A DNA stretch of 64,000 nt, from assembly GCA_039583875.1 (NCBI GenBank), contig CM077151.1:118769519-118833518 (forward strand), read 5' to 3'. Of the stretch, positions 1 through 64,000 are shown piece after piece; position 1 is the first letter of the stretch; every line of letters starts with the position of its first letter. The position numbers and the translations under genes were made by a program. The stretch is from Platanthera guangdongensis (taxonomy: Eukaryota > Streptophyta > Magnoliopsida > Asparagales > Orchidaceae). Below the pieces are notes generated by a model. It was not told the origin of the DNA. It worked only from the letters and a program-made list of their open reading frames with translations, and searched no databases.

Positions 1-461
1 TACGTAACTATTCTTTGCCAAAGGCTGAATTGGGTATCATTCCAAAAAGGAGTACTGAGGTTGCTGATATGTGTCCTGATATTATGATTATTAGTTATAT
101 CATTCCAAACTTGATGATATAATAGTCACAGCTTGTTGTATCATTCCAAACTTAATGATATAGCACAATTGTGAACGTTAAAAATAATCTTAATAATCGA
201 AGGAACATGGTTTGATTCTATGAAATCAATTATTCTAATTTTGTGTAAATTAGATAGAGATGCTGCTTTGGGATTTTTTCCTCCCAGTTAGAGTATTAAG
301 TTCACCCGCTGTTAGAACTAATCACTTTATTTCTACAAATGTTTGAATTCATAGAGATTTGTCTCATGACATTCTTGTTGTAATTGTTTGCAGGAAAAGT
401 GGAGATTGGAGGAGAGACAATTGATTTTGACCCAGATGATGATGATCTGCTTTTCGCTTAG
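1..461 (+). CDS. 3' end of an unrecognised plant gene (last two exons, partial)
   Basis: The window opens inside a coding exon. Reading from base 3, an open frame runs to a splice donor; the last exon is 394-461, preceded by a good acceptor (TTGTTTGCAG) and closed by TAG at 459-461. It encodes a very acidic tail, GGETIDFDPDDDDLLFA. The last exon needs an incoming phase of one base. Two upstream donors supply it: GTATCA at 34 (exon ends at 33; my preference, because the joined peptide stays hydrophilic) or GTTATA at 94. The intron holds three near copies of TATCATTCCAAA (about 35, 99 and 140). I do not recognise the family. A continuous 90-codon frame across 388-660 is an overlapping shadow. 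The exon assignment rests on splice sites and composition only. Confidence 0.5.
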
Positions 462-834
462 ATCAATTATCGGTTTGAGATTTCCAGTTTATTGTTTTTG
501 CATGTTTGGAACATCTGGTTTGAGTTTAGTATTTTGTCATCTAAAACTCATATTCATATTTCTGGAAAAACTCTTGTTTGTTTGGTCATTATTAACCTTT
601 TGGATAAGTAGCACCTTTCTTATGCTAACACTTATATACAATATAGGAGGAGATTGTTGAGGTATATTGATATTAGTATTTAATGGGCTACTTAACGGGT
701 TGGTTAGGATCCGATAGGAATCCAAACCCGTAGTCGGGGATTTAGGGTTTCGCCTATAAATACCCCGCTGGGGGCAACGAGTAGGCCATTCCAAAATAGA
801 TGGTCACGCGGATGCTTCGAGCACTCTAACATAT
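462..834. other. Intergenic; possible short copia LTR with TATA box
   Basis: No gene seen. A purine run (GGAGGAGA, 647-653) directly precedes TGTTGAGGTA at 655, as a polypurine tract precedes an LTR. A TATAAATA box lies at 755-762 and a possible LTR end (CTCTAACA) at 831. The 5-bp flanks (GAGAT and TATTC) do not match, so a solo LTR or TRIM is only a suggestion. Confidence 0.3.
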
Positions 835-1616
835 TCCATACTACACATTTCTGGATCTATATGCAAACCTTATTGGGGATTTCAAGAATCAACCCAACGG
901 AAATCCCTCAACATTCCACATTTTGGTAGGGGAAATCCATGCACATGCCAAAATAAGGACTTCACATTTCCAAGGAGGAACATCGTTACCCTTGGAGTTT
1001 TCTTTGGAGCCATGACAAAGTTTTTCTACGCGGATGGAAATGATTGTCTTCCTTTCCCCTTTACGATTCTAGCCTTGGCTCTTAATTCCATCCAGAAGTT
1101 CTTCTCCAACAACTCAACAAACTCCATCCTAGCACTAGCCGAGAGTTCTCTGCTCCATAACTGGGAAGCAAGGGAGAGAGAGAGAGAGAGAAAAGAAAAT
1201 AATGGTTTCCTCAATCCCATGCCTCTGCATATGTGGTCTCGGGTTTTATCACAGTCATACGATCTCTTCTCATCAAAACAAAGCAATGGCTCGAGCTGGA
1301 GCTGACAAAGTCAACCACCGCTCAGTAGCCGCACACCAGCCACCTGACACAAGTCGCCACTACGACGATATTTTATTTCGACAATTCGTCGAACGGAGTC
1401 AAGTTCGTCGAACGGAGTCAAGTTCGTCGAACGCAAATCGTCGAACAGGAGAGAATTCGTTGAATGAGTCTGAGTTCGTCGAACTAGTTTATAACACCTG
1501 ACAGAGCTATTTCGTCGAGCTCAGCTCGAAGCTTCGTCGAGCTCAGCTCGATGCTTTTCGTCGAGCTCAGCTCGACTTTTAGCCTGTTACCTCCAACTCC
1601 TTTTTAGGGTATTACA
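835..1616 (+). mobile_element. Element I: relic of the F-family LTR-like element
   Basis: Bases 851-1014 align by eye with 32554-32716 inside element F (both begin CTGGATCTATATGC and both contain GGTAGGGGAA and a GTTACCCT/ATTACCCT block). The right end, TTTTTAGGGTATTACA at 1601-1616, matches F's terminus TTTAGGGTGTTACA. Between them lies a purine-rich stretch with (GA)n at about 1173-1191 and a palindrome array (1371-1579), in the same position as F's right arm. The left arm is missing. Short open frames here have no recognisable domain and I treat them as non-coding. Confidence 0.55.
1371..1579. repeat. Array of TTCGTCGA / TCGAGCTCAGCTCGA short palindromic repeats
   Basis: TTCGTCGA-type units recur about eight times. 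The first five are followed by variable bases (ACGGAGTCAAG twice, then diverged). The last three carry the interrupted palindrome TCGAGCTCAGCTCGA. The array sits just inside the right end of element I, where F carries its own palindromic array. Confidence 0.75.
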
Positions 1617-3176
1617 GAGGAGGCCTGCTGAGCGGTGGCAGAGGGCCAATCCCCGGTCGACGCGTCGCGGGCGGCTGGGCCGCTGGTAGTTGTGTGCGGT
1701 TGTACGAGTTTGGTCGAACCGGCTCGGGGAGCCATCTATTATTATTATTATTAGTTGAATTTAATTAATTTAAAATAAAAATAAGATACGAAAATTTGAA
1801 AAATTTGAATAGTTATTCACTCTCCATTGGAGAATGAAAAGCTACTTATAGGGCGATGCCCATAACAGTTGGTTAAAAATATCACTCTCATTGAATATAC
1901 GTTTAGCACGATAACAGTTACGACTATCCTCAAGAAAAAAATAATTTAGACATAAAAGTGAATGAAGTTCACGAACGACATAATATTTATAGTTAAAAAG
2001 TAAAACTGAGAATGGATTGATTGGCTTTAAATAATAGTAGAATTTTGTAAGTTTTATTATTGTGATTTCTTTATATAAACAGTGGCAAACACGACTACTT
2101 CCATCTTACATACAAGAGCGGCATGTCCTAATCGTGACATATGCACGGATTCTTATTTTTATTAATTAATTAATATAATTTAAAATAAACATATTATCAA
2201 TTAATTATTACAGAAAATAATTATACATCACTTTTTTAATATAAAAAATATCATCTTTATACATATATATTTTTAGTATATTTCATTTACCTTTCTCGAA
2301 AATACCACCGCCATTGCTAATGACACCGTATTATAGTAGGACCAAGTAGGTATATGAAATATATTAAAAAAAACTTGACTTTTTGAATTTCTAGGATTAC
2401 TTTTAATTTTAGAATATGAAATAATTATTTGAATAAGAGTCTGTATTTCATAATTTTGAATGTTTGTTGAATGACAACTTTATTTCATTTTAATATTTTA
2501 AGATAATAAAATATATTTGATTTATAATTTAGTAAAAATTTGTAGAAATGATATGAATGAATAAAACACGGTTTCAAAAACCGGACATGAGATATCTAAT
2601 ATCTTTATTGATTGTTCAGCCTTGTGTGTTATAAGTTTGGAATCGAGGAGCGGAGGAGGTCATCTCTGCGTTTCGGTGCAGCAAGGAATATCTTTTCTAT
2701 TATTAATTCGTTATTTATGACGAAATTTGAATTATTCCCTTTTTCAAAATAAATAAATCACAATTACTATATTTATTTACTAAATTACTAGTGTGAAAAG
2801 GTAATAATATTTATGCTTCTTATGGCATGATGGTGGCAGTTGTGGACAGGATGAACATGAACAGCTGTTCTGTTCTGTTCTTTGCTTAAAAAAATTCATG
2901 CATTTTATACTCAAAATTAATTTATTTTTATGAAAGCGATCATAATTTTTGTCTTGTCAAACATACATTTTATGATAATGATATTTTTGTTGAAACTCAT
3001 CAAAGCAAATATATAAGTCTGTGTCAAACGAAATATTAGCCGTTGCCTCGAAAACTTGCTAACGCGAGCCATTCAGTTCTTGTTAGTTTATTATGGTGAT
3101 GAATATATGTATTCCGATTTCAGTTATATGTAGGTCGTGCAATCACATAACGGCTACGCACAGTAGTGCAGGCCGA
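1617..3176. other. AT-rich intergenic DNA, no gene seen
   Basis: Apart from a GC-richer 100 bp at 1617-1730 and an (ATT)n microsatellite at about 1735-1755, this is AT-rich sequence with no open frame of note, no splice-site-bounded exon and no terminal repeats that I could match. Confidence 0.6.
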
Positions 3177-3184
3177 GTTTTTAC

Positions 3185-3677
3185 TAGGGCTGATATCGAG
3201 TCGAGTTCGAATGATTTAGGGTCGGCTCGAAATCGAAATTTTTGAGTCAAATTCGGCTCGAAATCGAAATTGATTTCGAGTCGAGTTGGCTCGACTCGAA
3301 ATGACTCGATTGTGAGTCGGCTCGAAATCAAATCAAACCGGCACGAAATTGAGCAAATTTTCTCTTAATTTCTAATCGGCTCAAAATTAAATTGGACGAC
3401 CTCTAAATTTAGCAACTGAAACACTTAAAGCATTTACTCTTTTTTTAGGTTTATTCTTTAGTGTTTTTATTTTTAAAAAGAATATTTAAATAAATAAATA
3501 GTATTTTTAATCAATTTGAGTTGATTTGAAATATTTTTCGAGCGATTCAGAGCTGACTCGAAATCAACTCGAAATCAGATTCGAGTAAAATTGACTCGAC
3601 TCAAATAATTTTAACCGATTCTGATTCGACTCAATATTCGACCGACTTACGAGTTTCGAATAATATGCTCAGCCCTA
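3185..3677. mobile_element. hAT-type MITE with TCGA-rich interior
   Basis: The termini are inverted: TAGGGCTGA at 3185-3193 and TCAGCCCTA at 3669-3677. The flanks are similar 8-mers, GTTTTTAC (3177-3184) and GCCTTTAC (3678-3685), a 6/8 match that fits an aged 8-bp hAT target duplication. At 493 bp with no open frame it is non-autonomous. The interior is built of diverged GACTCGAAAT / TCGAGTCGAG units, some facing each other, for example TTTCGAGTCGAG and CTCGACTCGAAA around 3269-3301. Confidence 0.7.
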
Positions 3678-3837
3678 GCCTTTACTGGTTCCCATTTTCC
3701 TATGATTTTTATTTTGACATTCATTTATCTTTGGACTGTACATACATTAAAATGACATTCATATCACAACACCCTTTATTATTGATGGGGTCTCCACGAA
3801 ATTTCCTAACCGATCCAATCCAAGTGCGAAAGGGCAC

Positions 3838-4125
3838 GATCAGACCGATGGTATGACGAGAATCGCAAGCACCCAAGGAGATCGGGAAGGCACGCCGGTA
3901 CGCGCATAAGCGCGCGTGGCTGCGCCCCGCGCGGGTGCGCACGCGCGAACTGTGCATGCTTGGCCTACGCGCGCGGCAGGGCCGCGCGCGCGGCCACCCT
4001 GTGCGGCCTCTAGGCCGCGCGCTTACATGACCAACCTGTGCCGCCGCCGGCGAACCCCGGTCGCCCCCTTCGCCGCCCACCACCTCCGGGCCGCCCGAAC
4101 TGCCCGGGGAGAAGGGGCATATTGT
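3838..4125. other. CpG-rich block with GCGCGC repeats
   Basis: A sharp rise in G+C within AT-rich surroundings, with many CGCGCG/GCGCGC runs and phrases such as GCCGCGCGC repeated at 3990-4022. Open frames exist on both strands (to 157 codons) but they are Ala/Arg/Pro-rich products of composition and show no domain. It may be part of a further repeat family or a capture; I cannot assign it. Confidence 0.4.
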
Positions 4126-4968
4126 AAAATCAGGTACACATACATGCACAACTAAAAAAAATTGCAGGTATACAAGAATACAAAATAACCACAAAATTTA
4201 TATACTGAAAATATAAATTCAAATATAAAGAAAAATAGGAGAAAAATGACCGTCCGGTGAATACGCCGAGGATGCACCAGACATGTACGATCTCCGTCGA
4301 GAATCTGAGATCTGGACTGCAATCCACCTTGCGGACGCACAAGGTTCACCGAACCTTCAACGTTGAAGTCTGATATTCAACCGCACCACCATCGGAGAAC
4401 AACGCCGCCACCGGAGAACAACGCCACCGCTGGATAGAAAACCACTGTCGTGGTTAACTACACCCACACACGCCGTCGACACCACACCACTCCCTCCAAA
4501 GAACGTCCACTGCAACGCCGACGACAAACTCTAACAAGCCAGCAACAACTCCCTCTCTCAACGCCGACGGCTACCTCTTCCAAGACCGGCACAACACCCA
4601 AGGCCAACGACCTCTTTGAGTGCACGAGCGAGAGAGAGAGAGGGGCGGAGGACTCTCAGAGGCGTCTCTTCTCCATGCCACAGGCGGCTTGCTCCTCACG
4701 GCTAATCCATTGGAGGGATTATTAAACCTACGTTTTAAAGTCATCTAAAAGTAAAGGTGTTAACGGGTCCGGATTCGGATCCGGGTTGGATCCGGATCCG
4801 CACCAATAAGGGAAAACCACAATCTATCACCTTCGTTCGGGATCCGGAGCCACCACATACACCTGCACAAAACATCATCTGCACTAGACATCGACTGCGT
4901 GAAGCAACACTTCACGTAGCACGATCTGCACGAAGCAAGAGTCTGCACAAAGCACCACCTCAAGTCTG
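4126..4968. other. Intergenic, no gene supported
   Basis: Contains (GA)n at about 4627-4642, clustered GGATCC/GGATCCG words at 4770-4800 and a CCACC/ACACC-rich stretch. The open frames (60-91 codons) are low-complexity Thr/Arg/Pro-rich and overlap on both strands. The right part may belong to the copia remnant that follows. Confidence 0.4.
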
Positions 4969-4969
4969 A

Positions 4970-6549
4970 GGTGTCAGCCGACCTGCTCCAGTCGACTCAT
5001 CCTTACTCGGGCTTAACCTCTGAATGTCGACACAACTGGATCACTGATACTGACTCACCTAGTCAGATTACCAGAAGTGTGATCCCTTGCACCACCTCGA
5101 CCATCAACTCTGTCAGCCGCAGAAATCACGGGCACACCAACTTTCATTGTGGTCCCCATCAGCCGGTACAGACTACCGCACTGTATAGCTCGCATGAGCA
5201 CGGTGCTTCCTCACGTCACCGTCAGAACTCCACCTCTCGCCGCAAAACTGCATCCTTTGCAGTCTAGTCTTGCCAGCGATATCAAATTCGTGCGCATCTT
5301 GGGTACCAGATGCACCCGCTTAAGCTATCTGAGGGTGACAGAGCAGTGTGTGGCCTTGATCATCTCTGCATCTGAGCAAATGTGCTGCAAAGCACCAGAA
5401 TCCAATATCAAGCTATCTGAGTCACATGGACTCTCAATGATAAGGAGAAACACATCACTATCATCTGCGGATCTGGCCCGTGCACTTCCAGATCCCCTTT
5501 TGAACAGCCTCCCTCGTCGTCCTCCTACTGCCAAAGCATGCTCACCCTCAGAAGCGGGGTCTAACAACATCTGACTGAACAGTAACGCAGACGTGATCTG
5601 CTCCACGTCTATTGTATCCTTCCCATACAACAGGGTAGTCTGCATGTGCTTATACGACGCTGAGATAGGTAAGAATCAATAAGGCCTTGTCTTCTTTCTC
5701 CACCTTCACCCAACCACATGCAGTTGGCTTAAAAATCCAGATCTGTTTCCTACAGGTAATCTCCCTTCTGAAATTGCCGAATCCAGGTGATAATACAATC
5801 TGGATTTGCAGAGATCAACTACTAAAGGTGATGGCTTGCCGGCGATGAAGATCTGGAACTCCGGCAGATCTGAAGATCTGAAACTCCGGCTGGTCAAGAT
5901 CTGCAACCAGTGGTCTGTTCTGTGACAGAGGAACAGAGCGATCAGGATCTGCAATAGCCGGAGAGAAAAAAAAACACCCGGATCTACAGGGCCCTCCTTC
6001 TCCTTCAGCGACGAGCTTCAAGTTTCACGACATCCAGCGTCGACTTCTTTTGTGCTGGCGAAAACGCTGATAGGGGAAGCAACGTCGACAAGAGGGAGAA
6101 GCGCTATCGTTCGGCGAACAGAGATGGCGAAACACCTCGCGATCCTTGCACAGCGGCGACGGGCTCGAACTGCGGAAACCGGGAGCGGCTACGTGCGGCG
6201 GGAAGACGTGAGCGTGCGATCTTTGCGAAATCGCAGAACCCCGTGAGCGGCGGATTCGCGAACGAGAGACGACGGCGGAATCAAGAGCGGTGGAATCGGG
6301 AAATCGCCGAACGACGGAGCGGGGTGCGACGGAATCGCGAAAAACGCAGAGAGCGAAACCCTAGCCGGATACTTTGAGAATGTAGAAGGGTACTCCGCTC
6401 AAAGTATTCTACCATACCCTATCTAAGTATGAAATAGAGTATATATAGTACTTCCAGCTTAGGGCCAAACCCTAGAATGACACGAAACCCGTTAACTTAT
6501 TCCGAGTCGGCCTCGACACGTGCGGACATATTATTGAATAAACCTAACA
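4970..6549 (-). mobile_element. Degraded Ty1/copia remnant
   Basis: Minus-strand translation gives recognisable copia gag and protease/pre-integrase pieces (4985-5710). Reading leftwards from 6549 the minus strand begins TGTTAGGTTTATTC and carries a TATA-like ACTATATATACTC around 6430, as expected of a 5' LTR. I could not find the priming site or the second LTR, so the right boundary is inferred. The boundary coincides with the left end of the duplicated block starting at 6550. Confidence 0.5.
4985..5710 (-). pseudogene. Copia gag / protease / pre-integrase fragments
   Basis: On the minus strand, 5710-5640 reads as the copia gag stretch around EEDKALL-type residues, followed by LLYGKDTIDVEQITSALL. 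The zinc knuckle is missing. A protease-like ILDSGALQHI then appears (the usual active site is DSGA), and in another frame VHLVPKMRTNLISLARLD and CGSLYRLMGTT, typical of the pre-integrase region. Several stops and frame changes separate these, so nothing full length can be made. The gag N-terminus, integrase core and RT are absent. Confidence 0.65.
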
Positions 6550-7976
6550 TATATTACCTTTCGGCCCTACATATTGTCTTGGAAACCTAGCTCTTCCCTT
6601 ATAATTCTAATTATTTTGGAGCCAGCAAAAATAATATGAATTAGCAAAAAATAAACTTTTCACCTAATTATTCCATACATTGACTTTGTTAAAGCTAATA
6701 TAGACACCAATAGTGATACATTTGTATAAAAATTGTAATTGGGTATCCCCATTCAAATATGTTATCTCCATCTTTGCCATTTTATTATAAATTGATCGCA
6801 TTATCGCGATGTTGCTATCTCTTTTCTTCAAAGCCGATAGTTTATTTCTAAATTTTACCCCGACAGAACATACAACAATAGAGACCATTACTTGAAGTTC
6901 AAAATAAAGTATTTAGGGCTTAGGTTCCTGATCAAGAGCTAACTTTGCATATAACTTAGTTACAGCTGTCTGGACAGTCAAAATCCCTAAACCAAGGGGA
7001 GAACAACGCAAAAACAATGGAGAAAGAAGAATGTCAAAATGGATAAATATAGGAATGTTGAAATGGATAAATATAGGAATGTAGAAATGGAGGCTATTAC
7101 CTGATAATGGAGGACTTTCAACCTGGACGTCGGCGGATAATTCGGCGCATAAATGGAGGAACCTGCGTCACAAGGAGCCCCGTCAACGACAAGAGGGAAG
7201 AGCATACGTGGGGAGAGGAATGCTGACACAGGGAGGCTCATCGACGAGAGCATGACTGGAAATCGAAACTTGGACGACGATCAGTTCTCTCGGGGCTGTG
7301 ATCAGCAGGGTTTCTCCAAGTTGCGAGCGTGCTTTTCTCTAGGCGTGCGGGAAAATGGTTTGCACATATCAAAGTATATGGTGCATAAGGTATTTCTCAG
7401 AGAGGAAATGGTATGAGAACGAAAAATAAGATTAAACAATAGATACAAGTAAAAAAAAATCTAAGCATTTAAGATCTGTTTGCTCGGCCGTTTAATTGGT
7501 TTAAAACTGTACCAGGATTCTCTTCATTTGAGTCCAAATGGATAATATCTATTTTACGATCCAAATTAAATCGTGTGTGATTCGATGATTTTAATATTCT
7601 CATTATTTTATATCTTTTATTTAATACAAAATTCATGCACCTTTAGATAAATTAAGAACCAATCTTCCCAATGAAAATGATTTCCATTTGGGGTCTAAAA
7701 TGAAGAGGATCCCGATCCTTTAAAACATTGGTGTAGTCGAGCAGGTCAAAAACAATATGCTTACGTAGTTTTGAGCCTCTATTCCGCAGGTTCGAATTTG
7801 GCGAGTCCGACATACCTAGAACATGGTGAGAATGAAGTATTTTCTTTCTCTAAATAGCATTTTTAAGTATCCAAAAATTGATTTTGCGAAAATAAATTAT
7901 GGTATTTTTGCAATTATTTTAAGTACCCACTTGTTCATATTCGCATTATTTTTGAAAAATTCAATGCGGAATTTTC
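6550..7976. repeat. 1.4 kb direct repeat, copy 1
   Basis: Nearly the same as 8289-9697: both start TATTACCTTTCGGCCCTACATATTGTCT and both end near TATTTTTGAAAAATTCAA. Identity by eye is about 96-97%; a roughly 20-bp segment at about 7568-7587 is absent from copy 2. Inside is a minus-strand 88-codon frame (7253-6987). Its first 51 codons resemble a first exon ending at a donor-like CAG|GTAATAG near 7101; what follows is a tandem GGATAAATATAGGAATGT repeat. A pol-III-like pair lies at about 7735-7800 (TAGTCGAGCAGG as box A, GGTTCGAATT as box B), suggesting an embedded tRNA-derived SINE piece. No known protein domain. Confidence 0.75.
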
Positions 7977-8288
7977 GTAATGTTTTGATCCATTGAGTTG
8001 ATGAGCCATACATTTCTCTTGTGAAAGAAAAATGATAAATATGAAAAAACTCTTTAACGTGTTGGCAATACTGTTTAAACTTGAATACACGTGGACTAAT
8101 TTTGTGCGTATATAAAAAATTATAAGTACAGATCAAATTATTATGTGCAAACAAAACTAAGATCATTCAAAATCATTTCACATAATATTACGTAATAGTT
8201 CGAATTAATACTAAACTATAAACTTTAGGTTGAATTTTTGCATCTTTAACAAAATTATGTAACTCTAATTTTTATGTGCATACTTTAT
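7977..8288. other. Spacer between the two direct repeats
   Basis: AT-rich, 312 bp, no recognisable gene or terminal repeat. Confidence 0.6.
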
Positions 8289-9697
8289 ATTACCTTTCGG
8301 CCCTACATATTGTCTAGGAAACCTACCTTTTCCCTTATAATTCTAATTATTTTGGCGCCAGCAAAAATAGTATGAATTAGCAAAAAATAAATTTTTCACC
8401 TAATTATTCCATACATTGAGTTTGTTAAAGCTAATATAGCCACCAATAGTGATACATTTGTATAAAAATTATAATTGAGTATCCTCATTCAAATATGTTC
8501 TCTCCATCTTTGCCATTTTATTATAAATTGATCACATTATCACGATGTTAGTACTCCCTCTTTTCTTCAAAGCCGGTAGTTTATTTCTAGATTTTACCCC
8601 GGCATAACGCACAACAATAGAGACCATTACTTGAAGTTCAAAATAAAGTATTTAGGGCTTAGGTTCCTGATCAAGAGCTAACTTTGCATATAACTTAGTT
8701 ACAGCTGTCTGGACAGTCAAAATCCCTAAACCAAGGGGAGAACAACGCAAAAACAATGGAGAAAGAAGAATGTCAAAATGGATAAATATAGGAATGTTGA
8801 AATGGATAAATATAGGAATGTAGAAATGGAGGCTATTACCTGATAATGGAGGACTTTCAACCTGGACGTCGGCGGATAATTCGGCGCATAAATGGAGGAA
8901 CCTGCGTCACAAGGAGGCCCGTCGACGACAAGAGGGAAGGGCATACGAGGGGAGAGGAATGCTGACACAGGGAGGCTCATCGACGAGAGCATGACTGGAA
9001 ATCAAAACTTGGACGACGATCAGTTCTCTCGGGGCCGTGATCAGCAGGGTTTCTCCAGTTTGCGAGCGTGCTTTTCTCTAGGCGTGCGGGAAAATGGTTT
9101 GCACATATCAAAGTATATGGTGCATAAGGTATTTCTCAGAGAGGAAATGGTATGAGAACGAAAAATAAGATTAAACAATAGATACAAGTAAAAAAAATCT
9201 AAGCATTTAAGATCTATTTGCTCGGCCGTTTTATTGGTTTTAAAACTGTACCAGGATTCTCTTCATTTGAGTCCAAATGGATAATATCTATTTTACGATC
9301 CAAATTGATTTTAATATTCTCATCATTTTATATCTTTTATTTAATACAAAATTCATGCACCTTTAGATAAAGTAAGAACCAATCTTCCCACTGAAAATGA
9401 TTTCCATTTGGGGTCTAAAATGAAGAGGATCCCGATCCTTTAAAACACTGGTGTAGTCGAGCAGGTCAAAAACAATATGCTTACGTAGTTTTGAGCCTCT
9501 ATTCCGCAGGTTCGAATTTGGCGAGTCCGACATACCAAGAACATGGTGAGAATGAAGTATTTTCTTTCTCTAAATAGCATTTTTAAGTATCCAAAAAATT
9601 GATTTTGCGAAAATAAATTATGGTATTTTTGCAATTATTTTAAGTACCCACTTGTTCATATTCTGATTATTTTTGAAAAATTCAACTCAGAATTTTC
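8289..9697. repeat. 1.4 kb direct repeat, copy 2
   Basis: Second copy of 6550-7976 in the same orientation. The 88-codon minus-strand frame is retained (8992-8726) with only two visible residue changes, and the overlapping plus-strand 87-codon frame (8892-9155) is retained too. The pol-III-like boxes recur at about 9455-9520. The right end runs into a large inverted repeat centred near 9750. The edges do not look like LTR ends (no TG...CA), so this is better read as a segmental duplication than as an LTR pair. Confidence 0.75.
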
Positions 9698-9980
9698 TGT
9701 TACGACAGGAAATTTTCCAGTCGGAAAATTATTGTTCCGACTGGAAAATATTCGACTGAAAAAATTCTAGTAATAACAAAAAATTCTGACTGAAATTTTT
9801 CCAGTCATAAATAAAATATGGACAAATACGTACTTAAAATGATTATAAAAATACCATAATTTCTATTCTATATGATTTCGAACAAACTCAATTTTAGGGA
9901 TACTTAAAAATGTGATTAAGAAGAGAAATAATTCACTTGCACATATTTATAATATGTTCGACCCACCATGAAATTTTTCC
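9540..9980. repeat. Large imperfect inverted repeat with a perfect central hairpin
   Basis: Left arm about 9540-9680 (CATGGTG ... AAGTATCC ... TATGGTATTTTT ... TTTTAAGTA) reappears inverted at about 9815-9980 (TACTTAAAA ... AAAAATACCATAATTT ... GGATACTTAAAAATG ... CACCATG), diverged. The centre carries a perfect hairpin: 15-bp arms at 9712-9726 and 9735-9749 around an 8-base loop. The left arm is also the end of duplicated copy 2. Confidence 0.6.
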
Positions 9981-10889
9981 TATTCCACACCACAAAGAGA
10001 GCCCTTCATTAATCAATATGACTCTCATTCAAACAAATACTACCAAAATGAAGAAAAAATAGTTGGTGGGATAACATTGCACAATTTTATATTGTTTATG
10101 GGATACAAATGTTGAACTTCACTTTTTAAATAAAGAGGCATAATTTATTGATTAAAACAAAATAAATGTATGAAATTAATGAACATGTTCGATCAACCAC
10201 AAATTAATCTGGAACTGAAATAAATACTATCAACGTGAACTTAAACGAGGAGGATCTTGATACACGCTCAACATAAAATGCTGTCTAATATAACATCACA
10301 TACACTCTATCACAATATACACAATGCGAGGGAATGCATAGTTATATACAACATGAATTATTGGGTGCACAGTGATAAATTTTAGGCACTCTGAAATATT
10401 ATGTGTTGTGAAATATGGATCATATACATTTGTAGCATTATATACTCTATTTCACAATGTATAAATTAATAATTTAAAGTTTCATACAGGTACAATGTAT
10501 ACACAAAGTTTCACATGTAGTGAGTGCAAAACATGCAACATATACAGTGACAGATTCAGAAAATTATAAATAGGGTGCATAAAATAATTCCAAGTATAAT
10601 AGTACATAGAATATTACATTGAGCGGAGGTGAGTAGGCCGGCTGCAAGTTGAAAATTATTTTTTGGGGTGCACATAGCTGAATTTGATATAGTCTATGAA
10701 TAAATAAATTTGATTTGTCGATATCCAAATTTTAATTTGCTTATAACAAGTCACAAAAAAGAGTGTTAGCGTCCTTTGACCTCCTCTCATCATGAATCCG
10801 CATAGATCACATATATACACATAATAATTACAATGTAGAGAACTAGAATGATAGTCTATACATTGTATGCAGAGTGTGTAAGCAATGAC
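9981..10889. other. AT-rich intergenic DNA, no gene seen
   Basis: No open frame with a recognisable domain and no matched terminal repeats. A minus-strand 165-codon frame overlapping the right edge (11153-10656) is low complexity and rejected. Confidence 0.55.
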
Positions 10890-11650
10890 TATGACTTCGT
10901 TTGTTCTGGTGGTGGCGGTGAGAAAGGAGCAACGTTGGGAACGGAGCTTTGAGAAAGGAGCTCCGGACAGTTGCCGGAAAGGAGCGTTGGATCGGCTGTG
11001 GCGTTGAAAAAGGAGCAACGTTGGGGTGAGAACGTGCGAACCAAACAGTTCCCAGAAAAAAACGACGCTGCGGCTAGAACTCAACGGAGCTACATCGTGG
11101 AAACAAACGGACCCTATGTAGTATTTGTAGCATGTACACAATAGAAATTGCAATAGGTAAATGCTCCGTTTGGTACGATGGTGACGGTGGTGAATATTGT
11201 GATTATGAATAGTTGTACGTGAACCACTAATCTTACATGAGAAATTTCATCAATTGTTTGATCAACTAATTTTCTTTTCTTGTCGGCAGTCAAAACCACT
11301 GTCATGTCAACATACGTTAGAAGCGGTCTTTAATTGAGAAGAAGCGGGCGGGCGGGAGAAGAGAAAGACCATTCCTCCAAGTAATTTCATTTTTACGGAG
11401 TGTAATGATGAAGACTTCGTTTGAATGAGCGGTGATGGGAGGAGCAAGCGGGTCCAAACGGAGCTTTCGAATCGGAGCCGGAGGAGGGGGGACACGGGTT
11501 GAAACAGAGCGGCAGGGGGGGAGGGGGGTTCCTCCTTGTTGCGGGTGCAAATGGTGCAAACGGAGACGGAGCTTCGTTTAGTTAGCCGCTGTCCGGCGGT
11601 ATTTGCTCCAAATGCCGCCCGAAAACGCTGAACCAAATGAAGCTGAAAAA
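10890..11650. mobile_element. Possible pair of small terminal-inverted-repeat elements
   Basis: Two adjacent GC-richer segments are bounded by loosely inverted ends: TTCGTTTGTTC at about 10894 facing GGAAACAAACGGA at about 11099-11112, and GCTCCGTTTGGT at 11163 facing ACCAAATGAAGC at about 11632-11643. The ends resemble those of PIF/Harbinger-like MITEs, but I found no clear TTA/TAA target duplication. Arg/Ser-rich frames inside are compositional. Confidence 0.3.
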
Positions 11651-11813
11651 ACGAGACCCGATCAAATTGTGTTATCTATTTAAAAATAGTAATTTTTTTT
11701 TATTTCAAAACAACACAACCCACATATATTTTTTAAATTATTAACGTGCTCCAATAAATACATGTACATATGTAATACGTTAGAAGCTCAACATATTATT
11801 TATATTATATTAA

Positions 11814-12076
11814 GGTGATTGTTAACCACAATTCGTTATTGGCTAGTCGCATCCCAAAATCTCATAACTTTTCGCGCACTTTGGAAATACGTCTTTTACA
11901 TGCATTTTTAGGAAAAGTGATCAACACAAAAGTTGTAGATATCGACGAAATGTACAATTTCTGGGTTGAGCACTTTTCCTAAAATTGCATGTACAAGACA
12001 TATTTCAGAAAGGCACGAAAAATTATGAGATTTTGGAGTGCGACTAGCCAATAACGGATTGATGTTAACAATCACC
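11814..12076. mobile_element. Foldback MITE, single unit
   Basis: Starts GGTGATTGTTAAC and ends GTTAACAATCACC; the two halves are complementary almost throughout (for example CTAGTCGCATCCCAAAATCTCAT against ATGAGATTTTGGAGTGCGACTAG). The flanks TATATTAA (11806-11813) and TACATTAA (12077-12084) match 7/8, supporting an 8-bp target duplication. Length 263 bp, no coding capacity. Confidence 0.75.
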
Positions 12077-12084
12077 TACATTAA

Positions 12085-12562
12085 ATCCTTTAATTAAAAA
12101 AATTACAGTTTTTAACATTTTAATCATCATTATTTTAAAAAATTACCGTGTTACAAATGTTCGCATATATATAAAGTTGTCTATCTATAATAAAGTAATA
12201 TATTTTTCCCGCGACTCGCAAACTCCCGTGCCAATCGCAAAAATGAGCAAGCAAAGTATAACACTTAAGAGTTTGGAAGTGGCAAAAGCCCCGTCATGCC
12301 AAAACAATGTCGTGATGGGAGTAATATGACACGGTGCACAAGAGCTCCCCATACACTAAGTACTGTCACAGTTAACAGTAAAGAAGAGCCCCGTGCATGT
12401 CAGTCGTATGAGTAATTATGAGTAATTATTAGTTTCGCGACCCGGACAAAATGCACTCGCAGCCCTTTGTGTGGGGCCCACCGCGCACAATAAATCCCTG
12501 CTTCGTGAGCCCCACTATTTCAACATTCACTTGTTCTAATTGGTCGCGAGGAGGTTTTTTTT
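12085..12562. other. Intergenic between two foldback MITEs
   Basis: No gene or repeat that I can support. Microhomopolymers only; a T-run precedes the second MITE. Confidence 0.5.
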
Positions 12563-12978
12563 GGTGATTGTTAACTGCAACCCGTAATTGGCCAGTCGCA
12601 CCCCAAAATCTCCTAATTTTTCACGTCTTTTCAAACTACGCCTTGTACATACAATTTCAGGAAAAGTGTTCAACACGAAAGTTGTAGATAACGACGAGAT
12701 CTACAACTTTCGTGTTGAACACTTTTCCTGAAATTGCATGTACAAGGCGTATTTCGAAAAGGCGCAAAACCTGGGCATATTTCCAAAGTACGCCTTGTAC
12801 ATGGATTTTTAGGAAACGTGATCAACACGGAAGTTGTAGATCTCGTCGATATCTACAACTTTCGTGTTGAACACTTTTCCTGATATTATATGTATAAGAC
12901 GTATTTTGAAAAGATGCGAAAAATTAAGAGATTTTGGGGTGCGACAAGTAAAATAACGGGTTGCGGTTAACAATCACC
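12563..12978. mobile_element. Foldback MITE, dimeric (two hairpins)
   Basis: Same ends as 11814-12076 (GGTGATTGTTAAC ... GTTAACAATCACC) but 416 bp long, because the core hairpin is present twice. Hairpin 1 has perfect 38-bp arms (12652-12689 and 12699-12736) with a 9-base loop. Hairpin 2 (about 12808-12890) is a diverged copy with arms around CTCGTCGAT. Flanks are T-rich, so the target duplication is unclear. Confidence 0.75.
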
Positions 12979-13210
12979 TTGTTTTCTTTTTTGCCGAAGT
13001 CGCAGACCAATTTTTTTCCCAGTCGCATAGTATTTTTCAAATGCAAAAAATCCACAGGCAGATTCATTTAAAAGTGAGCAACGTCGCGCGAGAGCTGTGA
13101 GAAGCAGCAGCGGCCGTTCGCAACCGAGTCCGGCTTCTTCTCTTTTTCGTATTCCACCACTTTTCTATCATTTCTCTCTCAGCCGTCACTTTTTAGTATC
13201 GAAGCATCTC

Positions 13211-13240
13211 GAGGAGGAGAGAGAGAGAGAGGAGAGAGAG
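13211..13240 (+). promoter_or_regulatory. GA-repeat in the 5' leader of the MATE gene
   Basis: A GAGGAGAGAGAGAGAGAGAGG tract followed by GGAGAGAGAG lies about 190 bp upstream of the chosen ATG. (GA)n tracts are common in plant 5' UTRs and core promoters. A weak TATA candidate (TTTAAAAG) is at about 13069. The transcription start is not determined. Confidence 0.4.
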
Positions 13241-13422
13241 TTCCATTGTTCTCGGCGTTGAATCATCTCCCGTCTCTGCAATTTCCGAATCGTTCTTCAA
13301 AGGCCGCTTTCGTCTTCTCTATTCTTCCCCGTGGTGCGCATGTTGTAAACATCCGATTTCATTTAAGGAGCTTTGATCCTTATGGAGCAGCCCGGCCGGG
13401 ATGCTTCTATTGCTTGACGGCG

Positions 13423-13766
13423 ATGGGTTCGCTAAATCATCTTCTGCTTCCTGTTTCTGCTGCTCCGGTTATGTCGGCAGGCAGGATGGAACGCCCTCTT
13501 CGCGTTTTCTTCAAAGATGCGAGGTTGTTTGAGCACTACACGTTGTGGTTATGTTATTCAGTTTTAGGGTTTGGAGTGGAAAATAGATTGGATTGTTTTT
13601 TTTTTGGCTTATTTCTGACATGAATTTTGGATTGGGAGTTGAAGGAGCGCGTTCAAGAAGGATGAATTGGGATTGGAGATTGCGCAAATTGCGCTGCCGG
13701 CTGCTCTTGCTCTGATGGCTGATCCGATTGCATCACTGATCGATACGGCTTTCATTGGACAGATAG
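13423..13766 (+). CDS. MATE-family transporter, DTX42/43 (FRD3-like), first two exons only
   Basis: Exon 1 (13423-13523) starts at ATGGGTTCG and ends GCGAG|GTTGTTTG. Exon 2 starts at 13648 (or 13645, a NAGNAG-like choice; both keep frame) and ends ATAG|GTTTGTG at 13766. The spliced reading passes PLRVFFKDAR, then DELGLEIAQIALPAALAL and DPIASLIDTAFIGQIG, the conserved N-terminal block and first transmembrane helix of plant DTX42/43 MATE proteins, which export citrate at the plasma membrane in aluminium tolerance and iron movement. Full members have about 12 helices and 500 or more residues, so only roughly the first tenth is here. The frame is also open upstream of the ATG to 13246, so an earlier start is possible. 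No later exon is found: the next 50 kb is transposon. Confidence 0.8.
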
Positions 13767-14096
13767 GTTTGTGTTTCTCTGCTTCTTTTGGTTTTCTTCT
13801 TCTTCTTCTTCTTCTTCTTTCTCCCGGGTTATAAAATCCCCGTGCCCATGATCTGGTTTTAGTTTCACTGTATCTTCTAGATTTTAGTTGAAGCTTCTTG
13901 TTCTTACTTGAATCCCCGCATGATGTTTTTTAAAAGTTAAAACACGACCGTGATTTGATTATGTTAATGATAAAGCTTTTATTTCAATGAAAAAAACAAT
14001 GATTCAGCTTATTAAACCCAGTTCTACCAACTGCACCGTTACGAGTTCATGACAACATAAGCCAATACCCAAAAGAGCTTCACAATGATTGTAATA
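13767..14096 (+). other. Start of MATE gene intron 2
   Basis: Begins with donor GTTTGTG and contains a (TTC)n microsatellite at about 13795-13820. The intron is interrupted at 14097 by element C. Nothing else is seen in this stretch. Confidence 0.6.
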
Positions 14097-14415
14097 TGTG
14101 GAAAACTATCAGTGGGCTGTGGAAAATCACGTGAACACAATGGTTTTGGTGGCAGGAAGCTTGCCTTCATTCTTATTAATCCTTTGCTTAATAGAGATTT
14201 ACAAGGAGGCCAAAAATGGCACATACAACTTTACAAGGAAAGAGATAAAACTGAAATTAAAACCTCTTAATGAGGCCACCTTCATGACACCTAATATTTC
14301 CTAATCAAAACCTCTTAATGAGGCCACCCTCATGATACCTAAACTTTCCAAATCATGACATAGAAAATAAGGAAACTAATAAACGCTAATACTTTGGCAA
14401 GGATTCTTTCCAACA
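14097..14415 (-). repeat. Element C, 3' LTR (complete, 319 bp)
   Basis: Begins and ends as the inverted TG...CA pair (plus strand TGTGGAAAAC ... CTTTCCAACA). The segment from 14097 is repeated from 16677 with a few differences (CAGTGGG/CGGTGGG, AGGAAGC/AGGAAAGC). It contains an internal direct repeat of AAAACCTCTTAATGAGGCCACC (14257 and 14306). Confidence 0.85.
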
Positions 14416-14819
14416 TTCTCCTCCTAAGCCTTGCCATGCATGCTGTTAATATTGATGAGGCCGATCTTTGACCTTAGTTCATGAAACTTGGTCTTACCGA
14501 GCGGCTTTGTGAGGATGTCGCCCAGTTGTTCCTCGCTCCTGATGAATTTCACACTGATCAGCCCTCTTCAGCAGACTTCCGGACGAAATGGTATTTTACT
14601 CGAATATGCTTGCTTTGTCCATGGAGTACTGGATTCTTGATTAACGAAATGGCGGACTGGTTGTCCACCCGCAACATTGGTGCCTTCGGTGTTGTTCCCT
14701 GCACTTCTGCCAACACCTGACTGAGTCATAATGCTTGACTGGCAGCATTTGCAGCTGCTATGTATTCCGCCTCGCAGCTTGATTGGGCCACCACTTTCTG
14801 CTTCATGGACTGCCAAGTG

Positions 14820-15900
14820 ATCGGGCTGCTGTTGAGGAAAAAGATCACCCCGTCGTGCTCTTGCTGGCATCGACGTCTCCAGCATAATCGCTGTCACTGA
14901 ATCCAGTCAACTTGGCCTCGCCCCCCTCCTTCTTGCCGAACCAGAGTCCCCAATCTTGAGTCCCTGCCACATAGCGTAGGATGTGCTTTACCGCGGTGAA
15001 GTGGTCCTCCCGCGGATCCTCCAAGAACCGGCTAACGTATCCAACCGCAAACGCTAGATCCGGGCGAGTGTTAACCAGATACCTGAGGCTCCCCAATGCT
15101 CCTGTATTTTGTTGCGTCGACCGACGGATGCGTACTAAGCTTGCTCAGCTTCAGGCGTGCCTCCATGGGCACTTGACAGGGATTGCACCCGGTCATGCCG
15201 CTCCTCTCCAAGATCTTGCCGGCATAGGCGCCTTGACTTAGAGAGATCCCCCCCGCGCCCTGCTTTACCTCAATGCCGAGGTAGTAGTGAAGCAGGCCGA
15301 GGTCGCTCATCTTGAAGACGGCCGCCATCTCCTTCTTGAAAGTGTTTTGATGTCGCTGGGGCTTGAGCCGGTGATCACAAGGTCATCGACATAGACCCCG
15401 ACTACCAGCTGAGCGTCGCCATTTCGCCTGACGTAGATGGCGTGCTCCGACGGACTCCTCCTGAAGCCGAGCGATACCAGCGTGTCGTCCAGCTTTGCAT
15501 TCCAGGCGCGCGGAGCTTGATGCAGGCCGTACAACGCCTTCCGAAGTTTGAGCATCATGTGCTCCTTGCCAGTGATTATGAAACCCGCCGGCTGCTGGAC
15601 GTAGACCTCCTCCTGTAGATCGCCGTTCAGGAACGCCGATTTGACGTCCATGTGGTGTACCTCCCACCCATCGTGTGCCGCAAGTGCGATGAGCAGACGC
15701 ACGGAGTCGAGCCGGGCCACCGGCGCGAACACTTCGACGTAGTCGATGCCGTGCCGTTGCGCGTAGCCCTTTACCACGAGACGCGCCTTGTGTTTGGACA
15801 CCGCCCCATGCTCATCCCTCTTCACTTTGAACACCCATTTCACGCGATCGCCTTGTGTCCGGGTGGGAGGTCGGCGAGGTGCCAAGTGCCATTCTCCTCG
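14820..15900 (-). pseudogene. Element C reverse transcriptase and RNase H (frameshifted)
   Basis: From 15885 leftwards the minus strand reads the copia [67 protein letters not shown] and the catalytic YVDD in VVGVYVDDLVITG. The frame breaks near 15310, then continues with MSDLGLLHYYLGIEVKQ. After another shift near 15090 it reads RYLVNTRPDLAFAVGYVSRFL and FSDSDYAGDVDASKSTTG (RNase H region). At least two frame changes make it non-functional as one polyprotein. Confidence 0.85.
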
Positions 15901-16560
15901 ATGGACTCAATCTCCTCCATCATTGCCTTCCTCCAGCTGGGGCTGCCCTCAGCCTCGGCGAATGAGGCGGGCTCGTCGGCGCTTACCGCGTGCAGCTCTT
16001 CGACCGCCAGCGCGCGCGTGCAAAACCAGGCGGCGAGGCCGGTCCGATGATGTCGCTGACGTCGCGGAAGCGGAGAGGCCCGTCATCGTCGTGGTCCACG
16101 TCGAGGTTGTCGTCGTCGATGCCGTCCGGTGAGCCGGGCTCCAGTTCGCCACTGGCCGCGCCGGGGAGTGGCGACTGCTCTCCCGGTACACCTCCTCCAG
16201 CATCATCAGCCTCTTGCGCTGCCTGCTCCATGGTCCCGGCTTGCCTCCTGCAGCAGCGGATCAACTTCTTCACGCGATCATCCCCTACCCTCATGGTCGA
16301 CTTCTTCACGCGATCATCCCCTACCCTCATGGTCGCGATTGCGTCCCAGGCTTCCTTGGCCGTAGCCTTCTTGGCGATTGTCGGCACCATCTCCGGTGGT
16401 ACCGCGCGCCGCACAAGGCATCGAGCGCCATCATTTCCTCCTGCGGATCGGCGCCGGCTCCTTCAATGACGTGCCAGAGAGCCCGCGCCCTTAACTTCAC
16501 CTTCACCAGGAGCGCCCAATGGAGTAATTGGTCTTGGTGAGGACGGGTAGCTAGTCCCCG
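15901..16560 (-). pseudogene. Element C gag fragment joined to pol C-terminal linker
   Basis: The minus strand reads a gag (UBN2-type) piece, PPEMVPTIAKKATAKEAWDAI, then MRVGDDRVKK twice because of a 36-bp tandem duplication (16265-16300 and 16301-16336). It then passes to an Asp/Pro/Ser-rich stretch like the linker before RT. Zinc knuckle, protease and integrase are missing: an internal deletion fused gag to the RT leader. Confidence 0.6.
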
Positions 16561-16662
16561 CTGCCCACCTCACGAATCACCCTTTGGATCACGGCACCGT
16601 CCTCGAGGTGCTCGCGTCGGCCTTCTTCCCCGTCATTTTCAGGACAGGATCGGAACCTGGCT

Positions 16663-16674
16663 GCTCTGATACCA
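16663..16674 (-). promoter_or_regulatory. Element C primer-binding site (Met-tRNA)
   Basis: Reverse complement is TGGTATCAGAGC, the usual plant copia priming site complementary to the 3' end of initiator Met-tRNA, two bases inside the LTR edge at 16677. It fixes the element's orientation as minus. Confidence 0.9.
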
Positions 16675-16676
16675 CT

Positions 16677-16859
16677 TGTGGAAAACTATCGGTGGGCTGT
16701 GGAAAATCACGTGAACACAATGGTTTTGGTGGCAGGAAAGCTTGCCTTCATTCTTATTAATCCTTTGCTTAAATAGAGATTTACAAAGAGGCCAAAAAGA
16801 TCGACATACAACTTTAAATCAAGAAAGAGATAATAACTGAAATTAAAAACCTCTTAATT
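16677..16859 (-). repeat. Element C, 5' LTR (truncated by assembly gap)
   Basis: Matches 14097-14265 with small indels and runs into the N block, so its outer end and the target duplication cannot be read. Confidence 0.8.
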
Positions 16860-17359
16860 NNNNNNNNNNNNNNNNNNNNNNNNNNNNNNNNNNNNNNNNN
16901 NNNNNNNNNNNNNNNNNNNNNNNNNNNNNNNNNNNNNNNNNNNNNNNNNNNNNNNNNNNNNNNNNNNNNNNNNNNNNNNNNNNNNNNNNNNNNNNNNNNN
17001 NNNNNNNNNNNNNNNNNNNNNNNNNNNNNNNNNNNNNNNNNNNNNNNNNNNNNNNNNNNNNNNNNNNNNNNNNNNNNNNNNNNNNNNNNNNNNNNNNNNN
17101 NNNNNNNNNNNNNNNNNNNNNNNNNNNNNNNNNNNNNNNNNNNNNNNNNNNNNNNNNNNNNNNNNNNNNNNNNNNNNNNNNNNNNNNNNNNNNNNNNNNN
17201 NNNNNNNNNNNNNNNNNNNNNNNNNNNNNNNNNNNNNNNNNNNNNNNNNNNNNNNNNNNNNNNNNNNNNNNNNNNNNNNNNNNNNNNNNNNNNNNNNNNN
17301 NNNNNNNNNNNNNNNNNNNNNNNNNNNNNNNNNNNNNNNNNNNNNNNNNNNNNNNNNNN
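16860..17359. other. Assembly gap of exactly 500 N
   Basis: The round length suggests a placeholder. By comparison with the other LTR copies, about 1.7 kb of D's left LTR and roughly 130 bp of C's LTR should lie here, so the real distance is probably larger, or the join is wrong. Confidence 0.95.
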
Positions 17360-20300
17360 CCCATACTAAATCTCATTGTTACTCTGGACAAACCTAATAA
17401 ATTAGGATGTTATCTGGAGAGCGGCGGTCTTCGCCGATCTCTGTTCTAACCACTATCCATGGGATTTGCACTCTACCACTCGTTATCAGGAAGTGACCTA
17501 TTGGACACCAACTATGACTTGTCTTCCCAATATAGTTCTCAACTCAACCTACCAACGTATACCCTGTGGGTCTCAGTAGTATATGCTATATTTTTGCTAA
17601 GCGCCCCCCATGACCTAATGTGGACCCGTATAGTAGAACTTCTAATTTCTTGGGCAAATGCCCCTAATTAATTATCATGGGTTGGTATGGTGTATGATGT
17701 TGATCATTTTAGATTTTTACCATTTCTCTAAGTAATTAAGGTCCTAAATTAATCCTTTAATTGTGTGACCTATGTCACATTGCACATGAGGTATTACTTA
17801 TATTATTCATTTTACTTAAGAAATTTCTCAGGTGTTCTAAGAATTAAAATATGGCTGCCCACCAGATTTCCCAATTTTCCCATGTAATTTTAATTTAATT
17901 TTCATTTAACAATAAAATCTCAATTTGCCTACTTTCCAAAGGAAGTATAGTATGTCTACCACCAAAAATTTTGAGAAAATTACTGGAGATCCATAAAAAT
18001 AAAATCAAACTGAATACAAAATTCTAAAGTCCTAAACAGTCATTAGACTTAACAAATATCCAAAGTACCATTATTACTAAAATGCCATTATTAGGGTTTT
18101 CATAATACTGAGACATCCAAATTTTCTTAGATAATTAAAAAAGGATTAGATCATATAAATAAGCCACTGTAAAATTTTCCATCTTATTCCAACAATAATT
18201 TCCTTTATTTTTAATTAATTTACATAATGAGAAAAATAATAATTCTACTTAGCATCCAAGATAAAATTGTCTAACAGCACCATAAATTTTTCCAGAGATA
18301 AACTATGATGCATTTAAGCTTGCGGTAAAATTTGAGAATTTAATATCATCATTAGCCTTAGTTTCAAATTTTTATTTCTAAATGGCCTAATTTTGAAAAT
18401 TTCCAATTAATGGGATTTTTTATCCCAAAAATCTCATTCTTCCTGTGGGAGGTATATTTCACCCCTATAAACTTCTATCCAGAGTTTCATTGACATGCAA
18501 TATTCTAAATGGGCTGAATTCTCATTTGCTTTTGCTAATTTTACTATAAGCACCCCAAACCAAAACCTACCTTTCTCATGCAAGTGGAATTACCCAACAT
18601 GTATGGGTCAACAAAGGCTGAAATTTATACCACGGTCATATATTGACCCAATGGACATGTCACCAAAATTTCGGGACATTTGGAGTTATATTTATCTAAA
18701 TATTCAATTAATTTAAATATGTGTATTTTACAAAATACTATTGAAAATAATTTCCAAAAATTGCCATTTTTGGTCAGTGCCTAAGTATGCCATAGTCACA
18801 ATCATGACCAAAATCTCAGGTCATGCGGACTTATGGTTTGGCTTGGGCACTCATTTAATAATCTGCACTAGCCTAGGAACAGTCTTGGTAGAATGGCCCT
18901 ACAGGGAGCCCTACACCAGCTCCAAATTTCAAGTTTAGGGTGTCAAAATAACGGTAAGACATAGATCTACATTTTTTATGTTGGTGACCAGTTTGAGATT
19001 GCGTCTAAGAGGCCTAATTTAAGCATGAAATTTTACTGATATTATGTGATAGAAATTTACTGTTCATATTAATAAAATCATTAATCAAATCAAGATCAGA
19101 TGGACGGCATCCGTTCATCGTCCCCTGGTGGCCAACGACTGTGATTGATTTTCCAGGGACATTTTTGATGGCTAATTGCGGCCACCTGAGCCGACGCCAA
19201 CGCCGACGATTATTGCCACCACCTTCGTTGGGATGGTGGCTAGCGTTTCCCGGCGGTGAGGCTGTCGGAGGAAGCTCCTCCGGCGATCCCGAGCAAGAAG
19301 AAAAACTCGGAAAAATCCACACTTTCTCCCATGGTATCGGGCTCGATTGAGCCCGATGTCTCGCCTATTTGAGCTAGAAAGCTAGCACTGGGTGAGGTGA
19401 GGTGAAACGGACCTGCAGTCGGGCTTGGCAGCGCGTCCGGTGGCGGTGCTCCATGGCCGACGCTTTCTCCAGTGAACTAGCCCGATTCCTTGTTTTTTCC
19501 AGCAACAGCAGTGCTCCAGATATCGATCTCCACTCGCCTGAGCTCACTGAAGATGATGGTGGGCTTGCTTTCGGCTGGGAGTGGATGTATAGGGAGATAT
19601 CACCAAAGTGGATTTCGGCCACCACTTTGGATGCTTCACCCTTGGTGCCAAGTGGCCACCAGCCCCCTCATTTCTGCTAAAATGAGGTTGGGAGATCAGC
19701 CAAGATGTTTGGGCAGAGGGAAGGAGGGCCACATGGCCTTCATCCCCCTCACCCCCTGTTCTCTCTCCTCTTTTCCCCCAAAATTCCAATTTTACCCCCA
19801 TGCATGTGTTCCCTCTCTTAATTCAGAGGGGTAGGGGCAGTCCTTGGCCTCTTGGGCTGGTCATGAGCCTTGACTAATGGGCTTAGCCCATGGGGAGTGG
19901 GTTTGGCTTCTTCTTTCTTCCTTTAGGCTTTTTTGTTGACTTGTTGACCTTTGGGGTTGACATGGTCAACATGGTGAGTGGGGTGACCCCATTTGAAGAT
20001 CATGGACCCTATGGTACTACCCAACTTGGGTTGTGCCATAGTGGAGCCCCACTTGGACTAATTGGGCCCTTAGGTGTAGGTTTGACCAACTTAAGGTTAA
20101 GGGTTGACTTGGGTCAACATGAGTCAATAAGTGACTTAGTGATGTGGCTTATGATTCCCTTAGGTTGGTATTAGGGTTAGGGGTGCAGTGGTGGAATCAA
20201 TGTGTGGCTAGGACCCCAATTTGTGCTGGTTTGAATTATGTTATCTTGGGCCCTGTTGTGGGTCCCATGTGACTACACCATAACCCCATGGTTCAAACCT

Positions 20301-20376
20301 AGCCTAAACTCATGCCCCCACCACATGTCCTAACCCAACCTAAGTAGAGGGGTCTAATTGAAAGTGGGATGTTGCA
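17360..20376 (-). repeat. Element D, 3' LTR (partial, outer end lost in gap)
   Basis: Aligns with 33521-36191, with solo LTR E from about 25975 and, inverted, with both LTRs of H. The inner end reads GGATGTTGCA (minus TGCAACATCC). It contains the conserved palindrome CGGGCTC(A/G)ATTGAGCCCG near 19344. Short frames here (60-114 codons) recur across copies only because the sequence does; none has a domain. Confidence 0.8.
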
Positions 20377-20499
20377 AACCTATATAAACAAAAGAAATAA
20401 TTTCGTCCACGAAATTCAAGTTCGGGTCTACGGGGTTTCCAAGCATAAAAATTTAATTACTTTAACCAATAATTAAAGTGTCCCTGATGTAAAAAGCTA

Positions 20500-23400
20500 T
20501 GGGTTCCGCTCTAGCATCAGATTCCTCGGCTCCCAGGTGTTCTCCTCCCATCCATGGTTGGACCATAACACCTACACGAGGGGAACCTTTTTATTTCGCA
20601 GCACTCGGACCGTGGTATAACCGATCCAGAGTGGCTCCAAACGAACTGATCTATCTGACGCTAGCGGGCCTGCTGTAGTGGTGATATGCTGCTCTGGCTG
20701 AAGAAGATCTCTTCATAGCGAGGAGACATGGAAGACATCGTGGAAGGTCCCCAGCTCTGGCGGCAGCTCTAGCCTGTAGGTTAAGGGGCTGATCCGCTCC
20801 AGAATCAAATATGGCCCCATATATCGAGGGCTGAGCTTCTTGTGCCTCCGCACCGAAGAAACACCATGCATCAGACGTATCTTCAAGAACACTCTGTCCC
20901 CCACCTAGAACTCCACCTTCCGATGTCGCGCATCGTAGTACTTAGCCTGCCTACTCTGGGCCTCCAGCATCCGGTCCCTGATCAATCGTATCTAAGCGTC
21001 CTTATCCTCAATATATTCCGATTCAAGTGCCCTAGGATCCTCATCCTGGACCCAAGATAGCAGTGTCTGGCATTTCCTCCTATAAAGAGCCTCATAAGGT
21101 GTCATCCCAATGCTCTTTTGCTGACTGTTGTTGTAGGAGAACTCGACCAGTGGCAACAGTCTCTCCCAGGGCCTTCCCGTATCCAGTATACACAATTGTA
21201 GCAGATCCTCCATGGTCCTGATGGTCCGCTCTGTCTAACCGTCGGTCTGTGGATGGAAAGCGGTGCTAAAAGCAAGCTGAGAACCCAAGTAAGCCAGCAT
21301 CGTTGTCCACTACCTAGAAGTGAATCGCCGCCACGATCCGAGATAATCGTCTTGGGGACCCCGTGGTAACTAACGAACTGTTCCACAAACAACCTCACCA
21401 AGACAGTAATTGGGTTGTCCTTCCGGATAGGTATAAACCGGGCCAAATTGGTCAGTCTGTCAATAATGACCCAAATAGAATCGTGCCCCGAGTGGGAGTG
21501 AGGCAATCCGTGCACAAAATCCATAGCAATATCCTCAAACTTCCAGTCAGGGACCGGTAGTGACTGTAGCAACCCTCCGGGGCTCTTGCATTATGCCTTT
21601 ACTCACTGACATGTCTCGCAGTGTATCACATAGAAGATGATCTCCCTCTTCATTCTCGGCCAATACATGTTCCTCCGCAGATCCGCTGTCATCTTGGTGA
21701 TACCGGAGTGCACTGAGTACTGAGAACTGTGTGCCTCCCTGAGTATATCCTCCTGGATATCACCTCCTGCGAGTATATAAACACAACCGCAGAAACGAAT
21801 GGGGCCATCAAGCAATGAATAATCACCTGGCCTGCCCCCTTCCAGGGCCCTAAACACCGGCACCAAAGCTGCATCCAACCTCTATAGTACCCTGATGCGC
21901 TCTTGTATATCACATTCCACGATCAAGGAGTTCAAATACTCTCGATAGATCTCCGGCTGGGACTCGGAAACGACCGAAATGTGCATATCCTCTAACATCT
22001 GCAACAGCTCCATAGACATCACCCGAGGCTCCGGTACTGAGGTGCTGGCTCTCCTACTCAAGGTATCTGCCATGGTGTTCGCCTTCCCTAGATGATAATG
22101 CATGGTGTAATCATAATCGTATAAGAATTCAATCCATCTTCTCTGGCGCAGGTTCAGGTCTTTCTGCATGTCAACATACTTGAGGTTCTTGTGATCTGAG
22201 AAGATGTCACAATGAACCCCATATAGGTAATGTCTCCAGATCTTTAAAGCAAATACCACCGCCCCGAGCTCTAAATCAAGTACGGGGTAATTCTGTTCAT
22301 GCTTCTTCAACTGTCTCGAAGCATAAGCGATGACATGTCTGTTTTGCATCAGGACTGCACCCATCCCCTGATATGAGGCGTCAGTATATATGTGAAATCC
22401 TTCCTTCCCAGATGGAAGTACAAGGATGTGGGAAGAGGTGAGCCTGTCCTTCAGCTCCTGAAATGCCACCTCGCACTTCTCTGTCCATGTAAAAGCTGCT
22501 TCCTTCTTTGTCAAGTACGTGAGGGGGAGTGTTATCCTCGAGAAACCCTGCATGAACTTGCGATAATATCTTGCGAGTCACAGAAAACTGCGTATGTATG
22601 ATGCTGACTTTGGCCGCGGCCAATCTCTAACTACCTGCACCTTGGCTGGGTCCACGGCCAATCCTGCCCCACTGATAGTATGCCCTAGAAATGCCACTTC
22701 TTGCAGACAGAAGTGGCACTTGGAGAACTTAGCATGCAATTGGTGCTCTCTCAGCTTCCCCAAAACCAAGGCCAAATGCTGAGTATGGTCTTCCTGTGTC
22801 CGGAGTAGATCAGTATATCATCGATGAAGACTATAACGAATCTGTCCAGGTAGGGCTTGAAGATGCGGTTCATCAAGCTCATGGATGCAGAAGGCACATT
22901 CGTGAGTCCGAATGGCATCACTGTGAACTCATACAATCCATAGAGGGAACTAAAAGCCGTCTTCAGAATGTTCTCCTCCTGGATCCGCAGCTGATAATAA
23001 CTGGATCTTAAATCCAACTTGGAGAACCAAAAAGCTCCCGAAAGCTGATCAAAAAGCTCGTCGATCTGGGGTAGCGGGTATGTATTCCGGACCGTCAATC
23101 GGTTCAGCTCCCGATAGTCGATGCAGAGACGCAGTGAGCCATCCTTCTTCTTAACAAATAACACTGGTGCTCCCTATGGTGATGAGCTCGGTCTCTACCA
23201 GCTCCTGTAGCTGCGTCCTGAACTCTGTTATCTCCTTCGGGGCCATCCTGTACGGTGCCATAGATACGGGCCTCGCTCCTGGCACCAACTGAATGTGGAA
23301 ATTCGTGTCACTGGCTGGTGGCAATCCGGGCAATTTCTCTGGAAACACGTCGGAGAAATCCCGAACCACCAGAATGTCCACAATGTAAGCCTCTGCTCCC

Positions 23401-24252
23401 TCCATCTCGAAGCAGATAATATATACTTCCTCTCCTTGCTTGTGGGCTTTGACAGCCTGTACAGATGATAATAATATATGGGAGACAAGTCTAATACCTT
23501 CGACGATGACGTGGGAGTCCCCATGCCTCAATGTGATCCTCCTCGACGGGCAATCGATCTGGGCATGGTTCCAATGTTACCAAGTCATGCCCAGGATCAA
23601 GTCAAAATATGGCATCCTTAGGATTGTTGCAGGCGCTTCAAGTGTCTTTCCACCGATTTCTGCCTCCATATTGCACTTGGCAGCTGATAACAATACCGAT
23701 CCATTAGGTAGCCTCACCATCATCATCGAGCCAGTGAATCGTTCCACGCCATCCAATCCTTCCACAAAGGCTTCTGATATGAACGAGTGTGAAGCACCTG
23801 TATCGAATAGTGTATGAGCGGACTTGCCATTGATAAAGACTATGCCTGAGGTTGATTGAGTTTCAAATGGATAGTTATTCTTCATGGTTAAGTACTATAC
23901 ATAAAAGAAAATGTCTTAATTTAGTAACATTATTTGTGTACCTGTGATGACGTCTTCTGGGTTCCTCGGCTCGACGATGTCCAATGCATACATCTGCTCC
24001 TGCTCTCTGCCTCGGCCAAAAGGTCCCCAGCCTCGACCTCGACCTCGACCTCGACCTCGTCCTCGACCTCGGCCTTGCTGTACCGGAGGGGCCACCAGAG
24101 GTGGAGGAGGAGGAGGAGGAAGTGGAAGAAACTGATGCGGGCACTCAGATCTAATGTGGCCCGGCTGATGGCACCCGAAACAAACTATCGGTCGCTGGCC
24201 ATGATCATCTTGTCTCATCTGGCCATGTGTATATGGTGGTGGAGGAGCTGGT
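20500..24252 (-). pseudogene. Element D gag zinc knuckle, protease, RT, RNase H, integrase, chromodomain-like tail
   Basis: In order on the minus strand: CCHC knuckle CFGCHQPGHIRSEC (about 24180) followed by a Gly-Arg repeat encoded by CGACCT hexamers (24030-24075); protease LFDTGASHSF (about 23810); [33 protein letters not shown] and catalytic [10 protein letters not shown] (about 22815); RNase [17 protein letters not shown] and [10 protein letters not shown]; integrase HHCC domain (21740-21600), core FEDIAMDFVHGLP and IISDRG; C-terminus LSPRYMGPYLILERI and FHDVFHVSSL (20830-20713); a broken chromodomain-like tail to about 20500. At least six frame changes or stops interrupt it. The usual length for this polyprotein is about 1,400-1,500 residues. 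Confidence 0.9.
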
Positions 24253-27200
24253 TGTAAGACCCCTCCCCTACCAAGGAGGCTCCCGGTCTTATGCCTAGAA
24301 CCGCCATCTTACGATGGCACTAACGCACGGGTTAGTCGACACCGCAATACGACGATTCTGTCGGCTCGTACGATCATAACCTGTAGGCCAATATGAGAAA
24401 TAGAAGTAATACATATTAGAGTATAACACAGCTAGTCCACAGTCACAGTATAACTCATATATATATATGAATGAAGTAGTACACAGTCCACAATGAGTAC
24501 AAAATATATGAAGAGTAATAAGGGCTTATGCCCAGTACATCATATGAATAAACTCTCCTCTCAAAATATCAAAACAGCGGAAGCTAATCATCAATTCTCG
24601 TACTCATCCCAGCTGAGGTAGCGCTGTAGTAGTAGTAGGTGTATCAACTCCTTATGCCCTGTCACCTCATCCTGCCGGTCGTACTGGTGCTCTATCTCCT
24701 CGAGCTCCTAAAAATAGTTTGGTCACCGACCATTAGTTAAAAAGACTAAGTCATTTCCTCCGCACCTCGCCCCGCAACTCCTAGGCACCGTGCGGGAGGA
24801 CGAAGCGGAGGACTATCAAGGGGTAACAAAAGGGAAGCAGGTGACAAGATGAATTAAGCTACCAAGTAAGAGTGTGAGCAATAAATCTACACTAGCAGTT
24901 CTATGTATATGACACAAAAGTAAAAGCATGTACAGTACAAGTAAGTAAAGAACTGAAAGTAAGAGCAGAAAAGTAAAGCTATGCTATCACTACAGTACCA
25001 TCACAAATGTACCTTAACTTATAAAAATGCTCATACAAATTTATAAGTTAAGGTTTCTAGGAAATTTAACTTATCATATAAAAGAGCTCATACTAATTTA
25101 TATGATAAGGATCTATGAAGCGTATGACCTAATATGAATGAATGTTTATGATGCAATTTATGCAACAGGCAAGTGCAACTCACACACAACGACTCTGTGA
25201 TCACAAACCTTTAGTTCCCACTTTTTGAGAGCTAGCTTCACTCTCGGGTACCACCATTGTGGCTACGACAGCAGCGGAGCGGGCATCTCTACTTCTAGGA
25301 AGGTATGTACAATAGCAAACCTTAGACCCCTCCCATACGCCTCTGTACATGTCCAAGGTGCACTCTAGAGTCCATGCATATGCACTTTGCTGACCGTCTG
25401 TCAGTCTTGTTGGGTCGGGTGTGCGTTATCGGGGATCGTCCTCCAAACCGCAGTTTAAAACAACCCACAGGCCCCTCAAACCCTCACACCCGCCTGGTTC
25501 AACGTACTGTCATCGGTGTGACGATCAGCCAATACCGTATGACCTGCCACTAAATTTATGCACATGCAAGTATTTCATTTCGAGCCTCCAGCTCGCAGGG
25601 ACCAACATGTCCTGATTCCCTCAAACCCTTCACGGGTGAGCCTGCAACATATATCCCTCCAACCCATAGAGGGTGAGAATGCACAATAGTGCCTTTATTC
25701 AGTATCCCTCAAACTCATCACGGGCGAGAATGAACCACAATGTCTTAACCTATTAGACTACTCTTGTCTACGGGTTATTATACTTAGTGATTTAAGGTTA
25801 ATCCCAGAACTGCCCAGGGTATACTCGGTGAAGGGCTCTCGGGGGCACTAGGAACTATGATGGGATTACGCCCAAAGCTCCCTTTCTCAAGGATATTTAC
25901 TTTATTTGATGGCTACCCAAAATTCACCCCCAGCTCTTGTTATTACTCTTGAGTGATCCTAATGACTTAAGGTGTTCTCAGAAGGGCGACGGTCTTCCGC
26001 CGGCCTCCACTCCAGTTGCTATCCAAGGGCTTGCACTTTTACTCTCGTCACTAAGACAACACTACCCACCAGGTCATATTCCAATTGTAATCTCTAGCTC
26101 ATCCGTTGATTTATCCCCCGGTGGTCCTTATAGCATGACCTACTTACACTATGCGCAACCCATGACCTAATACCACCCCAAAATAGAACTTCCAATTCCT
26201 TGGGCCACCTGCCCCTAACAAATTATCTTAGGATGGTATGGACTAATGAAGTGAGCCTATTGATTTTCATAATTTTCTTAAATCATTAAGGCCTCTAATT
26301 AAATCATTTAATTAATCCCCTAGGTCATTTAATACATGAAGTATCACAAATTATAATCCACTGACCTAAGGAATTTTTCCTGAGTTATATCTTGGTAAAC
26401 TATTTCTGTCTACCAAAATTCTTAATTTTCCTTGAAATATTTCCATTTATTCCTTAATTAATAGAAATCTCACATAATTGTCATTTTCCAAATGAAGTGT
26501 AAGGAGTTCATTACTAAAATTCCAAGAACTTTCCAGCATACATATATTGGTAAAATAATTCTAAAGACAGAATTTCATGAACATCTATGGTACAAGGGCT
26601 ACAAAATTTCATTTCTAATTATATTACCAAAATGCCACTATGAGATTTTAAAAATTATGGATTCATCCAAAAATTCTAAAATAATTGTACAAGGTCATGC
26701 ATACTTAGATATATTACCAAGAAATTTTCCAAATTTTCTACTGAGTATTTGCATCAATTGTCTAATTAAATATAATGAGGGTAAAAAGGTAATTTCCACA
26801 TAACTCCTATCAAATTTCTTCAAACGGAGACATAAAAATTTTCAGGATTTAAACTTAACATTATATTTACCTTGACAAAAATTGGGGATTTTATCTCAAT
26901 GATGAACCTATTTTTACATTTATTTTTCAAAAGTTCTATTATTTCAAAAATTCCAAATAATGGGATTTTTGCTTCCAAAAATCCCATTATTACAATGTGG
27001 GGTATAATTCACCATAATGAGCCTCTGAAATCAATACCACAATTTTCGGATGTTCCAAATAGGTCTAATACACAACATTTCAAATTTGGCTATTTGCACC
27101 CCAAGCCTATACATAACCAACACATGCAAGTGGGTTTACCCAACATACAGTGGTCCAAATGTGCTGAATTATTTACCATGCACATGTATAGTCCCCACGG

Positions 27201-28936
27201 ACATTCCACCAAAATTTGGGGCCATTAGGAGACATAACACTCTAATTATTTGATTTATTTACTTTTTGATATTTAAGTAAAAACTATAGAAACTTTATTC
27301 CCAAAAATTCCCAATTTTGGTCAGAGGCTAAGTATGACCTAATCATGCATGCACCGAAAATTTGGGGTCATGTTGATTAATGGTTTGTCTTGGGCATCAA
27401 ATTGAAATTCTGCCCTAGTCAAGGACCAGTCCTAGCAAAACAGCCCTACAGGACAGTAGACTGCACCAAATTATAAGCTTAAGGTGGCATATTAAAGCTA
27501 AGAGGAAGGGATATAACTTTCATCTTAAACACCAGATCTAAAAATGCCTCTAAGGGGCCTAAAATAGACATGAAATATCACTATATAAGTGTGACAGATA
27601 TACATAAATTCTATAGTTTTTATTTGATTTAATTTAATCGGTTTAGCCCGAATCTTAAAGTAGAATAGACGGGATCTGGTCATCGTCCCCAATCAGCCAA
27701 TGACCCAGATTGGTTTCTGCTGGGCCAACTTGCCCGGCTATTTCCGGCCAGCTGAGCCACCACCACCACCGGCGGATGTCGCCACCACCTTCTTTGAGGT
27801 GGTGACTAGCGATTCCTGGCGATGAGGCCGCTGGAATTGGCTCCTCCGGCGAACCTGAGCAAGAAGCAAAGCTCGGAAAAATCTCCATTTCCTCACATGG
27901 TATCGGGCACAATTGAGCCCGATGTCTCTCCTAGAGGATCTAGAAAGCTAGTACGGGTAAAGAGGCAGCGAAACGGACCTGAATCAGGCCTTGGAGGCGA
28001 GTGCGGCGGAGGTTGGCCATGGTTGAGCTGCTCTGGCGATCTCCTACTCAAAATCTCCTTTTTGCACGAAAATCTCTGCTCCAAGACTCATTCTCAACTC
28101 GTTTCCACTCACTGCAGTTGATGGTGTGGTCGGTTTGAGCTGGGGAGTGCTGTTTGTGGAGATAACTCCAAGGTGAGCTCGGTTTGAGCTTTGGTTGTAT
28201 CACCAATGGCGCCAAGTGGCCACCATGCTCAAAATTCTGCTGGAATTTACTGAGGAGGCCAACCATCAACTTTTTGGGCAGAAGAAGACAAGGCCAAGTG
28301 GCTTCCTCTTCTTAAACTCGCTTTCTCTCTCCTCTTTTAGGTGAATTCCCCAAAATGCCACTTTGCATGTGACCTTGCTCTACAACCAGATGGGTAGGGG
28401 TGGTCTTTGACCACTTGGGCTGATAATGGGCCAAGTTTGGTGGGCTTGGCCCAAGGAGAGTGGGCTTAGCCCTCATTTTCTTCTTTAGATCAATTATGTT
28501 GACTAGGTTGACTTTGAGTTGACTTGGTCAACCATGATGAGTGGGCTGACCCCACTTGGTGGTCATGGGTCTAATGGCACCACCCAACTTGGGTTGGGTC
28601 AATGTGGTGCCCTACTTGGGCTAATTGGGCCTATAGGTATAGGTTTGACCAAATTAGGGTCATTGTTGACTTTGGTCAACTAGGGTCAAAGGGTTGACCT
28701 AATGACATGCCCTAGGGTCCAATTAGATTATTTTAGGGTTAGGGCAACGTGGTGGGGTCATGGTGTGGCTATGGTTCATATTTAGGCTATTTTGACCTAG
28801 TTTGACTTGGCCCTATAGTGGCCCCACATGGCTACAACCCACTACCTAGGGTCAAACCTAGCTAATTTCCCTAACACCCACCCCATGCACAACCCAATCT
28901 ATGTTAAGGGGTCTAGAAGTAACATTGGATGTTACA
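24253..28936 (-). repeat. Element E: complete solo LTR inserted in the gag of D
   Basis: Plus-strand ends are TGTAAGACCCC (24253) and GGATGTTACA (28936), flanked on both sides by CTGGT (24248-24252 and 28937-28941), a perfect 5-bp target duplication. At 4,684 bp it matches the length of H's 5' LTR (4,699 bp). It has no internal region, so an LTR-LTR recombination has removed the rest. D's gag resumes exactly on either side. It carries the LTR palindrome in variant form near 27904. Confidence 0.9.
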
Positions 28937-28941
28937 CTGGT

Positions 28942-29780
28942 GCTGCAGGGGGTCTCTGCTCCTACCTATAGTTGGGACGATAATGTCCCCCACCTCTCTT
29001 GTGCCTCATGACTTTGCCCCTCTGTGAGCCCCGACTATTCTCCCCAAAGAACGACCCATCCAGTCGTCTCTTTCCTCTGTTCTGCACCATCAGCTGGTCT
29101 GCTTCCAGCTTCTTGGCCATCTCGATGATCTAAGCTAAAGTGTCTTGAGATATGAACAGTAGGTCCTGCCTCAAATCGTCTCTAAGGCCCCGGTAAAATC
29201 TCTTGGCGTATCTCCTATCGTCTGAATCATGTATCCCCGCGAACCTGGTAAGGTGGGAAAACTCCCTCTGGTACTCAATCACCGACCTGGTCCCCTGCTT
29301 GATATTCAAGAACCTCTCTTCTAACTCATCCTGATATGTGGTGGACATAAAATGGTCCAAGAATACCTCGCCGAACTCCTCCCAAGATATATCTGACAGA
29401 TCCCTATCTGCATAGGTGGAGTCCATCATGGACTTCCATCACCTCTTTGTATGGGCATCCAGTGCAATAGTTGCCAAATGAACGGCCTGGCTGAAAGGGC
29501 AGCTGATGCCTGCCAGCATCTCATGTATAGCCTCGAGCCATTCCTCTGTTTTTACCGCATTCTCCGTCCCGTGGTACATGGGCGGGGACAAACTCTTGAA
29601 TGCACTCACCTAGTTTGATCCCGGATTTGGCAGCGGTGCCGGAATCTGCTGGGCTCTGAAGGCCTCAAGGATGGTCGTCAGGGTCTGGCCCATCTCTGTC
29701 TGTATAAAAGGGGTGGGGTCCGAAGGGGGAGGAGCCACATTTTGCGGTACGACGACCTGTGGAGGCTGCATAAAGGTAAG
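28942..29780 (-). pseudogene. Element D gag, N-terminal part
   Basis: Minus-strand frame reads a Pro-rich start, then SLSPPMYHGTENAVKTEEWL and ISWEEFGEVFLDHFMSTTYQ, QGTRSVIEYQREFSHLTRFA and KRFYRGLRDDLRQDLLFIS: a Retrotrans_gag domain. Single stops interrupt it near 29625, 29440 and 29130. The C-terminal half with the zinc knuckle lies beyond solo LTR E. Confidence 0.85.
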
Positions 29781-31059
29781 GTTTATATTAGATTTGGTTT
29801 AACTCATTGCTTATGTTGACTGTTTTATGTGACTTTTTACACATGGGCACACCATTGCTTCCTCTGCACAGTTTGCCCGAAAACTAATGCTCGAGCGGGG
29901 TGGCTTTGTGTTGTGGACTTCTTCTCTTATGATCGTTTTGTTCAAGTGATACTAGTTTGTAAGACCCCTCCCCTTACCAAGGAGTTTACCCGGTCTTATC
30001 CCCAGAACCGCCGTCTTACGGTGGTACTAACACACGGGTTAGCCGATACCGCAACACGTTGATCCTGCCGGCTAGTACGATCATATAACATGTTCGGCCA
30101 AAAGAGAGAAAGAAGTAAAGGCAGTATAAAGCAACCACTAGTCCACAAGTCACAGCACTATCACATAATAAATAAAAGTACACCAGTCCATAATGAGTTC
30201 ATCAAAAATAGAGAAAAGGGCTTATGCCCGGTACATAATGATAAATCTCTCTCTCATAAATGACCACAAGCGGAAGCTACACTATCATCAGAAGACATGT
30301 CCCACCAGACATCGGGCGGCAGTAGTAGTAGTAAGTGGTGGTGGAATCAGCTCTTCACGTCCTTCCACCTCGTCCTGTTGGTACTCCCTCTCCTCGAGCT
30401 CCTAAAATGATTGGTCACACCCTCCATTAGTCAAAAAGACGAAGTCGTTTCCTCCACACCTCACCCCCATAACTCCTAGGCACTGGGCGGGAGGACGAAG
30501 CGGAGGACAACAAAGCAGTATCAAAATGGAAGCAGGTGACGGTGGATCCATTCTATTATTGATATATTCTAACAGTTATGTCATTACATTTGCAGTTCTA
30601 TATATATAGCACATGTAAAGTATTTAAGCAGTATTGGAAGAAGAGTGCAGTAAGTAAAGTAAAGAAAGAATAAAAAGTAAACTATCTACCGATACACTAA
30701 CATCACAAGAGTACCTTAAATTATATGAATGCCCATACAAACTTATAGATTATGTTTCAGAAATATAACTTATCATATAAAAGAGCTCATACTAATTTAT
30801 ATGATAAGGATTCATGGTGCGTATGACCTAAATATGTTTGTATGTTATGTATGCAGGTTATGATTTATGCAAGTGCAACTCACACACGCGACTCTGTGAT
30901 CACAGACCTTTAGTTCCCACTTTTCGGAGCTAGCATCACTCTCTAGTACCACCATTGTGGCTAAGTCAGTAGTGGAGCGGGCGTCTCCACTCCTAGGCGG
31001 GTATACACACTACTAGGCCTAGTTTAACACCCCAAATTCCAGAGTTGGGAAAAATTGGG

Positions 31060-31400
31060 TGACACGGCTTAGGACACGGGCATGTCCCAGGGCGTGTCCT
31101 TCTTGGGTGAGGAGTCGACGAATTTCAGGTCGACGAAGCTGATTCGGTCGACGATTGTCAAGTGCAGAGTACATGGCCTATGATACGGGCGTGTCACAGG
31201 ACGTGTCCTCGCGGGTCGACGAATTTTAGCTCGACGAAGTGGAGCTGGGGCAAGTATAGTGCCGTAAATGGGCACACGGCCTGGGTCACAGGCGTGTCAC
31301 AGGCCGTGTCCCTCTCTTGTTGATCTCGATTTTGTGCAGCCTGAAGAACACGGTCACAGACACGGGTGTGTCGGAAGGCGCGTAGGCCGGCCACGTATAA
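31060..31400. repeat. F left arm: GACACGGGCGTGTC and GTCGACGAA repeats
   Basis: Imperfect copies of GACACGGGCGTGTC followed by CAGG(C/A)CGTGTCC recur at about 31074, 31178, 31280 and 31350, with GTCGACGAA motifs between. In the right arm the same words appear as the reverse complement, so the arms can pair. Confidence 0.7.
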
Positions 31401-32089
31401 ACACACAGAGCATTTTAAACTTTAGCGTTCAAGGGCTAGCAGCGGCAACAGCAACAGTAGCAGCAACAGCAGGGTCATCAGCCTTTGTATGTCCCGTTTG
31501 GTTCTCCAGCACCTGTGCAAGGACATTCCACCTAACGGTGGAAAACAGGAAACAGTCAGCATTCAGCGGACCAAATTATAACGACCCTACCCCATTCTCG
31601 GGGCATTGGTATTTCTTCCCTGTAGGCATAGTATTTCACATGTAGATATGTATATCATATAATGTGCTCTCACGCATATACATTCCATCACAACCGTCAG
31701 CCACGTGGCCCGACGATCCATGCACTCAGGGCACATTCTTGGTGTACCGGCGTACCAGTTGCCCACCATCGTATCAAGGTCGCAACCCAATGACAAATCA
31801 ATTGAGCATTTACTCCATGACGTGCAGTCGGAGATTATAGTCTTAGTGAACCGGGATTGGCCCGTAGCCCGCCATTGTATCACGGTGCAGGCCTAAGACT
31901 CTCGCTATGCACTCCAATAGACCGCACTTTCTGGTCTCACGTCGGACGGACATAACGCAGGTCGGATCATCCACCCCCCCATTGCTCAAATTGCCTTGCC
32001 ATCACCGAGTACGGCGTACTCGCGACTAAATAAAGGCGCGGGTCGGTTTCACCGAGCCTGTTTGGCATAAAGCCTGGGTGTTTTCCTGG

Positions 32090-32435
32090 GCGCACCAGTA
32101 CTTAACATCACACCCATTACACATCACATATCAGAGGGTCTTTCCTGGGCACACCAGTACTTCCTGCTACTCCCCTTCACAGGTACAACCCCACAAATAT
32201 CACAAATGTCAAGGTTATTTTCCTAGCTTACCACGCCAGTACTTCCTACTACTCCCCTTCACAAGTCCACCCATGAACATCAAGCATAGAAAGGGTATTT
32301 CCTGGACATCCTGTCCGGTACTTCCTGCTACTCCCCTTCACAGGTATAACCCAATAGCACAAGCATCACAAGGGTATTTTCCTGGACTACCACTCCAGTA
32401 CTTCCTGCTACTACCCTTCACAGGTTCAACCCGTC
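32090..32435. repeat. F minisatellite, five units of about 75-90 bp
   Basis: Units share TTTCCTGG...CCAGTACTTCCTGCTACT and CCCCTTCACAGGT with a variable AT-rich or CACAA segment. Two to three units of the same family occur inverted at 36192-36400 in fragment G. Confidence 0.75.
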
Positions 32436-32989
32436 GAGTCCTAAACTACACGTTTATCACGAAGTCTTCTCCGGTGTGTATATGCAACATCATCAATCCA
32501 AACCAACCTGTCCAGATGGGCTTCAAACAACATGTCTATTTCGTACTCCTTTTCTGGATCTATATGCCAAATAAATGGGGATTCCATGAATCAACCCAAG
32601 AGACTACCATAATCAGCCACCCTCTGGTAGGGGAATCATATGCATTTGCCAAAAAGGAAGCCTTCACATGTCTAGGAAGAAAAGTCATTACCCTCGAAGT
32701 TCTCTTCGGTGCCATGAGCTCCTAGCTGTCTGGAAATAACCGCAACGGCTTTTCGTCCACAACGCTAGCCTCGGATCTCTCGTCAGAACGTCGCAGCAAC
32801 ACCGGTGGCCGTCTCCTCTTCCTCCTCCTCCTCCTGCTTCACTCTATAGGTTTGTAGAAAGAGAATGGCAAACATCAAATGAGTTATTCCAACTCATTTC
32901 TCGGCCTTAAGGCCACATGGAGGAATCTGAACCTTTGGATCCCAGCTGAAGGAATGGACAGCCACAATTTGCCACAAAATCATATTTTT

Positions 32990-33490
32990 TTTCCTGACAC
33001 GGCCTGTGACACGCCCGTGTCCCAGGCCGTGTACCCTAAGCGATGCTTAACCGACTTATCCAGACCAGTACACGCCCATGTGACACGCCCGTGTCACGGG
33101 CCGTGTCACCTGACACGCCTTCAGACATGGCCGTATCTGTGGCCGTGTACTTCAGGCATGGCTAGGGACACACCCGTGTCCTAGGCCGTGTACCACAAGA
33201 CACACCCGTATCGTGCCTATATTCACCAGGCCTCAATGCCTTGTGCACATCCAGAAAAGGACACGACCTGTGACATGCCCGTTTCACAGGACGTGTGCCC
33301 ATACACGGCACCAGACACGCCCCAACTCCACTTTGTCGAGCTGATTTCGTCGAGAAGAGGAGGACACGACCCCTAACATGCCTGTGTCAGATGGCGTGTT
33401 CCCCCATTTTTCATCGATCACTCGCCGACTGCTCACCCAAGCAGGACACGCCCTGGGACACGCCCGTGTCCCAGGCCGTGTCACCCCATT
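32990..33490. repeat. F right arm: GACACGCCCGTGTC palindrome array
   Basis: Three exact copies of the interrupted palindrome GACACGCCCGTGTC (about 33007, 33081, 33457) and several one- or two-base variants, each usually followed by CAGGCCGTGT. TCGAGCTGATTTCGTCGA at about 33336 recalls the array of element I. Confidence 0.75.
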
Positions 33491-36191
33491 TTTCCCAATT
33501 CTGAAATTTAGGGTGTTACATGTTGACCATTTAGGATTTCACCATTTCTCTAAGTAATTAAGGGCCTAAATTAATTCCTTTAATTGCGTGACCTATGTCA
33601 CATTGCACATGAGGTATTACTTATATTGATTCATTCTACTTAAGAAATTTATCAGGTGTTCTAAGAATTAAAATATGTCTGCCCACAAGATTTCCCAATT
33701 TTCCCATGTAATTTCAATTTAATTTTCATTTAACAATAAAATCTCAATTTGCCTACTTTCCAAATGAAGTATAGTATGTCTACCAGCAAAAATTTTGGGA
33801 AAATTACTGGAGATCCATAAAAATAAAATCAAACTGAATACAAAATTCTAAAGTCAAAAACAGTCATTAGACCTAACAAATATCCAAAGTACCATTATTA
33901 CTAAAATGTCATTATTAGGGTTTTCATCATACTGAAACATCGAAAAATTCTCAGATAATTACAAAAGGATTAGATCATATAAATAAGCCACCGTAAAACT
34001 TTCCATATTATTCCAACAAAAATTTCCTTTATTTTTAATTAATCTACATAATTAGATAAATAATAATTCTACTTAAAATCCAAGATAAATTTGTCTAACA
34101 GCCCCATAAATTTTTCCAGAGATAAATTATGATCCATTTAAGCTTGTGGCAAAATTTGAGAATTTAATATCATCATTAGCCTTAGTTTCAAATTTTTATT
34201 TCCAAATGGCCTAATTTTCAAAAATTCCAATTAATGGGATTTTTGATCCCAAAAATCCCATTCTTCCTATGGGAGGTATATTTCACCCCTATAAACTTCT
34301 ATCCAGAGTTTCATGGACATGCAATATTTTAAATGAGCTGAATTCTCATTTTGCTAATTTTACTATAAGCACCCCAAACCTAAACTGCCTTTCTCATGCA
34401 AGTGGAATTTCCCAACATGTAGGGGTCAACAGAGGCTGAAATTTCTACCATGGTGATATATTGACCCAATGGACATGCCACCAAAAGTTGGCGACATTTG
34501 GAGTTGTATTTCTCAAAATATTCAGTTAATTTAAATATGTGTATTTTACCAAATACTATGGCAAATATTTTTTCCAAAAATTTCCATTTTTAGTCAGTGC
34601 CTGGTATGCCATAGTCACATGCATGACCAAAATCTGAGGTCATGAGAACTTATGCTTTGGCTTGGGCACTCATTTAAATATCTGCCCTAGCCTAGGACCA
34701 GTCTTGGTAGAATGGAACGACAGGGAGCTCTACAGCTCCAAATTTAAAGTTTAGGGTGTCAAAATAAAGGTAAGACATAGATCGACAATTTTTATGTTGG
34801 TGACCAGTTCTGAAATTGCCTCTAAGGGGCCTAATTTAAGCGTGCAAATTTACTGACATTATGTGATAGAAATTTCTGTTCATATTAATTAAATCATTAA
34901 TCAAATCAAGATCAGATGGACGGCATCCATTCATCGTCCCCAGGTAGCCAACAGCTGTCATTGATTTTCCTGGGATATTTTTCCTGGCTAATTCCGGCCA
35001 CCTAAGCCGGCGCCACTGCCGAAGATTATTAACACCACCTTCGTTCAGGTGGTGGCTAGCGTTTCCTGTCGGTGATGCTGCCGGAGTCGGCTCCTCCGGC
35101 GATCCCGAGAAAAAAGAAAAACTCGGAAAAATCCACACTTTCTCCCATGGTATCAGGCTCGATTGAGCCCGATGTCTCGCCTATTTGAGCTCGAAAGCTA
35201 GCACGGGGTGGGGTGAGGTGAAATGGACCTGCAGCCGGGCTTGGCGGCGCGTGCGGTGGCGGTGCTCCATGGCCGACGCTTGCTTCGGCAAATTAGCCCA
35301 ATTCCTTGTTTTTCCAGCAAAAGCAGTGCTCCAAATATCGATCTCCACTCGTCTGAGCTCACTGAAGATGATGGTGGGCTTGCTTTCGGCTGGGAGTGGT
35401 TGTATAGGGAGATATCACCAAAGTGGATTTCGGCCACCACTTTGGATGCTTCACCCTTGGTGCCAAGTGGCCACCAGCCCCTCATTTTTGCTGAAATGAG
35501 GTTGGGAGCTCAGCCAAGAGGTTTGGGCAGAGGGAAGGAGGGCCACATGGCCTTCATCCCCCTTATCCCCCTCTTCTCTCTCCTCTTTTCCCACAAAATT
35601 CCAATTCTACCCCCATGCATGTGTTATCTCTCTTAATTTAGAGGGGTAGGGGCAGTCCTTGGCCTTTTGTACTGGTCATGAGCCTTGACTAATGGGCTTA
35701 GCCCATGGGGAGTGGGTTTGGCTTCTTCTTTCTTCCTTTAGGCCTTTTTGTTTACTTGTTTACTTTTGGGATTGACTTGGTCAATATGGTGAGTGGGCTG
35801 ACCCCATTTGAAGGTCATGGACCCTATGGCACTACCCAACTTGGGTTGGGCCATGGTGGTGCCCCACTTGGACTAATTGGGCCCTTAGGTGTGGGTTTGA
35901 CCAATTTGATGTTAAGGGTTGACTTGGGTCAACCTGAGTCAATAAGTGATTTAGTGATATAGCTTATGGTTCCCTTAGGTTGGTATTAGGGTTAGGGGTT
36001 CAGTGGTGGAAACAATGTGTGGCTAGGACCCCAATTTGGGCTGGTTTGACTTAGGTTATCTTGGGCCCTATTGTGGGTCCCATGTGACTACACCCTAACC
36101 CTATAGTTCAAACCTTGCCTAAACCCATGCCCCCACCACATGTCCTAACCCAACCTAAGTAGAGGGGCCTAATTGAAAGTGGGATGTTACA

Positions 36192-37496
36192 GGTAGTCCA
36201 GGAAAAGACCCTTGTGATGCTTGTGATGCTTGTGATGCTCGATAGGTTGGACCTGTGAAGGGCAGTAGCAGGAAGTACTGGTGCGGAAATCCAGGAAAAG
36301 ACTCTGATGCTTGTAATTCTTATGGCGCTTGATGGGTTGTGCCTGTGAAGGGTAGTAGCAAGAAGTACTGGCTTGGCAGTCCAGGAAAATACCCTCAAGT
36401 GTATCCTTTGAATATACGGTTAAGCCTAGGGATGTAAAATGAGTTCTGTCGCAAACGCGAGGTGTGGCTCCTACCTAACCTATGAATATAAAGCCAGTAC
36501 CATGAGGGCGGTCTGGTTATGTGTGAGCTTGATGAGATCTTAAAAGGCTTTATGCCAAACAGGTAAGGTGAAACCGACCCGCGCCTTTTACTTAGCCTCG
36601 GGTATGCTGTACTGGGTGATGGCAAGGCGACTTGAGCAACAGGGGGTGGTTGATCCGACCTGTGTTATGTCCGTCCGACTTGAAGACCTGAAAGTGCGGT
36701 CTGTTGGAGCGCATAGCGAGAGTCTTATGCCTGCGTGCTATGACACCATGAGGGGCTATGGGCCAATCCCGGGTCGTTATAAGACTAAAGTCTCTGGCCA
36801 CACGTCATGGAGAAAAATACTCAAGTTTGTCGTTGGGCTTCGGGCCTTGAACGGTGGTGGGCAACTGGTTTATCTGGTACACCAAGAATGTGCCCTGAGT
36901 GCACGGATCGTCGGGCCATGTGCCTGATGGTTGTGATGGATTGTTTGTGTGTGAGAGAACAATGTATGATATAAATATATCTGTATATGAATTACTATGC
37001 TTGCAGGGAAGGAATACCACTGCCCCGGGTAAGGGGTAGGGTCTTTATAAATTGATCAGCTGAATGCTGACCGTTGTCTTGTTTCCCACCGTTGGGTGCG
37101 CTATCCTTATACAGTTGCTGGAGAGCCGAGCGAGACATATAAAGGCTGAAGTCCATGCTGATGCTGCTGCTGCTAGCCCCTGAAGGCTAAGCTGAAAATG
37201 TTATGCTTCGTTCATGTGTGGCCAGCCTGTGCGGCGATGTTTGGAAGCCACTTTTGTAAAGAGTAATTATAAGTCCATAAGGCCAAACGATAGTGTATTT
37301 GATACATTCCTATATATACATGTGGGTGTTTATATTAGTGTACATTCATGGGTGGATTTCAGTATTTGTGTTAAATGCTTCCGCTAGAATGCAATCAGTT
37401 AGGATGCGCAACTCTGATAACAACCCGTTACTTCGCCGCTTGTTTTGTAGCATATGGTGTGGGGCCCCGGCCGGACCTTCTATTATATGCTATATG
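36192..37496 (-). mobile_element. Fragment G: F-family internal region, inverted, truncated at both ends
   Basis: The reverse complement matches F about 31440-32430: the minisatellite units (CCAGTACTTCCTGCTACT), the block around GGTCAGCATTCAGC...ACCCTACCCC...GGTATTCCTTCCCTG, and CTAGCCCCTGAAGGCTAAGC near 37176. The left edge is cut by D (at 36191) and the right edge by H (at 37497). It is the oldest layer of this part of the nest. Confidence 0.65.
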
Positions 37497-40400
37497 TGTA
37501 ACATCCCATGTTACTTCTAGGCCCCTTTCACTTAGATTTGGTTAGGCATGAGGTGGGTGATAGGGGATTTAGCTAGGTTTGACCCTGAGTAGTGGGTTGT
37601 AGCCATGTGGGCCCACTAAGGGGCCAAAGTCAAACTAGGTCAAACTAGCCTAAATAGGAACCCTAACCACACCATGACCCCAACACATTGCCCTAACCCT
37701 AAATTAATGTAAGTGGACCCTAGGGCATGCCATTAAGTCAACCCTTTGACCCTGCTTGACCAAAGTCAACCATGGCCTTAATTTGGTCAAACCTATACCT
37801 ATAGGCCTAATTAGCCCAAGTAGGGCATCACCTTGGCCCAACCCAAGTTGGGTGGTGCCACTAGACCCATGACCATCAAAGTGGGGTCAGCCCACTCATC
37901 TTTGTTGACCAAGTCAACTCAAGTCAACCAAATCAACCCATTTAGCCAAAAAGGGAGAAATGAACCCAAGCCCATTTCCATTAGGCTAAGCCCATCCAAA
38001 TCAGCCCAAGGCCAACCCAAGTGGTGAAAGACAACTTTTAACCACAAAAATCAGGAGAGAGAGTGCATGCAAAGGGGTAGAAAAGGGATTTTAAGAGGAA
38101 GAGGAAAGAGAAATGGGGGTGAAGAGGAAGGGTGGCCACATGGCCACTCCTTCAGCTGCAATTCTCTGCCCAAAACATGTTGGCCGACCTCCTCTGATTA
38201 TTTCCGGGGATTTTGGTAGCATGCTGACCACATAGCACCATTGGTGACACAACCAAAGCTCAAATCGAGCTCACATTGGAGTTCTCTCCACATATATCCC
38301 CTCCCAGCCAAAACTAATGACTCTATTAGCTTCAGTGAGCTCAGGCGAGTTGGAATCGACTACTGGATCGAAGGAAATGGTGCAGGAACCATGAATCTAA
38401 GAAATGTCGCCGGAGTAAGGTCGGGAATGGCCACCCGCCGCCAAACTCGCCGCCGCTCCGCCATACAGGTTTGTTTCACCGTCCCTCTACCCGTACTAGA
38501 ATCCTAGATTAACTAGGGGAGATATCGGGCTCAATTGAGCCCGATGCCATGGGAGAAATGAGAGAATTTTCCAAGCTTTTCTTACCGCTCGGGATCTCCA
38601 TTGCCGCCGTCTCCCACCGCCTCATCACCGGAAAATGATAGCCACCACCACCATGAAGGTGATGGCACCGTTGGGCGGGGGTGGCGCCTCCCCAGCTGGC
38701 CGGTAACGGCCAACAAAGTTGTTCCAGCCAGATTCGATCCCAGCCGTTGGCTGGAGGAAGGAGATAACCCGATCCCGTCCATTCCTGCTTTAAGATTCGT
38801 GTTGTGTTTTTTTAAAAATCAAATTATTCTGTTATATATATTAAATGAAATGAAATCAAATATCTGTCACACTTATTCCATGACTTTGCATGTCACTTTT
38901 AGGCCTCTTAGAGGCATTTCTAGAAACTGGACTCTCAATGAAAATTTTAGCTGACTGTATTTCCTTTAATTTGCCACCCTAAACTTAAGAATTCGTGCAG
39001 TGGTTTGACCTGTAGGAACATTTTGCTAGGGCTGGTCCTAAATAAGGACAGAACTTCATTTTGATGCCCAACGCAAACCAGTAATCAACATGGCCCCAAA
39101 TTTTGGGTACATGCATGATTAGGGCATATTTAACCACGGCCAAAAATTGAGAATTTTTGGGAATAAAGTTCCTATAGTGTTTGCTTAATCATCAAAAAGT
39201 AAATAAATGACATTATTGGAGTTGTATGGCTCCAAATGGCCCCAACTTTTGGTGGCATGCCCTTAGGGGCATTATCAGTGTATGTTTAAAATTTCAGCCA
39301 ATTTTGACAACAGCAAGTTGGGTAAATACACTTGCATGTGTTGGTTTGTTATAGGCTTGGTGTGCATTTAGCCTAAAATGAAATATTGTGTATTCAGCAA
39401 ACTTAGAACACTCAAAAATCATGATTTTATTTATAGAGACATATTAGGGTGTAATACACCCCTCATAGTAATAATGGGATTTTTGGAAGCAAAAATTCCA
39501 TTATTTGAAGTTTTGAAAAAATTGGACTTTTTGATAAATAAATTTTAGAATAGGCTTATCCATGAGATAAATTACCCAATTTTTGTCAAGCTCAGTATCA
39601 TGTTAGACTTAACTCCTGAAAATTTTTATTTCTTTGTTTGATGAATTTTAAGTGGAGTTATGTAGAAATTACAATTTTTACCATTATCACATTTATTTAG
39701 AAATTGATGGAATATTCAGTAGACAATTATGAAAAATTTTCTAGGGTTGTATTTGTGAATAAATAACCTTGGATTTTTATCTCAGCATTTCTGGATGACT
39801 CAGTAAATTTTTAAAACTTATAATGCCATTTTGGTAAATTGTAAATAATTGAATTTGGTAGGCCATTACACTATAGAAGTTGATGAAACTCTATCATTAG
39901 CCTTAAACTAATGATATATAAGCTTTGTAATTTTCCTAGAATTTTCAGTAATGTATTCCTCTTACTTCATTTGGAAAATGACAATTGTATGAATTTTGTA
40001 TTAATTAAGGAATAAATAGAAATAATCAAAGGAAAATTATAAATTTTGGTAGACAACAATATGGCACCAAGCTACATCTCAAGAAAAATTCCTTAGGTCA
40101 GTGAATTTAAATTTGTGATACTTCATGTATTAAATGACCTAGGGGATTATAGTAATAATTTAATTAAAGCCCTTAATGACTTATGAAAATTATGGAAATT
40201 CATCCTAGTCATCATGTAAGTCCATACCATCCTAGGATAAATAAATTGAGGCATATGGATAGAGGAATTGGAAGTTCCATTTCGGGGTGGTATTAGGTCA
40301 TGGGGTGCGCATAGCATAAATGAGTTAGAGTATAAGGAACGCCAGGGGATAGATCGACGTCGAGCTAGAGATTGAAGTTGGTGAATAACCCTGGTGGGTA

Positions 40401-42195
40401 GTATTGTTAGTGATGAGAATAAAAGTGCAAGTCCTTAGGTAGTAACTGGAGTGGAGGCTGACGGAAGACCGTCGGTTTCCCGATAATATCTTAAGTCATT
40501 AGGATTATTCCAGAGCAACAATGAGAGCTGGGGTGAATTATGGGTAGTCATTAACTAAAGTAAATATCCTTGCGAAAGGGAACTTTGGGCGTAATCCCAT
40601 CGTAGTTCCTAGTGCCCCCGAGAGCCCTTCACCGGGTATACCCTGGGCAGTCCTTGGATTCACCTTAAATCACTAAGTATAATAATCCGTAGACAAGAGT
40701 AGTCTAATAGGTTAGGACATTATGGTTTATTCTCACCCATGATGGGTTGGAGGGAGACTTGTGTAATATGCTCACCCGTGAAGGGTTGGAGAGATTGTGC
40801 TAAATGCTCACCCGTGCAGGGTTTGAGAGATTCAGGACGAGTTGGTCCTGCGAGCCGAAGGCTCGGAATGAAATACTTGCATGTTCATAAATATAGTGGC
40901 GGGGCATGCGGTACTGGACGTTCGTCAAACCGATGGCAGTACGGTGCACCAGGCGGTTGTGAGGGTTAGAGGGGCCAGTGGGTTGTTTTACATTGCGGTC
41001 TGGATGACGATCCCCGATAACGCACATCCGACCCAACAAGACTGACGGGTTGTCAGCAAATTACGCACGTAGAGACTCTAGAGTGCACCTTGGACGTGTA
41101 CAGAGGCGTATGAGAGGGGTCTAAGGTTTGGTAGTGTGCATACCGGCCTAGAAGTGGAGACTCCCGCTCCGCTGCTGTCGTAGCCACAGCGGTGGTACCC
41201 GAGAGTGATGCTAGCTCTCAAAAAGTGGGAACTAAAGGTCTGTGATCACAGAGTCATTGTGTGTGAGTTGTACTTTCCTGTGCATAAAAATTGCATCATA
41301 ACATTCATTCATATTAGGTCATACGCTTCATAGATCTTTATCATACAAATTAGTATGGGCTCTTTTATATGATAAGTTAAATTACCTGGAAATCCTAACT
41401 TATATATTTGTATGAGCATTTATATAAGTTAGGGTACTTTTGTGATGGTAGATAGCTTTACCTTTCAGTTTTACTTTACTTTTCTGCTCTTACTTTCTGC
41501 TCTTTACTTCCTTTACTAGTACTGCACTTTACTTACTTGTACTATATACTTAGAACTGCTAGAGTAGAATAATAACATCCATTATAACTGCTAGTTAGTT
41601 CTTGTCACCTGCTTCCACTTTTGTTACCCCTTGTTGTCCTCCACTTCGTCCTTCCGCTCGGTGCCTAGGAGCTGCGGGGCGAGGTGCGGAGGAAATGACT
41701 TAGTCTTTTTGACTAATGGTCGGTGACCATACTATTTTAGGAGCTCATGGAGATGGAGCACCAGCACGACGAGGAGGCAGGACTTGAGGAGGAGATACCG
41801 TTACCACAGACTACTACTACTACTGCGTGTCCTCAGGTGGGACGAGTTTTGATGTATTAGATTAGCTTCCGCTTTGATTTGAGAGTGAGAGTTGATATGA
41901 TGTACTGGCATAATCCCTTATTACTCTTTCATTTTGTACTCATTGTGGACTATATTTCTGTACTCTTCATTTATATATATGATATGTACTATGTGACTTA
42001 TGGACTAGTGAATTTGTTATACTGCTATACTTCTATTTCTCATATTGGCCTACATGTCATATATATGATCGTAATAGCCGGCAGAATCGGTGTGTTGCGG
42101 TGCCGACTAACCCGTGCATTAGTGTCACCGTAAGATGGCGGTTCTGGGCATAAGACCCGGTAGCCCTCCTTGGTAAGTGGGAGGGGGGTCTTACA
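37497..42195 (+). repeat. Element H, 5' LTR (4,699 bp)
   Basis: Begins TGTAACATCCCATGTTAC (itself a short palindrome) and ends GGGGGGTCTTACA. Same family, in opposite orientation, as E and the LTRs of D. A TATA-rich stretch (TTTATATATATGATATG) lies near 41970, a candidate promoter that would leave a short R-U5. Open frames to about 119 codons inside are not conserved as proteins. Confidence 0.85.
38524..38545. repeat. 22-bp perfect palindrome conserved in all LTR copies
   Basis: The core CGGGCTCAATTGAGCCCG is flanked by AT on each side and is perfectly self-complementary over 22 bp. It is identical in H's 3' LTR (46784-46805) and is kept with one or two changes in D left (about 19335-19356), E (about 27902-27923) and D right (about 35152-35173), always just beside CCATGG or its equivalent. 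Confidence 0.85.
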
Positions 42196-42198
42196 AAT

Positions 42199-42210
42199 TG
42201 GTATCAGTTG
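42199..42210 (+). promoter_or_regulatory. Element H primer-binding site
   Basis: TGGTATCAGTTG three bases after the LTR end. The first eight bases match the Met-tRNA site TGGTATCAGAGC; the rest differs. D has a decayed version at the same place. Confidence 0.75.
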
Positions 42211-45110
42211 AACAAACAATCATATGAGAAAGAAGTCCACAACACTGGACCACCCCGCGCGAGCATTAGTTTGCGGACAAACTATGCAGCGGAAGCAGTT
42301 GTGTGCTCATGTGTAGAAAGTCACATAAAACAGTCCATTAAGTACAATGAGTTAGTCCAATCCAATTAGGACACCACCTTAGCTTAACTTACCAAAAGGA
42401 TTTTGTAGTGTATCCGAGTTTTAAATCGACTTCAGAGATAGATTAGTTAAGGAATGGGGATACCCAAATTCACCAAGGGAAGAATTTGACGCAAGAGTCA
42501 ATGCTTAAGGCTTAAATTCTGATGTCCCTACTCTACCTATCGAGTGATATTATCACTTCTTACCCAAGCTGATAGGACCGCCTTAAGGAGAACTAGTGCA
42601 TATAATATATTGGTGGAATAGTAGGGTACTCGTAAACTTAACCCTTATACTGATGACTTGATTACGTTAAGACAACCACAGTGGCAAATACCAATGGTAG
42701 AATAAGAATTCAGGAAACCCATTTTGGTTGGGTCATGTGCTGATCTTAAAAAATTGGTCGTATAGTAACCTTGAAGGCTAAGGTATATAACATATTAATT
42801 AAGGTAGAAATCCAGGTCTAAGATTGTTAAACCTAAGGATTGAGTGCACATATAAAAGGAATGCACTGTAAATATTAAGGAAATTCAGCCCGAAAGGTAT
42901 GGGGGCTCATCCTTTTGTTTATTGGGGTAAATTGGTAACGACTTGAATTTTTCTAGACCTGGTTTATAAACATGTATCACAAACATAGTAATCTAGAAGA
43001 CTTGATTAATTCACATATTGCTCAAGTAAAGATGAGGTTTTGCATTCGCATAATCGGCTAGATAATCAACCCTCCCTTGAAGTTTGGGATATACGTAGAG
43101 GGTTGCCCGCTTAGATATATTGCAACCATAGAACAAGGAAAGTCCCCATGAGACGTTAGAAACTTCCGCGGGCTCGTGAATTAGATCATTACTTGGCACA
43201 ACTTTAAGAGAGATTGTAATTTCGTCATTGCATTATGACATGATGTATCCCAAAGATCGAAATAAGTCGCGTATAATCCACAAGAAATCGAACAAGTGGC
43301 CTTTCGATAAACTAAAATCAAGCAGTAACGACGACACAAAAGGTTTTATGTATAATTAAAGGAATGTGTTACCTCAGCAAATCACGTTCCTAGATGCCCT
43401 AACACCTTAACCTAATTGACGTGACACACGATTAATATTTATATCATCGGTTAAGGATTTGATTAATGAACTCAGATATATTGCAAGAGAAAACCAATGT
43501 GAATAGAGAATTCAGTATAAGTCAGAATGATAGTCGGAAATTCTACATATCTGTGGCTCTTAGGAAAGTGACTATGACTTTCACATATTAAATGTGTAGA
43601 ATTGGGGGAAGTGGAAATGATGATGGATCACTGAAATCCGCGCCTACCTGACATGCTCAGGTCACAATGTTAGAAACATACGGATCAAAATAGAATAACA
43701 TCATGGTAACGTGAAGGAGTGATTACGGGTCTTAACTATGACTTGATTTGAGCCCATCAAGTAAGAATTGAAATATTTGAGTAATTATCTCTATAACGCT
43801 AGGGGTATAACAGTCCCAGAGAAACTTAAAGTCAAGTGAAAAATCAAAATTAGAAGACATATATTATAAGTATGATCCTTTGGATGTGACTCTGATGATC
43901 ATAAGAATCAAAACAAAAAGTGTTCGATGATGATTTACAGGTGGTGTATTCTCTCAAAAAATCAATCATTTCCAAATTTAAATGGTTTACTCACCCTTAT
44001 ACCTTGGGAGATAGTTAAGTTATAATTAGAAATCTTGATAGGATAATGTCTTGCGTTTAAGAATATAATGATTAAGTTTGCTATGGTTATGTATGATTTA
44101 GTACTACCTTATTTGATCCTAAAAGAGGCTGGGATTTGGAGAATTAAACACAATGATGAAATATCATTACTATTCAGGCGTACATGATATAGCCAGTCAC
44201 TTGATCATAATGGTGAACTATAACCTTGAATGACTAAATTAAGCAAAAGCCATTATATTGGAACTTAAGAATTGAAATGAGGTAACGTTATGATAGATAA
44301 GATTAATCTCCTATGGCATGACATTTAAAAATGTAACGACTCAACAAAAACAAATTTCAAATGAGGTGGATGATTAGTTGAAACATACGCATAGGTATGA
44401 TCCCTTGATTATGACAACATCGAGAACTGGGACACATACATTGATAACATCATGATCATTTTAGGAAATTCATGACTATGAAGAGACCAATTTTTTCTTG
44501 CTAAGGTGAATACGGTGAAATTACACGAGAAGTAATGAGTGTTTATAAGATTCTCGTTATAATGGAAATGATTTGTGTCAGACCTCACCAATTCTGAAAA
44601 GATACGCTTATAAATTTATGATTTAGATTATATATGAAAAGCGATTGCGAGTCATCTGTATCAACATCAATATCAATACTGATCGCTTGATGTACGCTTG
44701 AAAGGTGAACACTCTATAAATAATGTATTACTATTTATATAGAGGTGTGATAAGTCATGAATCTGGAAGAAACAAGATGATGATCTCTTCATCACATCAT
44801 AATCTTGGAAGTTGGTTAATTACTATGCATAAGTTGGATCTTCGTCATAAATGATATCACGATAACTTCTATTGGAAGAATCTATATGGTATAAAACATA
44901 AGGCATGATGCGATTCTAGAAGAGAAATATGAGATTTATGTGCTCAATTCTACATATAAGATTACTAATTCTCACATACTTGGTGATCCTTGTTCGTAAG
45001 GGACTTTGAACCAACCTATGATTAAGATTTATTTAATGATAATGTGTCAGAAGACTTGGAAATATGCTCACGTATCCTTGATTGTGAATATCACGAAGTA
45101 TAACGAAAAT
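42211..45110 (+). other. Element H interior without coding capacity
   Basis: The first 170 bp match D's leader (inverted). From about 42380 the DNA is AT-rich with evenly spread stops and no frame over about 62 codons. I recognise no gag, protease, RT or RNase H residue pattern. It is either an ancient, stop-saturated pol or unrelated filler. Confidence 0.6.
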
Positions 45111-45660
45111 ACATTTGGAAGGGACGGTTACCGCTGATAGAGTTTTCTTATAAAGAACATACGCGAGACAAGTATTGAAATGAGTCCTTATAAAGCTTTG
45201 TATGAGAAGAAGTGTCAGACGCCGCTATCTTGGGTTCAGGATGTAGACACGAGGACTCTTGGTTCAGATTATGTGAGGGATACGAAGGCATAAGAAGCTC
45301 AGTCCTCGATACATGGGGCCATACTTGATCCTGGAACGGATCGGCCCCTTAGCTTACCGACTGCAGCTGCCACCGGAGTTGGGTGCACTACATGACGTTT
45401 TCCATGTCTCTTCCTTGCGAAGAGCTCTCCTACAGATGGAGCAGCATGTTACTATTACAGCCGGTCCGATAGCGCCAGATAGATCCGTCAGATTAGAGAC
45501 GATCCGGATTGATGATACAGATGTCCAAGTGTTGCGGAAGAAGAAGGTCCCTCTTGTGAAGGTGTTGTGGTCCAACCATGGACGGGAGGAACACACCTGG
45601 GAGCCGAGGGATCTAATGCTGGAGCGACACCCGGAGCTGTTCACTTCAGGTATACTTTAG
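45110..45660 (+). pseudogene. Element H integrase C-terminus and chromodomain-like tail
   Basis: Decayed integrase words (LPLIEFSYK, YKALYEKKCQTPLSWVQD in shifting frames) lead into an open 115-codon stretch, 45313-45657. It contains MGPYLILERIGPLAYRLQLP, ELGALHDVFHVSSLRRALLQ and, near the end, KVLWSNHGREEHTWEPRDLM, the degenerate chromodomain of Tekay-like chromoviruses. The tail is much better preserved than the equivalent in D (20500-20830). It ends at TAG 45658, about 100 bp before the 3' LTR. Confidence 0.8.
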
Positions 45661-45758
45661 TTTATACGTTTAAAATTTCTTATAATTCTTGCAAGTAGAA
45701 CCCCGTAGACCCGAACTTAAATTTCGGGGACGAAATTATTTTCTTGTTTATTGGGATT

Positions 45759-48700
45759 TATAACATCCCATGTTACTTCTAGGCCCCTTTCACTTAGATT
45801 GAGTTAGGCATGGGGTGGGTGATAGGGGATTTAGCTAGGTTTGACCCTGGGTAGTGGGTTGTAGCCATGTGGGCCCACTAAGGAGCCAAAGTCAAACTAG
45901 GTCAAACTAGCCTAAATAGGAACCCTAACCACACCATGACCCCACCACATTGCCCTAACCCTAAAACAATGTAAGTGGACCCTAGGGCATGCCATTAAGT
46001 CAACCCTTTGACCCTGTTTGACCAAAGTAAATTGTGGCCTTAATTGGGTCAAACCTATACCTATAGGCCTAATTAGCCCAAGTGGGGCATCACCTTGGCC
46101 CAACCCAAGTTGGGTGGTGCCACTAGACCCATGACCATCAAAGTGGGGTCAGCCCACTAACCTTGGTTGACCAAGTCAACTCAAGTCAACCAAGTCAACC
46201 CATTTAGCCAAAAAGGGAGAAATGAACCCAAGCCCATTTCCATTGGGCTAAGCCCATCCAAATCAGTCCAAGGCTAACCCAAGTGGTCAAAGACAACTTT
46301 TAACCACCAAAATCAGGAGAGAGAGTGTATGCAAAGGGGTAGAAAAGGGATTTTAAGAGGAAGAGGAGAGAGAAATGGGGGTGAAGAGGAAGGGTGGCCA
46401 CATGGCCACTCCTTCAGCTGCAATTCTCTGCCCAAAACATGTTGGCCGGCCTCCTCTGATTATTTCAGGGGATTTTGGTAGCATGCTAACCACATGACAC
46501 CATTGGTGACAACCAAAGCTCAAACCGAGCTCACATTGGAGTTATATCCACATATATCCCCTCCCAGCCAAAACTAATGACTCCATTAGCTTCAGTGAGC
46601 TCAGGCGAGTAGGAATCGACTACTGGATCGAAGGAAATGGTGCAGGAACCATGAATCCAAGAAATGTCTCCGGAGCAAGGTCGGTAATGGCCACCCGCCG
46701 CCAAACTCGCCGCCGCGCCGCCATACAGGTTTGTTTCACCGTCCCTCTACCCGTACTAGAATCCTAGATCAACTAGGGGAGATATCGGGCTCAATTGAGC
46801 CCGATGCCATGGGAGAAATGAGAGATTTTTTTCAAGCTTTTCTTACCGCTCGGGATCGCCGTCGCCGCAGTCTCCCGCCGCCTCATCACCGGAAAATGAT
46901 AGCCACCACCACCGTGAAGGTGATGGTACCGTTGGCTGGGGCTGGCGCCGCCCCAGCTGGCCGGAAATGACCAGCAAAGATGTTCCAGCCAGATTCGATC
47001 CCAGCCGTCGGCTGGAGGAAGGAGATAACACCGATCCCGTCCATTCCTGCTTTAATATTCGTGTTGCGTTTTATTAAAAATCAAATTATTCTGTTATATA
47101 TATTAAATGAAATGAAATCAAATATCTATCACACTTATTTCATGACATTGCATGTCACTTTTAGGCCTCTTAGATGCATTTCTAGGAACTGGACTCTAAA
47201 TGAAAATTGTAGCTGACTGTATTACCTTTAATTGGGCACCCTAAACTTGAGAATTCGTCCAGTGGTTTGACCTGTAGGAACATTTTTCTAGGGCTGGTCC
47301 TAAATAAGGACAGAAATTCATTTTGATGCCCAAGGCAAACCAGTAATCACCATAGGCCCAAATTTTGGGTACATGCATGATTAGGGCATATTTAGTCCGT
47401 GCCAAAAATTGAGAATATGTGGGGTTAAATTTCCTATAGTTTTTGCTTAATCATCAAAAAGTAAATAAATGAAATAATTGGAGTTGTATGGCTCCAAATG
47501 ACCCCAAATTTTGGTGGCATGCCCTTAGGGGCATTTTCAGTTTATGTTTAAAATTTCAGCCAAATTGGACCAAAGCAAGTTGGGTAAATCCACTTGCATG
47601 TGTTGGCTTGTTATAGGTTTGGTGCGCATTTAGCCTAAAATGAAATATTGTGTATTCAGCAAACTTGGAACACTCAAAAATCATGATTTTATTCATAGAG
47701 ACATATTATGGTGTAATACACCCCTCATAGTAATAATGGGATTTTTGGAAGCAAAAATCCCATTATTTGGAATTTTTGAAAAAAATTGGACTTTTTGATA
47801 AATAAATTTTAGAATAGGCTTATCCATGAGATAAATTACCCAATTTTTGTCAAAGTCAGTATCATGTTAGACTTAACTCCTGAAAATTTTTATTTCTTTG
47901 TTTGATGAATTTAAATGGAGTTATGTAGAAATTACAATTTTTACCATTATCACATTTATTTAGAAATTGATGGAATATTTAGTAGAAAATTATGAAAAAT
48001 TTTCTAGGGTTGTATTTGTGAATAAATAACCTTGGATATTTATCTCAGAATTTCTGGATGATCAGTAAATTTTTAAAACTTATAATGGCATTTTGGTAAA
48101 TTGTAAAGAATTGAATTTGGTAGGCCATACACTATAGAAGTTGATGAAACTCTGCCATTAGCCTTAAACTAATGATATATAAGCTCTGTAATTTTCCTAG
48201 AATTTTCAGTAATGTATTCCTCTTACTTCATTTGAAAAATGACAATTGTATTAATTTTGTATTAATTAAGGAATAAATAGCAATATTCAAAGGAAAATTA
48301 TAAATTTTGGTAGACAGCAATATGACACCAAGATACATCTAAGGAAAAATTCCTTAGGTCAGTGGATTTAAATTTGTGATACTTCATGTATTAAATGACC
48401 TAGGGGATTAAAGTAATAATTTAATTAAAGCCCTTAATGACTTAGGAAAATTATGGAAATTCATCCTAGTCATCATGTAGGTCCATACCATCCTAGGATA
48501 AATGAATTGAGGCATATGGATAGATGAATTGGAAGTTCCATTTCGGGGTGGTATTAGGTCATGGGTTGCGCATAGCATAAATGAGTTAGAGTATAAGGAC
48601 CACCAGGGGATAGATTGACGTCGAGCTAGAGATTGAAGTTGGTGAATAACCCTGGTGGGTAGTATTGTTAGTGACGACAATAAAAGTGCAAGTCCTTAGG

Positions 48701-48844
48701 TAGTAACTGGAGTGGAGGCTGACGGAAGACCGTCGGTTTCCCGGTAATATCTTAAGTCATTAGGATTATTACAGAGCAACAATGAGAGCTGAGGTGAATT
48801 ATGGGTAGTCATCAACTAAAGTAAATATCCTTGCGAAAGGGAAC
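45759..48844 (+). repeat. Element H, 3' LTR (5' two-thirds; cut by element A)
   Basis: Starts TATAACATCCC (compare TGTAACATCCC in the 5' LTR). It follows the 5' LTR to position 40582, where GGGAACTTTGGGC is interrupted after GGGAAC by A's TGTTGGGTAC. The remaining LTR lies beyond the right end of A, outside the window. Confidence 0.85.
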
Positions 48845-49629
48845 TGTTGGGTACATTGGCTAAATGTACCTGATTTGAAGAAGCCTCACCCAACTCAATG
48901 ATATACATCATAATGTATTTGATGTATGTTGAGTTTGTTTGTGCAGGTTAAGTAATCACTGGACTGAAGCAAAAAGTTTCTAAGTCCATGTGTCGACACC
49001 CAGAGGGAAAGTGTCGACACTTAAGAAGGCTTATGTCGACACCCAGACAAGCAGTGTCGACACTTGGAGTCATTGTGTCAACACTTGGGATGCAGAGTCG
49101 ACACCAGACAGAAAGTGTCGACACTTGGAGCTGTGTCGACACTCAGTGAAGAAAAGTGAAGACAGAAAGTGTCGACACAAGGAGCTGTGTCGACACCCAG
49201 TGAAGCTGTGTCTACACCAGAAAGTGTCGACATTTGGAGCTGTGTCGACACTCAGCAAAAGTCTGCAGAGACTAAGTTAAAGTGTCGACACTCAACATAA
49301 GAGTCAGCACTTGAAGTAAGTGTCGACACTCAACACAATGTGTCGACACACAACCAGAAGAGTCAACATATGAAGTAAGTGTCGACACCCAGCACAATGT
49401 GTCGACACTTAGCTAAAGACTCTACACTTGAAGAAAGTATCGACACAAGGAGCTGTGTCGACACTTAGCAAAGATCAGAAAGATCAACAAAATTATTCTA
49501 AGTAGAAGTGTCGACACTAAGGGAATGTGTCGACACTCAGCTGAAGTCTCAACAAAAAGAAGGTGTGTCGACACAAGGAGCTGTGTCGACACTCAGCAAG
49601 TATCGACATTAAAGACTATGTGTCGACAC
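48845..49629 (+). repeat. Element A 5' LTR, left part (U3)
   Basis: Begins TGTTGGGTACATTGG. From about 48990 to its interruption by B it consists mostly of spaced GTGTCGACAC palindromes. Confidence 0.85.
48990..49629. repeat. GTGTCGACAC palindrome array, left block
   Basis: I count 19 exact copies of GTGTCGACAC plus about seven one-base variants (GTGTCTACAC, GTATCGACAC, ATGTCGACAC and similar) in 640 bp. Spacers of roughly 10-40 bp often read TTGGAGCT, AAGGAGCT or TCAGCAAAG. The last copy is the insertion point of B. The small frames reading through it on both strands are products of the repeat. Confidence 0.95.
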
Positions 49630-50290
49630 TGTTGATGCACGAAAACACAAGGGAGTGTCGAGCACAACCAGCTAACGGTTCGAACACCGGGGGAATAGGG
49701 AAGGAAAGGAGGAGACTGTCGACTAATCGGTTACTAGCGGTCGCGGCTAAAGGACAGACCGAAAAAGGGGGCCGCTGGCAGCGGCAACAGCAGAGTTCGC
49801 CCGCCGCGGCTTGAATGCCACTCTTGCGGCGGGCTTTCCTTTACTTAAAAATGAGAGTTACAACGAGTAAAAGGAGAAGCCGGCCGGGCTACAAGCCGCA
49901 ATACACTAGACCTGAGACCGCAGCTCGTAACAGGCGAGCTCCTGGATCCCAGTCATGGTGTCTTGGGGAGTGCACCCACCCCCTATTTATAGGCTCGGGG
50001 GCCTGCCCAAACGGGCAGGGCTAAAATTACCGGCTGCCCGGGTACAGGAGAACCGGGCAGAGGTGAGGGGAAGCAAAAGAGAAAGAAACAAGAAAGGAGG
50101 GAAGCCGCGCGGCCTGGCGGATTCCACCTGGCGAGCTGACGGCTGGGTCCTTGGGCCTTGTCGCTGAGCAGGCCGGCACTGGCGGCGGCCTGACATGGAG
50201 ACCGCCCGGCTTGGGGGTTTGGCGGCTGGAATAGGCAGACCGCCCGGTCTGGAAAACTGCGCGGGCAGGTCGCGGATTCCGGGCTTAACA
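49630..50290 (-). repeat. Element B, 3' LTR (left on the plus strand)
   Basis: Plus-strand ends TGTTGATGCAC and GGGCTTAACA. Relative to the other LTR it has GGGAGTGTCGAG (versus GGGAGGTCGAG), ATTCCACC (versus ATTCCTCC) and GCAGGCC (versus GCAGGGCC). Small frames inside are identical in both LTRs and are not genes. Confidence 0.95.
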
Positions 50291-50372
50291 TAATCCCCGC
50301 ACATTTTTAAGTTTGCAGAAAACTTCGAAAATGTTGAACTAAGCCGGAGACCGCGACTGCTTCATCGTCGTC

Positions 50373-50380
50373 TATAAAAT
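50373..50380 (+). promoter_or_regulatory. TATA box of antisense gene 1
   Basis: TATAAAAT, 83 bp inside the LTR edge and about 100 bp upstream of the first ATG (50479). A start of transcription near 50405-50410 would give a leader of about 70 bases. It is on the strand opposite to the element's own transcript. Confidence 0.6.
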
Positions 50381-50478
50381 CCCCTGACTCTTGACATTCT
50401 TCAGGATTCCTGCCAAGCACGGGTCGCTACTCGCCACTTGCGGTTAGGATTTTGCAAGCCGACGCGATTTCTTTAGCG

Positions 50479-52508
50479 ATGGATGTGATGTCGTCGATGC
50501 TAGCCCGCAACAAGAAACCGACAGAAACGAAGCAGAGCCGGAGCGAGAATTCGAATGATTCTGCCCGGCAGACCGCCAAGAAGAACGAGAAGCCGGAGAC
50601 AACAGCGGCTTCTGGACCTGAAAAGAGGCCGACAGAGATGGTCGGCGGACCATCGCAAGCCGCAGCCGACCCCAAAGCGGTTTCGAAAGCTGCTCTACTG
50701 CAAACCGGAGATGCCAAATCCTTTGACGTGACTTTCTCCCCATCAGGAGAACCATTACTAAAGATCGCTGGGACGGAGGAGAAGAGTGTTGATTCTGGGA
50801 AACCGACCGAACTGCCGAGCAAGGTCGACTTAATCGTTGTGGATGACAACGAGCCGGAGAAGGCGCTGGAAACCGAGCGGACTGTTGCTGAACAGGGCAA
50901 GCGGGCTGAAAAGGTGTCCGACTCCTTGAAAAGGCGGAAAGAAAGGAGCGAAAACCTTGAAGAAAGGATGAAGAAGAAAATGAGGAAGCTGCACGCCAGA
51001 AACCGGAATATCTCTGAGAAGACCGGCGCGGACAGTCTTCAGCACAGGCCGCACGAGAAGGAGGTGCCCGAGAACCCGCTCACACCGGAGTGCAAGCCGG
51101 GCGAACTGGAGAATACACCTGCGCCTAGCGATTCGCTGAGCGAGCTCCTGAAGGGCATGGAGGCTCTCCAGCGGCAAGACGCGCTATTGTCGACACCAGC
51201 GGCGTCTGAGGAGGTTGACCGCCCCGACATCAAGGTTATTGGGGAGAAGCCTGGCGAACCGGCTTCCGCGGCTTCTGAAGGAGCCGAGAAACTGAAGCTC
51301 CGCGAGAAGATGGAGGAGATGAAGAAACTAATCGCCAACAAGCCGGTGGAGACCGCACATCCATTACTGCAAGGTAAACACCGGGACGTTAGGCGAATTG
51401 TTAAATTCTACAAGTCGTGGTCAAGGAAGAAGGGGCGAATATAATACTAAATCCGCCGGCCAGCTTTTTCCTGACCACGGCTCAACTGAAAAGCCGAAAG
51501 GAAACCGAACGGCTATGGAAAGATAAGCTGAAGAGGATAGATCCTGAGCGGCTCAGGCGGCCAGTGATTAAAATTCATACCGCGGCCTCTGGAGGAGATA
51601 AACATCAAACCGGCGGTCTTATCTTACCGATTTCCTTACAAGAAGGTCGCAACAATCCGGCTGAACCTGACTGCGGTTTGTCTTCTGCAGGTGCACCGGA
51701 GACCGCGATGAAACCGGGCGACTTGACCGCGTTTATATCTACGCTGCCTCCGCCAAGTGTTCGTCAGAAGGAGATGGCCGACTTCCAGAAGGAGGTCGGC
51801 TCGCTGCAGGCGGCTTTGACTGCGGCCACCGAAACTCTGCGGATTAAGGACGAAGAGAAGCGGGTTGCCCAGGAGGCTGCGGAAGCAAGGATCCAAGAGT
51901 TGCAAACCACCCTGGAACAAGAGACCGCCAGGTGGCAAACTGCGCTTGAACAGGAAACCGCGAGGTTGAAGACGGCAATGGAACAAGAGACTGTCAGGCT
52001 CCAGGCCGCGATGAAGGAAGAGACCGCGAGGCTCCAGACCGCAATGGAAACCGCTGAGGCGAAGATTGCCGAGATGCAGGTCACCTTGGAGCAGGAAAGG
52101 GCGGAGAAGTACTTGCTAATGGCCGCGCGGCTGGAAGGAGACAAAGAGCAGATCCCGGATGCTGAAGGCGGCGAAAAACAAGACCTGCCGGCGGAGACCG
52201 GCGGAGAACAGCGGCCTGCGCTACCGACTCCTGCAGAGTTGCCGGAAACTAGCCGCCCGGCCTCTGGCGAGATTTCGCATCCGCCAGTGGCCGCGGCGCC
52301 TAACCAGGTCGCTGCTCCAAGCGGTCTGGGGGCCCAGGCGGTCCACATGATACCGTTTGCGAGAGTTGAGCGCGACGCTGCGCGAATTCATCGGTCTCTG
52401 CATGCGCTTCATAATCTGGTTAGCCAGGTGTATGTTGCGATTGTACAGACCGGTGAACAAGTCGCGCACATGGGACGAGACAGGCCGGAGGAGGACAAAC
52501 GACCCTGA
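50479..52508 (+). CDS. Antisense gene 1: charged coiled-coil protein, about 570 aa
   Basis: Exon 1 is 50479-51373 (ATGGATGTGATG; the frame is open from 50452 without an earlier ATG). Joining donor AAG|GTAAAC to acceptor TTGTCTTCTGCAG|GTGC puts exon 2 at 51691-52508, in frame, ending TGA. The protein is rich in Glu, Lys, Ala and Pro. A basic cluster at about residues 150-178 (KRRKERSENLEERMKKKMRK) could be a nuclear signal. Exon 2 encodes a long coiled coil with four 11-residue repeats of the type LEQETARLKTA (51912-52043), then a Pro/Glu linker and a final helical stretch. No known domain. The alternative is two overlapping frames (to 51444, from 51417) separated by a frameshift; the 317-bp 'intron' also has coding-like content, so the splice model is not certain. 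Confidence 0.6.
51912..52043 (+). repeat. Four 33-bp tandem repeats encoding an 11-residue coiled-coil unit
   Basis: Units start at 51912, 51945, 51978 and 52011 and encode LEQETARWQTA, LEQETARLKTA, MEQETVRLQAA and MKEETARLQTA. Eleven-residue periodicity suggests a straight or slightly right-handed coiled coil. The array continues in weaker form to about 52110. Confidence 0.9.
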
Positions 52509-52917
52509 GCGACTTGAGAGAAACAAGCCGCGCGGACATTCGTATATTGTGTTGTAATATATATATTTTTTTCCTGGATGTTGAACAATTTGATTGCTGT
52601 AAACTGTTGTATTCTATTATGCTGCGAACTGAATGCGGCTTATGCGGCTTGAATAATCCACATGTTTGCTGCTTTGTTCTGAGAAATTTGAAGTTTAGGA
52701 TAGTAGCCGCGCGGTCTGGCGAACAGCGCCGGCTTGAATAATTGATATCCACATGATTCGACATAGAATTTTCTAAGTGCAGGGAAGTAGCCGCTCGGTC
52801 TGACGGACTAAACGGCGGCTTGATCACTAAGCAGAGCTGCACTTCCAGCGGACTTAGGCCGCGCGGCGTGACGACTAGCCGCGATTTGACATGGGCACTG
52901 TAGCATCACGGGTTTTC
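52509..52917 (+). other. Intergenic region between antisense genes 1 and 2
   Basis: AT-rich just after gene 1 (a possible polyadenylation zone with TGTATTCTATTATG), then GC-rich with three CCGCGCGG palindromes (about 52529, 52708, 52859). It serves as the promoter region of gene 2. Confidence 0.5.
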
Positions 52918-52926
52918 TATAAATAG
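52918..52926 (+). promoter_or_regulatory. TATA box of antisense gene 2
   Basis: TATAAATAG, 36 bases upstream of the ATG at 52963. Transcription would start near 52950, giving a very short leader. A strong match to the plant consensus. Confidence 0.7.
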
Positions 52927-52962
52927 CGCAGACCCCGTTGGATTCTTCACAAATCAAGAAGG

Positions 52963-54761
52963 ATGCGGGCTAAGACCAAATCGTCGCGGTCTGACAAGGC
53001 CACAGCCGTCAGGACAGACGCGGCCTCCGCCTTCTACTCAGCTGACCACAAGGAATGCCGGCTTACAAAAGCCGAGCTGGATTCCTTTGTCGAGAAACAC
53101 ATGCAAGGAAGCCCGCTGATCGCGCGGCTTCCTAGGCAGGATGAGCGGATCAACTCTTCCAACGCTAACCAGATCGCGGTCCCCATCGACCATTTCGACT
53201 GCGGGTTCGGCTTCCCGGTCTTGCTAGAGGCCGTAGCGGTCTTTGACCACTACGGAGTTGTGCCCGGACAACTCCCCCCCAACTCGATAGCCGCGATATA
53301 CGGCTTCATTGCTTATCTGCGGTCAGAAAGAGTCCGATTCTCCATGAGACTCTTCCGAGAGTGCTTCTCGGTGCGGTCTATCCCGGACTCCGGGACTAAG
53401 ATCTTCCGGGGGCACCTCTACTTCGGCTGCCGAGGGCTGAAGGTAGTCAACCTGGCCAACAAGATCGCGAACTGGCCGGAGCGGTTTCTGATCTTCGAGG
53501 GCAACCTGGGGCTGCTGCCGGTCGACCCCCAAATCCGCGAAGAAGCCGCCTTCGGCAGCAGCGGCTTGGACGGCAAGGAGAAGGAGATCTTCGACTTCTT
53601 CAGGGGCGAGCGGCTTGACGTGAACTACTACATCCCGCTGCTGCCGTCCCTTGTTGGAATTGAGGCGGAAGAGAGTAAGCTCCAAACCGGCCGAACTGCA
53701 TTGCTAGCCGCACGGCCTGATATCTAACATTGCTTCTGTCTTCGCAGCTGCTGTGGCGGTCCCGCTGAACAAGCCGCAGACGCCGGGCGGCTTGACCCTC
53801 ACACAAAGAGAAAAGAGGGCGAAGCGGGTCAAGCCGGCGCGGGCTGCGGAGGAGGAGGAGTCGGACTCCTCTGGGGAGTTCATGCTGCAAGGAACCGGCA
53901 GCAGCCTGAAGGACGTCCATGGCGAACCGGCCTTGCGGTGGAGTCCTGATGGCAAGTCGGTGACGATCTCCACCGCCCTCCCCTACTGGGGAGCTGAAGA
54001 AGTAAGCCGCCATGCTAATGCGGTTGGCGGCGCGTTGTACGGCAAGCGCAACTTGAGGGCTATGCGACGAGTTCCTCCAGACGACTTGCCGCGGCTAGCC
54101 GCGCAAGTCGGCGCGAGGAGCTTCGTGGCAAGTCACTTCATGGGGCTTGCCTACAAGGAGCTGATGAAAGAGAACAGCGGCCTGAAAACACGGTTAGGCG
54201 AACAGCAAGAAGAGAACAAGCGACTTAAAGAGAAGGAGGCGGTAAGTAATTACCAATACCCGCGCGGTTAGAATTATATAACCGCGCGACCTTACCTTCA
54301 CCTTTGCTTTGCAGGAAATGTACAACCCCGCCAACCCGATCTTCCAAGACCAGGTCTTCCCCCAGCTCGTCCAAGGGATCGACGGAGCGCTTAACCGCCT
54401 CCGGGACATTGGCGGCTTGGCCGCCGGCTTCACCGACTTCACATGCGCCGACATCTACCCTTCCCTGAAGGAGCAGGTGGCCGACGTCTACAAGTCGATC
54501 AAGGGCAAGGCCAAAGTCGCGGAAGAAGTCGGCGAGGTGGCGGGAGAAGCCGTGGAAGAGGTCGGCCAGGGAAGCCGGAGCCCGCACACATCTCCAGAGT
54601 CCGGCGGCCAAGAGTCGGAGACCGCGCGGCCTGACTCGACATCTTCTGATGGTTCAGCGAGCTCCGCGACTAGCAGTGGGTATTCCTTATCATCTGTCGA
54701 TGTTGGCGATGGCAGTGATTTGGATGCTCCTGCGACTAAGAAGCTCAAACCGGACGATTAG
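52963..54761 (+). CDS. Antisense gene 2: putative gypsy-type transposon-domain protein, about 550 aa
   Basis: Three exons, 52963-53674, 53748-54241 and 54315-54761, join in frame. Donors are GTAAGC and GTAAGT, acceptors TTCGCAG and TTTGCAG, and both introns are 73 bp. The stop is TAG. Residues about 45-230 resemble the plant 'putative gypsy type transposon' domain (Pfam PF04195): GFGFPVLLEAVAVFDHYGVV, PGQLPPNSIAAIYGFIAYL, and then RLFRECFSV. After this come a basic segment (KRAKRVKPAR), a coiled coil before intron 2 (ELMKENSGLKTRLGEQQEEN), a helical C-terminal region and an acidic Ser-rich tail ending KKLKPDD. No catalytic motif is evident and the function of the family is unknown. It lies antisense to gag, downstream of gene 1. 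All three exons are free of stops, which is striking next to the broken gag. Confidence 0.75.
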
Positions 54762-56181
54762 ATAAATTTATAACTTGCTTTTGTATTTTGAACTTTTTGA
54801 AATCGGCGGATTGTTTTTGTAACCGCGCGATTAACAATTTTGTAACACTTATTGACATAGTAATGAAGGCATTTTTACCTTACTCTTTGTTGCATCTTAC
54901 TTTTCTTACTTGAATAAGTCCGCGCGGTCTCAGTTTAGCTTCCGATTTAAAATATATAAGTATGTAAACCGGCTGAGTTTGCGCTGCGACTTCATCAAAT
55001 CTGTCCGCAAGAGAGAGATATTTCCCTGCGGTTTATACCGGAGTGCATATCAACAATAAGCCGAGCGGCTAATAATGTAAACCGCAATTTTTCCTTGATG
55101 AATTATTCAACATTATCTGCTGGAAGAGCTTGATTGCCGCGGCTTGCTCATATATAAGCCGTGACCGCTAAGCCGCGCGGTCTATTGTCGCAGTCGGCAA
55201 ACATCCATAATATTGAAATAATAGATTGCGGCTAGGGCAAACTCTGAAGCGAATTACCCGTTTGATTAAAGGAACAAGAATTGAGAAACAAGCTTCGGCA
55301 GATCAATATCCAGGAATTAAGTGCCAGAAGACAGGTCGGGCGACCTATGTTTCATATGAATAACAAACCGGCAATTGATATACATAAGCCGAATAAGATA
55401 CTGAATAGCGGATAGGCGAATAAAGTCGGCCGAGTTCCCAAATATATTAATGATAATCCGGCAGGCAGGAACAGGAAAGTTAAAAATTTAAGCCGGAATA
55501 TCAAACCGGGCGGCTTGTGTAAATAATTATAAAACCCGCACAGGCCGCTAAATAAAACCGCGAGACAGCGGATAGGCTCGTGTTGTCCTGCAAAAATAGC
55601 TGAAGATATGCACTTATGTGTCAATGTGGGCAGGTGCATGTAGCATTGCTTTCCTCACAAAGAACACATAAGCGGGATCGAAATTCTTAAAATCCATGAC
55701 CAATGTCAAGCAGGACAAGTACGCAACGTCTCCGACTGAGGTCAAGCAGGACAAGTACGCAATGTCTGCGACCGAGGTCAAGCGGGACAAGTACGTAAAG
55801 CCTGTCTGTGACTGAAGTCATGCGTGACGGGTACGCAAAGCCTGTCTGTGACTGAAGGTCAAGCGGAAAACCCACTACACATCTGCTACTGAAGCCGAGC
55901 AGGATGTGGAGGGCTTAAGAATTCGAAATGGGCTCTTGCCCCTACATGCATATATATAGGCATAAAAAGTAAAGCTAAAAATAAGCTTCAAAATGAAAAG
56001 GTAACCATTGCATAATGTTAAGGAAGTGACAAAGGATATATATCTGCAATTTTATCATGCCTTATAGAAAAAGAGATATGTTATGTATTACTCTGAACAC
56101 AAGCACTTTTTACTATAGAAAGAGAGAGGAATAACTGCTTGATCTATTGAGCAAGAAAGGAAAGATTGCCTTTGAGAGTCA
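54762..56181. other. Element B spacer where pol would be expected
   Basis: Between the antisense gene and gag there is about 1.4 kb with no RT, integrase or protease motif on either strand. It holds more CCGCGCGG palindromes (about 54918, 55164) and a tandem repeat at 55705-55858. Minus-strand frames of 95 and 62 codons here are low complexity or made of the repeat. Confidence 0.7.
55705..55858. repeat. Four tandem units of 36-40 bp
   Basis: Units begin GTCAAGC(A/G)GGACAAGTACGCAA at 55705, 55741, 55777 and (as GTCATGCGTGACGGG) 55817. The last two share the longer ending AAGCCTGTCTGTGACTGAA. Confidence 0.85.
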
Positions 56182-57290
56182 CTAAATGAAATATTCCTGC
56201 AGCTTTCCAGCTCTTACAAGTTGATTAGCCAATTCCTTGAGAGCTCTGCAATCTTCTGTTAGATGACCAATATCCTTATGATATTTGCAAAAAGCTGCTC
56301 GTGCCGATACTTGATTTTGGATTTCATGCGCCGAGGCTTCTTGAACTCAGGCATTCCCTGAATGATTATCAAAAGATCTTCCATGGGAATTTTGAACTTA
56401 ACATACTTACCTGAATATTTTTCATACTTTGGAGTTTTATCTCGGAGAACATAAGGAGACTTGCAATATTCAACTTGCAAAACATCTTGTGAGGAAATAG
56501 ATTGTTGTTGACTAGAAGTCCCTTGGGATTGCTTAACCATTTGATTCAGGAACGAAACATAACCTTTGTTTGCTTCTTCGCCTATTACGAATGTATTAAC
56601 TCTATCAATAAGATCTCCGAAGCTTTTGGGATATTTTGTGGTGAGCTTGAATTTTAATTGGCCCTCTTGAAGGGCATTTATGAAAGCATGCAAGTAATAG
56701 TCTTGATGGACGTTACAAATATCCAAAACCTCTTTTTGAAACCGATCAACAAAATCTGAATTAGACTCGTGAATTCCTTGCTTGATTCGGAAGAGAGCTC
56801 CAACGTCTCTTTTCCGCTTCCTGTAAATAGCGAATCTGGAAATAAATTGACTTCGAAGATCCTTAAAGCTGGTTACTGATCGAGGTGGAAGGCTGTAAAA
56901 CCATTCCCTTGCAACATTGCCAAAAGACATAACGAAGAGTTTGCATTTTACTCCATTTGACACTTTTCTTAGTGAAATAGCTGATTCAAAAGCTTGCAAA
57001 TGAGAAAACGGATCATCACATGCAGAATACTCTGGGAGACGTGGTTCTCTGAAATTATCGGAAACAGTATCCCACCGAATTCGATCAATGAATGGAGAAG
57101 GGGCCTCTTCTTCGTCCTCACAAAGAGGCTTATTTGCAACAGATTTTAGACCACGCTCAACACTATTTGCAAAAATTTCCTTACGAGGGTCAACAACTTC
57201 ACTATCCAAATACGAGCAATCCTGCACTTCTGAGAGATTCGTAACAACTGAGATGCGGCTCGATGTACCATGACTCTTTGCAGGATTCAT
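56182..57290 (-). pseudogene. Element B gag (Tat/Ogre type, one frameshift)
   Basis: The minus-strand ATG at 57290 opens a 343-codon frame to 56259 with a Retrotrans_gag domain (CKLFVMSFGNVAREWFYSLP, SFKDLRSQFISRFAIYRKRK, FVDRFQKEVLDICNV). The expected C-terminal motif appears in another frame just beyond: FCKYHKDIGHLTEDCRALKE, a C-x2-H-x4-H-x4-C pattern seen in Tat-lineage gag, ending at TAG 56184-56182. One frameshift near 56290-56360 therefore truncates gag before this motif. No protease follows. The gag lies next to the 5' LTR, as it should. Confidence 0.75.
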
Positions 57291-57566
57291 CCTGAAAAGA
57301 TAGAAATAGCCGAACTTTTGCAAGAGACCGCAGAAGAGCGGCGGCTTAACGAGGCGGCTAGACGATTCTGCAAACCGATAAGAAAACCGGCTGAAAAGAG
57401 AGCGGATAGAACGCCAGGTTCTACCGTGCGGGAGGCGGGCTGAAAGCCTTAGCCGGCGGACTCGCGGCTTGCTAGACAGGTCGCCGAACCCTAGAAGATT
57501 GAGCGGTCTGGATCCCTAGACCGCTGATTTCATCGATTAGTCGAGATCTGAAGGTCGCGTGTTAAC
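57291..57566 (-). other. Element B leader between 5' LTR and gag
   Basis: Minus-strand reading from the LTR starts GTTAACACGCGACCTTCAG. No TGG-starting tRNA complement is visible within the first 20 bases, so the primer is unknown. The rest is GC-rich with several GCGG/CCGC words and no gene. Confidence 0.5.
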
Positions 57567-58227
57567 TGTTGATGCACGAAAACACAAGGGAGGTCGAGCA
57601 CAACCAGCTAACGGTTCGAACACCGGGGGAATAGGGAAGGAAAGGAGGAGACTGTCGACTAATCGGTTACTAGCGGTCGCGGCTAAAGGACAGACCGAAA
57701 AAGGGGGCCGCTGGCAGCGGCAACAGCAGAGTTCGCCCGCCGCGGCTTGAATGCCACTCTTGCGGCGGGCTTTCCTTTACTTAAAAATGAGAGTTACAAC
57801 GAGTAAAAGGAGAAGCCGGCCGGGCTACAAGCCGCAATACACTAGACCTGAGACCGCAGCTCGTAACAGGCGAGCTCCTGGATCCCAGTCATGGTGTCTT
57901 GGGGAGTGCACCCACCCCCTATTTATAGGCTCGGGGGCCTGCCCAAACGGGCAGGGCTAAAATTACCGGCTGCCCGGGTACAGGAGAACCGGGCAGAGGT
58001 GAGGGGAAGCAAAAGAGAAAGAAACAAGAAAGGAGGGAAGCCGCGCGGCCTGGCGGATTCCTCCTGGCGAGCTGACGGCTGGGTCCTTGGGCCTTGTCGC
58101 TGAGCAGGGCCGGCACTGGCGGCGGCCTGACATGGAGACCGCCCGGCTTGGGGGTTTGGCGGCTGGAATAGGCAGACCGCCCGGTCTGGAAAACTGCGCG
58201 GGCAGGTCGCGGATTCCGGGCTTAACA
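57567..58227 (-). repeat. Element B, 5' LTR (right on the plus strand)
   Basis: Same 661 bp as 49630-50290 apart from three single-base differences. The outer end is followed by GACAC. Contains the LTR promoter at 57919-57928. Confidence 0.95.
57919..57928 (-). promoter_or_regulatory. Element B LTR TATA box
   Basis: Minus strand reads CTATAAATAG, about 300 bp into the LTR, consistent with transcription of the element leftwards through gag. The copy in the other LTR is at 49982-49991. Confidence 0.7.
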
Positions 58228-58232
58228 GACAC

Positions 58233-58515
58233 CAAGAAGCAGTGTCGACACTTAACAGTTACAACACATGAAGATGTGTCGACACAAAGGTGATGTGCCG
58301 ACACTTAGAAGAATTCAGTAAAAGACAGAAGATCAAGTATTTGTGTCGACACTCAATTTTAGTGTCGACACCTGAAGAAGAATCTGTGTCGAGACATACA
58401 AGGAGTTGTGTCGACACCTTGTAGACTTGTGTCGACACTTACACAGCATGTGTCGACACTTGGACTATAAGTGTCGACACTTAAAGACAGAAAGTCTCGA
58501 CACTTTCAGACAGTT
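58233..58515. repeat. GTGTCGACAC palindrome array, right block
   Basis: Continuation of the array of A beyond B: eight exact copies (first at about 58242) and variants GTGCCGACAC, GTGTCGAGAC and GTCTCGACAC. It ends about 120 bp before the LTR TATA box. Confidence 0.95.
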
Positions 58516-58636
58516 AGAGATTTTCAAGAAATGACTGGATGACTTGACAGCTGCCGTTCCAGCCGGTCTACAGCACCTGTCAGAGATATCAAAAGTCAGT
58601 TATGGACTGGACCAGCCAGTTACCATGAAGAAGGCC

Positions 58637-58645
58637 TATAAATAG
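58637..58645 (+). promoter_or_regulatory. Element A LTR TATA box
   Basis: TATAAATAG on the plus strand. It places the palindrome array wholly upstream, in U3, and gives an R-U5 of about 880 bp. Confidence 0.75.
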
Positions 58646-59132
58646 GCTCATACAGTTTACAGAAATGTTGTTGTTGAGGTTGATCACATTGTTGAAGAAC
58701 AAGTTATTAAAGTGGTACATAGAGTATCAACACAAGAAGATCTTGCAGTCCAAGTGCAGATCTAAGAAGTTGGAGAGAGAGGGCTCCATCCAAGAAATCG
58801 GCCTCTGGAACTAGGCTGAGAAGAAGGATTCAGATTCATTCTGGATCTTAAGTGGCAAAGGTCAAGAAACTACTGCAGGAGGATTCAGTCTTATTCAGTT
58901 CTACTCAAGAAGCTTTGAAGAAAGTTAAGTCAGATTGAATCCAGCCGAGTTCTTCCAAGAACTCATCAAGAAACTCTCAACTCCCCTCTTTTATTTCTGA
59001 GTTGTTGAGTTAATATTTGTAATACATTTTTATCTTGTAGGATCCTTTGGATCTGAGTGAATTGTAAGCCTATAATTATAAAGGCTGAGGGTAGGGCTTG
59101 AGAGCCTGAGTGTAGGAGATTCAGATCTCTGT

Positions 59133-59230
59133 GTGTAGGCCTTGTTGGCTGAGTGTAGGCCTTGGTTGGCTGAGTGTAGGCCTTGGTTGGCTGAGTGTAG
59201 GCCTTGATTGGCTGAGTGTAGGCTTTGGGA
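59133..59230. repeat. 21-bp tandem repeat in R-U5 of element A
   Basis: About four and a half copies of GTGTAGGCCTTGGTTGGCTGA; the first lacks one base. Minus-strand frames through it read a KAYTQPT repeat and are not genes. Confidence 0.9.
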
Positions 59231-59553
59231 TAAAGCTGAGTTGTAAGGCTTTGGGCCTGAGGTGTAGGAACCAATTTGGGTTCTGAGACAGTGGAGGAGT
59301 TTGGCCGAATCTAGTACACTGCTAGATAGGCGAAGGGGGAAAGTGGATGTACCCATATCTTGGGGAACCACTATAAACCAATGTGTATGCTGTGTTGTGC
59401 TGTGATTGTTGCTGTGTATGCTGTGTGTTTGCTGTGATAAAATAGTTAGTATTCTGTGATATAACTGATTGCTGCCATTTAAGTTTAAAAAGGATTAGGT
59501 CACCTATTCACCCCCCCCCCCCCTCTAGGTGTTTAGGTACCATATCTTTCAAG

Positions 59554-59565
59554 TGGTATCAAAGC
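59554..59565 (+). promoter_or_regulatory. Element A primer-binding site (Met-tRNA)
   Basis: TGGTATCAAAGC, one base from the common TGGTATCAGAGC, two bases after the LTR. Confidence 0.85.
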
Positions 59566-59665
59566 AAGGTTCCTCAAAAAGGACTAACAGTCTGAGGAGA
59601 TCCTGTTTGGCAGATTCAGTGTAAGGCAAATCACAGATTCAAGAAATTCAAGAATATCAAGAAAC

Positions 59666-60850
59666 ATGGGTTCCTCTGAGAATCACAAGGAATTGGGTTC
59701 CATGAAATTACCCATATGCAGGAAAGAGATCTTTGGGATCTGGAAGGAAAGGGTAAGGCTGTTTATGGAGGCCTCAGACCCTAGAATCTACATCACAGTA
59801 AAGGAAGGGCCTTATGTGCCCATGAAGATTTCAGTTTTAGATGCAAATCAGAGAACTCCAAAGGATTTCTCTGAGATGACTAAGGATGAGATTGTCCTAG
59901 CCACATTGGACAAGAGGGCACAGAACATAATAGTGAGTGTCATTGATGATGCAACTTTTCAGAATCTTATACACTGTAAGACAGCCAAAGAGATGTGGGA
60001 CACTCTTATAGTGTATATGGAAGGATCTGAAGAAGTCAGACAAGATAGAAAATCCTTGCTAAATCAGGAGTATGAGAGTTTTAGACAAGGTAAAGGTGAT
60101 AGCATAACTGAGTGCTACAAGAAGTTCTACAGAATAGTTAATGAACTCATGTCTTATGGAAGAGAGTTCAGTAACTATGAACTAAATGACAAGTTCCTAA
60201 GGTCCCTAACCAAAGATTGGGACACAAAGATCTGTGCCATTAGAGAAATGGCTAAGTTGGGGGAAATTCCTCCTCCTACACTGTTTCGCAAGTTATTGTC
60301 TTATGAAATGCAATTGACAGTGAGGAAGGAGGAGGAGAAATTAACAAGGACTGAGCACAAGGAAAGAACTGTTGCTTTCAAGACAGAAGTTCCAAGAAAG
60401 TGCAGGAATAAGTCATCAACTCCACCTCCAGAGGTAGTTGAATCAGAATCAGATGAGTCAGTCAGTACAAAGACTGAGAGCAGTGAAAGTGATGAAGACT
60501 TTGCTGCCTTCACTAGACACTTTCAGAAATTCTTGAAGAAGAAATAATGGAGGTCAAGACCTTCTACTTCAAAGGGAAAGGAAGTCTTTTATCAAGAGAA
60601 AAAGACTTCAAAGAAAGACAGGAAGAGGACAAAGTCAAGCAAGGCAACTGGATCTAAGATAGTGTGTTATTGCTGCAATAGACAGGGCCATGTTATTGCA
60701 GATTGTCCAGAGAAGAGAAAGGAATTTGGTGACAGGAAAAAGGCTCACTTCAAAGGCAAGAAAGAAAGTCTTTTGTTGCCAAGAAGGAGAAGACTCTATC
60801 AGATATCTCTTCTTCAGAAACTGAGTCTGAGGCTGAAGCCTACATAGGGC
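59666..60850 (+). pseudogene. Element A gag, with one in-frame stop and a frameshift
   Basis: The ATG at 59666 opens 293 codons (MGSSENHKELGSMKLPICRK...) with the copia gag core: FGIWKERVRLFMEA, TAKEMWDTLIVYMEGSEEVR, NQEYESFRQGKGDSITECYK, LRSLTKDWDTKICAIREM. A TAA stop at 60545-60547 is followed, in the same frame, by a basic stretch and a CCHC zinc knuckle CYCCNRQGHVIADC (about 60668). The frame then shifts at about 60768 and a stop follows at 60845. Up to the TAA the protein packages RNA; beyond it the knuckle would be lost without read-through. Confidence 0.85.
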
Positions 60851-61707
60851 TGTTTGCTGAAGAAGAAGAGGAAGAATTCATGCAGATAATGGAGTCTATT
60901 TATGAACAAGAAGACAGTCAATGCCAAGGGCTAATGGCTTTCACAGAGAGTGTCAAAATCCTGGAACAGCCAGGACCCAGTCAGGTACAAAGTTCAAGTT
61001 TAAATTCAGTTTCTTGTTCTAGTTCAGAATCAGATTCATCTTCATCAAGTGATGAAAGTGCATCTGAGTCTGAGGATGATATTCATCAGCTTATAGATGA
61101 ATATAAGGTGCTGTTGCAAGCTTACAAGAAAAGCAAGTCCCTACCCAAAAGTCAGGCAAAGGAAATTGCTGATCTTAAAGCTGCTGTAACAGATTTTGAG
61201 AAGCAATTTGATCAAAAGCTGAATGAGATAGCCAGACTGAAACACATAACAGTGATTCAGATGGGCACTATCACCTTTAAGAATGATCAAATCAAGAGTC
61301 TGGAGATAAATCTTCAGAAAGAGAGAGATCTTGTTGCTAGGTTTTCTAAACCTAAGTCAGTGCTACCTTTAATTGATGAATTTGTTCATCATAAAGGCAA
61401 GGCTGGACTGGGCTTTATTAGACCTGCAGGGACTGAGCAGTCCAAGTGTAAGTCCAAGGGCAAAGCCCCAACATTCAACAAGCCTGCTGTAGACAAGACA
61501 GCCAAGGCTGTACCTAAGCAAAGGTACAATAAGTTTGAATGTTTGTGCTGTGGCAAAGTTGGCCATTTTGCAGTAGACTGTTGGCACAATGCTAGTGCCA
61601 AAGTGAGTACCAAGCTACCTGGTGGAAAGCCAGTAGGTAGCTATGTCAGATTGCAGACTAACAAGTACCAAGGACCCAAGAATTCTTTGGGTTCTAAGGT
61701 TCATTAA
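60769..61707 (+). CDS. Element A gag C-terminal extension: acidic, coiled coil, second zinc knuckle
   Basis: Open in frame 1 from about 60769 (first ATG 60880) to TAA 61705-61707. An acidic and Ser-rich segment (SSSSESDSSSSSDESASESE) is followed by a coiled coil (about 61100-61340), a basic linker, then a second CCHC motif CLCCGKVGHFAVDC (about 61540). It continues the gag region after the frameshift. The closing TAA lies seven bases before the next open frame, which is in the same frame, so gag and pol are divided by an in-frame stop, as in some SIRE elements that use stop suppression. Confidence 0.75.
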   Translation, partial: SFVAKKEKTLSDISSSETESEAEAYIGLFAEEEEEEFMQIMESIYEQEDSQCQGLMAFTESVKILEQPGPSQVQSSSLNSVSCSSSESDSSSSSDESASESEDDIHQLIDEYKVLLQAYKKSKSLPKSQAKEIADLKAAVTDFEKQFDQKLNEIARLKHITVIQMGTITFKNDQIKSLEINLQKERDLVARFSKPKSVLPLIDEFVHHKGKAGLGFIRPAGTEQSKCKSKGKAPTFNKPAVDKTAKAVPKQRYNKFECLCCGKVGHFAVDCWHNASAKVSTKLPGGKPVGSYVRLQTNKYQGPKNSLGSKVH

Positions 61708-61713
61708 TCTGTT

Positions 61714-62715
61714 TTGCAGGTGAGTCCAAGTGGCCATACCCCAACATGGTACTTGGACAGTGGATGTTCTAGACATATGACTGGAACTAAAGGATTACTA
61801 AAGGACTACATTCCAGTAAAAGATGGTCCAAAAGTCACCTTTGGTGGTTCTGAAAAAGGAATCATCAAAGGGTTTGGTAACATTTCTACAAACTTGGTTA
61901 CCATTACTCAAGTGGCTTATGTTAAAGGGTTGAAACACAACCTAATAAGTATAAGTCAATTAAGTGATGTAGGGTATGACATCTCATTTGTTAAAAATGG
62001 TTGTCATATCAAGAGGTCAAGTGATCAAGAGATCATTTTGACAGGTTATAGGAAGAGGAATGTCTACTGCCTAGACATTATGGTTGAGAACAATGGTTCT
62101 CCAGTTTGTCTTGTAGCTGATGAGACAGTCTCTCATTGTGTCAAATGGCACAAGAGGCTTGCCCATCTTAACTACAAGACTATTAGCAAACTCTTTAGCA
62201 AAGAGTTAGTGAGGAATGGTCCTCAAGTTAAGTGTGTTAAAGATGGTATTTGCTCAGCTTGTCAAAAGGGCAAGCAGACTAAATCCACCTTTAGAAGCAT
62301 AGAAAACAAAGATGCTGTGAGGTGTTTATACCTCTTGCATATGGATCTCTTTGGTCCAATGCCAGTTCACAGCTTAGGTAGGAAGGTCTATACCTTTGTA
62401 GTTGTAGATGACTACTCAAGGTTTTCCTGGGTGTTCTTCTTAAGACAGAAATCTGAAACACCTAGTGTCTTCTATAGCTTTGTCAAGCAAATTCAGAATG
62501 AACTAAATAGTACAGTGGTCAAAATTAGAAGTGACCATGGTACTGAATTTCAGTCTGATAGCATGACAAAACTGTGTGAAGACTTTGGGATATTTCAAGA
62601 ATTCTCTTCACCTAGAACACCTCAGCAAAATGGCATTGCTGAGAGGAAGAATAGAACCTTGATAGAGGCTGGTAGGACCCTACTAAGTGATACATCACTG
62701 CCAGAATATTTCTAG
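61714..62715 (+). CDS. Element A protease, pre-integrase and integrase core
   Basis: Aspartic protease TWYLDSGCSRHMTG (61747-61790), pre-integrase region with the zinc-binding H-H-C-C pattern (HKRLAHLNY ... CSACQKGKQT, about 62150-62280), integrase core with the three acidic positions in MDLFGPMP / VVDDYSRFSW, IRSDHGTEFQ and QQNGIAERKNRTL. The frame stops at TAG 62713-62715 because of one extra base there. The next 165 bp continue in frame 2. Confidence 0.9.
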   Translation: MQVSPSGHTPTWYLDSGCSRHMTGTKGLLKDYIPVKDGPKVTFGGSEKGIIKGFGNISTNLVTITQVAYVKGLKHNLISISQLSDVGYDISFVKNGCHIKRSSDQEIILTGYRKRNVYCLDIMVENNGSPVCLVADETVSHCVKWHKRLAHLNYKTISKLFSKELVRNGPQVKCVKDGICSACQKGKQTKSTFRSIENKDAVRCLYLLHMDLFGPMPVHSLGRKVYTFVVVDDYSRFSWVFFLRQKSETPSVFYSFVKQIQNELNSTVVKIRSDHGTEFQSDSMTKLCEDFGIFQEFSSPRTPQQNGIAERKNRTLIEAGRTLLSDTSLPEYF

Positions 62716-62880
62716 GGCTGAAGCAGTTAACACTGCATGCCATGTTATAAATAGGGCTACCATCACTAAAAGGCTAAATAAGACCCCCTATGAAGTTGTG
62801 AAAGGCAGGAAACCAAACCTATCCTATTTAGGATCTTTGGTTGCAAATGCTTCATACTTAACAATGGGAAGTCTTACTTA
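62716..62880 (+). pseudogene. Element A integrase segment in shifted frame
   Basis: Frame 2 reads AEAVNTACHVINRATITKRL and [18 protein letters not shown], the usual integrase C-terminal words. A one-base loss near 62838 returns the frame to that of the upstream and downstream pol. The two indels thus cancel, leaving about 40 codons out of frame. Confidence 0.85.
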
Positions 62881-64000
62881 ACTAAGTTTGCTGCCAAGTC
62901 CCAAGAGGGAATTTTTGTTGGGTACAGCAATAATAGTAAGGCTTATAGAGTCTACAACTTGACTACACAAGTTGTAGAAGAATCTGTGCATGTAGTTTTT
63001 GATGAGACTAAACTTATTAATAATGAGTTGTCTAGTAGTGTATGCAGCCCCACAGGTTTGACAAAGAAAATGGACAAGCTTACTATAGAAGAAGTGCCTG
63101 CTGCAAGACAGCAAGTAGAAGACAGTAGCTGTTGTCCAGGGGGAGAACTACATGTGCCAATTGCTGAAGAAATCCAAGGTATACAGCATGATGCAGATGC
63201 TGAAGTGGTTCAACCAGAAGTTAGGATGCCTCCAGCCCACAGGCATCTTAGAGATCATCCAGTAGAGCTGATTATTGGAGATCCAAGACAAGGAGTTCAA
63301 ACCAGGAGTAGAAACATGAATGCAGCAATCTACTCCAGCTTTCTGTCACAAGTTGAACCTAAGAAGTTTGAAGAAGCAATACAAGATCCACAATGGACTG
63401 AAGCAATGCAAGAAGAGCTTAATCAGTTCAAGAGGTGCAAGGTCTGGGAACTTGTTCCTAAACCTAAAGACCACAATGTAATAGGAACTAAGTGGATCTA
63501 CAGGAATAAGATGGATGAACAAGGGGTCATCATTAAGAATAAGGCTAGACTGGTTGCTAAAGCATATAAGCAAGAAGAAGGTATTGATTTTGATCAAACC
63601 TTTGCTCCAGTAGCCAGACTGGAAGCCATAAGAATGTTCTTGGCCTATTCAACCTATCAAGGATTCAAGGTATACCAAATGGATGTCAAGTCAGCATTCC
63701 TAAATGGTAATCTTAAAGAAGAAGTCTATGTGGAGCAGCCTTCAGGTTTTGTTGATCCAACTCTACCTCATCATGTCTATAGACTTAGGAAAGCTTTGTA
63801 TGAGTTAAAACAAGCCCCTAGGGCTTGGTATGAAACCCTATCTAGTTTCCTCATTGAGAACAAATTCTCAAGGGGGAAAATAGATAAGACTCTATTTCTT
63901 TGGGAATCTAGAGGCCAAGTTATACTAGTCCAAATATATGTAGATGACATTATATTTGGGTCTACTGAAAGCAGCCTTTGCAAAAAGTTTGCTAAACTGA
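62881..64000 (+). CDS. Element A integrase tail and reverse transcriptase (runs off window)
   Basis: Frame 1 is open for 373 codons to the window edge. After the integrase end ([20 protein letters not shown]) and an acidic linker come the RT motifs: [86 protein letters not shown] and catalytic [10 protein letters not shown] (about 63935). RNase H and the 3' LTR lie beyond the window. Confidence 0.9.

Follow-up and report, generated by a model that had tools for sequence, protein, structure and literature searches.

Structure of the locus

The window analysed here is a stretch of 64,000 nucleotides from Platanthera guangdongensis, in which positions 49630-58227 are an LTR retrotransposon of 8,598 bp. 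Its two LTRs are each 661 bp long and lie on the minus strand (49630-50290 at the low-coordinate end, the 3′ LTR in the element's sense, and 57567-58227 at the high-coordinate end, the 5′ LTR). Aligned over 662 columns, they differ by 1 substitution and have 2 gap columns; a previous reading of this DNA, made without database searches (the sequence-only reading), had counted the substitution correctly but overlooked the gaps. The perfect GACAC target-site duplication that it described is indeed present at both outer LTR edges (49625-49629 and 58228-58232), and is weak evidence by itself because GACAC is frequent in the flanking array (34 occurrences in 2,402 bases).

The internal region (7,276 bp) begins, in the element's sense, with an untranslated leader (57291-57566, minus strand), in which no PBS was identified and a portion of which may resemble the interior of a plant tRNA. 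The gag region follows on the same strand (56185-57290), with a zinc-knuckle-like motif found by pattern match and a PF03732 domain (Pfam, E=3e-10), a domain that does not discriminate Retand from other lineages. The gag frame is broken in the window copy, as the sequence-only reading had it, and comparison with other copies shows this lesion to be private to that copy. Next comes a spacer (54762-56184) that includes four direct-repeat units of ~40 bp each (55691-55842) and, by frame comparison and Pfam, has no recognisable pol. Specifically, when frames of at least 20 aa from the whole element were compared with a related pol-bearing element, matches fell only in gag and in the antisense genes or frames opposite these genes; no frame lying entirely within the spacer exceeds 100 aa, and neither of the top two by length has a Pfam match. 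Reverse transcriptase (RT) was not recognisable by either approach. The element is non-autonomous, in agreement with the sequence-only reading.

Two antisense genes

The remaining part of the element carries two predicted genes on the plus strand, opposite to gag. Gene 1 consists of two predicted exons (50479-51373 and 51691-52508) and would encode 570 aa, while gene 2 consists of three (52963-53674, 53748-54241 and 54315-54761) and would encode 550 aa. The sequence-only reading had announced both genes, and all five predicted exons are stop-free, with GT-AG introns. All introns in both genes are predicted from sequence. That of gene 1 in particular is to be taken as a prediction, because acceptor 51690 was picked by context among frame-keeping acceptors, ten alternatives to it also preserving the frame with the same donor.

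Gene 1 matches no Pfam family above cut-off, exon 2 giving only sub-threshold matches of coiled-coil type. Exon 1 has no homologue at E<=0.001 among 3,352 candidates. The C-terminal part of exon 2 has a homologue in a pol-bearing relative, L030, where the matching frame lies upstream of TRP28 (34% identity over 71 aa, E=8e-13). A TATA-like box (TATAAAA, 50373-50379, plus strand) precedes the ATG of gene 1 by 106 nt and is present in 19 of the 21 copies aligned, L013 and L026 having no such stretch of sequence.

The only Pfam family in gene 2 is PF04195 (Transposase_28, or TRP28), in exon 1 (E=7e-9), scoring 36.2 bits where the cut-off is 26.2. This is a known Retand antisense domain, and it bears out the earlier assignment of the antisense genes to the Tat/Retand kind. 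A profile search with exon 1 returned 19 proteins, every one of them named Platanthera. Two structure predictions of the same exon, based on 7 and 21 sequences, were too poor to show a DNA-binding fold (mean pLDDT 33.8 and 42.4, respectively). The TATA-like box of gene 2 (TATAAATA, 52918-52925, plus strand, 45 nt upstream of the ATG) is kept in 21/21 copies and in two loci read from an older subfamily (L039 and L040), which also keep the splice sites and stop of gene 2.

Other copies and an older subfamily

The family sample comprises 20 other copies that were fetched, plus the window copy. The pol-less build is common to all 21, with homologous sequence starting directly after gag. Both LTRs are complete in 15 of the 20 other copies, where the two LTRs differ by a K2P distance of 0-0.0091, and 14 of these 15 have their own perfect 5-bp target-site duplication. 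These are recent insertions, in keeping with the sequence-only reading of the window copy as young.

Intact frames were found in 13 of the 20 other copies for gene 1, in 11 for gene 2 (10 with canonical splice sites) and in 13 for gag. All three genes are intact in 7 copies and at least one is broken in the other 13, which indicates that post-insertion decay is under way. As gag is intact that often and the window lesion is private, the antisense genes do not stand out by their preservation, and their description as the best preserved part of the element is not confirmed.

An older subfamily (P0004-type), ~13% diverged, was rejected as a full-length partner, being pol-less in both loci read for this purpose (L041 and L042); the pol pieces in L041:1-2910 are located outside the LTR of its older-subfamily element. 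With the pol-less build shared by the copies and the older subfamily, the genes stayed open and constrained long after pol loss, unless they came in by recombination from full elements that were not seen.

Selection on the three genes

Within the family, variants present in at least 2 copies were compared across 20 sequences (L013 left out), and the ratio of nonsynonymous to synonymous variants was expressed relative to the expectation from the noncoding spectrum. The ratio is 0.39 for gene 1 (p=2.5e-4), 0.22 for gene 2 (p=1e-8) and 0.46 for gag up to position 56341 (p=1e-3), while shifted frames on the same strand give 1.3-4.3. Two of the three antisense-frame controls are at ~0.85 or more; one frame per gene is low (0.42-0.49, shared variants), because its third positions are shared with the coding frame.

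Between the pol-less subfamilies, dN/dS is 0.14 for gene 2 (bootstrap 0.10-0.20), 0.23 and 0.31 for a part of gene 1 exon 2, and 0.33-0.35 (about 0.34) for gag, and shifted gene 2 frames give 1.9-2.2. The value of dN/dS across copies, which the sequence-only reading had proposed to compute, is thus not near 1, and gene 1, gene 2 and gag are all under purifying selection as judged from these substitution patterns. That reading had left a choice between selection and a very recent origin from a full element. The low dN/dS upholds the former, and the pol-less build in 21/21 copies and in the older subfamily speaks against the latter.

The genes might instead be open merely through the youth of the copies, without any selection. 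The small LTR distances would allow for this, as would the decay seen after insertion, but amino-acid changes are depleted among variants shared between copies, and the older subfamily combines dN/dS of 0.14-0.31 for the antisense genes with conserved splice sites; youth as the whole explanation is extremely improbable. It has also been put forward, in the available text of PMC7264820, that antisense ORFs might act through the antisense RNA itself (e.g. as double-stranded RNA with the sense genome) and not through proteins. This is very unlikely for the present family, where constraint sits on the plus-strand protein frame, with shifted same-strand frames above 1 and two of three antisense frames at ~0.85 or more.

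Synonymous divergence between subfamilies is unequal (dS ~0.49 for gene 2 and 0.22 for gag), and a chimeric origin was suspected on this ground. It is disfavoured by intron identity (79.5-80.8%), which is nearer the gag value and makes faster synonymous change in G+C-rich genes the simpler, if not proven, reading.

Pol-bearing relatives

A more serious alternative confines the constraint on the genes to an unseen full-length, pol-bearing relative, from which pol-less copies would regain them repeatedly by template switching or recombination, with no selection in the pol-less copies themselves. Exchange between lineages does occur, since copy L009 is a mosaic that differs from the window copy by 0.2% in gene 2 but by 3.1% in the LTR, and there are pol-bearing elements (L030/L038) whose antisense genes are homologous. 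L038 has RNase H and integrase domains; a scan of five frames from L038 and L037 did not recognise RT itself. The relative that was read is, however, distant from the window element, with identities of 54% in the TRP28 exon, 41% and 30% in gene 2 exons 2 and 3, 34% at the gene 1 C-terminus, and 38% and 52% in two pieces of gag; L038 was rejected as pol donor for such distance in gag and the antisense genes.

No pol-bearing partner with similar LTRs was found; the two TRP28 searches yielded 25,434 and 26,153 candidates at first look, of which 150 were scored per search. A pattern for the end of gag, which required no stop at the family's stop position and is blind to relatives with other residues there, gave 274 matches against 16 in the control. 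Among the 100 matches listed, 90 (by hand count) carry the gag-end word of the older subfamily, whose gag ends one codon later than the family's stop in the two loci read, and which is pol-less where read; this again argues against a pol-bearing source. From the ten other listed matches one was read (L043, a possible gag-pol junction) and turned out to be an unrelated chance match. Overall, repeated resupply by recombination is unlikely.

A family-specific half-site

The element contains a field of 73 short half-sites, A[AG][AG]CCGC or GCGG[TC][TC]T, between 49806 and 58180, compared with 13 in the 55.4 kb of the window outside it, a count to be read with the knowledge that the pattern was derived from this very element after inspection. 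The density of these GC-rich half-sites is high in the LTR, the leader and the half of the element that holds the antisense genes, and the spacer has some as well; gag (1,106 bp), the tandem repeats and the gag-adjacent part of the spacer contain none. Noncoding parts hold 32, and random sequences average 5.1 at order 2 and 11.2 at order 3. In the exons, 17 (gene 1) and 16 (gene 2) were counted against means of 7.9 and 4.4 under synonymous-codon shuffling, and none of 1,000 shuffles reached the observed number in either gene. There is no enrichment in some short regions (the gene 2 introns and the sequence upstream of gene 1), and the single word CCGCGCG is unexceptional against order-3 random sets.

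Alignment columns within half-sites are 90-97% identical versus 83-88% outside (one-sided P of 0.065, 0.050, 0.0005 and 0.020, where L039/L040 and L041/L042 are related pairs). Two half-sites may also abut, as in the 14 bp at 55170-55183; further strict double sites start at 50102, 54619 and 58038, the first and last being one site present in both LTRs, and near ones at 52704 and 53705. In the pol-bearing relative's family (P0006-type), AGT is the commonest triplet preceding CCGC in 8/8 sets outside gag-pol, these sets being related and partly overlapping, and the excess of AGTCCGC in L030/L038 is marginal without the tandem array (8, against random means of 4.6-4.9 and maxima of 8-9). A short dense motif that differs in a related family, as in VANC-like systems, is therefore found here, with the second family's motif weaker and its loci non-independent.

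The half-sites might serve a purpose unrelated to the antisense proteins (a host factor or an RNA signal, or else local duplication), as their occurrence both in LTRs and in transcribed regions, and the different word around the same CCGC core in the P0006-type family, would allow. Their concentration in the antisense-gene half, LTR and leader and their absence from gag, which is also poorer in G+C, point the other way, as does the excess of exon half-sites over codon-preserving shuffles; such a purpose appears rather improbable.

A pol-less lineage with putative self-binding proteins

We consider it an even call that this is a non-autonomous Retand-type Ty3/gypsy family, whose loss of pol predates the divergence of its present copies and subfamilies, and which stays mobile as a gag-plus-accessory element with putative self-binding proteins. 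RT, RNase H and integrase would be supplied in trans by another Retand-type element. The plus-strand genes would be transcribed from their own promoters into nuclear proteins, at least one of which (TRP28) may bind half-sites on the element's own DNA and thereby keep the element expressed or unsilenced. With the half-sites on the element itself, a copy would benefit from the putative binding protein of its own lineage, which would explain why a parasite that borrows pol retains antisense genes.

By analogy, we infer that the gene 1 and gene 2 proteins are putative VANC-like self-binding accessory proteins. More specifically, TRP28 and/or the gene 1 protein may bind the family-specific CCGC-core half-site, protein and motif having co-diverged between families; that such antisense-strand self-recognition is the function of Retand-type antisense genes, and the reason why a pol-less lineage keeps them, is a tentative proposal, sooner wrong than right. 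VANDALs are DNA transposons. In the Arabidopsis VANDAL/VANC system, as described in the available text of PMC5735166 and PMC10398659, an accessory protein likewise acts on short element-dense motifs that differ between related families; in the window element the protein's part is a proposal, and half-sites also lie within exons, whereas the VANDAL motif is mainly noncoding. Should binding hold, LTR retrotransposons would join VANDAL transposons in encoding DNA-binding accessory proteins directed at the element itself.

A lineage that dropped pol, and in which Gag and the two antisense proteins are still maintained by selection, amounts to a natural experiment. Retention of these proteins suggests that they are of value to the encoding copy or its close kin and not merely to full elements, and the family-specific half-site makes their function testable by binding. 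A limited search of the open literature found no published report of the half-site motif or of Retand families that are pol-less and have antisense genes under selection.

Comparison with known retrotransposons

TR-GAG elements, in the portion of PMC8704663 available, likewise have LTRs, a Gag frame (full in 13/20 other copies here), no pol and recent mobility. They are described there with a single ORF, whereas the window family adds two opposite-strand genes under purifying selection.

Retand elements, for which the available parts of PMC11963269 and PMC7264820 were used, likewise carry PF04195 opposite to the gag strand and toward the 3′ LTR (the survey in the former; Grande gene 23, RIRE2 and Silene Retand in the latter). 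The survey counts 104 antisense ORFs in 63 clusters, several per element being usual; TRP28 is predicted to be DNA-binding, Grande gene 23 is nuclear and has its own promoter, and the function of these antisense genes is described in both texts as unknown. The window family shares the additional antisense ORF, the location of tandem repeats in this region and a retrotransposon-type sense gag; it differs in that neither RT nor RNase H nor integrase is recognisable in it. The defective clusters of the survey (10 of the 63 by its text) are without gag, gag and AP, or RH and INT; pol-less families could not enter it because an uninterrupted RT was required (PMC11963269). Published clusters have LTRs of 315-1,194 bp and internal regions of 7,380-12,869 bp (PMC11963269), so that the window LTR lies within the range and the internal region slightly under it.

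A young family of pol-less copies

The element lies at 49630-58227 of the window with the minus strand as its sense strand, and is bounded by two LTRs with GACAC at both outer edges. The sequence-only reading had described 661-bp LTRs differing by one substitution, a GACAC duplication, a frameshifted gag and two stop-free plus-strand genes of 570 and 550 residues, and this description stands with some additions. Specifically, alignment of the LTRs (661 bp each) shows two gap columns besides the single substitution, and the frame of gag (56185-57290, minus strand, PF03732), although broken in the window copy, is unbroken in 13 of 20 other copies, from all of which that break is absent. Antisense genes 1 and 2 (570 and 550 codons, plus strand) are open across their five predicted exons, with GT-AG introns. 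Exon 1 of gene 2 matches PF04195 Transposase_28, the TRP28 domain (E=7e-9, Pfam), and a Pfam scan of gene 1 returned no family above the cut-off.

The element belongs to a family and is no relic. The 4.25-Gb assembly was searched (the window being G000:C5:118769519-118833518), and among 1,600 first-look candidates the best 40, window copy included, are 98-100% identical in gene 2 exon 1; the six protein matches to this exon all come from Platanthera zijinensis and P. guangdongensis. Twenty of the 39 other best matches were fetched for comparison. Both LTRs are complete in 15 of these (element length 8,579-8,797 bp; LTR-LTR K2P 0-0.0091), and a perfect 5-bp TSD flanks 14 of the 15, the exception being L024. 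This copy is contained in G000:C8:75555447-75571849, where three gene 2 matches are spaced 7,920-7,921 bp apart, probably a tandem LTR-internal-LTR array produced by unequal recombination. Frames are unbroken in 13/20 copies for gene 1, 11/20 for gene 2 (ten of these eleven with canonical splice sites), 13/20 for gag and 7/20 for all three. With the 1.65e-8 substitutions per site used for the P. guangdongensis genome, printed per Ma in that source (PMC9023349) and here taken per year, the K2P of 0.0015 in the window copy corresponds to about 50,000 years (hand arithmetic).

The insertion site is itself repetitive. Many copies of the palindrome GTGTCGACAC surround the element in irregular short repeats (49000-49629 and 58228-58530), and because the element sits among these GTGTCGACAC repeats the TSD word GACAC is locally very common. 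By eye, frames that resemble a Copia-type gag and integrase occur at 59588-62715 (plus strand), into the upstream region of which the element may have inserted, and reverse-transcriptase-like frames of other retroelements at 15307-15906 and 21882-22577 (minus strand); an N run lies at about 16.85-17.37 kb.

Search for pol

The absence of a recognisable pol, also claimed earlier, was borne out in the spacer. More specifically, all frames of at least 20 aa of the element were compared with L030/L038 (overlapping loci of a related, pol-bearing P0006-type element with RNase H and integrase domains in Pfam), and matches fell only in gag, in the two antisense genes or in frames opposite those genes; frames wholly inside the spacer reach at most 100 aa, and a Pfam scan of the two longest gave no match. 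Gag continues into the same spacer in all 21 aligned copies. This layout without pol recurs in L041 and L042, loci of the older P0004-type subfamily, which is about 87% identical over the stretch between spacer and LTR and has a gag one codon longer at its end. In its anatomy the element is a Retand-type one of which gag and antisense genes are left, and it would draw on a pol donor; it is a TR-GAG-like parasite, yet one that has kept two accessory proteins.

Four direct-repeat units of ~40 bp are seen in the spacer (55691-55842), whose length differs among copies; such repeats are usual between pol and the 3' LTR in Retand elements. In the pol-bearing relative, a single frame at L038:3757-5250 holds two domains, one RT_RNaseH-type and one further RNase H-like (RVT_3, RNase_H), and antisense TRP28 is present in L030. 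Pieces resembling the L038 RNase H and integrase frames occur at L041:1-2910, some 2.4 kb beyond the 5' LTR of that older-subfamily copy.

Selection on the antisense genes

Selection is established both between and within subfamilies. A dN/dS near 1 had been named as evidence against the earlier reading, but between subfamilies gene 2 gives 0.14 against both L039 and L040 (older-subfamily copies; 550 and 549 codons, stop-free), and the compared part of gene 1 exon 2 (exon 1 left out; 241 codons, one stop in L040) gives 0.23 and 0.31. For gag the values are 0.35 and 0.33 (315 codons, one stop in each), and shifted-frame controls give 1.9-2.2 in gene 2 and 0.84-0.89 in gag. With the intron distance of about 0.23 as yardstick (two introns, 73 bp, 79.5-80.8% identical), gene 2 still comes to about 0.3 and gene 1 to 0.45 (hand arithmetic). 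By hand count, 139 of the best 150 P0004 matches, a list biased to good matches, are stop-free inside.

Within the family (20 sequences, L013 dropped), mutation rates were estimated at 3,809 noncoding sites in this alignment, and variants were treated as independent in binomial tests. The ratio of observed to expected amino-acid changes is 0.39 in gene 1, 0.22 in gene 2 and 0.46 in gag (up to 56341) for variants common to at least two copies, and 0.66, 0.58 and 0.46 for singletons. Same-strand shifted frames give 1.2-4.3; among the three antisense frames per gene one is low (0.42-0.49, shared variants), as would be expected from its third positions coinciding with those of the gene, and the others give 0.85-3.3. 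Choosing copies for their match to gene 2 exon 1, as was done here, should give no advantage to synonymous differences over amino-acid ones.

For the proteins of a pol borrower to be under selection, the lineage that encodes them must benefit. The main rival explanation is recombination with unseen pol-bearing relatives. The reading preferred here is that such a benefit would be supplied by a protein that binds a motif present on the element's own DNA, presumably in a nuclear role; this self-binding would resemble that of the VANC proteins of VANDAL transposons, which are reported to bind a motif of their own element (PMC5735166, PMC10398659).

A half-site enriched in the element

A candidate motif is established. 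The word CCGCGCG occurs 16 times in 3,465 noncoding bp, and the commonest 7-mer of 100 order-2 random sets averages 6.2 (maximum 9); in order-3 sets (2,971 bp), however, the maximum is 21, and the word alone is therefore not decisive. The half-site A[AG][AG]CCGC (GCGG[TC][TC]T) is the stronger signal, with 32 noncoding occurrences where random sets average 5.1 (order 2, maximum 13) and 11.2 (order 3, maximum 19). These lie in the left LTR (8), upstream of gene 1 (1), in the gene 1 intron (3), between the genes (6), in spacer A (54762-55690; 9) and in the leader (5); a count by region found none in gene 2 introns, gag, the tandem repeats or the spacer adjoining gag. The exons hold 17 (gene 1) and 16 (gene 2), numbers reached by 0/1,000 synonymous-codon shuffles in either gene (means 7.9 and 4.4, maxima 15 and 10). 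The whole element has 73 half-sites and the remaining 55.4 kb of the window 13; half-sites abut in pairs at four strict places and two more near ones.

Half-site columns are more often identical than other noncoding columns in L039 (0.905 vs 0.837, one-sided P 0.065), L040 (0.904 vs 0.830, P 0.050), L041 (0.973 vs 0.876, P 0.0005) and L042 (0.938 vs 0.869, P 0.020), and in the compared stretches 8/12, 7/12, 15/16 and 12/16 half-sites, respectively, are retained. The motif differs between families: AGT is the commonest triplet before CCGC in 8/8 P0006-type sets outside gag-pol (L030+L038, L038 beyond gag with L044, L029, L031, L033, L034, L035 and L037; L032 and L036 left out), where CCGC density is 12-18 per kb vs 2.8 per kb in L038 gag-pol. 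Whole loci in these sets take in exons, L029 and L037 overlap and come from one element, and L044 may leave the element; once a tandem array is removed, AGTCCGC is only marginally in excess in L030/L038. The link between protein and motif is inferred.

Putative expression signals

TATAAAA lies 106 nt upstream of gene 1 (plus strand) in 19/21 copies, the other two being without that stretch, and TATAAATA lies 45 nt upstream of gene 2 (plus strand) in 21/21 copies and in L039 and L040; the element as a whole carries three TATAAA[AT] words on this strand. An own promoter has been reported for gene 23 of Grande (PMC7264820). By eye, the start of the leader (~50 nt, 57516-57566) is nearly unchanged in L041 and L042, with one or two base differences, unlike the surrounding DNA, which is ~13% different in these copies.
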